From IMG/VR virus record IMGVR_UViG_3300025141_000321, positions 1 to 36,636 of that record: a stretch of DNA of 36,636 bases; one strand, given 5' to 3'. The notes below the pieces were generated by a model. The model did not search any database, was not told where the DNA came from, and saw only the letters and a list, made by a program, of their open reading frames with translations. This DNA comes from a virus. The first letter of the stretch is position 1, and every line of letters begins with the position of its first letter. Both the position numbers and the translations under genes were made by a program. Positions 1 to 36,636 of this stretch are shown here, piece after piece.

Positions 1-12
1 CGGGAGGAGGTT
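1..12. repeat. 12-bp terminal direct repeat, left copy (probable cos overhang)
   Basis: CGGGAGGAGGTT at the first 12 bases is identical to the last 12 bases (36625-36636). Chance identity at both ends is very unlikely. A GC-rich 12-nt repeat fits a filled-in 5' cohesive end as in lambda-like cos phages. It could also be a short assembly overlap of a circular molecule. Terminase genes lie close to both ends, which fits a packaging site. Confidence 0.6.
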
Positions 13-187
13 GCGCTTTTTGCGCCCGGAATTTCGCGACCATGTGGTCAGGGCTTCGCGTCCGCAGTGATCTCGACGAGCCCGCCCCTTGTGGATTGCG
101 GGGGCGATAGGGCAGGATGCGCCCATGCCTGCCTCCGGCCCATCTCGTACCGGCAACCGCGATCTCCTACAGGGGAGGGGCGGAATT
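13..187. other. Left-end noncoding region, possible packaging-site flank
   Basis: No convincing gene is seen here. The stretch holds a small stem with a T5 loop (GCGC-TTTTT-GCGC, 13-25) right next to the terminal repeat and a 12-bp near-palindrome GACCA-TG-TGGTC at 38-49. Such elements beside a cohesive end could be terminase recognition sites, but this is inference from position. A purine-rich ribosome-binding stretch (GGGGAGGGG) lies at about 171-180, just ahead of the first gene. Confidence 0.3.
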
Positions 188-535
188 ATGGGCGGGCCGA
201 CAAAAGCGGATATGGTTCTGCGCCAGGGTATTCGGCACGCGATGTCGCTGAAAGCGCAGGCGGTCTTTGACGAGCTGGTCGCCACAGGCCAGGTGTCCAT
301 GCATGGCGTGGCCGAGGTGCTCGTGATGATCATCATCCAGCATACATTCTCGAATAAAAACAGAGATTACCGGCTGACGCTCACCGCCGCGAAGGAGCTG
401 GCGAAAGTGCTGTCCGTGCTTCCCGCCGAGCGCCCGGAGGATCTAGACCTTGACCTGCCTGACGAGCTCCTCGACCGCTTCCGCGTCATCGCAGGAGGAA
501 TCGACGACGACGACGGAGACGATCTCTCCGCCTAG
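188..535 (+). CDS. Putative terminase small subunit (115 aa)
   Basis: The ATG at 188 was chosen because it follows a purine-rich ribosome-binding stretch; an open frame extends upstream but that part looks noncoding. The protein is 115 aa, mostly predicted helix, with a repeated hydrophobic helix in the middle (residues around VAEVLVMIIIQ) and a very acidic tail rich in Asp. It has no motif I can name. Its position directly before, and overlapping, the large terminase gene makes small terminase or another packaging partner the best guess. A second, HTH-bearing candidate for this role lies at the right end (36021-36335), so the assignment is open. Confidence 0.45.
   Translation: MGGPTKADMVLRQGIRHAMSLKAQAVFDELVATGQVSMHGVAEVLVMIIIQHTFSNKNRDYRLTLTAAKELAKVLSVLPAERPEDLDLDLPDELLDRFRVIAGGIDDDDGDDLSA
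436..440 (+). promoter_or_regulatory. Shine-Dalgarno fixing the TTG start of terL
   Basis: GGAGG sits 9 nt upstream of a TTG at 450, inside the preceding gene. The terL frame has no ATG or GTG between 450 and the Walker A motif region until residue 95, which lies after Walker A and cannot be the start. The TTG with this strong SD is therefore the best start. Confidence 0.6.
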
Positions 536-1973
536 GGACGGCACGTCGATAAAGTGGGGAGAGGCGAGGGAGATCCTGAGCTGGTCGCATGATCGCCTGT
601 TGCTGCTTGAGCTTCTGTGCCGGGCGACGGGGTACGAGCCACACGACGCCCAGATCCGAGCGCACCTCAAGGACGCCCCTGGAAAGCTGAACCTGGGAGG
701 CCGAGGAGCGGGGAAGACTGAGTGGAACGTGATGGAGACTATCGGGATGGCGATCGCGAACCCGGGCTGGAAGGCCGCATACATCGGACAGACGTATGAC
801 TACGTCCGGGAGGAGATCGCGCCTCGCTTCGACGCCGTGTTCAGGGAGATGGATCGGCGAGGGTTCCCGCTCCGGCGGCACTGGCTCCCTAGCTTCATGC
901 GCTACGATCTCGTAGGGGGCGGAGCGCTGTACTTGCGGAGCTTCGACAAATACGAGCGGCTGAAAGGGTGGGATCTCGCAACAGTCGCGCTCGACGAGGT
1001 GGAACAGCACAGCGCTCCTCGAGTGATGTGGACGGATCTCGCTGCGTGTCTGCGGTCGGTCTATGTCCCATGGCCACAGGTGCACGGGACGACGACGCCC
1101 AAAGGAATGAGGGGGATCGTGGAAATGTTCGCCGAGGCACGGTCGACGGATCGGAGGGCGAAATTCTGGACGTGCAGGGCGCCGTCCACCGTTAACCCCC
1201 ACCTCGATCCCGAGCAGCTTGCTAACTGGCGCGCGACAATGTCGAAGCGCCAATATGCACAAGAGGTGATGTGCGAAATTCTACTCCCCCCTTCGGTCAT
1301 TTTCTGCGAGTTTGACCGAGGCCGGCACCTTGTCCCGCACAGTTACGATCCGTCGATGCCGTACGACATCGCCTGTGATTGGGGCTACAACCATCCGTGC
1401 GTGCTCTTCATCCAGCGCCAGGCTGGCGACGTAGGGATCATCTTCGACGAGATCATCAACGATGAGGTCCCGGAGACGATGCTCCGGCGAATGATCGTCG
1501 AGAAGTGCAAACGCCTCGGCGCCGAGCCGCAGAACGCCGTCGGCGACCGTGCGGACAAGCGCGCGATGAGCTGGCTCAAGACCGTGTTCCCCGGCGCCAA
1601 GATCAAGCGGATGGACAGCAAGCACGAGCAGCAGGTCACCGACGGAATCGAGCGCGTCCGGGACCTCCTCGACCCTGTGGAGGGCGAGCCCAAGATCTAC
1701 GTCGCGGATCGGCTGGCGAAGGCGAAGGAAGGCCGAGGTGTCGTCCGATCCCTCGAGCACTACCGCTACCGGACGACGAGGGACGGCGCGGTGCTCGACG
1801 TCCCGCACAAGGACAACGTCTACGATCACGCTTGCGACTGCCTCCGGTACTGGGCGGTAGCTCTGCACGGGACGCACTCGGCGCCGTACTCGTTCACGCC
1901 CCCCGGTGGCGGGTACGCCGATCCGTTCGCGAGGGCGGCGAGACGGCGGAAGCGTCGACCACGCTTCTCGTAG
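450..1973 (+). CDS. terL: Terminase large subunit (507 aa)
   Basis: This is the ATPase-nuclease that cuts concatemeric DNA and pumps it into the prohead through the portal. Residues 83-90 are a Walker A loop (GGRGAGKT), and 179-183 a Walker B strand ending in the acidic pair (VALDE). A TTTPKG segment follows as the coupling motif. The C-terminal half carries the RNase H-like nuclease signature: YDIACDWGY (first Asp), an IFDEI strand, and YDHACDCLRYW near the end. Length of about 500 aa is normal for the family. The start is a TTG with GGAGG 9 nt upstream, giving an 86-nt overlap with the previous gene. The first 35 residues are Ser/Thr-rich and unlikely to be structured. Portal follows after 43 nt. 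Confidence 0.93.
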   Translation: MTCLTSSSTASASSQEESTTTTETISPPRDGTSIKWGEAREILSWSHDRLLLLELLCRATGYEPHDAQIRAHLKDAPGKLNLGGRGAGKTEWNVMETIGMAIANPGWKAAYIGQTYDYVREEIAPRFDAVFREMDRRGFPLRRHWLPSFMRYDLVGGGALYLRSFDKYERLKGWDLATVALDEVEQHSAPRVMWTDLAACLRSVYVPWPQVHGTTTPKGMRGIVEMFAEARSTDRRAKFWTCRAPSTVNPHLDPEQLANWRATMSKRQYAQEVMCEILLPPSVIFCEFDRGRHLVPHSYDPSMPYDIACDWGYNHPCVLFIQRQAGDVGIIFDEIINDEVPETMLRRMIVEKCKRLGAEPQNAVGDRADKRAMSWLKTVFPGAKIKRMDSKHEQQVTDGIERVRDLLDPVEGEPKIYVADRLAKAKEGRGVVRSLEHYRYRTTRDGAVLDVPHKDNVYDHACDCLRYWAVALHGTHSAPYSFTPPGGGYADPFARAARRRKRRPRFS

Positions 1974-2016
1974 CGGTGGGCTTGTGCCGCACACATCGGA
2001 GGCGTAGGATCCGCGC

Positions 2017-3420
2017 GTGACCATGCCCGCCCAGCTCCGCACCGAGGTGCTTCCGACGTTCGACGATCGGGCACGGTGGGTCGACACGTCGAAGAAGCTC
2101 TGGCAGCTCCTCCGACGGGACCATTCCAGTTATCGGACGCAGCTCGAGGAGCTCTACCCGGAGTCGTGTCACGGGATGGTCCAGCGCCCGAGCAACCTCG
2201 TGCAGCGCGTGGCGCGGGAGATGGCGACACTCTACATCCGGCCACCTGTGCGGATCTGGCGCACGTCTCGGGGCAAGGAGAACTTCGCCGAGCTCCAGGG
2301 GCGGATGTCGGCGCTCTACCGGATGATCGGCGCTAACCGACGGATACGGACGGCGCAGGAGCACCTCGTCGCGCTCTCGAACGCCACAATCTGGGCCTGG
2401 CCCGAGAAGAAGGCGCGGTCCGTCCGCTGGCTCATCATCCCGCCACACGAGCAGTGGGCGGAGCTCGGCGACCTGGTGTCCGATGACATCGCCGATGTCG
2501 AGCGGTGGTGGGTCCGCCTCCCCGTCTCCCGAGACGAGTCCGTCGGCATGGTGCAGTACGGCGTCGCCGAGATCACGCCGACGACGGCGAAGTGGATCTC
2601 CGGACCGCTCAGGGGCGAGGGGCTCTGGGACGCTGACGGGAGCAACCCGATCGGGGAGATCCCGGTTGTTCTGCTCCGGCAGTCCGACCCGGCACTGGGC
2701 GACATCTTCGCCTGGCCCCCCGAGGACTTGCTCGCCGCAGCCCACGCCCAAGCACTCGACCACACCGATCAAGGACATATCGCCCGGCTCCAGGGGTATG
2801 GGCAACCTGTCGTCAGCGGGATGGACGCGGCGGCGGCCCGGGAGCTCAAGATCGGACCAGACAACGTCATCGGGCTCCCCGACGCGGAGCAGTCCTTCGA
2901 ATTCGTCCACGGCGATCCGCCGCTGAGCGAGTACGCAAAGAGCACCGAGCTCTTCGTGCGATCGACGCTGGCGCTGCTCGGGATGAACCCGGCGACGGTG
3001 ATGAAATCAACAGCATCGACGGCGGTGGCAAAGCAGATCGAGCTCATGGACCGGCAGACCGAGAGGGCGAGGATGATCGTCCAGCTCGAGGCCGCGGAAA
3101 CCAGGCTCTACAATCTGACCGCCGCGTGGCTGGGAGAGCTTCGGCGGGATGTCTTCGACTACGATCGCTTCGGACGTGTCGACATCGAGTACCGTGAACC
3201 TGTGCTGCCCGCCGATCCGCTGCATGACGCGCAGGCTCGGCGGATGGCGTTCGAGGATGGTCAGCTTTCGCCGGCCAAGGAGCTTGCGAGGAACCGGGGG
3301 ATCTCTGTCGAGGCGGCGAGGGCGCAGATTCGAGAGAACGTCGCCGAGCTGGCGACGCTCCGCGAGATCGTGGACGCAGACGGACGCATCGCCCAAGGCC
3401 GCGAACCGGGCAGCGAATGA
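2017..3420 (+). CDS. Portal protein (467 aa)
   Basis: The portal forms the dodecameric ring at one capsid vertex through which DNA enters and to which the tail attaches. Order after terL, length near 470 aa and overall make-up fit the SPP1 gp6-like group: an N-terminal helical stretch, a central beta-rich wing, then a long helix preceded by the segment VRSTLALLGMNPATVMKSTA, typical of the portal region before the stem helices. GTG 2017 is used because GGAGG/GTAGGA sits upstream at 1998-2010; ATG 2023 is a two-codon-shorter alternative. The stop overlaps the next gene's start by 4 nt (ATGA), suggesting coupled translation. Confidence 0.85.
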   Translation: MTMPAQLRTEVLPTFDDRARWVDTSKKLWQLLRRDHSSYRTQLEELYPESCHGMVQRPSNLVQRVAREMATLYIRPPVRIWRTSRGKENFAELQGRMSALYRMIGANRRIRTAQEHLVALSNATIWAWPEKKARSVRWLIIPPHEQWAELGDLVSDDIADVERWWVRLPVSRDESVGMVQYGVAEITPTTAKWISGPLRGEGLWDADGSNPIGEIPVVLLRQSDPALGDIFAWPPEDLLAAAHAQALDHTDQGHIARLQGYGQPVVSGMDAAAARELKIGPDNVIGLPDAEQSFEFVHGDPPLSEYAKSTELFVRSTLALLGMNPATVMKSTASTAVAKQIELMDRQTERARMIVQLEAAETRLYNLTAAWLGELRRDVFDYDRFGRVDIEYREPVLPADPLHDAQARRMAFEDGQLSPAKELARNRGISVEAARAQIRENVAELATLREIVDADGRIAQGREPGSE

Positions 3421-4151
3421 TCGGCATCGACGTCAAGGTGCACATCAGCAAGAAACTTCGAGAGTCACCGGACCACCAACAGGTGATGCCGCTGATCCGC
3501 GTCGGTCAGGTACTCGGCGCCGCGATCCGATTCCGCGTGGGGACGACCGGCAAGGACCACAAGGGACGGGATTTCCCGCACTACGCGGAGTCGACTCGAG
3601 GAAGGACGCACGGTAAGCGCAGACGGTATTGGATCCCTCCGACGATGAGACAACCCGCCGCAGGGCGTGTGGCGACGACGACGAAGGGCTTCACGGCGCG
3701 AGACGGCGCGGTGTTCCCTGCGGGGTCGGCGGCATACGAGACGCGCCAAGACTATCTTGCCGCCACCGGCCGCCCCAAAGGCTACACGTTCCACGAGTCG
3801 GGCAGCACATGGGAGGGGTTGACATCCTCCGCGTCGTCAGGCGACAAGGTCCGTGTGCAATTCCGCGGATCCAGTCTCGACCGTACCGGCCGAAAGATGA
3901 CGCGCAACAAGCGCATCGGTTTCGCGTGTCGCAGCGCGAAGCATCTCCGGAGGTCGATCTTGATGCCTTCGGATTCCGAGGTCGCCGCGGTTCTCCGATG
4001 GCTCGGCGAGCAACTCCCGAAGGGACTTGTTACCGATCCCAATCTGGCACGCGCCCTCGCATCGGAATTTCGGCGGGCGGGTGTAATTAGCCGGAAGGTC
4101 TACCGAGACCTGAACCTGTCTCGCGGATCCCTCCTAGTCCGGAGCGCCTAA
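3417..4151 (+). CDS. Unknown head-region protein (244 aa)
   Basis: This basic protein follows portal with an ATGA overlap, the place where minor head or virion morphogenesis proteins usually lie. Its N-terminal 100 residues are rich in Lys/Arg, with a segment FRVGTTGKDHKGRDFPHYAE. The C-terminal part (ARALASEFRRAGVISRKVYR) is predicted helical and resembles in style the ends of phage morphogenesis proteins, but I recognise no diagnostic motif. Structural or head-morphogenesis role is inferred from position only. Confidence 0.6.
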   Translation: MIGIDVKVHISKKLRESPDHQQVMPLIRVGQVLGAAIRFRVGTTGKDHKGRDFPHYAESTRGRTHGKRRRYWIPPTMRQPAAGRVATTTKGFTARDGAVFPAGSAAYETRQDYLAATGRPKGYTFHESGSTWEGLTSSASSGDKVRVQFRGSSLDRTGRKMTRNKRIGFACRSAKHLRRSILMPSDSEVAAVLRWLGEQLPKGLVTDPNLARALASEFRRAGVISRKVYRDLNLSRGSLLVRSA

Positions 4152-4426
4152 TGACGAAGAAGAAGACCAGCGCGCCAAAAAGGCCGCCTGCCCTGAAGAA
4201 GCCGCCGGCGCCACCGAAGGCGCTCCCCGAGCCGGACCGCCACGGTATCCGCTATGGCTCACTCGTGCACACGCTCAACGACATCAGCCGCGGCGAGGCG
4301 CTGCGCCTCATCAAGACCCACGGTTACCGCTGCATGAGCGACGGCGGTGGGGACACGGTCACGCTCCGCGGTGACACCGAGGCGCGTGCGTCGTACCGTG
4401 CCGCGCAGGCGAAGAAGGTGGACTGA
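4151..4426 (+). CDS. Small Lys/Pro-rich protein, unknown (91 aa)
   Basis: The start codon shares bases with the preceding stop (TAATG). The first 30 residues are a Lys- and Pro-rich tail (KKPPAPPKALPEP), probably disordered; the remainder looks like a small alpha/beta fold with a SLVHTLNDISRGEALRLIKTHGY helix region. No family is recognised. Its place in the tightly packed head operon suggests a virion or assembly role. Confidence 0.6.
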   Translation: MTKKKTSAPKRPPALKKPPAPPKALPEPDRHGIRYGSLVHTLNDISRGEALRLIKTHGYRCMSDGGGDTVTLRGDTEARASYRAAQAKKVD

Positions 4427-5025
4427 TGCGCGCAGACCCTCACCCGACGGACCCGCCCGGCGATCCGCCCTCCGCGGATCCACCTGCCGACCCTCTGCCC
4501 ACGGACCCGCCCGGCGATCCTGCCGCGGGGGGTGCGTCCGTTGTACCGGGCGTTGCGGCGGAGGGTCTGCCGGTGGATCCGCCCGGCGATCCGCCCCCCG
4601 CGGATCCACCGGCAGACCCTCCGGATCCAACCGTCCACCCGTCCGTGCTCGCCCGGCTCGAGAGACTTGACGACGCGATCGGCAAGGCGAACGAGCAGGC
4701 CGAGAGGGCGCAGCGGTACGCCGACGCACAGGCAACGATTGCACGCCGCAATATGCTGCGCCGCGCCGGGGGCATCCACGCCCTCTCCGATGAGCAGCTC
4801 CTCGACCTCGCGCCGGAGGTCGACCCGTCGACCGTCGAAGGTCGGGCCGCGCTGGATCGGTTCGTCGCCGAGAATCCAGGGCTCTTCCCGCGCGACAACA
4901 CGCCGCGGCAGTTGAACCCGACGGAGTTCGCGGCGACGGACGCGGCGAAGAACGCGGCTGCGTTCTTCGGGGGCGTCGAGGCTGCGTCGCAGGCGTATGG
5001 GCGCTGGATGGGGAGCGGCGAATGA
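4426..5025 (+). CDS. Proline/aspartate-repeat head protein, scaffold candidate (199 aa)
   Basis: The first 70 residues consist of repeated DPPGDPP / ADPPADP units, surely disordered and acidic. Residues from about 75 on form a likely coiled-coil helix (LARLERLDDAIGKANEQAERAQRYADAQ) followed by a helical domain ending in FFGGVEAASQAYGRWMGSGE. A disordered acidic part plus coiled coil located between portal and major capsid is what a scaffolding protein would look like, but no specific motif proves it. The repeat coding region forms a long perfect DNA inverted repeat (4559-4623). Overlaps: 1 nt with the gene before, ATGA with the gene after. Confidence 0.6.
   Translation: MRADPHPTDPPGDPPSADPPADPLPTDPPGDPAAGGASVVPGVAAEGLPVDPPGDPPPADPPADPPDPTVHPSVLARLERLDDAIGKANEQAERAQRYADAQATIARRNMLRRAGGIHALSDEQLLDLAPEVDPSTVEGRAALDRFVAENPGLFPRDNTPRQLNPTEFAATDAAKNAAAFFGGVEAASQAYGRWMGSGE
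4559..4623. repeat. 24-bp perfect inverted repeat inside the Pro-rich gene
   Basis: Positions 4559-4582 and 4600-4623 are exact reverse complements around a 17-nt loop, which itself can fold GGCG-ATC-CGCC. Related partial copies of the same units occur upstream at about 4445-4520 as direct repeats. It encodes part of the DPPGDPP repeat. It may be a by-product of repeat expansion or a real mRNA structure that slows translation. Confidence 0.85.
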
Positions 5026-5603
5026 CACCGCGAGGACGGCGCGCAGACGCCCAAACCGAGACCACGACGCCAGCACCTGTCGCCGAGCTACCTCTCGAGA
5101 CCACGCCGGAGGCGGCGCCTGCCGCACCGCCGACGGAGGCGTCATCAACGGCCGATGTCGTCAACTGGATCGACGAGCAGGAAGCACAGGCGACGATGCG
5201 CCTACAGCAACAGATCAAGATGGCAGACCGCGTCGACGAGCTCGGCGTCGGTAAGTGGTTCGTGCCCGACGAGCTGCGCCCGCGGCTCCGTGGATACCAC
5301 TTCGTGCGTCTGCCTGTGGACAACCGCTATGGCATTTACGAGCAGACGCGCCAACACCTCAGGGGCATCGGCTACATGCCGACGCCTCCCGGTGTTTTTC
5401 CCATCGGGTTTCCGCACGACGCTCGAGCGGCATACCTGATGTGCAATCAGGAGCAGCGGCGGCGAAACAAAGCGAAGAAGCTCCGCAAGGTCGCGGAGGC
5501 GAAACGCAAGGTCGGACAGATGTTTCAGGCGGGCGCCAAGGACATCGAGGGGATCGTCGGAAATCGTGGATCGGTCGAGTTCGAGGAAAAGACCGTAAGG
5601 TGA
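5022..5603 (+). CDS. Unknown head-operon protein (193 aa)
   Basis: The ATGA overlap with the previous gene fixes the start. The first 45 residues are Thr/Pro/Glu/Ala-rich and probably disordered. The middle holds a compact segment (GKWFVPDELRPRLRGYHFVRLPVDNRYGIYEQTRQ) that could be a folded domain, and the end is a strongly basic helix (RRRNKAKKLRKVAEAKRKVGQMF). It is the last gene before the capsid promoter region. No family is recognised; an assembly or DNA-contacting head function is possible. Confidence 0.6.
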   Translation: MTPRGRRADAQTETTTPAPVAELPLETTPEAAPAAPPTEASSTADVVNWIDEQEAQATMRLQQQIKMADRVDELGVGKWFVPDELRPRLRGYHFVRLPVDNRYGIYEQTRQHLRGIGYMPTPPGVFPIGFPHDARAAYLMCNQEQRRRNKAKKLRKVAEAKRKVGQMFQAGAKDIEGIVGNRGSVEFEEKTVR

Positions 5604-5605
5604 TG

Positions 5606-5633
5606 TAGACGGGTGAAAATCGCCCGGTAGACT
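5606..5633 (+). promoter_or_regulatory. Promoter-like element before the major capsid gene
   Basis: TAGACG (5606-5611), 16 nt, TAGACT (5628-5633) resembles a weak sigma-70 type pair. It starts within a sequence TGATGTAGACG that also occurs before the secreted-protein gene at 17022, with a similar second box 16-17 nt later. The 57-nt gap here is unusual in an otherwise overlapping operon, which supports a local signal for extra capsid mRNA. Not proven. Confidence 0.4.
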
Positions 5634-5660
5634 ACGTCCCGAATCGCAAAGAGGATCGAA

Positions 5661-6551
5661 ATGGCTCTGACAACCAGCAACGTGAAGCCGATCGCCGTCA
5701 ACGCGCACTTCATCGGCATCGGCGAGGCCGCGCCGCTGAATTCGTGGCAGAAGGTCTTTGATCAGCACACCGACGACGTTGCGAGTCTGCGCATCGCGTC
5801 GATGACCGGCGCGGGCAACGCGAGCACATGGGACGGCACGGCCGACTTCTCGTATGGGTCAATCGACCGCCCCGGACATGACGGTCTGACGCTCGCCTAT
5901 CAGGGCTACGAGCTCGCGGTCGCGATCGGCAAGTACACGAACAAGGATGTGCAGGGATTGGTCGAGAAGACCGCGCGCAAGATGGCGTGGTCCGCGGTCT
6001 CGACGTTCGCGAACGTCGCTTGGACCGAGGCGGCGACCTTCGATTCGGCGACCGTCGCCGACGGCAAGAACCTCTGCGCCAACGACCACACGACCACGTC
6101 GACGACGCGCGACAACCTCATCACCTCCGCCCTCGACCGCGCCGCCTTCATGTCGGCCATCCAGATGTTCCGGGAGTGGGTGAACTACGAGGATCAGGTC
6201 TTCGACATCATCGGCATGGGCTGGGCGCTCGCGCTCCTCGTGCCGCCCGAGCTGGAAGAGGTCGCCTGCCAGATCGTCAAGTCCGTCGCCACCGACGCCG
6301 ACCTCCAGGTCAACGTCGCCGGGATGTACAACGTCGAGGTCATCGTCGTCCCGCATTTCACTGACGCCAACGACTGGTGCCTGGTCGCCAAGAAGGACAA
6401 CTCGCCCTTCAAGTTCTGGACGCGGTCGCCGCTCGACTTCATGGCGCGTGTCGATCAGGACAACAAGCGCATCCTGCTCGCGTCGGACTTCGCCATCGTC
6501 GCCGACTCGGGCCCCGAGCCGGACGGGATCGTCGGCGCGTCCGTGACCTGA
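5661..6551 (+). CDS. Major capsid protein, Mu gpT-like (296 aa)
   Basis: This is the HK97-fold shell subunit. The sequence shows features I associate with the Mu gpT-like group: the DGKNLCANDH segment near residue 135, then the helix with LVPPELEEVACQIVKS near residue 195, and a C-terminal stretch with beta strands (VEVIVVPHF, WCLVAKK, PFKFWTRSPLDFMARVDQD). Length of 296 aa is typical. There is no long N-terminal delta domain, so scaffolding is probably supplied in trans. The gene has its own leader with GAGGATCGAA before the ATG and a promoter-like element, in line with high expression. Confidence 0.85.
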   Translation: MALTTSNVKPIAVNAHFIGIGEAAPLNSWQKVFDQHTDDVASLRIASMTGAGNASTWDGTADFSYGSIDRPGHDGLTLAYQGYELAVAIGKYTNKDVQGLVEKTARKMAWSAVSTFANVAWTEAATFDSATVADGKNLCANDHTTTSTTRDNLITSALDRAAFMSAIQMFREWVNYEDQVFDIIGMGWALALLVPPELEEVACQIVKSVATDADLQVNVAGMYNVEVIVVPHFTDANDWCLVAKKDNSPFKFWTRSPLDFMARVDQDNKRILLASDFAIVADSGPEPDGIVGASVT

Positions 6552-6563
6552 TCCGGGGGCGCG

Positions 6564-7463
6564 ATGGCTGTCCTCGAGCTACTCGAAGACCGCGCGGCGA
6601 CGATCACGCTCGTCGCCGATGTCCTCCCGGCGTCGGCGGCGGTCACGATCTACCCTCCGACGTCGACGACCGCGAAGCAGGCCGCGACCGTGGCGACGCT
6701 CGAGTCCGTCGGTAGCGGAGGGACGGCGACGATCTCGGCGGTGACGTCGCAGACGGAGATCACGGTCGACGATGCCACCGGCATAGATCCCGGTGATCGT
6801 CTCTGGCTCACGACGTCCGACGGCTGGCAGGGCCCGGTCATCGTCTCCGAGGTCGCATCGACTGCGATCACGCTCGAGGCGCCACCGCCGGGGACCATCG
6901 CGATCAACAGCACGCTCGTCGGGATGAAGCTCTCGGCGACTGTGACCGCGGCGACGACCGCTGACCGCGGGCTGAACTACCGGGCAGAGTGGGCGGTCAC
7001 AGACGCCACCGGCGACGTGCACGCCTACCAGCAGATGATCGACGTCGTGCGCATGCAATTCCGGACGCCGGTCACCGCCGGCGAGGTCTACAGGTACACG
7101 AGCAAGCAGTGGCCATCGGCCGCGTCCGCGCGCTCAGCCGGCGAATGGGTCGAGGTCGCCGACCGCGCCTCCGATCGCGTTCGACGACGCATCCGCGCCG
7201 GTGGAGCGCGCGAGCACCTCGTCGGCGACCACGACGCCTTCGTCGACGCGGGCATGGCGGCGCTGCGTATCGAGCTGGCCCGGGTGAACTTGTACCCACA
7301 GGGCGCCGATCCGGCGGAATACAGCGACGTGCAAGAGCGGGCGCTCTCCAGGGAGATCCGGCTCGCCCTCGACGCCCTCCAGTGGATCGACGACGACGAC
7401 GACGGGCGCGTGGACGTCGGCGAGGTCAAGACCGCCTATCATGTGCGCATGAGGCGCACATGA
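6564..7463 (+). CDS. Head-tail region protein with an EF-hand loop (299 aa)
   Basis: The N-terminal half is Thr/Ala/Val-rich and beta-like, with motifs like ITVDDATGIDPGDRLWL that recur in phage structural proteins. The C-terminal half is helical. Residues 276-287 (DDDDDGRVDVGE) match the full EF-hand calcium loop D-x-D-x-D-G-x-[ILV]-x-x-x-E, with helices before (REIRLALDALQW) and after. Lying directly after the capsid gene, it is a candidate head-tail connector or head decoration protein. Function beyond this is unknown. Its stop overlaps the next start (ATGA). Confidence 0.6.
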   Translation: MAVLELLEDRAATITLVADVLPASAAVTIYPPTSTTAKQAATVATLESVGSGGTATISAVTSQTEITVDDATGIDPGDRLWLTTSDGWQGPVIVSEVASTAITLEAPPPGTIAINSTLVGMKLSATVTAATTADRGLNYRAEWAVTDATGDVHAYQQMIDVVRMQFRTPVTAGEVYRYTSKQWPSAASARSAGEWVEVADRASDRVRRRIRAGGAREHLVGDHDAFVDAGMAALRIELARVNLYPQGADPAEYSDVQERALSREIRLALDALQWIDDDDDGRVDVGEVKTAYHVRMRRT

Positions 7464-7885
7464 GGGCGTCGACGCTACGCCAGACGCTCGCCGACGCGGT
7501 GGTCGCGTCCGCCGTCGATGGCGCCGCCAGCGGCACGGATAGGTTCGCGTACCGCGCGGTGCCCTTCGTCGAGGATCAACCGGCGCCGGAGCGCACGTTT
7601 ACGATCCAGCCGGTGGGTCCGTCGGTCCGCAGCCGCCGCCACTATACGCAGGACGAGCATACGATGACCTTCGAGTGCGCTGTGGCCTACACCGACGCGC
7701 CGGAGGTGATCGATCGCATCACCGACGACTCGGAGCGCGTGAGTCAGGCGCTCGAGGGCGTCCCGGGTGTCAACGCGGACATCCACGAGATCTTCGTCGA
7801 CGCCGGCACGATCGCGGCGCTAGACAAGATCGTAATCTCGACATTCGTGCTCACCATCTTATATCGTCTCGACAGCGGAGTCTGA
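7460..7885 (+). CDS. Putative tail terminator / completion protein (141 aa)
   Basis: An ATGA overlap sets the start. The protein is about 140 aa with alternating strands and two helices (ASTLRQTLADAVVASAV; PEVIDRITDDSERVSQALEGV) and ends in a strand (VISTFVLTILYRL). Size, pattern and place just before the tail tube gene fit tail terminator proteins of the gpU type, which cap the tube and join it to the head. No sequence-specific motif is visible, so the call rests on gene order. Confidence 0.5.
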   Translation: MRASTLRQTLADAVVASAVDGAASGTDRFAYRAVPFVEDQPAPERTFTIQPVGPSVRSRRHYTQDEHTMTFECAVAYTDAPEVIDRITDDSERVSQALEGVPGVNADIHEIFVDAGTIAALDKIVISTFVLTILYRLDSGV

Positions 7886-7888
7886 ACC

Positions 7889-9133
7889 ATGGTCTACATT
7901 CCCAGTCGACTCGGTCGCGTGGCTGTCAAAGAGCAGGGGTCCGGGTGGGGCACCGCTGAGACGTCCTTCGCCGCGGCGAACGCTCTCCGCTGTGAGGCGA
8001 CGCTTCCAAGCCTCGTGCGCGAGGCGCTGAGCGTCGACAACATGCGCGGCGCGTTCCACGCGCCGGAAGTGACCCCCGGCAGCAAGGTGGGGACGACGAT
8101 CTCCCTACGCTTCCCGGCGCACGGCTGGAACACGTCCGGCGCGGCCATCAGCGGCAACCCGACCGAGCACCCCGAGGCGCTGATCGTCAAGAATGCGCTG
8201 GGCTCCGCGGTGCAGGACGGGCATCAGACCGACCTGCTCAGCAGCGGCACAGCCAGCGACCCCGAGTTCACCTCCGCGACCGACGGGCTTGCCGGGTCCG
8301 CGCAGCTCTACCCCGTAAATGCCGCGGCGACGGTCTTCGGCGTGGGCTGGGCCGAAGAGGTCACGCAGGGGACGCCGGACGCGGTGGCGCTCGCAGAGGC
8401 GCTCGACGCTGCCCCGGACACCAGTGGATCGACGACCGCACACGGGTCGAATTCGATCTACCTCTCGGTAGATCAGCCGACACCGATCACGGTGGAGTGG
8501 TACGGGGCGCACAGCTCGGCCATTCTCCGACTCTTTGACGGCATCGTGACCCGTCTCCGTCTCATCGTCGACCCGCGCGGCAAGCTCATGTGGGAGGCAG
8601 ATCTCGTCTTCGGCGGTTGGACCCTCGCGTCCGACGATTCCGCGACCGCGCTCGGGGACTACGCCTCGCCTAAGCCCGAGCTCGCCGCAGTGATGGGCGC
8701 CAACGGTGGCAGACTGATGGTAGGCGGGACGTCCATCGCCGCGGCCGGGAGCCTGTCGGCAGAGGTCACCGTCGAGCATTCAACGGTGGGCAGCTACTCG
8801 AGCGATCAAGGTGTCGCGGCGTTCGTCGTGCAGAATCGCACCGTGACGTGCGAGGTGCAGGTCCCGGCGAACAACCTCGGCGAGGCAGCCGGCGAGGATC
8901 TGAACCCGACACCGGGCACCGATACCGACATCGTGCAACTCGACCTCGCCAACGGAGGAGGATCGTCCTTCTCCATGTTGCTCCCGACCGCGCGACTCAT
9001 GGAGCAGATCCCGCTCGAGGACATGGACGGCATCGTCGGCGTCAAGCGCGTCTACGGCACCGGGCGGTATGCGTCGGACGACTCCGCAGAGGACGCGCCC
9101 GCGAACACCGCTTTCCGCGTGGCTTATCTCTGA
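7889..9133 (+). CDS. Putative major tail tube protein (414 aa)
   Basis: The protein is beta-rich, with Thr/Ser/Gly-heavy composition and no membrane segment. It begins MVYIPSRLGRVAVKEQGSGWG, a style of start common in phage tail tube proteins. It lies before the chaperone pair and tape measure, the usual tube position. At 414 aa it is larger than simple tube proteins, so one or two extra immunoglobulin-like domains are likely. Its final base overlaps the next ATG (9133). Confidence 0.6.
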   Translation: MVYIPSRLGRVAVKEQGSGWGTAETSFAAANALRCEATLPSLVREALSVDNMRGAFHAPEVTPGSKVGTTISLRFPAHGWNTSGAAISGNPTEHPEALIVKNALGSAVQDGHQTDLLSSGTASDPEFTSATDGLAGSAQLYPVNAAATVFGVGWAEEVTQGTPDAVALAEALDAAPDTSGSTTAHGSNSIYLSVDQPTPITVEWYGAHSSAILRLFDGIVTRLRLIVDPRGKLMWEADLVFGGWTLASDDSATALGDYASPKPELAAVMGANGGRLMVGGTSIAAAGSLSAEVTVEHSTVGSYSSDQGVAAFVVQNRTVTCEVQVPANNLGEAAGEDLNPTPGTDTDIVQLDLANGGGSSFSMLLPTARLMEQIPLEDMDGIVGVKRVYGTGRYASDDSAEDAPANTAFRVAYL

Positions 9134-9642
9134 TGCTGCCGGTCGTGAAGACAGACGAGGTCGTCGACCTCGTGTTCTCCTTCGACGACGCGGTCCGGGT
9201 CGAGGTCGATCCGCCGCGTGCGCTGCCGAAGGACGGGACGGAGATCGACGGCACAGCAACCGTCGTTTCTGTCCGCGCGCTCTCGGGGACCGACACCCTC
9301 CGCGTGCTTGGTGACGGCACCTCGCCCCAGCACGAGGTGGTCATTGATGCCGCTCTGAGGGCGGTCTCCCAGGTGGCGACGGGGGAGGAGACGGCAACCG
9401 GCGAAGGGGCACGCGCGCTCCTTGATCGTCTCCCTCCCGTCGCCGTCTCCGCCGTCGGTGCGTGGGTACTCGAGCAGAGCCTGGACACCGCCGACCCTTT
9501 AGGCGCCAGCGAATCCGCGGAGTCGTCTGGGCAGACCTCCTCCGCGGCACCCACGGACTCGACTGTGGCACCTGCGACGGGCAACGGTGCGAGTCGCGCG
9601 GCGGCTCTTATCTCGGCATCGAGTGGAGCCGCTGCCCGCTGA
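9133..9642 (+). CDS. Tail assembly chaperone, short form (gpG-like, 169 aa)
   Basis: The gene lies between the tail tube and the tape measure, the place of the lambda G/GT pair. The first 120 residues include LPVVKTDEVVDLVFSFDDAVRVEVDPP and the helix TATVV-onward; the last 45 residues in this frame are low-complexity Ser/Ala/Thr. At 9495-9501 the gene contains CCCTTTA in the correct reading phase (C CCU UUA) for a -1 slip. The short form is the product without slipping. The chaperone would bind the tape measure and recruit tail tube subunits during assembly. Confidence 0.65.
   Translation: MLPVVKTDEVVDLVFSFDDAVRVEVDPPRALPKDGTEIDGTATVVSVRALSGTDTLRVLGDGTSPQHEVVIDAALRAVSQVATGEETATGEGARALLDRLPPVAVSAVGAWVLEQSLDTADPLGASESAESSGQTSSAAPTDSTVAPATGNGASRAAALISASSGAAAR
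9495..9547 (+). promoter_or_regulatory. Programmed -1 ribosomal frameshift site
   Basis: The heptamer CCCTTTA (9495-9501) matches X XXY YYZ with CCT and TTA as zero-frame codons (9496-9498, 9499-9501). TTA is a codon hardly used in this high-GC genome. After a -1 slip the reading continues from 9501 without a stop to 9797. Downstream, 9515-9522 pairs with 9540-9547 (8 bp, CCGCGGAG/CTCCGCGG) and encloses a GTCT-GGGC-AGAC hairpin, a possible stimulatory structure starting 13 nt after the site. Confidence 0.75.
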
Positions 9643-9797
9643 GGGAGATCATGTCAGACCGTCGACTCGCTATCGCGATGCACATCGACCGGGCGATGGA
9701 CGTGCAGCCGGTCGCCGGGTGGCCTGACGCTTACGCGGCGTGGCTGCCTGATCTCGTCCAGGAGATCCGAACGATGCGCGCGTCGAGGAAGGACTGA
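9501..9797 (+). CDS. Tail assembly chaperone, frameshift extension (T-like, 98 codons)
   Basis: This frame is probably expressed as the C-terminal part of a fusion: 123 residues of the upstream gene plus 98 residues after the -1 slip, about 221 aa. It contains a CGTCDGQRC cysteine pair and the segment YLGIEWSRCPLREIMSDRR, which is like the C-terminal extensions of phage G/GT chaperones. A separate start at ATG 9651 (48 aa, preceded by GAGGGAGATC) is an alternative, but the conserved-looking part upstream of that ATG favours frameshifting. The end overlaps the tape measure start. Confidence 0.65.
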   Translation, partial: RRQRIRGVVWADLLRGTHGLDCGTCDGQRCESRGGSYLGIEWSRCPLREIMSDRRLAIAMHIDRAMDVQPVAGWPDAYAAWLPDLVQEIRTMRASRKD

Positions 9798-11638
9798 TGG
9801 GCACGGCGGGAACAGTCCGTCTCGACATCGTTGCGCAGGGACGGGACGAAGCAACGCGCGTATTGAGCCGAGGCAATAAGGCACTCGGAAAGTACACGGC
9901 GCAGGTACGCCAGAACACCGGCGGACTTCGCAGACAGCGTAAGGCGGCGATGGGCGCTCGCCAGGCAATGCAGGCGCTCGCAGGCGCGGCGGTGACAGCG
10001 GCGATCGCAAAGGCGACGAAGGCAGGGGCGGACTTCGCCGGCTCGATGGCGGTGCTCGAGCAGACTACGCCCGGCGCTGTCTCGGCGATGCAACAACTTG
10101 CGTCGGAGACGGGCGGAGTCACGGTCAAGGCGCTGGTCGAGGCACAGAACAAGATCAATGCGTTCGGTCTCGACCTCAAGCTCAACGCGGCGCTGATCGA
10201 GACCCTCCGATTCCGCTCGATCCAGAACGTCCGCACGCTGGAAGACACGATCGACTCACTGGTCACAGGCGTGGCGCGCGGGTCGGTGGCGATCCTCGAC
10301 AACCTCGGGATCATCGTCAAAGCGTCCGATGCCTACAAGACGTACGCTGCGGAGATTGGAACCACGGCGAACGAGCTGTCCGCGCAGCAGAAGGTTGCGG
10401 CGGTGTCCGCGGAGGTGATGCGCGTCCTTGCGAAAGACACGGGGCGCGTAGAGGGGACGGCGCGTGACCTCGGCGATGCCATCGCACGGGCGAACAACCA
10501 GATCGACAAGCTGAGCACCACACTCGCGCACGTCGCCACGCCGGCTGTCGGGCACATGGCTGAAGGCGTCTCGATGCTCATCGATGACGTGCGGGATGGG
10601 GTCGGGGCGCTGAAAGAATTTAGGCGCATGTGGGACGACTCGATGGAGTTCTACGGCACGCCCGCGGAGCTCGAGCTCCACGGGCGCAACACTGCGTTAA
10701 ATGCGTTCGTGGCGCGTCTCCGGGCAGATCGAGCGGAGATAAAACGCCTACACGCCGAAGTGAAGCGGGAAGCGGACGAGGCGCTCGACGCGCTATTCCC
10801 CGAGGATGAGAACGCGATTCAAAAGCAGCTCGACCGCGAGGCAGCACTACTTGACCGCCCTCGCAGGGAGCGAGGGGCGAAGAAGAAGGACGCCGATCAA
10901 TTCTCCCTTTTCGCCGCCATCGAGAAGGCTGCCGTGCCGTTGCAGCGGTCATTGGACTGGGAGCTTCAGATCGTCGCCGCCCGCGTGGATAACGTGAATC
11001 TCCTCCGGGCTATGCGAGAGGAACAAGCACGCATCGCCGAGGAGCAGGAGCGACTGGCAGGCGAAGCCCGTGCGCAACCATTTTTCCAGATGGCCGAGAG
11101 CGCCACACAGGCGCAACAGGCGATGTCGATGCTCCGCCCCGAGCTGGTCGCGACCATGGGCGCCGTCGCCGAGTGGGGCGGTGTCTGGGGCGAGTTCGCG
11201 AGGACGCAAGAGAACGCCAATCTCGCGTGGGCGCAGAGCGTCGGCATCGGCGGAATGGTCGCCGCGGCCTTCGTCAAGAACGAGCGCCTCAAGGCCGCGA
11301 TCCTCGCACCGATGGCGATGGCACAGGGCTTCCTGGCGCTCCCAAATCTCGCCCTCGCTGGGCCGAAGTTCGCCGCCGCCACTCTCTTCGGCGCGGTGGC
11401 GCTGACCGGCGCCGGCACTCGCGGCGGGAGCTCCCCAAACGTCGGCGGTGTCGGAGAGCCAGGAGGCCCGCTCGGCGCTCCGATCCGCACCGGCGGCGGC
11501 GGTGGCTCCGGCGGTGGCTCGATCACCGTCGTATTCAGCGACGGGATCCTGCTCGGGCGACCACAGGACGTTGGTCGCTCAGTGCAGCAGGCGCTCGGCT
11601 CCACGCGCGGCACCGGGATCCGCGCCCGGGGCGTCTGA
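9797..11638 (+). CDS. Tape measure protein (613 aa)
   Basis: This protein sets tail length and is threaded inside the tube. It begins GTAGTVRLDIVAQGRDEATRVLSRG, a common tape-measure opening. A long helical, Ala-rich part follows with hydrophobic segments (AMQALAGAAVTAAIAKATKAG; later VGIGGMVAAAFVKNERLKAAILAPMAMAQGFLALP) and charged coiled-coil regions around residues 300-430. The end is Gly-rich (TGGGGGSGGGS). At 613 residues it predicts a rather short tail of roughly 90 nm, using the usual rule of about 1.5 angstrom per residue. Start overlaps the chaperone stop. Confidence 0.88.
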   Translation: MGTAGTVRLDIVAQGRDEATRVLSRGNKALGKYTAQVRQNTGGLRRQRKAAMGARQAMQALAGAAVTAAIAKATKAGADFAGSMAVLEQTTPGAVSAMQQLASETGGVTVKALVEAQNKINAFGLDLKLNAALIETLRFRSIQNVRTLEDTIDSLVTGVARGSVAILDNLGIIVKASDAYKTYAAEIGTTANELSAQQKVAAVSAEVMRVLAKDTGRVEGTARDLGDAIARANNQIDKLSTTLAHVATPAVGHMAEGVSMLIDDVRDGVGALKEFRRMWDDSMEFYGTPAELELHGRNTALNAFVARLRADRAEIKRLHAEVKREADEALDALFPEDENAIQKQLDREAALLDRPRRERGAKKKDADQFSLFAAIEKAAVPLQRSLDWELQIVAARVDNVNLLRAMREEQARIAEEQERLAGEARAQPFFQMAESATQAQQAMSMLRPELVATMGAVAEWGGVWGEFARTQENANLAWAQSVGIGGMVAAAFVKNERLKAAILAPMAMAQGFLALPNLALAGPKFAAATLFGAVALTGAGTRGGSSPNVGGVGEPGGPLGAPIRTGGGGGSGGGSITVVFSDGILLGRPQDVGRSVQQALGSTRGTGIRARGV

Positions 11639-12303
11639 TGCCCTCCATCAGCGAGCCGAACAACGGCATCAGCGCCATAGCCGTCTGTGCCACCGGGTGG
11701 GCGGGCACCGTCAAGACCACGATCAGCGGCACCGACGCCGAGGTCACGCCCGACGACTACACATCCGCGCTCCGGGTCTGGATGGACTTGCTGCGGATCT
11801 CTATGCAGATCCACGGCGAGGATTGGGAGGGCTACTCGACCGCCGGCGGCGTGCTCTCGATCGTTGCAGACTCGGCGCACACGCTCGTCGCCACGTCGAC
11901 GACACAGACGCGCCTCGGGGCGACCGGGACCTACACCGGCGCCGCATCCTACGAGATGGATGCCGCGCACGATAACGGCGTCTATCCGACGCACGGGATC
12001 GCCGTCCCGCGCAATGTCGGATGGGAGCTCTCCCGAGGCAGACACGCGGTCGACGGCTCCGGCACAGTCGGGCGCGTGCGTGTCGGCGCAGGGATGTCCG
12101 TCCGGCTCTGCGACTCGTGGAGCGCGATCCACACGTTCGAGTCCGCCCTCGACGCCGAGCAGAACCGGGCCCGACTCCTCGATATATGGGTCGGCGGGCA
12201 TGATCTCGGGCGCTACCAGCTCCAGGGGATGCATCGGGAGCGCGTCGGGCTCGTCGTCGACCCTTGCGCGCTCGTCCTCGATCTGCTCCGTGTGGCGGCA
12301 TGA
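11638..12303 (+). CDS. Distal-tail candidate protein (221 aa)
   Basis: It starts with an ATG joined to the tape measure stop (TGATG). It is beta-rich with Thr/Gly/Ala strands and ends in VGLVVDPCALVLDLLRVAA. Position directly after the tape measure suggests a distal tail or tail-hub adaptor protein. The next gene has similar size and character, so the two may be distant paralogues, but I cannot align them convincingly by eye. No named motif. Confidence 0.5.
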   Translation: MPSISEPNNGISAIAVCATGWAGTVKTTISGTDAEVTPDDYTSALRVWMDLLRISMQIHGEDWEGYSTAGGVLSIVADSAHTLVATSTTQTRLGATGTYTGAASYEMDAAHDNGVYPTHGIAVPRNVGWELSRGRHAVDGSGTVGRVRVGAGMSVRLCDSWSAIHTFESALDAEQNRARLLDIWVGGHDLGRYQLQGMHRERVGLVVDPCALVLDLLRVAA

Positions 12304-12977
12304 GCATCGACGCACCGACGCCCGGCGCGTTCCTGTACGGCTGGATCGACACCGACATCCCGGGCGGCCGGAAGATCACAGTCGGCGGATCGCCGAGGAC
12401 GGTCGCCGCTGGATATCGCCGATTCCCGGACTGGATCACGGCCATCGACACCGCGATCACGACCGCAGGGCTCAACGTCTCCTGGAGCACATCCACGGGG
12501 CTGGTCACATGGGCACCCGGCGGCGGCGTCGCGGTCGTCTGGGATGACAGGCTGGGGGAGCTGTGCGGCATGGACCGGCGCCCCGGGTTCGCCGAGACCC
12601 TGACCGGCGTGCCGACGTCTGCGCTCGTGCCTCCCGGCGCCGTCTGGCTCGTCGGCGCGCAGTGGGTGGAGATCACGACTGCGCGAGAGCGCGTTGCGGA
12701 GGAGTACCGATGGCGACGAGGGAGGGGCTACGTCTGGGGCGGCGCACGAGTCTGGGAGTGGGAGCTGGTCATGCACCACGACGCCTTCGTGGCGCTCGAG
12801 TATGGATGGGTCACCGCCGGCAAGGTCTCCTTATGGGCTGGCGAGAACGCCGCCATCGGCTCCGGGCAGTCCGACGGTCAGCTCGACGGATATGTGATCG
12901 GCATCCAGGAACCGGAGCGCGTGGGGCCGACGGATGACTTCGTTCGGATCCGTCTCGCCATGAGCGAGTCGATCTGA
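12300..12977 (+). CDS. Tail-tip region protein (225 aa)
   Basis: It overlaps the gene before by 4 nt (ATGA) and the gene after by 1 nt. It is rich in Trp (FPDWIT, RVWEWELVMHH) and beta strands, without signal or membrane segments. Located between a distal-tail candidate and the large tail-tip protein, it is likely part of the baseplate or tip. Specific function unknown. Confidence 0.5.
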   Translation: MSIDAPTPGAFLYGWIDTDIPGGRKITVGGSPRTVAAGYRRFPDWITAIDTAITTAGLNVSWSTSTGLVTWAPGGGVAVVWDDRLGELCGMDRRPGFAETLTGVPTSALVPPGAVWLVGAQWVEITTARERVAEEYRWRRGRGYVWGGARVWEWELVMHHDAFVALEYGWVTAGKVSLWAGENAAIGSGQSDGQLDGYVIGIQEPERVGPTDDFVRIRLAMSESI

Positions 12978-15565
12978 TGGCGACGACCCGCGCCGAAGCA
13001 CTGCATCGAGGTTATTCACCGCTCTACGCCGTCGAGGTGGAAGGGATCCCATACCTCCTCGTGGAGAAGGATCCGCCCCGCGTCGACGCCACGAGCTCCG
13101 CGTCTGCGCCGGCGACGCGCGCCGTTGTGCCTGCGCTGGTCATCGACGAGGCACAGACGATCTCCCAGATGATCGACCGTGAGACGGGCGTCGCCGACGG
13201 GGCTGCGGTAGAATTCGTGCTCGACTTCGAGGCACTCTCCGAGGCATCCGTGCTTTCTTCGGTCTTCGCGCGGCCCTCGGCGCGCACGCCTATCGACACA
13301 GACTTAGACAGCGCGGCGACAACAATCAGCGTTGACGCCACGACGGGCTTCGTGAACGGCCAGACCGTCTACATGGGTCGAGAGCAGATCACGATCGGCA
13401 CCATCAGCGGCGGCGATTTCACGAGCTGCACGCGGGGCGTCAACGGCGAGGCGTGGGACTACCAGGCGACCTCCCCGAGCTCCTACCGCGAGGTCACCGA
13501 CAAGCCTGTGATCTGGCGTGGGCGATTCGTCACGCTGTGGGAGCACCTCGTGTCTCCCGCAGGCCACATCGTGGAGTCGACCTGGTCCACGGGCACCTAC
13601 GCCCGGCCGATCTGGAGGGGCTACATCGCTGAAGTCCCGCTGCCTGGTGCTCACGGGATGAGCATCCGCTGCCTGCCGCTCGTGCGCCTGCTCGGGCAGG
13701 AGGTGGGGCACGAGGCATCGTTCCGGGCCTGCGGCGCTCCGCGCGTGTCGATCACTCCGACGTTTGGTTACCCCTTGCTTTTTGACTCCGGTACGATGCA
13801 GATCCGGATCAAGGTCGCCTATACAGGCGGATTAGGGATGGACGACTACTGGGTGACGCCCACCGCGGGCGCCTATACTCCGACGGGATGGGCCAACGCT
13901 CTGGGCGCGGCGCTAGAAGCTGGACAGAACGGCGACGCCTGGCTGGATTCGACGCTCGCCGTCGAGGAGGCGGGGGACGAGGTCGCACTCGACATGGAGC
14001 GCACGTTTGTGGTGCGGCTGCGCATCGGTGAGGGCGGCGGCATGACCCTCGACTCCGGACAGCTCTACGTTGTTGGCGGCGACGCGCCCTACTTCCTGGT
14101 CCCCGGCGTCTACGATTGGCGGGACGAGGGCGATCACTGGTCCATCACGATCCCATTGCGCGAACACTTCTACGAGCCGGATTCCTGGCTCGTCGTGCAA
14201 GAGGTGGACGGCGCCGGATGGCGGGATGCATCCGTCCCCAGCTCCGGCGTGGGGCTTCTCGGGCACGGCGACAAAAAGGAAATCGTCGAGTGGGACGAGA
14301 CCGTCGACGTGGGGCTAAACAGGACGGCGGTGCACATCCACGGGCGGCGTCTCGCGGGGACGGAGAGCGTCGACCCTGGCGCCGCGACAGTTCTCGAGCC
14401 CGTCGACGTCAACGGGGCGTCCGTGCCGATGCTCGCAGGTGTAGCGCTTAAGGTGCTGACCGGCGCGACCGGCACGCTCACGGAGGTCGTACAAACGATC
14501 CTCTCCTCGAGCGGCACCGGCGACCGCGGCACCTATGACACGCTCGCGATCGGACTCGGTTACGCGATCGACGAGGACTGGATCGATGCGTCGAGCCTCG
14601 CCGCCTACGGCACGCTCGGCGACGAGGCTGTGGTGGCTCTCGCGGAGGAGCGCTCATCGCTGGCGGATCTCATCGGCGGCGTGCTGGTGCTCGGCGGGCT
14701 GTGTCTCGTGCAGATCTACGACTCGACCAGCGGCGAGGTGCGCATCGCCGCGCGCCTGTCGGTGACCGGCTCGTGGAGCGCGCGTGATGCGTCTGTGATC
14801 ACGATCGACGCCGCGGACCTACTGCTACGCCAGGCAACACCCCTGCGGATGCTGCCGGCGCCGAACGAGATCAAGGTGAAGACGTCGAGCCTCGCTGGTG
14901 ACGGGACCACCCTCGCCGCAGTGGATGTGCCGCGTGTGCAGCAGGAGGGTCCGCAGGCGTGGGACATTGACGCTGCCGGCCTAGACTCGTCGCTCGCGCT
15001 ACACCTCGCCGCGTTCTTGATCGCGCTCGGTGATGGGCAATCTGCGTTGGAGCTCTCCGCTGCGCCGTGGCTCGATGTGCAGCCCGGTGACAGGGTGATC
15101 CTCGACCTCGATCACCCGATGATCTACGACTGGGTCAGCGGCGCGCGTGCGGCGTCGAATGTCTCGGCGGTCGTGCTGGGTGTCTCTCGTGATCTCATCA
15201 GCGGCGAACAACGCATCACGATCTTGCTCGCTGGCCAGGCGCTGCCCGCTCGGTATCTTGCGCCGACCGCGACGGTGATGAGCAAGAGCGGGAACGACAT
15301 CACGCTGGACACTGGCGAGGGTGCATACTTCGACGACGGCGAGACGATCCAGATCGAGACGCCCGGAGCGGAGGCATCACCGGGGAGCGAGATCACCACG
15401 CGCGTCATCTCGACCGTCGCCGGCGACGTGCTCACGCTGACGGTCGCGCCCCCGGCGTGGGTGGCGGCGGACGCGACCGTCACGCACCCGGCCTACACGA
15501 GCTGCACCGCCGAGCAACAGGCGTTTTTGTTCATCCGCTCCGATCAGTACTGGGGCGCAACATGA
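12977..15565 (+). CDS. Large tail-tip / hub protein (862 aa)
   Basis: This is the longest gene in the window. The N-terminal part (HRGYSPLYAVEVEGIPYLLVE) starts a beta domain; around residue 115 a module ATTISVDATTGFVNGQTVYMG...CTRGVNG appears, a repeat style seen in phage tail proteins. A similar sequence recurs near the end (GNDITLDTGEGAYFDDGETIQI). The middle has a segment LVLGGLCLVQIYDSTSGEVRIAARL that resembles tail-hub domains. Place and size suggest the central tip protein that contacts the tape measure and, perhaps, the receptor. Exact family not identified. ATGA overlap with the next gene. Confidence 0.6.
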   Translation: MATTRAEALHRGYSPLYAVEVEGIPYLLVEKDPPRVDATSSASAPATRAVVPALVIDEAQTISQMIDRETGVADGAAVEFVLDFEALSEASVLSSVFARPSARTPIDTDLDSAATTISVDATTGFVNGQTVYMGREQITIGTISGGDFTSCTRGVNGEAWDYQATSPSSYREVTDKPVIWRGRFVTLWEHLVSPAGHIVESTWSTGTYARPIWRGYIAEVPLPGAHGMSIRCLPLVRLLGQEVGHEASFRACGAPRVSITPTFGYPLLFDSGTMQIRIKVAYTGGLGMDDYWVTPTAGAYTPTGWANALGAALEAGQNGDAWLDSTLAVEEAGDEVALDMERTFVVRLRIGEGGGMTLDSGQLYVVGGDAPYFLVPGVYDWRDEGDHWSITIPLREHFYEPDSWLVVQEVDGAGWRDASVPSSGVGLLGHGDKKEIVEWDETVDVGLNRTAVHIHGRRLAGTESVDPGAATVLEPVDVNGASVPMLAGVALKVLTGATGTLTEVVQTILSSSGTGDRGTYDTLAIGLGYAIDEDWIDASSLAAYGTLGDEAVVALAEERSSLADLIGGVLVLGGLCLVQIYDSTSGEVRIAARLSVTGSWSARDASVITIDAADLLLRQATPLRMLPAPNEIKVKTSSLAGDGTTLAAVDVPRVQQEGPQAWDIDAAGLDSSLALHLAAFLIALGDGQSALELSAAPWLDVQPGDRVILDLDHPMIYDWVSGARAASNVSAVVLGVSRDLISGEQRITILLAGQALPARYLAPTATVMSKSGNDITLDTGEGAYFDDGETIQIETPGAEASPGSEITTRVISTVAGDVLTLTVAPPAWVAADATVTHPAYTSCTAEQQAFLFIRSDQYWGAT

Positions 15566-16488
15566 GCTACTCGCCGCTCGACCCTGCAATCATGCGCCCC
15601 GGGCTCCCTGGCAGTGATGGCATCGTGTCACTCGGCGCGAATCACGACGAGCTCTATGAGGACCACCGCACCTATGTCGCGGGGGCAGCGGGCCTCCGCA
15701 TATCGGAGACGTCCGCGTCTTACGTCGAGCGTCTGCGGTTTCGTCTCCTCGGCAACCTCGACGATCACGCCCTGCGGATCTGGGTGCGCTGGAAGGTGGG
15801 CACCTCCGGGGACGGCGACGTCCAAGCGACCGTGGGCACCGAGACTGCCTCCGCGAATCTGACATCGATGACCTACACATGGACGTCCTTTAACGTCTCG
15901 TTGACGGCGGCGACGTCGCCGAGGAATTGCAAACTCGAGTTCCGCGAGACGACAGGGAGCACCATTTATGTGAGCGCCTTCGTCGCCTATCTCGTGCCGT
16001 CGGCACCTGCGGGGGACGGCGAATACGCATCGGAATTTCGCGACTGGTCGAACGAGCACTCGACGACGCAGCGCGCCATCTCATCGGAGCACATCCAGCG
16101 CCTCCTCCGGGGCCCCACACAGATTGCCGTGGACCGCCCGGCGTGTCTGGTCTCGCTGCACGACGACGTCACGAGCCCGCGAACGTTGACGACGACCGAA
16201 ACCACGTTCACCCCCGTCGGGGCGTTCATTCTCTTCGCGCCAGACGCAGGCAGCCGCACCTATCGGATCACGGCGAACCTGGGACAGGCGTCCACAGGTG
16301 TCCCCCATCTGCGCGTTAGCGCCGGAGGGCGCAGGGTCGATTTCACGAGCGGCATCGGGTGGCAGACTGACGGCACGTCGTTGGTCCTCCGCGGCCCGGG
16401 GTTCTATCCTGGCACCGTCGCGCTCAAGAGGGCATCGGGCGCAGGCGACGTGCACGCGCACTCCATCCAGATCCATCGGGAGGCGTAG
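15562..16488 (+). CDS. Tail protein, possible fibre or tip component (308 aa)
   Basis: The protein begins MSYSPLDPAIMRPGLPGSDG and contains two beta-sandwich-like stretches (residues about 40-130 and 190-305) joined by a helical linker (FRDWSNEHSTTQRAISSEHIQRLL). The composition suggests jelly-roll domains, as in receptor-binding or accessory fibre proteins. No collagen-like or intramolecular chaperone motif is seen. Function inferred from tail cluster position. Confidence 0.5.
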   Translation: MSYSPLDPAIMRPGLPGSDGIVSLGANHDELYEDHRTYVAGAAGLRISETSASYVERLRFRLLGNLDDHALRIWVRWKVGTSGDGDVQATVGTETASANLTSMTYTWTSFNVSLTAATSPRNCKLEFRETTGSTIYVSAFVAYLVPSAPAGDGEYASEFRDWSNEHSTTQRAISSEHIQRLLRGPTQIAVDRPACLVSLHDDVTSPRTLTTTETTFTPVGAFILFAPDAGSRTYRITANLGQASTGVPHLRVSAGGRRVDFTSGIGWQTDGTSLVLRGPGFYPGTVALKRASGAGDVHAHSIQIHREA

Positions 16489-16962
16489 ATGCCAAACGCC
16501 CCAGTCTCCATCCCACTCCATGCGCTCGGCGATACGACGCTCGTGGACTTTGTGCCCGCGGTGATCTCGCTGCCATCTGTCGCCGCTCGGCGACAACATG
16601 CGCTGGCGACCGCGTACGGGGGTCCGCCGGTGTTCATCTCCTGCGACGTGTCGGTGAGCACGACGCAGGAGATGACCATCTTGGTTCCGCCGAATGTCAC
16701 CGAGGTCTATGTGTGGCTCTTGATGGCGTCGTCCGGGTCCGAGATCGTAGACGTGGCGAGCTCGGGGGGCAGTGATTCCGTGGAGCTGAGCGCTGCATCG
16801 ACCACGGTCGGTCGATGGGATGCACAGATCGTGCGCTCTGACGAGCTGACGGTCGCCAGCTCCGCGTCGTGGGACTTCCAGACGGACGTAATCACGATCA
16901 CGACCGCCGCGTGGACGATCGTCTATGGGCTCGGCATCGAGCCGATCCATCGAGCGCAGTGA
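16489..16962 (+). CDS. Beta-rich tail-cluster protein (157 aa)
   Basis: The ATG follows the preceding TAG directly, with GGGAGGCG as ribosome-binding site. The protein is beta-rich and Ser/Val/Thr-heavy (TILVPPNVTEVYVWLLMASSGSEIVDV). It resembles the C-terminal half of its left neighbour in style and may be another accessory tip domain. Unknown function. Confidence 0.5.
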   Translation: MPNAPVSIPLHALGDTTLVDFVPAVISLPSVAARRQHALATAYGGPPVFISCDVSVSTTQEMTILVPPNVTEVYVWLLMASSGSEIVDVASSGGSDSVELSAASTTVGRWDAQIVRSDELTVASSASWDFQTDVITITTAAWTIVYGLGIEPIHRAQ

Positions 16963-16964
16963 TG

Positions 16965-16993
16965 TAGACGCGCAGCGATCCGTGTCGTAGGAT
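16965..16993 (+). promoter_or_regulatory. Promoter-like element before the secreted-protein gene
   Basis: TAGACG (16965-16970), 17 nt, TAGGAT (16988-16993). The first box lies in TGATGTAGACG, the same 11-mer found before the major capsid gene. TAGGAT matches four of six bases of a sigma-70 -10 box. The two sites share layout and distance to a start codon, which supports a common phage or host promoter type. Confidence 0.4.
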
Positions 16994-17021
16994 TCTCGCG
17001 ATCCATCTCTGGAGATCGGAA

Positions 17022-17723
17022 ATGTCGAAAAAGCGCCTGCTCGCCCTGCTCGCCCTGCTCGTGTTGATCCCGACGGTCGCCTACGCCGCGACGTTCTCGC
17101 GTGTCAGAACGAACACGATCAGCGAGAAGACGTCCGGATCCGGCACGACCGTCGAATCGGTGCTCCTCAAGGACGGAGTGATCACGGCGACGCCGAACAT
17201 CACGAGCGCGTTGACGCGCAACGTCGGCGGGCGCGTCTACTCGATGACCGCCACCGGCGACTCGATGACCACGGACACGATCGAGGTGTTCACGCACACG
17301 GTCGGCACGGAAGCAAAGGCGGCGTTCGCTGCCTCCGAGCTGAACCTCCTGGGCCGTATGTTCCGATTCCGCGCAATCGTCAACGTCACGGCGCAGAATT
17401 CAACCGACACCTTCCAGTTTCACGTCAAATTGGGCGGAGTGTCGGGGGACATCATCTTCGGCACCGACGCCTTCGACCTCACCGGCACGCCTCAGTGGAA
17501 CGTCGAGGGGGAGTGCTACGTCACGACCGCCGGCGCATCGGGGGTGCTCTACTGCGCCACGCAGGGCGAGGACACGGACGACGAGTTTACGACCACGGCG
17601 ACCTACGCGGCGGTGTCAACCGTCGACCTCACCGCCGCTCTCGACCTCGTCGTCACGAAGACCTACAGCGCAGCATCGGGGAACGCCTCGACCCTCGAGT
17701 ACCTGGCGGTGGAGGTCCACTAA
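17022..17723 (+). CDS. Secreted beta-rich protein with signal peptide (233 aa)
   Basis: The N-terminus is a textbook Sec signal: MSKK, basic; a Leu-rich core; then TVAYA before ATFSRV, with predicted cleavage after residue 22 (AYA|A). The mature part of about 210 aa is beta-rich, Thr/Val/Ala-heavy, with two Cys (EGECYV, VLYCAT) that could form a disulfide in the periplasm. It has its own leader (CTGGAGATCGGAA before ATG) and promoter-like element. A secreted protein between tail and lysis genes is unusual. It could be a virion protein acquired with a signal, a periplasmic factor, or a surface protein affecting superinfection. No family recognised. Confidence 0.65.
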   Translation: MSKKRLLALLALLVLIPTVAYAATFSRVRTNTISEKTSGSGTTVESVLLKDGVITATPNITSALTRNVGGRVYSMTATGDSMTTDTIEVFTHTVGTEAKAAFAASELNLLGRMFRFRAIVNVTAQNSTDTFQFHVKLGGVSGDIIFGTDAFDLTGTPQWNVEGECYVTTAGASGVLYCATQGEDTDDEFTTTATYAAVSTVDLTAALDLVVTKTYSAASGNASTLEYLAVEVH

Positions 17724-18034
17724 TGGCGTCCAGGGCGACCACTGCCGCTGAGGCTGGCGGGACCTGTGACTTCGACTCGACGACCTACGAGGTCGGACTC
17801 CAGCGTTTCCGGTGGCACCAGGTGTGGATTGAGGGCATGGCGGTCAGCGTGACCGCGGACCTCACGGGCGTCCCTGTCGGAGGCACCGGCTCGGACACGC
17901 TCGCCACCGGGTTGACCAACGGGGAGCCTGTCGTGATCGACAATTTCGAGTACGAGAGCTTCACCCTGACGCCATCCGGGTCCGGGTCCGCGGTCGGACA
18001 CATCCGGTCGCGCGACCCTCAGCCGAGTGTCTGA
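17723..18034 (+). CDS. Small beta-rich protein, unknown (103 aa)
   Basis: The start shares bases with the upstream stop (TAATG). It has strands such as HQVWIEGMAVSVTADLTG and a C-terminal NFEYESFTLTPSGSGSAVGHI. No signal peptide or membrane part. It may work with the secreted protein before it, since the two are translationally linked. Function unknown. Confidence 0.5.
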   Translation: MASRATTAAEAGGTCDFDSTTYEVGLQRFRWHQVWIEGMAVSVTADLTGVPVGGTGSDTLATGLTNGEPVVIDNFEYESFTLTPSGSGSAVGHIRSRDPQPSV

Positions 18035-18066
18035 CATGGGGCGCGTCAAGGACAGGAGCTGATGCC

Positions 18067-18651
18067 GTGGGGAGGGTTCGCCCGCCGCACGATGGTGAAT
18101 CGCTCGGCGAGTACCTCACGGCGCACGGCATCACGCATTTCTCCGAGCGCGAGGTGCGGACGGCGCGGCGCGCGAATGTCATCGGTCTGCCGCCGCGCGT
18201 GCTCTGGCGCAACATCATCGTCCCGTGCAGACTAGGGGAGGCGCTGCGCCGTCTCGCGGGTTGTCCGCTCGTCGTCGGCAACGGCTACCGTGACGCAGCG
18301 GTCAACGCGACCGTGGGCGGTGCGCCGAGGAGTAGACACGTTGCCTTCGCCGCGCTGGATCTCGACGTCCCGCGCAGCCGCCGCCCGGCCCTGAGTGCGG
18401 GGCATTACAACCGCCTCGCCGCGCGTGTGTGGCTCGAGCACGCGGAAGATCTCGACATCGGGCTGGGGCTCTACACGTCGGGGCATCGCATCCACATCGA
18501 CCACCGCCCAGGGCGCGGACCTGCGTACTGGTCGCGCCCGCTGGTGGAGCCTGTGTTCGCCGACGTGCTCGGCTGTAGCCGAGCGGCGTTGCGGCGGATG
18601 TCGCGGCGCCAGATGTCGAGGCAGTATCGGCGGCATGAGGGTCCGGCGTGA
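18067..18651 (+). CDS. Endolysin, M15-type peptidase (194 aa)
   Basis: The enzyme likely cleaves peptidoglycan cross-link peptides as a zinc peptidase of the M15 (D-Ala-D-Ala carboxypeptidase-like) group. After GNGYRDAAVNATVGGAPRSRH comes the zinc-site pattern: His91 in SRH, Asp98 seven residues later, and HIDH with His143/Asp145/His146. The Gly usual after the first His is replaced (HVAFAALD). GTG 18067 is used because AGGAG (18054-18058) is 8 nt upstream; an ATG at 18062 is in another frame and too close. No signal peptide, so holin release is expected. Stop and next start overlap (GTGA). Confidence 0.82.
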   Translation: MGRVRPPHDGESLGEYLTAHGITHFSEREVRTARRANVIGLPPRVLWRNIIVPCRLGEALRRLAGCPLVVGNGYRDAAVNATVGGAPRSRHVAFAALDLDVPRSRRPALSAGHYNRLAARVWLEHAEDLDIGLGLYTSGHRIHIDHRPGRGPAYWSRPLVEPVFADVLGCSRAALRRMSRRQMSRQYRRHEGPA

Positions 18652-19067
18652 TGTGGATGCTGACGACTGTGGCGGTCGAGGCTCCTGCCCTGTCGATCTG
18701 GGCGATTCTCGGCGGCGCCGTGACGTTGTTCATCGCCATCACCAGCACGGCCCTATCCATCGCGGCGAAGGCAGCACTGTCTGAGCAGGCGACGAAGACC
18801 CGAGCGCTGGAGAGCACTGTGACCGTGAAGGTAGACGCAGCAGAGCAGGCGGTCGAGGCGATGAAGTCCGATGCGCGCGAGCGCATCGACAACTGGGGCC
18901 GCACGACACAGGAGCTCCTGCGTACGGAGCTGACCGGCTTCCGGCGCGATGTCGAGCGGGTAGCTGATAGGGTGGAGCGAATCGACCAACGCGACCGCGA
19001 GCGCGGAGAGGCTGCGGCAAATATCCTCGCGCGCCTCGACTCCATCGAGCAGAGGATCGCACCATGA
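18648..19067 (+). CDS. Lysis-cassette membrane/coiled-coil protein (139 aa)
   Basis: It has a single transmembrane segment (ALSIWAILGGAVTLFIAITSTALSIAA split around residues 14-40) followed by a long charged coiled coil to the end (TRELLRTELTGFRRDVERVADRVER-like). GTG 18648 overlaps the endolysin stop; ATG 18651 is one codon further. It may be an accessory holin, antiholin or another envelope protein. Assignment to lysis rests on place between endolysin and holin. Confidence 0.55.
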   Translation: MMWMLTTVAVEAPALSIWAILGGAVTLFIAITSTALSIAAKAALSEQATKTRALESTVTVKVDAAEQAVEAMKSDARERIDNWGRTTQELLRTELTGFRRDVERVADRVERIDQRDRERGEAAANILARLDSIEQRIAP

Positions 19068-19387
19068 ACATCGAGACCCTCCCCATCGCTGGCGTCGCCG
19101 CGTGGGCGTGCGTCGAAGCCCTCAAGCCGGCGGTGCGGACCATGCTCCCGGTGAGGGGCATCCGGCAGACGGTCTCCCGTACTCTCGTGCTCGCTGTGTC
19201 TGTCGGGCTGGTCTACCTGATGCCGATGGCGCCGGAGGTGGTGCAGGGTCTCGCCACCGGCGGGATGGCGGGCGTGCTCTACGAGGCTCAGAGGCGGTTG
19301 CGTCGAGGAGCGGGGCTACGACGCCAGGTGCGGCCCACGCCTGTGGTGGAGTGCGACGGATGCGGGGGGGATTGCGTAGCTCGATGA
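19064..19387 (+). CDS. Putative holin (107 aa)
   Basis: The small protein carries two to three hydrophobic segments (PIAGVAAWACVEAL; TLVLAVSVGLVYLMPM; VVQGLATGGMAGVLY) and a basic C-terminal tail (RRLRRGAGLRRQVR), the usual layout of holins that open the inner membrane for endolysin. The tail ends in CDGCGGDC, an odd cysteine cluster. It is followed by the i-spanin with an ATGA overlap. Holins have no shared sequence motif, so the call is from size, topology and neighbours. Confidence 0.65.
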   Translation: MNIETLPIAGVAAWACVEALKPAVRTMLPVRGIRQTVSRTLVLAVSVGLVYLMPMAPEVVQGLATGGMAGVLYEAQRRLRRGAGLRRQVRPTPVVECDGCGGDCVAR

Positions 19388-19740
19388 ACATCGAGGCTGT
19401 CCGGGGACTCGCCCGTCGCTGGCTCGGCGTCGGCTTCGTTCTGGCTCTCGGCGTCTGCGTCGGAGCTGTCATCACCTACCTGCGCCACCGAGCCGCACAG
19501 ATCAATGCGCGTGTGCGCGCCGAGGTGCGACTCCGTACCGCGATCCGAGATTATAGGATCGCGGAGGTCCGGCTCTCTGATGAGTTCGCCGACGCCAGAC
19601 GAGCGGCGAAGGAGAACCGCAGGATATCCGAGCGGGAGCTCGGCGACGTACGCAGGCGACTGCGTGCAGAGGCGGCGCGGAGTCGCGATGCACTGGCTCA
19701 GACGGTGACCGCGACATTCCGCCGACAACCGAGACCATGA
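19384..19740 (+). CDS. i-spanin-like protein (Rz-like, 118 aa)
   Basis: It has an N-terminal membrane anchor (LGVGFVLALGVCVGAVITYL) followed by a long, charged helix rich in Arg, Glu and Ala to the end (RVRAEVRLRTAIRDYRIAEV and on). This is the layout of inner-membrane spanins, which with an outer-membrane partner fuse the envelopes at the last step of lysis in Gram-negative hosts. No embedded lipobox ORF was noticed. Overlaps both neighbours by 4 nt. Confidence 0.65.
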   Translation: MNIEAVRGLARRWLGVGFVLALGVCVGAVITYLRHRAAQINARVRAEVRLRTAIRDYRIAEVRLSDEFADARRAAKENRRISERELGDVRRRLRAEAARSRDALAQTVTATFRRQPRP

Positions 19741-20126
19741 TCCCCTTTCTGGCGGCTCACATACTCGCTGCCCTGTCCCTCGCCGTGGGTCCCTGCACCG
19801 ATGCCACTCCGGTGGACGCCGGGGAGGTTGCGCCCTGCACAGGCATCATCATGCCCGACGCCTGGGCGTTGCATTGTGTCGAGTGCGTGCGCGTCGACCT
19901 CCCGCTGTGCACGCGCAACCTCATCGCCTGCGAGACCATGATCGAGACGCAGGAGGCGCACATCCTCGAGATGCACAGCGTCGCCGACGACGCCGTCACG
20001 ACGCTGTCGGAGACCGTCTGCCCCGAGCCGCCGCCGCTGCCGCAGGGGTCGCCGTGGTGGCATGTACCGCTGACGGTGATCGTGTCTCTGGCGGTCGGAG
20101 CGGGCGCGGTCTGGGGTCTCAGGTAG
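19737..20126 (+). CDS. Cys-containing lysis-region membrane protein (129 aa)
   Basis: It starts with a hydrophobic, signal-like stretch (FLAAHILAALSLAVG), has six Cys in the exported middle part (PCTDA, APCTG, LHCVEC, PLCTR, IACET, VCPEP), a helical part, and a C-terminal membrane anchor (PLTVIVSLAVGAGAVWGL). Similar proteins follow spanin genes in many phages. With two membrane ends it could act as a unimolecular spanin-like or spanin-partner protein. Last gene of the rightward late block; tandem repeats follow at once. Confidence 0.55.
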   Translation: MIPFLAAHILAALSLAVGPCTDATPVDAGEVAPCTGIIMPDAWALHCVECVRVDLPLCTRNLIACETMIETQEAHILEMHSVADDAVTTLSETVCPEPPPLPQGSPWWHVPLTVIVSLAVGAGAVWGLR

Positions 20127-20130
20127 ACAG

Positions 20131-20270
20131 GACAGAGCAGGACAGAGCAGGACAGAGCAGGACAGGGCAGGACAGGGCAGGACAGAGCAGTGCAGTGCAG
20201 GACAGAGCAGTGCAGTGCAGGACAGAGCAGTGCAGTGCAGGACAGAGCAGTGCAGGGCAGGACAGAGTAG
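20131..20270. repeat. Fourteen 10-bp tandem repeats
   Basis: The array is fourteen exact-length decamers in the order AAABBACACACADE, where A is GACAGAGCAG, B GACAGGGCAG, C TGCAGTGCAG, D TGCAGGGCAG and E GACAGAGTAG. There are no indels. It lies just after the last late gene and before the promoter of the HNH gene. The 10-bp period puts each unit on the same helix face. Not coding: both strands give only low-complexity frames. Confidence 0.95.
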
Positions 20271-20304
20271 CCGAAAATAATCGGTACTCCATGCCACTTT
20301 ATGC

Positions 20305-20333
20305 TTGCCAACCGGCTCTAGCTGTCCTATAAC
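20305..20333 (+). promoter_or_regulatory. Sigma-70-like promoter for the HNH gene set
   Basis: TTGCCA (20305-20310), 17-nt spacer, TATAAC (20328-20333): five of six bases in each box and ideal spacing. A start site seven bases after the -10 falls at or next to the A of the ATG at 20340, so the HNH mRNA may be leaderless; no good ribosome-binding site is seen in front of that ATG. Confidence 0.65.
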
Positions 20334-20339
20334 AGAGAC

Positions 20340-20717
20340 ATGGCAACGCACAACAGCACGCACCGCACCTCCACCGCCAACCGCCACGGCAGCAAGTGGA
20401 TTCGCCCGGCCAAGCGCCAAGCCATCTACGAGCGCGACGGTCACAGGTGCGTGTACTGCGAGCGCAGCAATCACGACTCGGTCATCATGCTCACGCTCGA
20501 CCATGTCGCGCCCCGCTCGATCGGCGGCGGCAACGAGCACACGAACCTTGTCACCGCATGCAGGCACTGCAACAGCGCCCGCCGCGACCTCCCTGTCGGC
20601 GAGTTCGCGTTGATGCTGGCTGATGACGGCGTCGACCCCCACGGCGTTACCCGCCGCGTCCGCAACGCGCTCCGCCGCAACGTCCGGTACAACGGCCGCA
20701 CCCTCCGCGGCATCTAG
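20340..20717 (+). CDS. HNH endonuclease (125 aa)
   Basis: The domain shows the standard HNH layout: CVYC zinc pair (Cys37, Cys40), LDHV (Asp54-His55) as catalytic core, GGGNEHTNLV with Asn65/Asn69, and CRHCNSARRD (Cys74, Cys77, Asn78). The N-terminus is basic (RHGSKWIRPAKRQAIYERD). It may act in packaging or DNA processing, as HNH proteins near cos sites do, or be a free-standing homing nuclease. Here it sits at the junction of late genes and an accessory cluster and has its own strong promoter, which fits early expression. Confidence 0.85.
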   Translation: MATHNSTHRTSTANRHGSKWIRPAKRQAIYERDGHRCVYCERSNHDSVIMLTLDHVAPRSIGGGNEHTNLVTACRHCNSARRDLPVGEFALMLADDGVDPHGVTRRVRNALRRNVRYNGRTLRGI

Positions 20718-20742
20718 TCCCACCACCCCTGGAGTCCCCACC

Positions 20743-21261
20743 ATGACCACAGCCCCATATTACGCAATCGTCACCTTCGGCACGCCGTCCTACGGGTGCT
20801 GGCGGAACTACTACCGCTCGTTCGAGTCAGCCCGACGCGACCTACGCGGGCTCGGGGGTGGGACGATGAGCGACGCCTGGATTGTCGCCTGTCAGACCCG
20901 GCAGGACGCGCTCGACGCTGACGCCAGCGTCTCCACCCCCGTCGTGATGTGGTCGAGGACGTCCTCGACGCTTCTCGCTGATTCCCACCACATCAGAGTC
21001 CCCACCATGATCACGCACCACATCGCCGCCGCTGTCGACGCCGCTAAGGCCGAGGCAGGGCGGACCTCCACATACCTCCCGCTCGAGGACGTCCTCGACC
21101 ACATCGACGCCGAGGACGGCACCGAGCCCGACGAGGATTGGTGCCTCCCCTGCGGCACGCGCATCCTCGAGTACGGCGAGCAGATCGTCGCCGTCTGGGA
21201 TCATGAGGGCGAGTGTGCCGTGATTCTCGACTTCGACGAGTGCGGAGGATTCGCACGATGA
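20743..21261 (+). CDS. Fusion of two small unknown modules, copy 1 (172 aa)
   Basis: Residues 1-68 (MTTAPYYAIVTFGTPSYG...) match the module at 21414-21629, and residues from about 93 to the end match the separate gene at 21707-21967. In this copy the two modules are joined in frame by an inserted stretch (20947-20968) that is the exact reverse complement of 21083-21104. The second module has an own ATG at 21007 with a decayed leader (AGAGTCCCCACCATG), so it may also be made separately. GGAGT lies 7 nt before the first ATG. Module 2 has a CLPCG pair and many acidic residues. Function unknown. Confidence 0.6.
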   Translation: MTTAPYYAIVTFGTPSYGCWRNYYRSFESARRDLRGLGGGTMSDAWIVACQTRQDALDADASVSTPVVMWSRTSSTLLADSHHIRVPTMITHHIAAAVDAAKAEAGRTSTYLPLEDVLDHIDAEDGTEPDEDWCLPCGTRILEYGEQIVAVWDHEGECAVILDFDECGGFAR

Positions 21262-21629
21262 CCACTCCCCTCCACTGTAACCAGCTCACTTACTACGGGC
21301 ACCTCTGCGATGAGGACAAAGGACACGATGGAGCCTGCGGATCCTTCCGGGACGGTGTCCCCCCGTCGTCGCTTCACGCTCGATACCGCGCGAATCCACC
21401 CTTGGAGTCCCCAATGACCACAGCCCCTTACTACGCAATCGTCACCTTCGGCATGCCGTCCTACGGGCGCTGGCGGAGCTACTACCGCTCGCTCGAGTCA
21501 GCCCGTCGCGACCTGCGCGAGCTCGGGGGCGGGACGATGAGCGACGCCTGGATCGTCGCCTGCCAGACCCGGCAGGACGCGCTCGACGCAGACGCCAGCG
21601 TCTCCACCCCCGTCGTCGCTTCCCGCTGA
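21258..21629 (+). CDS. Cys/His-rich start fused to module 1, copy 2 (123 aa)
   Basis: ATG 21258 overlaps the preceding stop and has GGAGG 9 nt upstream (21244-21248). The first 52 residues hold a Cys/His set (LHCNQLTYYGHLCDEDKGHD, then GACGSF) that could bind zinc. The frame then runs on through a GGAGTCCCC leader, read as ESP, into the module-1 ATG at 21414, so a 71-aa product from ATG 21414 is also possible. The last 71 residues are about 85-90 percent identical to the start of the copy-1 gene. Function unknown. Confidence 0.5.
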   Translation: MTTPLHCNQLTYYGHLCDEDKGHDGACGSFRDGVPPSSLHARYRANPPLESPMTTAPYYAIVTFGMPSYGRWRSYYRSLESARRDLRELGGGTMSDAWIVACQTRQDALDADASVSTPVVASR

Positions 21630-21640
21630 TTCCTCGCCCT

Positions 21641-21668
21641 CGCCCTCGACCTGTGCAGGTCGAGGGCG
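21641..21668. other. Stem-loop, 12-bp stem with GTGC loop
   Basis: CGCCCTCGACCT (21641-21652), loop GTGC, AGGTCGAGGGCG (21657-21668), fully paired. It follows the stop of the module-1 gene and precedes the module-2 gene. No T-run follows, so it is not a classical terminator; it may stabilise or separate the two transcripts, and it replaces the region that is fused in copy 1. Confidence 0.7.
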
Positions 21669-21706
21669 ACGCCGGACGAATCACCCCACCCCCTGGAGTC
21701 TCCACC

Positions 21707-21967
21707 ATGACCACCACGCACACATCCCTCACCGACATCGCCGCCGCTGTCGACGCCGCTAAGGCCGAGGCAGGGCGAACCTCCACATACCTCCCGCTCG
21801 AGGACGTCCTCGACTACATCGACGCGGAGGACGGCACCGAGCCCGACGAGGATTGGTGCCTCCCCTGCGGCACGCGCATCCTCGAGTACGGCGAGCAGAT
21901 CGTCGCCGTCTGGGATCATGAGGGTGAGTGTGCCGTGATTCTCGACTTCGACGAGGAAACCACATGA
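21707..21967 (+). CDS. Module 2, separate copy (86 aa)
   Basis: This acidic small protein (MTTTHTSLTDIAAAVDAAKA..., ending VILDFDEETT) is nearly identical to the C-terminal part of the 20743 gene. It has a WCLPCG cysteine pair and an EDGTEPDED acidic run. GGAGTCTCCACC precedes the ATG with GGAGT 7 nt away. The stop overlaps the HTH gene's ATG (ATGA). Function unknown. Confidence 0.65.
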   Translation: MTTTHTSLTDIAAAVDAAKAEAGRTSTYLPLEDVLDYIDAEDGTEPDEDWCLPCGTRILEYGEQIVAVWDHEGECAVILDFDEETT

Positions 21968-22215
21968 ACCCGCCCCAAGGCGCTCGCCGCCGCCCCGGCC
22001 TCCCGACCACTCCACTCCGAGAGCGCCGTGAGGCGATCCAGCTCACGCAGGCGCAGCTGGGGGAGCTCCTCGGCATCTGCGCCCGCTACGTCCGCGGCAT
22101 CGAGACCGGGCGCAAGGAGGTGCCGAGGTGGTATCCGCTGGCGCTGGCGGAGATCGAGCGTCGTGAGGCGATCCAGCTCACGCAGGCGCAGCCGACTGAG
22201 AGCGAGGTGGCATGA
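21964..22215 (+). CDS. Small XRE-like helix-turn-helix protein (83 aa)
   Basis: Residues around RREAIQLTQAQLGELLGICARYVRGIETGRKEVPRW fit the XRE/Cro HTH pattern: helix 2 TQAQLGELLG, recognition helix RYVRGIETG. It would bind DNA as a regulator. The C-terminus repeats ERREAIQLTQAQ in a second, cut-off copy of helix 1-2, encoded by a 36-bp direct repeat (22021-22056 and 22156-22191, one mismatch). There is no sensor or cleavage domain, so it is not a CI-type repressor. Confidence 0.7.
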   Translation: MNPPQGARRRPGLPTTPLRERREAIQLTQAQLGELLGICARYVRGIETGRKEVPRWYPLALAEIERREAIQLTQAQPTESEVA

Positions 22216-22237
22216 TGCCTCTACACCGAATCAGAGC

Positions 22238-22504
22238 ATGACCGACACCGAGACCATGATCGAAGAGATCCACACCGCGTGCGACGCCTTCGGGAAGGCA
22301 CCGTCCGTGACACGTCTTCAGTACGCATGGGACGTGTGTCACCGTGTGGGCAACATCGGGAAGGCGACGCGCAACCACCGTCTCATGGACTGCGCCGGTG
22401 GCAGCGTCGCGTGGCTGGCGTCCGACCCCACCGTGGGGCGCAAGTACATCTTCAACGACATCTCGGGGCGGTACATCCTCTCGGTACCCTGGCACATGAC
22501 GTAG
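22238..22504 (+). CDS. Small unknown protein (88 aa)
   Basis: It starts MTDTETMIEEIHTACDAFGKAPS and continues TRLQYAWDVCHRVGNIGKATRNHR, with a GGSVAWLASDPTVGRKYIFND segment near the end. It looks like a folded small protein with helices then strands. No family is recognised. It is the last rightward gene before the convergent leftward operon (43-nt gap without a recognisable terminator). Confidence 0.5.
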   Translation: MTDTETMIEEIHTACDAFGKAPSVTRLQYAWDVCHRVGNIGKATRNHRLMDCAGGSVAWLASDPTVGRKYIFNDISGRYILSVPWHMT

Positions 22505-22547
22505 AGGGGGTGCAGGACGTGCTCGCGCAGGTGTCGGACATCGAGCG

Positions 22548-22928
22548 TCAGCCGACCGAATCCGAAGCTTGATCCCAATCGTCTATGAGCGCGCGTGGCA
22601 GACGATCCCACACGTCCGCTGCTCCCTCGTAGATGTTGGCGAGGGTCTCGGGATCCGTCGCGTCCTCGATGTCCGCCCGGTAGCCGCACCACCACGCCAC
22701 GGCAGGCATCAGGGCGTGGAGCTGCTCTACCTGCCGGGGCCCGAGCTTGGCTGTGAGGCCGAGGACGTCGACCAGGTGCTCAACGAGGCAGTCCAACACA
22801 GCGGCGACCTCCGGCAACGTCAGCCCGAGCCCGATAATCGTCTTGATCAAACGCTCGACCGGCTGGAAGGGCTTGTCGCCTCTGCGTAGGCGGACGTCTG
22901 AGTAGATGCCGGACTCACGGCGTGGCAT
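22548..22928 (-). CDS. Unknown helical protein (126 aa)
   Basis: ATG at 22928 is chosen because GAGGAT lies a few bases upstream; the open frame extends further but overlaps the YkgJ-like gene. The protein is mostly helical: PVERLIKTIIGLGLTLPEVAAVLDCLVEHLVDVLG, then LGPRQVEQLHALMPAVAWWCGYRADIED. No motif known to me. It is the last gene of the leftward operon and overlaps the gene before it by 14 nt. Confidence 0.55.
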   Translation of the reverse strand: MPRRESGIYSDVRLRRGDKPFQPVERLIKTIIGLGLTLPEVAAVLDCLVEHLVDVLGLTAKLGPRQVEQLHALMPAVAWWCGYRADIEDATDPETLANIYEGAADVWDRLPRALIDDWDQASDSVG

Positions 22929-23370
22929 TGTCGATCCTCTCGTCGAGGGGCGCCGGGCGACGTAGGCGTGGTCTGTAGTGCCTCCGCCCTCGCGTGTGCA
23001 GGTGCCCACCGTCGAGATCGCCTGGAGGGTACACGGCGACGAAGCGCGTCCTGGCCAGGCTCTTGATCAGGCGCTTCGCTGCCTTGCCCCGGTGCGCGCC
23101 CTTCCAGGCCTCGCGCGCGATGACTACCTGCGCTCCGTTGCTGTCGGTGCGGAGCTCGAGGAGGATGCCGCAGCGGTCCGGACGGCAGCGCGGTCCGAGC
23201 GACAGGGACGCCGTCCATCCGCAGAAGTAGACCCGGCAGACCTGCGGGCGGTCGGAGTAGATCCCGCACCCGTCGCCTACCTTGTGCTTGCAGTCCTCAC
23301 CGGCGGTGCTGGCCATCTCGGGGAAGGCCGGAACGGTACAGCAGACGGTGCAGGAGCCGCAGCTCTTCAC
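22915..23370 (-). CDS. YkgJ-family cysteine cluster protein (151 aa)
   Basis: The protein starts VKSCGSCTVCC, with Cys at 4, 7, 10 and 11, then DCKH, GCGIYSDRPQVCRVYFCGW. This cysteine pattern is that of YkgJ-like (CxxCxxxCC) proteins thought to bind zinc or iron-sulfur clusters; biochemical role unknown. The C-terminal half is basic. GTG 23370 overlaps the upstream stop (GTGA). Phages carry such genes now and then next to replication genes. Confidence 0.7.
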   Translation of the reverse strand: MKSCGSCTVCCTVPAFPEMASTAGEDCKHKVGDGCGIYSDRPQVCRVYFCGWTASLSLGPRCRPDRCGILLELRTDSNGAQVVIAREAWKGAHRGKAAKRLIKSLARTRFVAVYPPGDLDGGHLHTRGRRHYRPRLRRPAPLDERIDNATP

Positions 23371-23555
23371 CCCAGCACCACGAGCGCAGCGATGGACAGC
23401 GCGAACACCGCGCCGATGGTCAAGACCTCGCCGGCGATCCCGATCATGCGCCAGTGGGCGGGCGTCAGTCGGTGGCGCAGGGCGAGGACGATTCCGGCGA
23501 TGACCCCGACGGCGGGCATGGCCAGCAGGCAGGCGAGTAAGAGGGCGTCTGTCAT
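23367..23555 (-). CDS. Small two-TM membrane protein (62 aa)
   Basis: Two hydrophobic segments (ALLLACLLAMPAVGVIAGIVL and MIGIAGEVLTIGAVFALSIA) are joined by a short basic loop (RHRLTPAHWR). Such small membrane proteins are often phage lysis or superinfection factors, but here it sits at the tail of the replication operon, so the role is open. Overlaps both neighbours by 4 nt. Confidence 0.6.
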   Translation of the reverse strand: MTDALLLACLLAMPAVGVIAGIVLALRHRLTPAHWRMIGIAGEVLTIGAVFALSIAALVVLG

Positions 23556-23758
23556 ATCGGGATCTCCCGTGCGAGCTGGGCGACGAAGGCGAGCGGGTCG
23601 GGGGGCTGACGCAGGATGACGTAGCGGGCGTGGAGCTCCTCGCCGGCGGCGTCGATGGCGAAGACCGAGACCGACCGCCCGCGACGTGTGGCGTGCTCAC
23701 GGACACGCACCTGGGTGCAGCCGACGGCAAAGAAGGCTCGGCGGAAAGCTGCGATCAT
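23552..23758 (-). CDS. Small basic protein downstream of the polymerase (68 aa)
   Basis: ATG 23758 overlaps the polymerase stop (ATGA). The sequence (MIAAFRRAFFAVGCTQVRVR..., SVFAIDAAGEELHARYVILR) looks like a small alpha/beta protein. No family recognised. Translational coupling suggests it is made in step with the polymerase. Confidence 0.5.
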   Translation of the reverse strand: MIAAFRRAFFAVGCTQVRVREHATRRGRSVSVFAIDAAGEELHARYVILRQPPDPLAFVAQLAREIPI

Positions 23759-25602
23759 GGCTCCGGCCTCCACACGCCGAGCCGGCCCGCTCCATCGCGC
23801 ACCGGCTCGGCATCTGTCGACAATGACATCGTCAGCACAGGCTCCGCAAGGATCGGGATGTCCGGGCACGCCCGCTCTCCCTCCTCGATCATGATCTCGG
23901 CGAGCCTCTCCGCCGCCTCCGGCGCTCGGTCCGAGGGGCACTCGATTCCGATCTCATCGTGTACGAAGATGACAGGGCGGCACGTCCAGAGCGGCGACTC
24001 CGGCTCCGTGAAGCACTCCTTCGTCACCCGGTAGAGCGCCGCCTTCGAGAAATCGGCGACGATCCCCTGGAAGGGCGAATTACACGCCTGCGTGTACCGG
24101 CACCCGCCCCGGACGCGCCCGGAGACAGCCTGTGTGATGCGCGCCGCGCCCCCGCCATACTCGACCGCCTCGGCGACCCGTGCGAAATACTGGCGCATCT
24201 CCGGGAACCGGCGGAGCCAGGCTTGCTTCAGCGTCTGCGCCCTCTCCGGCGGGATCCGCACCTTGTACGAGCTCCACGCCCAATCCGAGAGCGCATCGGC
24301 GCCCATACCGCCGGCGAGCCCGAAATTCGCCACCTTGGCGAGCTGGCGCGCGTCCTTCACTTCCTCGACGCCGTCGGCGTGTAGGCGCATCGCCTCTTCG
24401 TAGTCGACGCCGAGGATCTCTGCGGCGACCTCGAGGTGGAGCTCCCGACCAGCCTGGAACGCCCTCGCCATCGCCGACTCTCCGAATTCCCACAGGAGGA
24501 TCTGAGCCAACGCGCGCAGCTCGGCGATCGAGTAGTCGCAGAGCGCGAAGACGTGCCCCGGGCGCGGGACGAACGCTGCACGCACGCCGCCCTTCTTCGG
24601 GAGATTTTGTAGGTTCGGGCGCGCGCACGAGGTCCGGCCGGTCTCGACGAGCACGCGCCAGCGCGGGTTGATCGGCACGTCCCGCCCTTCCTCGAGCGCA
24701 CAGACGTATGTGGCCAGGAACTTTTCGGCGTGCACGAGCCGGGCGAGCGCCTCAAGGTCTCCGTCCCCTGTGCTCTCGAGCGTCTCTCGGTCGGTGGCAA
24801 CCTGTCCGGTCTTCGTCTTCGGTGCCTCGTCTCCGAGGGCGGCGGCGACCCTGGCCTTGATCGCCGCCATGTTTTTCGAGCCCGTCGGACGGAGCAGACC
24901 TGCCGACGCCAGCGATGCACGGAGCCGGTCGATCTCGGTCTCGTGCTCCTTGCGGAGCGCGGCGACCTTGACCGGATCGGTTCGGAGCCCCCAACATCCC
25001 ATGAGGTGCAGCGCCCACGCCGCGCGCGTCTGCGCTGCTTCGTCCGGGGACGGGTCTCCGCGGTCTTCCTGCGCACCGTAGACGCGGAGCGTATAGACGG
25101 CGTCGAGGCGGGAATACTCGACCGCCTCGGTCGGCCACTCGGTTATTGGGAGCCCGTCGAGCTCGTGGTAGCGCGTGCGCCAGGCGTCCGGACCCTTGCC
25201 GTCGACCTGCTCGCCGAAGTGGCGTTCAACGAGGGCGGCGAGGGAGTACCGCGGCGGACGCCCGGTGTCAGGGTCGAATTTGAACCGGCCGAGGGCGATG
25301 TTGTGGAGCTGCTCGCGGACCTGAACATCGTGGACGCGCCCCTCGTCGTAGGCGGCGAAGATGCGCCGGAGGTAGTGTAGGCGCTCGCGAGGATATGTCG
25401 CCGCGGCGATCACGGCGAAGTCGTAGGAGATGTTGGCCCCGACGAAGCGCTCGTCCGTGTCGAGCCGCCGGAGCATGTAGCCGAGACCCTGTTCGCGTGC
25501 GAGCACGCCGGATTTATCATGATCGGCGTACGAGACGCAGACCATGCGCGGGGCGAGGCGACCGGGAGCAATGCGCCAAGTCTCGGTGTCGATGGCGATC
25601 AT
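23755..25602 (-). CDS. Family A DNA polymerase with 3'-5' exonuclease (615 aa)
   Basis: The replicative polymerase of the phage. ATG 25602 gives MIAIDTET, the Exo I motif (Asp5, Glu7); NISYDF (Asp61) is Exo II, and YSRLD (Tyr163, Asp167) Exo III, so proofreading looks intact. Polymerase parts: TGRTSCARPNLQNLP (321-335), motif A CDYSIAELR (Asp356, Glu361), motif B RQLAKVANFGLAGG (Arg419, Lys423, Phe427), NSPFQG (508-513), motif C VHDE (547-550). In motif B the Tyr of E. coli Pol I (Y766) is Gly431. No 5' nuclease domain. The frame stays open upstream through the pentapeptide array, but that is an artefact of 15-bp repeats. ATGA overlaps at both ends. Confidence 0.93.
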   Translation of the reverse strand: MIAIDTETWRIAPGRLAPRMVCVSYADHDKSGVLAREQGLGYMLRRLDTDERFVGANISYDFAVIAAATYPRERLHYLRRIFAAYDEGRVHDVQVREQLHNIALGRFKFDPDTGRPPRYSLAALVERHFGEQVDGKGPDAWRTRYHELDGLPITEWPTEAVEYSRLDAVYTLRVYGAQEDRGDPSPDEAAQTRAAWALHLMGCWGLRTDPVKVAALRKEHETEIDRLRASLASAGLLRPTGSKNMAAIKARVAAALGDEAPKTKTGQVATDRETLESTGDGDLEALARLVHAEKFLATYVCALEEGRDVPINPRWRVLVETGRTSCARPNLQNLPKKGGVRAAFVPRPGHVFALCDYSIAELRALAQILLWEFGESAMARAFQAGRELHLEVAAEILGVDYEEAMRLHADGVEEVKDARQLAKVANFGLAGGMGADALSDWAWSSYKVRIPPERAQTLKQAWLRRFPEMRQYFARVAEAVEYGGGAARITQAVSGRVRGGCRYTQACNSPFQGIVADFSKAALYRVTKECFTEPESPLWTCRPVIFVHDEIGIECPSDRAPEAAERLAEIMIEEGERACPDIPILAEPVLTMSLSTDAEPVRDGAGRLGVWRPEP

Positions 25603-26261
25603 CGAACAGCCCCGCGCGCGACAAGGTCCGCCCAGTCGCTGCGTCCATACGCGCCGCAAAGGTCCGTGTTGCGGAGGTTCGCGCCGCGGAGGTTCGCGCC
25701 GCGGAGGTTCGCGCCGAAGAGGTTCGCGCCGCAAAGGTCCGTGTTGCAAAGGTCCGTGTTGCAAAGGTCCGCGCCGCGGAGGTTCGCGCCGAAGAGGTCC
25801 GTGTTGCGGAGGTCCGCGCCGCGGAGGTTCGCGCCGCGGAGGTTCACGTCGCGGAGGTTCGCGCCGCTGAGGTTCGCGCCGCGGAGTTTGGGCGAGCACC
25901 TCAGCCAGATCTGAGGGTCAAATTGTCCGGATGTCTGAGGGTCCACCTCCCCCAGCGGGCGGATCCTCCGCCAGCACAACTTGTCGCCGTCGGACTCGAC
26001 AAGCCCCGCGCCCTCGACGAGCCAGACGCGGCAGCCGCGCCACCGAAGAGGGTCGGCGGTCGTGTGCCAGCCCTGCCGACAGATCTGCGGCTTTTCGACG
26101 GCGCGCGACCACCGTCCGATCGGTATGGGATCTGCGCTGCCTCCATTCGCCGGACGACCGTGCTGGTCAGTGACGCGCCACGAGAGGCGTCCTTCACTGA
26201 GCGCGGCTTCTGCGGCGTCGAGGAGGTCGGGGCGGACGATGCCGAAGTGCTGGTCGGGCAT
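25599..26261 (-). CDS. Pentapeptide-repeat protein (220 aa)
   Basis: Residues from about 128 to 205 are fifteen A(D/N)LxG-type pentapeptides (ANLSG, ANLRD, VNLRG, ANLRG, ADLRN, TDLFG ...), predicted to form a short right-handed beta helix of just under four coils. The first 125 residues are a separate domain with WHTTADPLRWRGCRVWLVEGAG and DGDKLCWRRIRPL, a make-up seen in small phage proteins next to pentapeptide repeats (DUF7666-like, from memory). Some pentapeptide proteins bind gyrase as DNA mimics, but this one is Arg-rich and not acidic, so that role is doubtful. GGAGTCCCCGCC precedes the ATG. The stop overlaps the polymerase start. Confidence 0.8.
   Translation of the reverse strand: MPDQHFGIVRPDLLDAAEAALSEGRLSWRVTDQHGRPANGGSADPIPIGRWSRAVEKPQICRQGWHTTADPLRWRGCRVWLVEGAGLVESDGDKLCWRRIRPLGEVDPQTSGQFDPQIWLRCSPKLRGANLSGANLRDVNLRGANLRGADLRNTDLFGANLRGADLCNTDLCNTDLCGANLFGANLRGANLRGANLRNTDLCGAYGRSDWADLVARGAVR
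25655..25886. repeat. Tandem 15-bp repeats coding the pentapeptides
   Basis: On the plus strand the units vary around GCGGAGGTTCGCGCC and GCAAAGGTCCGTGTT, about fifteen in a row. Because the unit is divisible by three, all frames stay open across the array, which creates false long frames on both strands. Two unit types (AN/AD type and TD type) alternate in blocks, pointing to growth by unequal crossing-over. Confidence 0.9.
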
Positions 26262-26287
26262 GGCGGGGACTCCATGGAGAGGGTGAT

Positions 26288-26358
26288 GCGCCCTCCCTCG
26301 TGAGGAGTGGTCGGATCGGGAGCAACGAGGGAGGGCGCGGAGCGCCGCCGGGGCGGCG
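26288..26358. other. Two hairpins between leftward genes
   Basis: First: GCGCCCTCCCTCGT (26288-26301) pairs perfectly with 26325-26338 (14 bp, 23-nt loop). Second: CGCCGCC-GG-GGCGGCG (26343-26358). They fill the 105-nt gap between the stop of the 26367 gene and the start of the pentapeptide gene. No T-run on either strand, so termination, attenuation or RNA processing are all possible. Confidence 0.7.
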
Positions 26359-26366
26359 TGTTCGGG

Positions 26367-26858
26367 CTAGTCCGTCGGCGACCAGCGGCAGACGGTGAAG
26401 GGGAGGTTCTTCTCGCGCGTCCGGGTCCCGAACGCCTCGCAGCGGACCTGGAGGCCACAGAGCGGGTTGTCCGGTCCGTACAACTTGTCCGCCTCGGCGG
26501 ACCACTCCGCCTCGGGGAGCTTCTCGAGGTCCGGCAGGACGGCGATGAGGATCTGCTTGATGTTCGCCAGCGCAGAGGCGTGCTTGAATTGCACCAGCCA
26601 CGTCAGCGCCTGACCGCGCTCCCAGACCGGGCAGTCCTCGGTGACGATCTCGCCGCCTTTGGATGACTCGTACGTCGACGCAGTCGCGGCGAACTCGACC
26701 ACCTCGAGCTCGTGTATTGCCATCATCTGCCCGCGGTTGCGGGAGCTCTCCTTGATCAGGATCTGCTTGATCCCGAAAACGTAGTTCCCGGGTGTGATGT
26801 ACTGACCAGTGCCGTGGACCTCGGCAGCGCCTAGTCCGGCGAAAATTGATGTTGACAT
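26367..26858 (-). CDS. Unknown replication-operon protein, DUF669/SSB-like? (163 aa)
   Basis: ATG 26858 has GAAGGAGTAGAACC in front. After a short start comes GTGQYITPGNYVFGIKQILI, then a strand pattern (MMAIHELEVVEF) and a helix (GQALTWLVQFKHASALANIKQILIAVL), ending CEAFGTRTREKNLPFTVCRW. The overall order, a beta barrel start with GxY entry, an inner helix and a final barrel strand, recalls phage DUF669-type proteins thought to bind single-stranded DNA. The likeness is weak. Its place near helicase and polymerase agrees with a DNA-binding role. Confidence 0.5.
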   Translation of the reverse strand: MSTSIFAGLGAAEVHGTGQYITPGNYVFGIKQILIKESSRNRGQMMAIHELEVVEFAATASTYESSKGGEIVTEDCPVWERGQALTWLVQFKHASALANIKQILIAVLPDLEKLPEAEWSAEADKLYGPDNPLCGLQVRCEAFGTRTREKNLPFTVCRWSPTD

Positions 26859-26862
26859 GGTT

Positions 26863-27150
26863 CTACTCCTTCTCGTTCTTGTCGTTGTTGTTGGTGTTGT
26901 TGGTGTTGGTGTCGGTGTCGACGGAGCGGATCAAGCGGTCGAGATACCACCGGGCCTTCCGGAGATCCTCGTCGCCGTTCTTGTGGGCCTCGCGCCAGAT
27001 GTACTTGATGACGTTGCCCTTGCAGAATCCCCGGAACTCGGCAGGCGTCAGCGCCGCGGCGAGGGCGTCGATACACTCGATCCCGCCGGCGGTGTAGTGG
27101 TCCGGGCGGTCGACGGGGTTGCTCCCGTCGTCTCGTGCATCCCAGATCAA
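26863..27150 (-). CDS. DUF3310-family protein (95 aa)
   Basis: The core VDRPDHYTAGGIECIDAL...LTPAEFRGFCKGNVIKYIWREAHKNGDEDLRKARWYLDRLI fits DUF3310 (often labelled nucleotide kinase-like in phages) almost word for word; biochemical function is not settled. TTG 27150 overlaps the helicase stop (TTGA) and no ATG or GTG is available before the core. The C-terminus is a run of Asp/Thr/Asn (DTDTNTNNTNNNDKNEKE) coded by a GTT/GGT triplet microsatellite at about 26874-26924. Confidence 0.8.
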   Translation of the reverse strand: MIWDARDDGSNPVDRPDHYTAGGIECIDALAAALTPAEFRGFCKGNVIKYIWREAHKNGDEDLRKARWYLDRLIRSVDTDTNTNNTNNNDKNEKE

Positions 27151-28760
27151 GGCAGATCCCCCCGCTCCGGGATGTCGACGACGTCGGCGAACAAGATCCG
27201 CTGACGCTGTCCTTGCGTCGCCTGCACGAATCGCGCATCCGCATGCGCGCTCTCGAACGCCCCCAGCAATGCGCCCGTCGGCAGGATGACCGTCGCGGTC
27301 ACGGTGTCCGCCTTCTGTCCGGTCCGGTGCGTCCGGCCGAGGAGCTGCTCCCAGCTCTTCCCGGATGCCGGCGAGCCGATGATGATCTGATCGGACCACG
27401 CTTGCAGGTTCTTCCCGGTGCCGTGGACGTGGATCGACGCCGCGCAGTCGTGTGTCTTGCGATCTGGGATCTCTGTGCCCTGACCGTAGACCGGGAGACC
27501 GAGCGTCCCGAGCGCATTGCCGACGGCGCGGTCGGAGTACCAGACGATCAGCGGTCGGCGGTTCTTCTCGAGCAGCTCGGCGACGCGGTCGATGACGTAG
27601 TCCGAGATCCACCGGGTGATCACGAGGTCCTCTACGCGGTAGCGCCCGCGGATGGACCTCCACCGCGCCCACGCCTGCCGCAACGCCGGATGCCCTCCTC
27701 CGCGCTCGCAGGCGACGGCGACCAGCAATGGAGAGTCATAGTGCACATCCGATGCCCGGTCGAGCTCGGCGCGCACGAGCTGGTGCCACCGGCGCCGGGC
27801 CTCCACCCACTCCATATCGGGATGCTCGCGGCCGACCCGGGTCCAGTCCCACATGTAATAGAACCCGAGCGAGATGCGACGGGCGTCCATGGCCTGGTGC
27901 GCCTCGGAGGGGTAGATCTCTCCGTCCGGGCTCTCTCCGTCGGCGACCTTGTGCAGTGCACGGACGACCGCGTCCGGGACGTGCGGGGCATCGCCGCGGA
28001 TCATGAGCGAGGCGCCCACGTCGCCGCCGTGGGAAATGACGACGCCTGCGGTGCACTCCAGGCGCATGGCGAGGGCGTTGCGTGCCTGCTCGATCCGCTC
28101 CTTGCCTCGCGCAGGCGTGCACCCCGACCAGCGGATCAGCTCGTCGGTGTAGAGCCAGTGCGCGGCAGCCGGTCTGCCCTTCACGTCGATGCATTCCGCC
28201 CACGCTTCCAGCTCGATGCGCGACCGGGGGAGCGGGGAACCGTCGCCGAGGGCGAGGGCGGACAGGTGTGCGTACTCGGTGATCGACCTGTTCGAGAGCG
28301 TCCCCGACATGGCGACGAAGTGCACGCCGGGATGCGCCGCCATGAAGCGGAGGAATCGTTGCGTCCGCGCGCTGGTCGGGTGCGCCAGACAATGCGCCTC
28401 GTCGGCGACAACGCAGATCTCGTCGGGCTCGTAGCCTTTCGCCAGGCGCTCGAGGAGGTCCGTCCCGCTGGCGCGGGAGAGCTCGGAGTATGCGACGACC
28501 ACGAGTCCTTCGGACAACCTGTAATGCATCGCCCACTCGGCGACGGCGCGGTTTGTCTGCGTTCTCAGCGCCGCGCGCGTGAGGAGGATCGTGCGCTTGC
28601 ACCCGAGGACTGTCCCGGCGAGCAGGGAGATCAGCGTCTTTCCCTCGCCGACGAGGACGTGACCGAGGAGACCGCCGGCGCGCTGGATCTCTGCGAGGGA
28701 TTCCGACTGGACCCGGAAGAGCGGAGGGGCATCGGGATGCCGCCGGAGCTCCTCGGACAT
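27147..28760 (-). CDS. SF2 (SNF2/DEAD-like) helicase (537 aa)
   Basis: An ATP-driven DNA helicase or translocase of the phage replication set. From Met at 28760: Q-like FRVQSESL (15-22), motif I VGEGKT (37-42), motif II VADEAH (118-123), motif III MSGT (151-154), and in the C-terminal half GTGKNLQAWSDQIIIG (motif V region) and EQLLGRTHRTGQKADTV (motif VI with the Arg pair). Start: ATG 28760 has GGGAG 5 nt upstream. The frame is open to GTG 28898 (GTGA overlap with the clamp-like gene) and GTG 28910, giving 583-587 aa; but the extra 46-50 residues are low-complexity and their DNA forms two perfect hairpins. Stop overlaps DUF3310 start. Confidence 0.87.
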   Translation of the reverse strand: MSEELRRHPDAPPLFRVQSESLAEIQRAGGLLGHVLVGEGKTLISLLAGTVLGCKRTILLTRAALRTQTNRAVAEWAMHYRLSEGLVVVAYSELSRASGTDLLERLAKGYEPDEICVVADEAHCLAHPTSARTQRFLRFMAAHPGVHFVAMSGTLSNRSITEYAHLSALALGDGSPLPRSRIELEAWAECIDVKGRPAAAHWLYTDELIRWSGCTPARGKERIEQARNALAMRLECTAGVVISHGGDVGASLMIRGDAPHVPDAVVRALHKVADGESPDGEIYPSEAHQAMDARRISLGFYYMWDWTRVGREHPDMEWVEARRRWHQLVRAELDRASDVHYDSPLLVAVACERGGGHPALRQAWARWRSIRGRYRVEDLVITRWISDYVIDRVAELLEKNRRPLIVWYSDRAVGNALGTLGLPVYGQGTEIPDRKTHDCAASIHVHGTGKNLQAWSDQIIIGSPASGKSWEQLLGRTHRTGQKADTVTATVILPTGALLGAFESAHADARFVQATQGQRQRILFADVVDIPERGDLP

Positions 28761-28774
28761 GGCCGCTCCCGCAA

Positions 28775-28850
28775 CCGAGACCGCGCGGGGGAGTCCCACA
28801 GCCCGCGCGGTCTCGGAGGGGCTGGTGCTCCCGCCATGGGCGGGAGCACC
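28775..28850. other. Two strong stem-loops ahead of the helicase
   Basis: Stem 1: 28775-28789 pairs with 28802-28816 (15 bp, 12-nt loop, CCGAGACCGCGCGGG). Stem 2: 28824-28835 pairs with 28839-28850 (12 bp, 3-nt loop, GGTGCTCCCGCC). Both are without mismatch. They lie between the clamp-like gene's stop and ATG 28760, or within an N-terminal extension of the helicase if it starts at 28898. Perfect pairing favours a noncoding leader, perhaps a translation or transcription brake. Confidence 0.75.
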
Positions 28851-28894
28851 TGCGCTCTGGCGTTGCCGCCGGCGCGCGATGGCGGTGGCGAGGC

Positions 28895-29398
28895 TCACTC
28901 GATGCGACACGGCATGACGATAATCTTGACCGTGCAGGCGGGCTCGTCCCTATTGTAGGCTGTGCCGTGGACGATAACAGGATCGAGGCCTCCGCCGACG
29001 TGCATCGTCAGGCGCGAATGACCAGTCGCGAGGATGGCCTCCGCAGCGCGCTTGACGTAGCGCGCGTCGAGGCTGACGACGGCGGCATCTTCAGAGGGGA
29101 CGAACATCGTCGCCACCCTGTCGAGTGGGGGGTAGTCGGGCGGGTGGTCGACAGGCTCGAGCGTCGTCGGGTCAAGATCTTCTTTGCGCGCCCTCGCCAC
29201 CGTGAGTGCTTGCGCGACCTCCTTGCTGTGCACCAGGCAGGACAGGTAGCTATCGGGCATCTCACCGAGCAGGAGTGCCGTGTGACCGTTCGTGGCGACG
29301 ACACCTGCCTCCCCGATCACGACGTGTTCGAGCGCGGGCCGAATGTCCCGAGGATGACAGACGAAATCCTTGATCCGGAATTTGCGCGGGATCTGCAT
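28895..29398 (-). CDS. Short sliding-clamp-like protein (167 aa)
   Basis: Two pieces recall bacterial DnaN: LEHVVIGEAGVVATNGHTALLLGE (compare the first-domain VxATDGHRL stretch) and SLDARYVKRAAEAIL...LTMHVGGGLDPVIVHG...VKIIVMPCRIE (compare the last domain, which ends in a VMPMRL-like strand). With 167 aa it is less than half of DnaN (about 366 aa), so if it is a clamp it would have two domains and probably form a trimer or higher ring, like PCNA or T4 gp45. It lies between nuclease and helicase genes. ATG 29398 is preceded by GAGGGTAGGACG. Confidence 0.6.
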   Translation of the reverse strand: MQIPRKFRIKDFVCHPRDIRPALEHVVIGEAGVVATNGHTALLLGEMPDSYLSCLVHSKEVAQALTVARARKEDLDPTTLEPVDHPPDYPPLDRVATMFVPSEDAAVVSLDARYVKRAAEAILATGHSRLTMHVGGGLDPVIVHGTAYNRDEPACTVKIIVMPCRIE

Positions 29399-29402
29399 CG
29401 TC

Positions 29403-31274
29403 CTACCCTCCGACCGTGATGACGCGCCGGGCGTGGGGGAGCATCACCTCGACCGCGGCATCCGTGCCGGGGAGCATCGGACGTGCGACGACGGCGCCGT
29501 GGAGATCCAGATCCCCGGACTCGAGCGCATTGGCCAGCGAGGCGGCAGCGAGCTTGGGGCCCTGCCCGTACGGGATCATCAGGTAGTGCGGGAGCTTGGC
29601 GGCCTCCGCGGCGCGCTCCTGGTGCTCCGCGAGGAGCTCGTCGAGGTAGACCACGCCGATGTGTCCTCGAGGGGCACACCCGATGTAGAGGTCGAATCCC
29701 TCCTCGAGCCGTAGGGCGCGATTTTCTGCGGCGAGCAGCGCCTCCTCCAGGCGACGCACCGTGACGTCGCGGAATCCGCTCTCGTCCTTGATCTTGTCGA
29801 GCTCTTCGAGCTGCTCGGGATCGTCGGCGACGTCCGTGTGTGTCTCAGGCACGACATCCGCGATCGTGATGGGGGGAGCCACCGCGGGGGTCTCTTCCTC
29901 CTCTGCGCGATCCTGCTTCGATCCGTCCCGCACGACGGAAGCCTCGACCCTGTTACGCAGGCGCACGGCTTCTACGATGTAGTCCGCCTTACGGGTGCCC
30001 TTGATCGCCCTGCCCTTCTCGTCGACGAGCGGATCGGCATCCTCGATGCCGTACCGCTCAGCCAGGAACGCGCGCATGTGTGGCAGGATCTCCTCACGCA
30101 TCCGGACCTTGCTCGGGCTCCCCGCGCCGTCGAGAGGCACACCGCGTGCCCACTCCGGGACGCTCTCGTCGTCCGAGTAGCTGGGCCGGCTGGTCCCGCG
30201 CTTCGGACCTGTCGACACCTCGCCGACGACGTCCGCGGGCGTGCCGTCAGGAGGGTTGATTTCGGTTTCGGCGCGCGGGGCAGGATCCGTGCCGTCCGCT
30301 GTCGGCTGGCTGTCGACGAGCGCATCGTCGACGGCGGTGTGGGGGTAGATACGGACGGGGGCACTACCCGTGCCGTCCGCTGTCGGCTGGCTGTCGACTG
30401 GCTCGGTGGCCTGCGTGGTAGTGGACTCGGTGGCCTGCTCGGCGAGCTGGGCCTTCCGGGCGGCGATGATTTCTGCAATTCCGGGCATAATGGGGGACTC
30501 CTTGGGTGTGTCGGATTGAAAGAGAGAAGCAAACGGAGACGTTGAGCGACCGACCTTGGCGCACCGCACCCGGTAGGGACATCCGCCGTAGTCGCCGCAT
30601 GCCTCGATGCTAAACCGGACGTCCTCGAGCGTCTGGACGTCTCGGGCGCACGACGCCATCTCCGAGACGGTGCCGCCGACGAGGCGCTCAAACGCTTCGC
30701 GGACCTCGTCGGCGGTGAAGCGCGCCGAGCGCGTCTCCGTCTTCGCCGCGCCCTGCGTCTGCGTGTACCGCAGGGAGACCACGACGTGATCGGGGACCCA
30801 CGCCGACTCGTCCATCACTGCGTAGGCGTAGACGATCGCCTGAGGGTCGAACCGGAGCTGCTCTTCGGTCTTGGCGAACTTCACGATCGAGCTCGTGGTC
30901 TTGTGATCGATGATCTCGGGCGTGCTGTCGCCGGGAAGGAGGAGATCAATCACACCCTTGGCGGGTGGGATCTGTCCTGCTCCGTCAATCCACACCTCGC
31001 GCTCTACGAGAGCAGGGCGAAGCGGTGGGGCCGGGAGCCCGGGGATCGCCGCTGTGGCGATCTCGACCGCGCGCTCGTCGTCGCCGCTCGGCGCCTCGCC
31101 CGTGAGCAGGTAGTGCTCGAGCAAGGCGTGCACGGTCTTGCCCAGCTCGGCGCCTTTGCCCGCGGGGGCGTCCTGGCCGAATAGGTACTTGAGCGCCCAG
31201 CGGCTCGGGCAGCGGCGATACGCGGCGACCTGGCTCGGGGACCAGTGCATCCATGTGCCGACCCGCTCAAGCAT
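29403..31274 (-). CDS. RecB/Cas4-like nuclease fused to an unknown domain (623 aa)
   Basis: Residues 1-255 are a PD-(D/E)XK nuclease: HWSPSQVAAYRRCPSRW (Cys22), KTVHALLEH (His49), GVID (Asp110), IIDHKT (Asp123, Lys125), QAIVYAYAV (Gln145), then CGDYGGCPYRVRC (Cys226, 232, 238), so with Cys22 a 4Fe-4S cluster as in Cas4/AddB is likely. Residues 263-623 form a different protein starting MPGIAEIIAARKAQLAEQ, with a disordered middle and a folded end (DLYIGCAPRGHIGVVYLDELL). Between them lies a ribosome-binding leader read as KESPI, so the second part may also be translated alone (29403-30488, 361 aa). ATG 31274 has GAGG upstream; GTG 31307 and ATG 31250 are alternatives. Confidence 0.8.
   Translation of the reverse strand: MLERVGTWMHWSPSQVAAYRRCPSRWALKYLFGQDAPAGKGAELGKTVHALLEHYLLTGEAPSGDDERAVEIATAAIPGLPAPPLRPALVEREVWIDGAGQIPPAKGVIDLLLPGDSTPEIIDHKTTSSIVKFAKTEEQLRFDPQAIVYAYAVMDESAWVPDHVVVSLRYTQTQGAAKTETRSARFTADEVREAFERLVGGTVSEMASCARDVQTLEDVRFSIEACGDYGGCPYRVRCAKVGRSTSPFASLFQSDTPKESPIMPGIAEIIAARKAQLAEQATESTTTQATEPVDSQPTADGTGSAPVRIYPHTAVDDALVDSQPTADGTDPAPRAETEINPPDGTPADVVGEVSTGPKRGTSRPSYSDDESVPEWARGVPLDGAGSPSKVRMREEILPHMRAFLAERYGIEDADPLVDEKGRAIKGTRKADYIVEAVRLRNRVEASVVRDGSKQDRAEEEETPAVAPPITIADVVPETHTDVADDPEQLEELDKIKDESGFRDVTVRRLEEALLAAENRALRLEEGFDLYIGCAPRGHIGVVYLDELLAEHQERAAEAAKLPHYLMIPYGQGPKLAAASLANALESGDLDLHGAVVARPMLPGTDAAVEVMLPHARRVITVGG
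30287..30398. repeat. 31-bp direct repeat in the linker of the nuclease fusion
   Basis: 30287-30317 and 30368-30398 are identical (start CCGTGCCGTCCGCTG), 81 bp apart, coding VDSQPTADGT twice in the disordered part of the second domain. The repeat suggests a slippage or crossing-over event that lengthened the linker by 27 residues. Confidence 0.85.
30486..30501 (-). promoter_or_regulatory. Internal ribosome-binding site and ATG within the nuclease fusion
   Basis: On the minus strand GGAGT (30501-30497), 8 nt, ATG (30488-30486). The motif GGAGTCCCC is the same leader that precedes the starts at 20743, 21414, 26261 and 31799, so initiation here is likely although the frame is open from upstream. 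It would yield a separate 361-aa protein. Confidence 0.6.
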
Positions 31275-31306
31275 GGATTGCCTCGAGGGCAGCGACCGCT
31301 GAGCCA

Positions 31307-31337
31307 CGAACTGTCCGACTAAATCGCGAACTGTCCG
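31307..31337 (-). promoter_or_regulatory. Paired 11-bp direct repeats, possible operator
   Basis: CGAACTGTCCG occurs at 31307-31317 and 31327-31337, 20 bp from start to start, that is two helix turns. They lie in the 96-bp gap ahead of the nuclease fusion gene. Such in-phase direct repeats are typical of regulator sites. No confident -10/-35 pair was seen next to them. Confidence 0.45.
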
Positions 31338-31370
31338 GGGCGAAGGGATCGATCTCGTTGTAGAGCGAAA

Positions 31371-31799
31371 TCAACCTTCCTCCCGGAGCGTGGCGTCGAG
31401 GATCTCCAGCTCGTCCACGATCTCCTCAATGCTCGGGGTCCCCGGGAGGTCTACGATCTTGGCGATCTTGTCGAGCTCCGCGCGCAGACGCTTCATGCCC
31501 TCGCGCCACGAATCGCCCGTGCGGTCGATGCATTCCTCGAGCTGCTCCATCATGTCGTTTTCGGCCGCATCTGTCGCCTCGACGATCCGCTGCTGCACGC
31601 TCTCCTCCGGCTCGGCTGCGAGCACGAGCGATTCGAGGTCGCGCAGCTCGCCGCACACCTCATACACGACATCGTCGATGCACTCCTCGTCGCCGAGGAC
31701 GGTGCGTAGGTAGATCTCGATCGCATCGGACGGGAGGCGGTTGTCACGGCGCGATACCAGTTGATCGGTCGCAGATCCGTCGGACGAATAGCAGGCCAT
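31371..31799 (-). CDS. Acidic helical protein, first gene of the leftward operon (142 aa)
   Basis: ATG 31799 is chosen for the GGAGTCCCCCCC leader with GGAGT 7 nt upstream. The protein is strongly acidic and helical (ECIDDVVYEVCGELRDLESLVLAAEPEE; DMMEQLEECIDRTGDSW; IEEIVDELEILDATLREEG). No motif recognised. As the first gene after the divergent promoter it is probably expressed early; such acidic first genes are often host-takeover or inhibitor proteins, but that is only a guess. Confidence 0.6.
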   Translation of the reverse strand: MACYSSDGSATDQLVSRRDNRLPSDAIEIYLRTVLGDEECIDDVVYEVCGELRDLESLVLAAEPEESVQQRIVEATDAAENDMMEQLEECIDRTGDSWREGMKRLRAELDKIAKIVDLPGTPSIEEIVDELEILDATLREEG

Positions 31800-31830
31800 G
31801 GGGGGGACTCCATGTCTGGGGACTGAGGTC

Positions 31831-31895
31831 ATCGTTGATCGGCTCGCGGGGCTTGTCAAGCGATTGTTGACACGACATTTCGACGGGTCTACCCT
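31831..31895. promoter_or_regulatory. Divergent promoter pair with back-to-back -35 boxes
   Basis: Rightward: TTGACA (31867-31872), 17 nt, TACCCT (31890-31895), leading to the primase-helicase. Leftward (minus strand): TTGACA (31859-31854), 17 nt, AACGAT (31836-31831), leading to the 31799 operon. The two consensus -35 boxes form an inverted repeat TGTCAA-N7-TTGACA, so one bound regulator or polymerase could affect both directions. Confidence 0.6.
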
Positions 31896-31917
31896 CCGGA
31901 CAAATCGGAGTTCCTTA

Positions 31918-34164
31918 ATGCCACGGTGCCTAGTCCTGCCGGACCGCTACGTCGCCGGGTGGAGCACGCTCCATCCGGCTGTAGATCTCGAGGAGATGCT
32001 CACCACCGAGCACGCCACGGATGCGCACTTCGCGTGCTACTACGTCCCGGGCGAAGACCAGATCCCGCGCCTCGTCAAAGGATCACGCGCGCGCGTGCGC
32101 GAGATGGGGGGCGACATCGTCTGCGATGTCCTGGCTGTCGACGTAGACGCCCCCAAGGACGCCGACATGCAGCCGTGGCGAGACCAACAAGCAGAGCTCG
32201 TCGAAGAACACGCCTGGATCGACGATGCCGCAACCTATGACACCCTCGGAGGGTATCGGCTGGTCTGGACCATCGATCCGCTTGCACCTGCCGCGTTCGA
32301 ACGCCGGGTGGTGGGCGTCATCGCCGAGCTGCGCCGGCTCGGCATACCCGCCGATGAGGCGTGCTCCGACTGGACGCGCCTTTACAGGTGCCCGGGGGCT
32401 CCCCGCTATCGGGGGTTCTCGGCGCGTCCCGGGGCGCGTATGCTGCGGTTCTCACCACCTCCGATCCCCCCGAAGGGCGACGCTCCGGCGTCGCTCTTCG
32501 GCGATCTCGGCGAGACGCGCACGCCCTTTGTCCTCCCGGAGACGGTCGAAGAAGGCGACGACGGTCCCGGGCGCAACGTCACGCTGCTCCGGCTCGCCGG
32601 GAAGCTCCGCGCCGCGGGGATGGGCGCCGATGCCGTCCTCGCCGCCGTCCGCGCCGAGAACGATCGGATCTGCCGGCCGCCGCTTGTCGATGCAGAGCTC
32701 CTGCACCTCGTCGGGTACGTCGCCGAGAAGCCCGTAGGCGTCGACCTCCGCGCCGCGGTCGAGGCCCACGACGCCGGCGAACCGACAACGGACGCCGGTC
32801 CGCGCATCCTGCACGACTCTGAGGTCCGGCTCTGCTCTATCGTCCTCGAGGACATGGAGGGCGACGGAGAACCCCTCGCCTTCGACGCCGGGCGGATGTG
32901 GCGGTACAGCCCCGCGGGCGTCTGGGAGTCTGTGCCGGACCATCTCGGCCACCGGGCGGTGATGGGGCTCGATGAAGAGCCCGTGCTTGGCGCCATGCGT
33001 GCCGACGGCTCTCGGAAGATCGTCCCGCTCAAGGTCTCCCATCGGATGTGTGATGCGGTGTGGAGGCTGGCGCGGTCCCGGCGCGCTCGGCCGGGGTTCT
33101 TCGACGGTGGACAGCGGGGCGTGGCGTTCTGCAACGGTTTTCTCAGCTGGTCCGGGGAGCTCGTGGAGCACAGCCCCGAACACCGGGTGCGCCACCGGCT
33201 CGCCTTCGACTATGTGAAGGGAGCGAGCGCCCCTCGGTTCGTCTCCGCCCTCGAGCAGTGGTTGTCGCCGCTCGGTGACGACGCCGGGGCTGTTGGAGAG
33301 CTCCTCGCCGAGTTCGCCGGCGCGTGCCTCTTCGGCGCCGCGACGGACTACCAGCGCGCCCTCGTGCTCTATGGTTTGCTTGCGAGCAACGGCAAGTCGC
33401 AGTTCGTCGAGATCGTCTCCGCCCTCTTCCCCGCGGGGATGATCGCTGCTGTGCCCCCTCAGCGCATGGACGATCAACCCGCGCGGGCCAAACTCGCAGG
33501 CGTCCGGATCAACGTCGTGAGCGAGCTGCCCGAGGCGGAGATCCTGCGATCCGAGGGGTTCAAGGCGTTCGTCGGCGGCGACCGTGTGGAGGCCCGGCAG
33601 GTGTACAGAGAAGGGTTTGACTATCGGCCTATCGCCGGGCACCTCTTCGCCGCCAACCGCCTCCCTCTAGTCCGGGACACAACCGAGGGCTTCTGGCGTC
33701 GGTGGCTGGTCGTGCCCTTCCGTCGGCGCTTCACCACTGCGTCGCCGGGCTTCGAGCCCGACCTCGCTCGGCGGGTCATCGACGAGGAGCTCCAAGGCGT
33801 CGCCGCGTGGGCCGTTGCCGGTGCCCGCCGACTGCGACGACGGGGAGGATATGCGCCTCCAGGCGCCTGCGTGCAGGCTCTCGAGGACTGGCGCCACTCC
33901 GCAGATCGCGTCGCAGCGTTCGTGCTGGAGTGCTGCGAGGATGTCTCCGATCGTGAGGATTGGTCATCATCCGCTGTCCTGCACCGCGCTTTCGACACAT
34001 GGGCGTTCGAAAACGGGGGCAAGAAAATCTCTCAGCGGCTTTTCGGGCTCAGAATTCAAGAACTCGGGTTCACGGAGGAGCTGGAAAAACGAGAACGGCG
34101 GCGAGGAGGTGTTTTTTTCCCTCTGCGCCGAAAAGGGCTCGCGAAAAATCTACCGGAACACTAA
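31918..34164 (+). CDS. D5-like primase-helicase (748 aa)
   Basis: The protein likely primes and unwinds DNA at the origin. Residues about 60-165 are an archaeo-eukaryotic type primase domain: VLAVDVDAP (Asp75, Asp77), GGYRLVWTI, SDWTRLYRCPGAPR. A helical linker (PriCT-like, near AGKLRAAGMGADAVLAAVRAEN) follows, then an SF3 helicase: Walker A GLLASNGKS (486-494), RINVVSELPEAE (Walker B region), GHLFAANRLPLV (motif C with Asn) and FWRRW (592-596, Arg finger). The C-terminus has a winged-helix-like end. ATG 31918 has GGAG 7 nt upstream; the frame is open to 31798 but that part holds the promoter. The iteron array starts 3 bp after the stop. Confidence 0.88.
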   Translation: MPRCLVLPDRYVAGWSTLHPAVDLEEMLTTEHATDAHFACYYVPGEDQIPRLVKGSRARVREMGGDIVCDVLAVDVDAPKDADMQPWRDQQAELVEEHAWIDDAATYDTLGGYRLVWTIDPLAPAAFERRVVGVIAELRRLGIPADEACSDWTRLYRCPGAPRYRGFSARPGARMLRFSPPPIPPKGDAPASLFGDLGETRTPFVLPETVEEGDDGPGRNVTLLRLAGKLRAAGMGADAVLAAVRAENDRICRPPLVDAELLHLVGYVAEKPVGVDLRAAVEAHDAGEPTTDAGPRILHDSEVRLCSIVLEDMEGDGEPLAFDAGRMWRYSPAGVWESVPDHLGHRAVMGLDEEPVLGAMRADGSRKIVPLKVSHRMCDAVWRLARSRRARPGFFDGGQRGVAFCNGFLSWSGELVEHSPEHRVRHRLAFDYVKGASAPRFVSALEQWLSPLGDDAGAVGELLAEFAGACLFGAATDYQRALVLYGLLASNGKSQFVEIVSALFPAGMIAAVPPQRMDDQPARAKLAGVRINVVSELPEAEILRSEGFKAFVGGDRVEARQVYREGFDYRPIAGHLFAANRLPLVRDTTEGFWRRWLVVPFRRRFTTASPGFEPDLARRVIDEELQGVAAWAVAGARRLRRRGGYAPPGACVQALEDWRHSADRVAAFVLECCEDVSDREDWSSSAVLHRAFDTWAFENGGKKISQRLFGLRIQELGFTEELEKRERRRGGVFFPLRRKGLAKNLPEH

Positions 34165-34166
34165 GC

Positions 34167-34430
34167 CCTAGTGTGTAGCTTAGGTGTAGCTTAGGTGTAG
34201 CTTAGATGCAGCAATTCCCCAATGATATCGTAGAGATGTAGCTTGTGTAGCTTATATGAACTTCCCCCACACGGAAATTGGGTAAACACATGTTCACGAC
34301 TGTACATATGAAAGGGCAAACCCTTAAAGAGAGGGAGAGGTCTAAGCTGCACAAGCTACACGCCAGCGGAATCATTGGGGAATTGCTGCATCTAAGCTAC
34401 ACCTAAGCTACACACTAGCTACACACTAGG
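34167..34430. repeat. Palindromic iteron array, putative replication origin
   Basis: Outer arms 34167-34226 and 34371-34430 are inverted repeats matching at 57 of 60 positions. Inner arms 34237-34254 and 34343-34360 match at 17 of 18. The arms are built from a nonamer TGTAGCTTA: left copies start at 34174, 34185, 34196 (11-bp steps), 34237, 34246; right, inverted copies at 34343, 34352, 34393, 34404, 34415 (again 11-bp steps in the outer three). The centre (34255-34342) is AT-rich and has AAGGG-CAAA-CCCTT (34312-34325). The array lies straight after the primase-helicase gene, in a genome otherwise GC-rich. Origin is the likeliest role; a regulatory region for the VRR-NUC operon is the alternative. 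The segment has no gene. Confidence 0.75.
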
Positions 34431-34445
34431 ACACGAGGTGCCGAT

Positions 34446-35000
34446 ATGGGGCCCAGATCGAAGCTACAAGCGAGTCAGAAAAAATCGAAAGGGCAAAAAA
34501 CCGTGCCTTCGGAAAAATCAGAGCATCGAGCGCTCGCGAGAATTCTGCGACGAGCGGGAATTTGCTTCACGCACGTCCCGAATGGTGGACTGCGTGGTGG
34601 GGCGCGGATGGGCGCGGCTGATGGGGTCTTCGCCGGCTTTCCGGACTTCCTGATTTTCGACGCGCCGGCTGCACATAGAGGGTTTGCCATCGAGCTCAAG
34701 CGTCAGGGTGCGCCGCCGTCTGCGGTACGCCCCGAGCAGCAGGCGTGGCTTGATCGCCTGGATGGACGAGGGTGGTCGTGTTTCGTGGCGCGGGGCGCAG
34801 AGGACGCCTATCGGTGGCTCGCCACAAGAGACATCGAGATCGGACGAGGCGATCCGATGACATGGCACGAGTGGCAGCGGGCGGGGGCGAGGGTCGTGAT
34901 CTCTGTGTCGCGCACTTGCCCGTGGTGCGGTGTGGAATCATGGAGGCGCGTACTCGTCGTACACGGTTGCTCCGACTGCAAGCGGACGTGGGCACCATGA
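34446..35000 (+). CDS. VRR-NUC nuclease with zinc ribbon (184 aa)
   Basis: The core has the PD-(D/E)XK VRR-NUC pattern: EHRALARILRRAGICFTHVPNGG (Glu26, PNGG 45-48), then GFPDFLIF (Asp67), AIELKR (Glu83, Lys85) and PEQQAWLDRL (Gln98/99). Such nucleases act on branched DNA or flaps in phage recombination and replication. Beyond the domain a CPWC...CSDC zinc-ribbon-like tail (residues about 158-180) is added. The ATG at 34446 follows GAGGTGCCGAT directly downstream of the iteron array. ATGA overlap with the next gene. Confidence 0.87.
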   Translation: MGPRSKLQASQKKSKGQKTVPSEKSEHRALARILRRAGICFTHVPNGGLRGGARMGAADGVFAGFPDFLIFDAPAAHRGFAIELKRQGAPPSAVRPEQQAWLDRLDGRGWSCFVARGAEDAYRWLATRDIEIGRGDPMTWHEWQRAGARVVISVSRTCPWCGVESWRRVLVVHGCSDCKRTWAP

Positions 35001-35287
35001 GCGCCGGACCTGACCGAGCAGGGCGGTGGTCCTACGACACGCCACACGCGGGACGCAGAGCCGTCCTTGTGGCCATGGAGCCGCTGCCGGATGATCCCCG
35101 GTATGCGGAGCGGGAGCGCCCGTGCGTGCTCCTCCCTGGCCACAAGTGGGCGGTGATCGTCGGGTTCCTCGCCGCAGGGGAGTGGGAATGGCTCGAGGAT
35201 CTCGGGCCGGAGGACGAGCGGACCATGCATCGGGCGATGTCGACAGGGGCAGACGTCGAGCGGCAGACCAGCGAGAGGCGGATATGA
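34997..35287 (+). CDS. Small unknown protein (96 aa)
   Basis: ATG 34997 overlaps the nuclease stop. The sequence (YDTPHAGRRAVLVAMEPLPD, VLLPGHKWAVIVGFLAAGEWEW) looks like a compact beta-rich protein with a Trp-rich centre and an acidic end. No family recognised. Coupled by ATGA overlaps to the nuclease before and methylase after, it may belong to the same DNA-processing set. Confidence 0.55.
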   Translation: MSAGPDRAGRWSYDTPHAGRRAVLVAMEPLPDDPRYAERERPCVLLPGHKWAVIVGFLAAGEWEWLEDLGPEDERTMHRAMSTGADVERQTSERRI

Positions 35288-36033
35288 AAGTGCTCCGGCC
35301 GTTCTTCTCGTTCTACGGTGCGAAGTGGCGCGCAGCAGCGCACTACCCTGCGCCGGAGCATCCGGTCATTGTCGAGCCGTTCGCCGGGTCGGCCGGGTAT
35401 TCGCTGCGTTACTACGCCAGGCGAATCGTGCTCGTGGATCGCGACCCGTTGATCGCGGCCCTGTGGCGATACCTCATCCGCGTCCGCGCGTCGGAAATCC
35501 GATCGCTACCCGACATCAAAGCAGATCAGACAGTCGACGATCTCGGCGTCTGCGAAGAGGCACGGTGGTTGATCGGATTCTGGAGCAACCAAGGATCGTC
35601 GTATCCGCACAAGAGGCCGAGTACATGGGCGAGGGAATACCCGGAGAAATTCTGGGGGGAAGCACGACGAGAACGAGTAGCATCACAGGTCGAGCACATC
35701 CGCCATTGGAGCGTCATCGAGGGCGATTACTCGAGCGCGCCGGATGCGCGAGCAACGTGGTTCGTTGATCCGCCATACGAGAAGGCTGGCACGCACTACA
35801 AGCACAGCTCCAAGGCGATTGAATTCGGACATCTCGGCGAATGGTGCCGCAGGCGACGAGGGCAAGTGATCGTGTGCGAGAACGTCGGTGCGGAATGGCT
35901 CCCGTTTGAGCCATGGCGGGACATTTTATCCGGCGGACAGGGCACGAGACGATCGAACAAGTCGGCCGAGGCGATCTGGTATCGCCGAGACGTCGACGTC
36001 TGGGCAGGGAGGGAGTCGTCATGGCGTGGATGA
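35284..36033 (+). CDS. DNA adenine N6-methyltransferase, D12 class (249 aa)
   Basis: It methylates adenine in a specific DNA site using S-adenosylmethionine. The order is FYGAKWR (10-16), EPFAGSAG (31-38; motif I, SAM binding), then DPPY (162-165; catalytic motif IV), as in Dam/D12-type alpha enzymes. Length is near the 270 aa of Dam. No restriction enzyme is coded beside it, so it is an orphan methylase that could shield phage DNA from host cleavage or mark DNA for replication or packaging. Target sequence cannot be told from the sequence. Overlaps neighbours by 4 and 13 nt. Confidence 0.87.
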   Translation: MKVLRPFFSFYGAKWRAAAHYPAPEHPVIVEPFAGSAGYSLRYYARRIVLVDRDPLIAALWRYLIRVRASEIRSLPDIKADQTVDDLGVCEEARWLIGFWSNQGSSYPHKRPSTWAREYPEKFWGEARRERVASQVEHIRHWSVIEGDYSSAPDARATWFVDPPYEKAGTHYKHSSKAIEFGHLGEWCRRRRGQVIVCENVGAEWLPFEPWRDILSGGQGTRRSNKSAEAIWYRRDVDVWAGRESSWRG

Positions 36034-36335
36034 ATCAGAGCGAATACGCCAGGCACCGAGCATCGCGAGGTCTGCCCGGAGGCACGCGCCAGGCGGTCTC
36101 GCAGGCGGTGAGGGCTGGTCGGATCCACGTCGACGCCGACGGCGAGATCGATCCGGTCCGCGCCGATGTGGAGTGGGCCCGGAACTCGGCGCCGCCGCCG
36201 ACGGCGCGAGGGCAGCGGCGGCGACCAGCGCCTGCGGATGTAGAGCGGGCGGTTCAACGCATAGCCGATGCCGTGCGCGATGAGATGAGACGGATCGCCC
36301 ACGGCGTGGGCATGGACGAGGAGCAGGAACCATGA
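36021..36335 (+). CDS. Nu1-like HTH protein, second small-terminase candidate (104 aa)
   Basis: The segment MNQSEYARHRASRGLPGGTRQAVSQAVRAGRIHVDADGEIDPVRADVEW follows the pattern of phage DNA-packaging Nu1-type winged HTH proteins (QSEyAr..g.srqaVskaikaGrI...DG.IDp..Ad..w). The rest is a basic linker and a helix. Start ATG 36021 has GGGAGGGAG close by; ATG 36030 is an alternative. It lies about 300 bp before the right end, next to the likely cos region, which fits a terminase subunit that binds the packaging site. Confidence 0.65.
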   Translation: MAWMNQSEYARHRASRGLPGGTRQAVSQAVRAGRIHVDADGEIDPVRADVEWARNSAPPPTARGQRRRPAPADVERAVQRIADAVRDEMRRIAHGVGMDEEQEP

Positions 36336-36553
36336 GCGAGCAGACGCACGGACCAGAGTGCTGGCGCAAGCACATCGAGTGTGCGGTGCGACGATCGGAG
36401 AGGATGGAGGAGGATTGCGATCTATGGCGAGAGGCGGTGGTACAGCTCAACGCGGTGAACGCACGGTTATCTATGCGCCTCGAGCGCCTGCGCTGGGCGT
36501 TCGTACAGCACATCGAGACCGCGGAAGCGAAGGAGCCGGAGCAGACCCCGTGA
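36332..36553 (+). CDS. Small coiled-coil protein at the right end (73 aa)
   Basis: An ATGA overlap links it to the HTH gene. The sequence (MSEQTHGPECWRKHIECAV..., DLWREAVVQLNAVNARLSMRLERL) is a Cys-containing start followed by a probable coiled coil. No family recognised. Last gene before the terminal hairpin. Confidence 0.55.
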   Translation: MSEQTHGPECWRKHIECAVRRSERMEEDCDLWREAVVQLNAVNARLSMRLERLRWAFVQHIETAEAKEPEQTP

Positions 36554-36579
36554 TTGTGTCTCCGAGCAGAGGTGGAGGG

Positions 36580-36621
36580 GCGCTGACCCCCCACCCCCTT
36601 GACCGATCCGGGGGTCAGCGC
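36580..36621. terminator. Right-end hairpin, 12-bp stem
   Basis: GCGCTGACCCCC (36580-36591) pairs with GGGGGTCAGCGC (36610-36621) around an 18-nt loop. It follows the last rightward gene and ends 3 bases before the terminal repeat. It may end transcription, although no T-run follows directly (a T5 lies 32 bases on if the ends are joined), or form part of the cos recognition structure. Confidence 0.55.
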
Positions 36622-36624
36622 GGC

Positions 36625-36636
36625 CGGGAGGAGGTT
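36625..36636. repeat. 12-bp terminal direct repeat, right copy
   Basis: CGGGAGGAGGTT, identical to bases 1-12. See the left copy. Together with the adjacent hairpin it marks the probable cohesive-end site; joining the ends over one copy puts the Nu1-like gene about 450 bp before the first small-terminase candidate. Confidence 0.6.

Follow-up and report, generated by a model that had tools for sequence, protein, structure and literature searches.

A near-perfectly symmetric palindrome of iterons directly behind a D5-type primase-helicase gene, a putative replication origin of a tailed phage

The replication origins of the PICIs lie behind rep and always include an AT-rich region with an iteron set on either side (PMC6092414), and in the SaPIs the repeats stand in opposite orientations and load two head-to-head hexamers (PMC9894130). 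In the case of the D5-family helicase Cch2, it is the C-terminal domain that binds iterons behind the helicase's own gene, and at this origin the iterons are essential but the inverted repeats dispensable (PMC7581432). In addition, the origin of pRN1 includes a required stem-loop within the 166 bp behind the gene for a related primase-SF3 helicase, ORF904, and the alpha primase of P4 is known to be of the Toprim type (PMC4234260). The locus that we describe here is very probably of a kind already known from P4, the SaPIs and the Streptococcus thermophilus phage Sfi21, and what is new about it is an unusually near-perfect symmetry.

The DNA that we analysed, called the window throughout, is the whole 36,636-bp virus record IMGVR_UViG_3300025141_000321, which is classed as linear and has 66% GC. 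Genes of its own for a large terminase, a portal, a major head protein and a tape-measure-like protein make it a tailed phage, whereas PICIs are satellites without a full capsid and packaging set of their own. No relative of the window at the DNA level was found in the phage collection. Relatives of its primase are, however, present in the genomes of Polyangium and other Myxococcota (L090, L091, L092, L093, L094 and L096), which hints at, rather than proves, a myxobacterial host; some of these D5 relatives also have inverted iterons behind the gene, as in L094, with nine copies of TGACAGACT. The features that matter to the argument are these:

31798 to 34164, plus strand: D5-type primase-helicase of 788 aa, the presumed initiator, with PriCT-1, DUF5906/SF3 helicase and a C-terminal RFX-like winged helix
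34167 to 34430, no strand: imperfect 264-bp palindrome, the putative replication origin, beginning 3 bp past the stop of the primase-helicase gene
34174 to 34204, plus strand: left outer iterons, three exact copies of TGTAGCTTA with 11-bp phasing
34207 to 34215, plus strand: probable degenerate fourth iteron, TGCAGCAAT, which keeps the 11-bp register; the mirror position is identical
34211 to 34226, plus strand: left copy of a 16-bp non-iteron element, GCAATTCCCCAATGAT
34237 to 34254, plus strand: left inner iteron pair with 9-bp spacing
34255 to 34342, no strand: centre separating the two arms, with 45% GC, a candidate for the site of unwinding
34343 to 34360, minus strand: right inner iteron pair with 9-bp spacing
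34371 to 34386, minus strand: right copy of the 16-bp non-iteron element, identical to the left one
34393 to 34423, minus strand: right outer iterons with 11-bp phasing, the outermost (34415) being degenerate, TGTAGCTAG, with two mismatches
34446 to 35000, plus strand: VRR-NUC nuclease gene (Pfam VRR_NUC, 3.5e-6), a neighbour kept in the nearest relatives
34460 to 34468, minus strand: an extra iteron copy, TGTAGCTTC, within the start of the VRR-NUC gene

When we recounted the positions and realigned the arms, the anatomy given by an earlier sequence-only reading was confirmed in each number checked: ten nonamers of the TGTAGCTTA type, five in each orientation, within a near-perfect palindrome of 264 bp whose halves match the reverse complement of one another at 57 of 60 outer and 17 of 18 inner positions. 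The iterons start at 34174, 34185, 34196, 34237 and 34246 on the plus strand and at 34343, 34352, 34393, 34404 and 34415 on the minus strand, so that the outer triplets are indeed phased at 11 bp, as had been claimed, and the inner pairs at 9 bp. Six of the ten are exact, three have one mismatch and one has two. Allowing at most one mismatch, the 36.6-kb window holds ten matches to TGTAGCTTA where 0.76 are expected; nine of these are inside the palindrome, the tenth is the copy at 34460-34468, and there are none in the window outside 34174-34468. The iterons form five mirror pairs, a number reached by none of 20,000 random placements (maximum four). The degenerate fourth copy in each arm and the 16-bp element had escaped the sequence-only reading. 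The roughly 10 bp beyond the 16-bp element are unlike between the two arms, although the element itself is identical, and since complete divergence lies right next to complete identity, either the element is functional or it is part of an outer arm that was recently copied. An assembly foldback artefact was considered and rejected because the arms differ at three of 60 and one of 18 positions, are interrupted by this unrelated stretch of about 10 bp and enclose a unique centre. As a separate observation, a P4-like iteron, CGTGAACATG, is found on the minus strand at 34288-34297, near the exact centre of the palindrome.

The two iteron sets flank a region of low stability. By nearest-neighbour energies, the stability minimum of the window falls in the palindrome block at the 50-, 100-, 200- and 280-bp scales, with the 50- and 100-bp minima beginning at 34213 and covering the left inner arm. 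The centre had been described as AT-rich, which is true relative to the 66% GC genome but not relative to the arms, at 45% GC in the centre against 43% and 49% in the arms. No switch in GC skew is visible at 34.3 kb, but the site is only 2.2 kb from the end of the contig, so that this test has no power. Rfam and tRNA scans of the DNA were empty, and an RNA element is thus not indicated.

The gene immediately upstream encodes a D5/SF3 helicase that is a homologue of SaPI5 Rep. The protein matches the PHROG DNA primase family (6.9e-60) and Pfam PriCT_1 and DUF5906, its family profile finds the SaPI5 primase-helicase 7ola at E = 5.8e-63, and the same structure is the best fold match of the full-length AlphaFold model (Foldseek, 9.2e-21). 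The C-terminal domain, modelled at pLDDT 87, is predicted to be a winged helix of the kind that binds double-stranded DNA: its profile finds RFX5 at 1e-4 and, more weakly, the origin-binding domain of P4 alpha (1ka8) at 0.07. For the model of this domain the best Foldseek match is the RFX DNA-binding domain, with a probability of 0.98, but at E = 0.06 this fold match is only suggestive.

How, then, does the window compare with the described systems? The PICIs and SaPIs (SaPI5 Rep, SaPIbov1, EcCICFT073) likewise have the origin immediately 3' of the gene for a homologous D5-type protein, rep or primase-helicase. They differ from the window in iteron sequence, the SaPIs being compared here by their published description, and the window differs from them in its near-perfect palindromic arms and the non-iteron element that these share. 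In P4, crr follows the alpha gene directly and contains type-1 iterons of both orientations at 9-bp spacing, and alpha, like the window's protein, ends in a winged helix, which in alpha binds the origin. Unlike the window, however, P4 has a Toprim-type primase and needs two separate sites, ori and crr; no second site of the TGTAGCTTA type was found elsewhere in the 36.6-kb window, a contig that is possibly incomplete. The iterons also differ (ACTGTTCACC in P4, TAAGCTACACC in the window), and the polarity of the iteron sets around the AT-rich part is reversed. Sfi21 comes close in layout, with an annotated 302-bp ori (the phage inhibitory element) directly behind a D5-type putative primase, mirror iteron pairs (CTTTAGTTACTTAGTTAC and GTAACTAAGTAACTAAAG) around an AT-rich middle, 55-nt arms that are 75% complementary and a VRR-NUC-like gene further downstream, although it has fewer iterons, lower symmetry and a very AT-rich centre. 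We also considered PLE as a model and dropped it, because its RepA_N initiator belongs to a different initiator family. The arrays of P4, Sfi21 and the PICIs thus occupy the same position and have inverted iterons, so that the claim that mirror-image sets are unlike known origins fails, inverted sets being the rule in this class (our survey of D5 genes below; PMC6092414; PMC9894130), and the reading of the array as an origin is strengthened by the same facts.

To place the window among its relatives, we used an alignment search of IMG/VR, which gave 79 related loci and, with other fetched loci, 72 non-redundant D5 genes; Dismas (L089) was left out of the survey, its primase running straight into DNA polymerase I with no gap. 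For each locus, repeated 8-mers were scored over 350 bp 3' of the D5 gene and over the same length 3' of its other long ORFs. The D5 gene end was the most repeat-rich in 30 of 66 loci, against 10.5 expected (binomial p = 1.4e-8), and the score exceeded z = 5 in 26 of 71. No array follows the gene in about half of the D5 relatives, chiefly marine helicases of ~500 aa; only part of the family has this trait. In motif finding, nearly every array that was examined combined both orientations with spacings of 8-12 bp. The window is the most symmetric, with its five mirror pairs, followed by L014 with four and L071 and L072 with three, while L073 and L012 have arms of 43-44 nt that are 86% complementary and include non-iteron DNA. 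Behind the D5 genes of L071 (4769-5024) and L072 (7146-7473) we also noted multi-block putative origins of 12-16 iterons in blocks of alternating orientation, layouts more complex than those of P4 or the SaPIs. In an independent test, iterons hand-picked from the motif finding were scored with a matrix built on the sixteen annotated P4 type-1 iterons, and those of 31 loci resembled the P4 iterons more than the surrounding DNA did (p = 3e-4). L004 and L009 scored highest, whereas the window reached only the 83rd percentile.

In gene order, L009, L003 and L004 come nearest to the window: their primases are 34-40% identical to its own, and they share with it the order D5 gene, gap of ~300 bp, VRR-NUC gene. 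The window has eight GTGTA sites; in the gaps of these relatives there are six GGTGTA sites in L009, four in L003 and, counting both strands, 17 GTGCA matches in L004, all above shuffles, with p-values that are descriptive only since the GTG(T/C)A / GTGNA core was picked after inspecting the sequences. The generic 8-mer repeat score is negative for L003 and weak for L009. The exact tandem (double) iteron of the window has no other copy in IMG/VR, so that what is conserved in cis is position and core only. A search of the L009, L003 and L004 records for the window's terminase, run without a positive control, gave no counterpart, and this would fit an exchange of the replication module between otherwise different phages. 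The gap of L004 holds, at 5703-5754 and between GTGCAC iteron sets of opposite polarity, a central hairpin (CGCATGACGCGCGG...TATATATA...CGCGTGCGTCATGCG) with alternating purine-pyrimidine DNA.

On these sequence comparisons, the block at 34167-34430 is very probably an origin that is read by the adjacent D5 primase-helicase, much as the sequence-only reading, which also allowed for an unknown initiator, had proposed; such arrays recur beside the D5 genes of other phages as well as in P4, Sfi21 and the PICIs, and the protein is homologous to SaPI5 Rep and has an RFX-like winged helix at its C-terminus. The main rival is an origin of the pRN1 type, in which the initiator would recognise the folded palindrome, extruded or single-stranded, with the iterons incidental to the arms. 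Indeed, pRN1 too has its stem-loop origin behind a primase-SF3 helicase with a C-terminal winged helix, and requires it. Folded as single-stranded DNA, the palindrome reaches -93 kcal/mol (z = -19.6). Regions behind D5 genes fold more strongly than the ends of other genes (z < -5 in 10 of 71 against 0 of 121, p = 4e-6), and among them the window is the extreme case, at z about -20. Stems that include non-iteron DNA occur in L073, L012 and L004, just as the 16-bp element is mirrored in the window. But inverted iterons alone yield such folding, and pRN1 has no iterons, whereas in place of a continuous iteron-free stem-loop of ~100 nt the window has arms dominated by iterons, with complementarity lost over about 10 bp and over the central 88 nt. 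These gaps disfavour cruciform extrusion and, together with the dispensable inverted repeats of Cch2, make a pRN1-like stem-loop unlikely.

The idea that the array is an operator or incompatibility-type element, through which a repressor or the primase itself would control the flanking genes while replication starts elsewhere, draws on the 11-bp phased sites, which suit cooperative binding, and on a further tandem array at 20128-20267. However, the flanking genes all run in one direction, no convincing promoter was found, the conserved property is the position behind D5 genes, and the arrays that P4 and Sfi21 have at this position are known to act in cis in replication, so that we hold this reading to be very unlikely. 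Least probable is the suggestion, also made from the sequence, that the palindrome folds into a cruciform on which the neighbouring VRR-NUC nuclease acts. The nuclease gene does follow the array in the nearest relatives, but the centre is large and non-complementary, no more than 14 of the 68 testable loci have a VRR-NUC gene within 4 kb, and the majority of arrays lack one.

We consider it highly likely that the array is a phage replication origin of the D5/SaPI-Rep/P4-alpha type that works through two opposed hexamers. What we observe is the arrangement, its recurrence behind D5 genes, and a protein that is homologous to known initiators, as is its DNA-binding domain; from the homologues we infer binding, a double hexamer, opening and priming. 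The primase-helicase would bind the GGTGTAGCTTA-type iterons via its C-terminal winged helix, the two mirror-image sets would seat a pair of oppositely oriented helicase hexamers on the duplex, these would jointly open the low-stability middle, and the primase part would then start bidirectional synthesis with a host or phage polymerase. A more specific version, in which each arm provides the sites of exactly one hexamer (six, counting the degenerate fourth, with four at 11 bp and two at 9 bp), the mirrored 16-bp element is bound by another factor and the palindrome serves as the geometric template on which a symmetric D5 double hexamer forms, is doubtful. The origin interpretation would place a phage origin precisely, together with its likely initiator, and the near-perfect symmetry would make it a convenient natural substrate for studying how a pair of initiator-helicase hexamers comes to be positioned on double-stranded DNA, a question still open for SF3 helicases, SV40 T-antigen and poxvirus D5 among them.

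Some further observations concern other parts of the window. At its C-terminus the VRR-NUC protein carries an additional CPWC...CSDC segment (34880-35000), which is zinc-ribbon-like and absent from the relatives L003, L004 and L005. The array at 20128-20267 is one-sided and tandem, with a 10/20-bp unit (CAGGACAGAG / CAGTGCAGGACAGAGCAGTG), and lies in the gap that separates a small ORF resembling a membrane protein from an HNH endonuclease gene. It is a possible second cis element; the cumulative GC skew has a peak near 20 kb and a dip at 20-22 kb. Finally, a 15-bp tandem repeat at 25671-25886 lies within the ORF at 25395-26303; the match of the encoded protein to a decapeptide-repeat family falls short of the curated cut-off.
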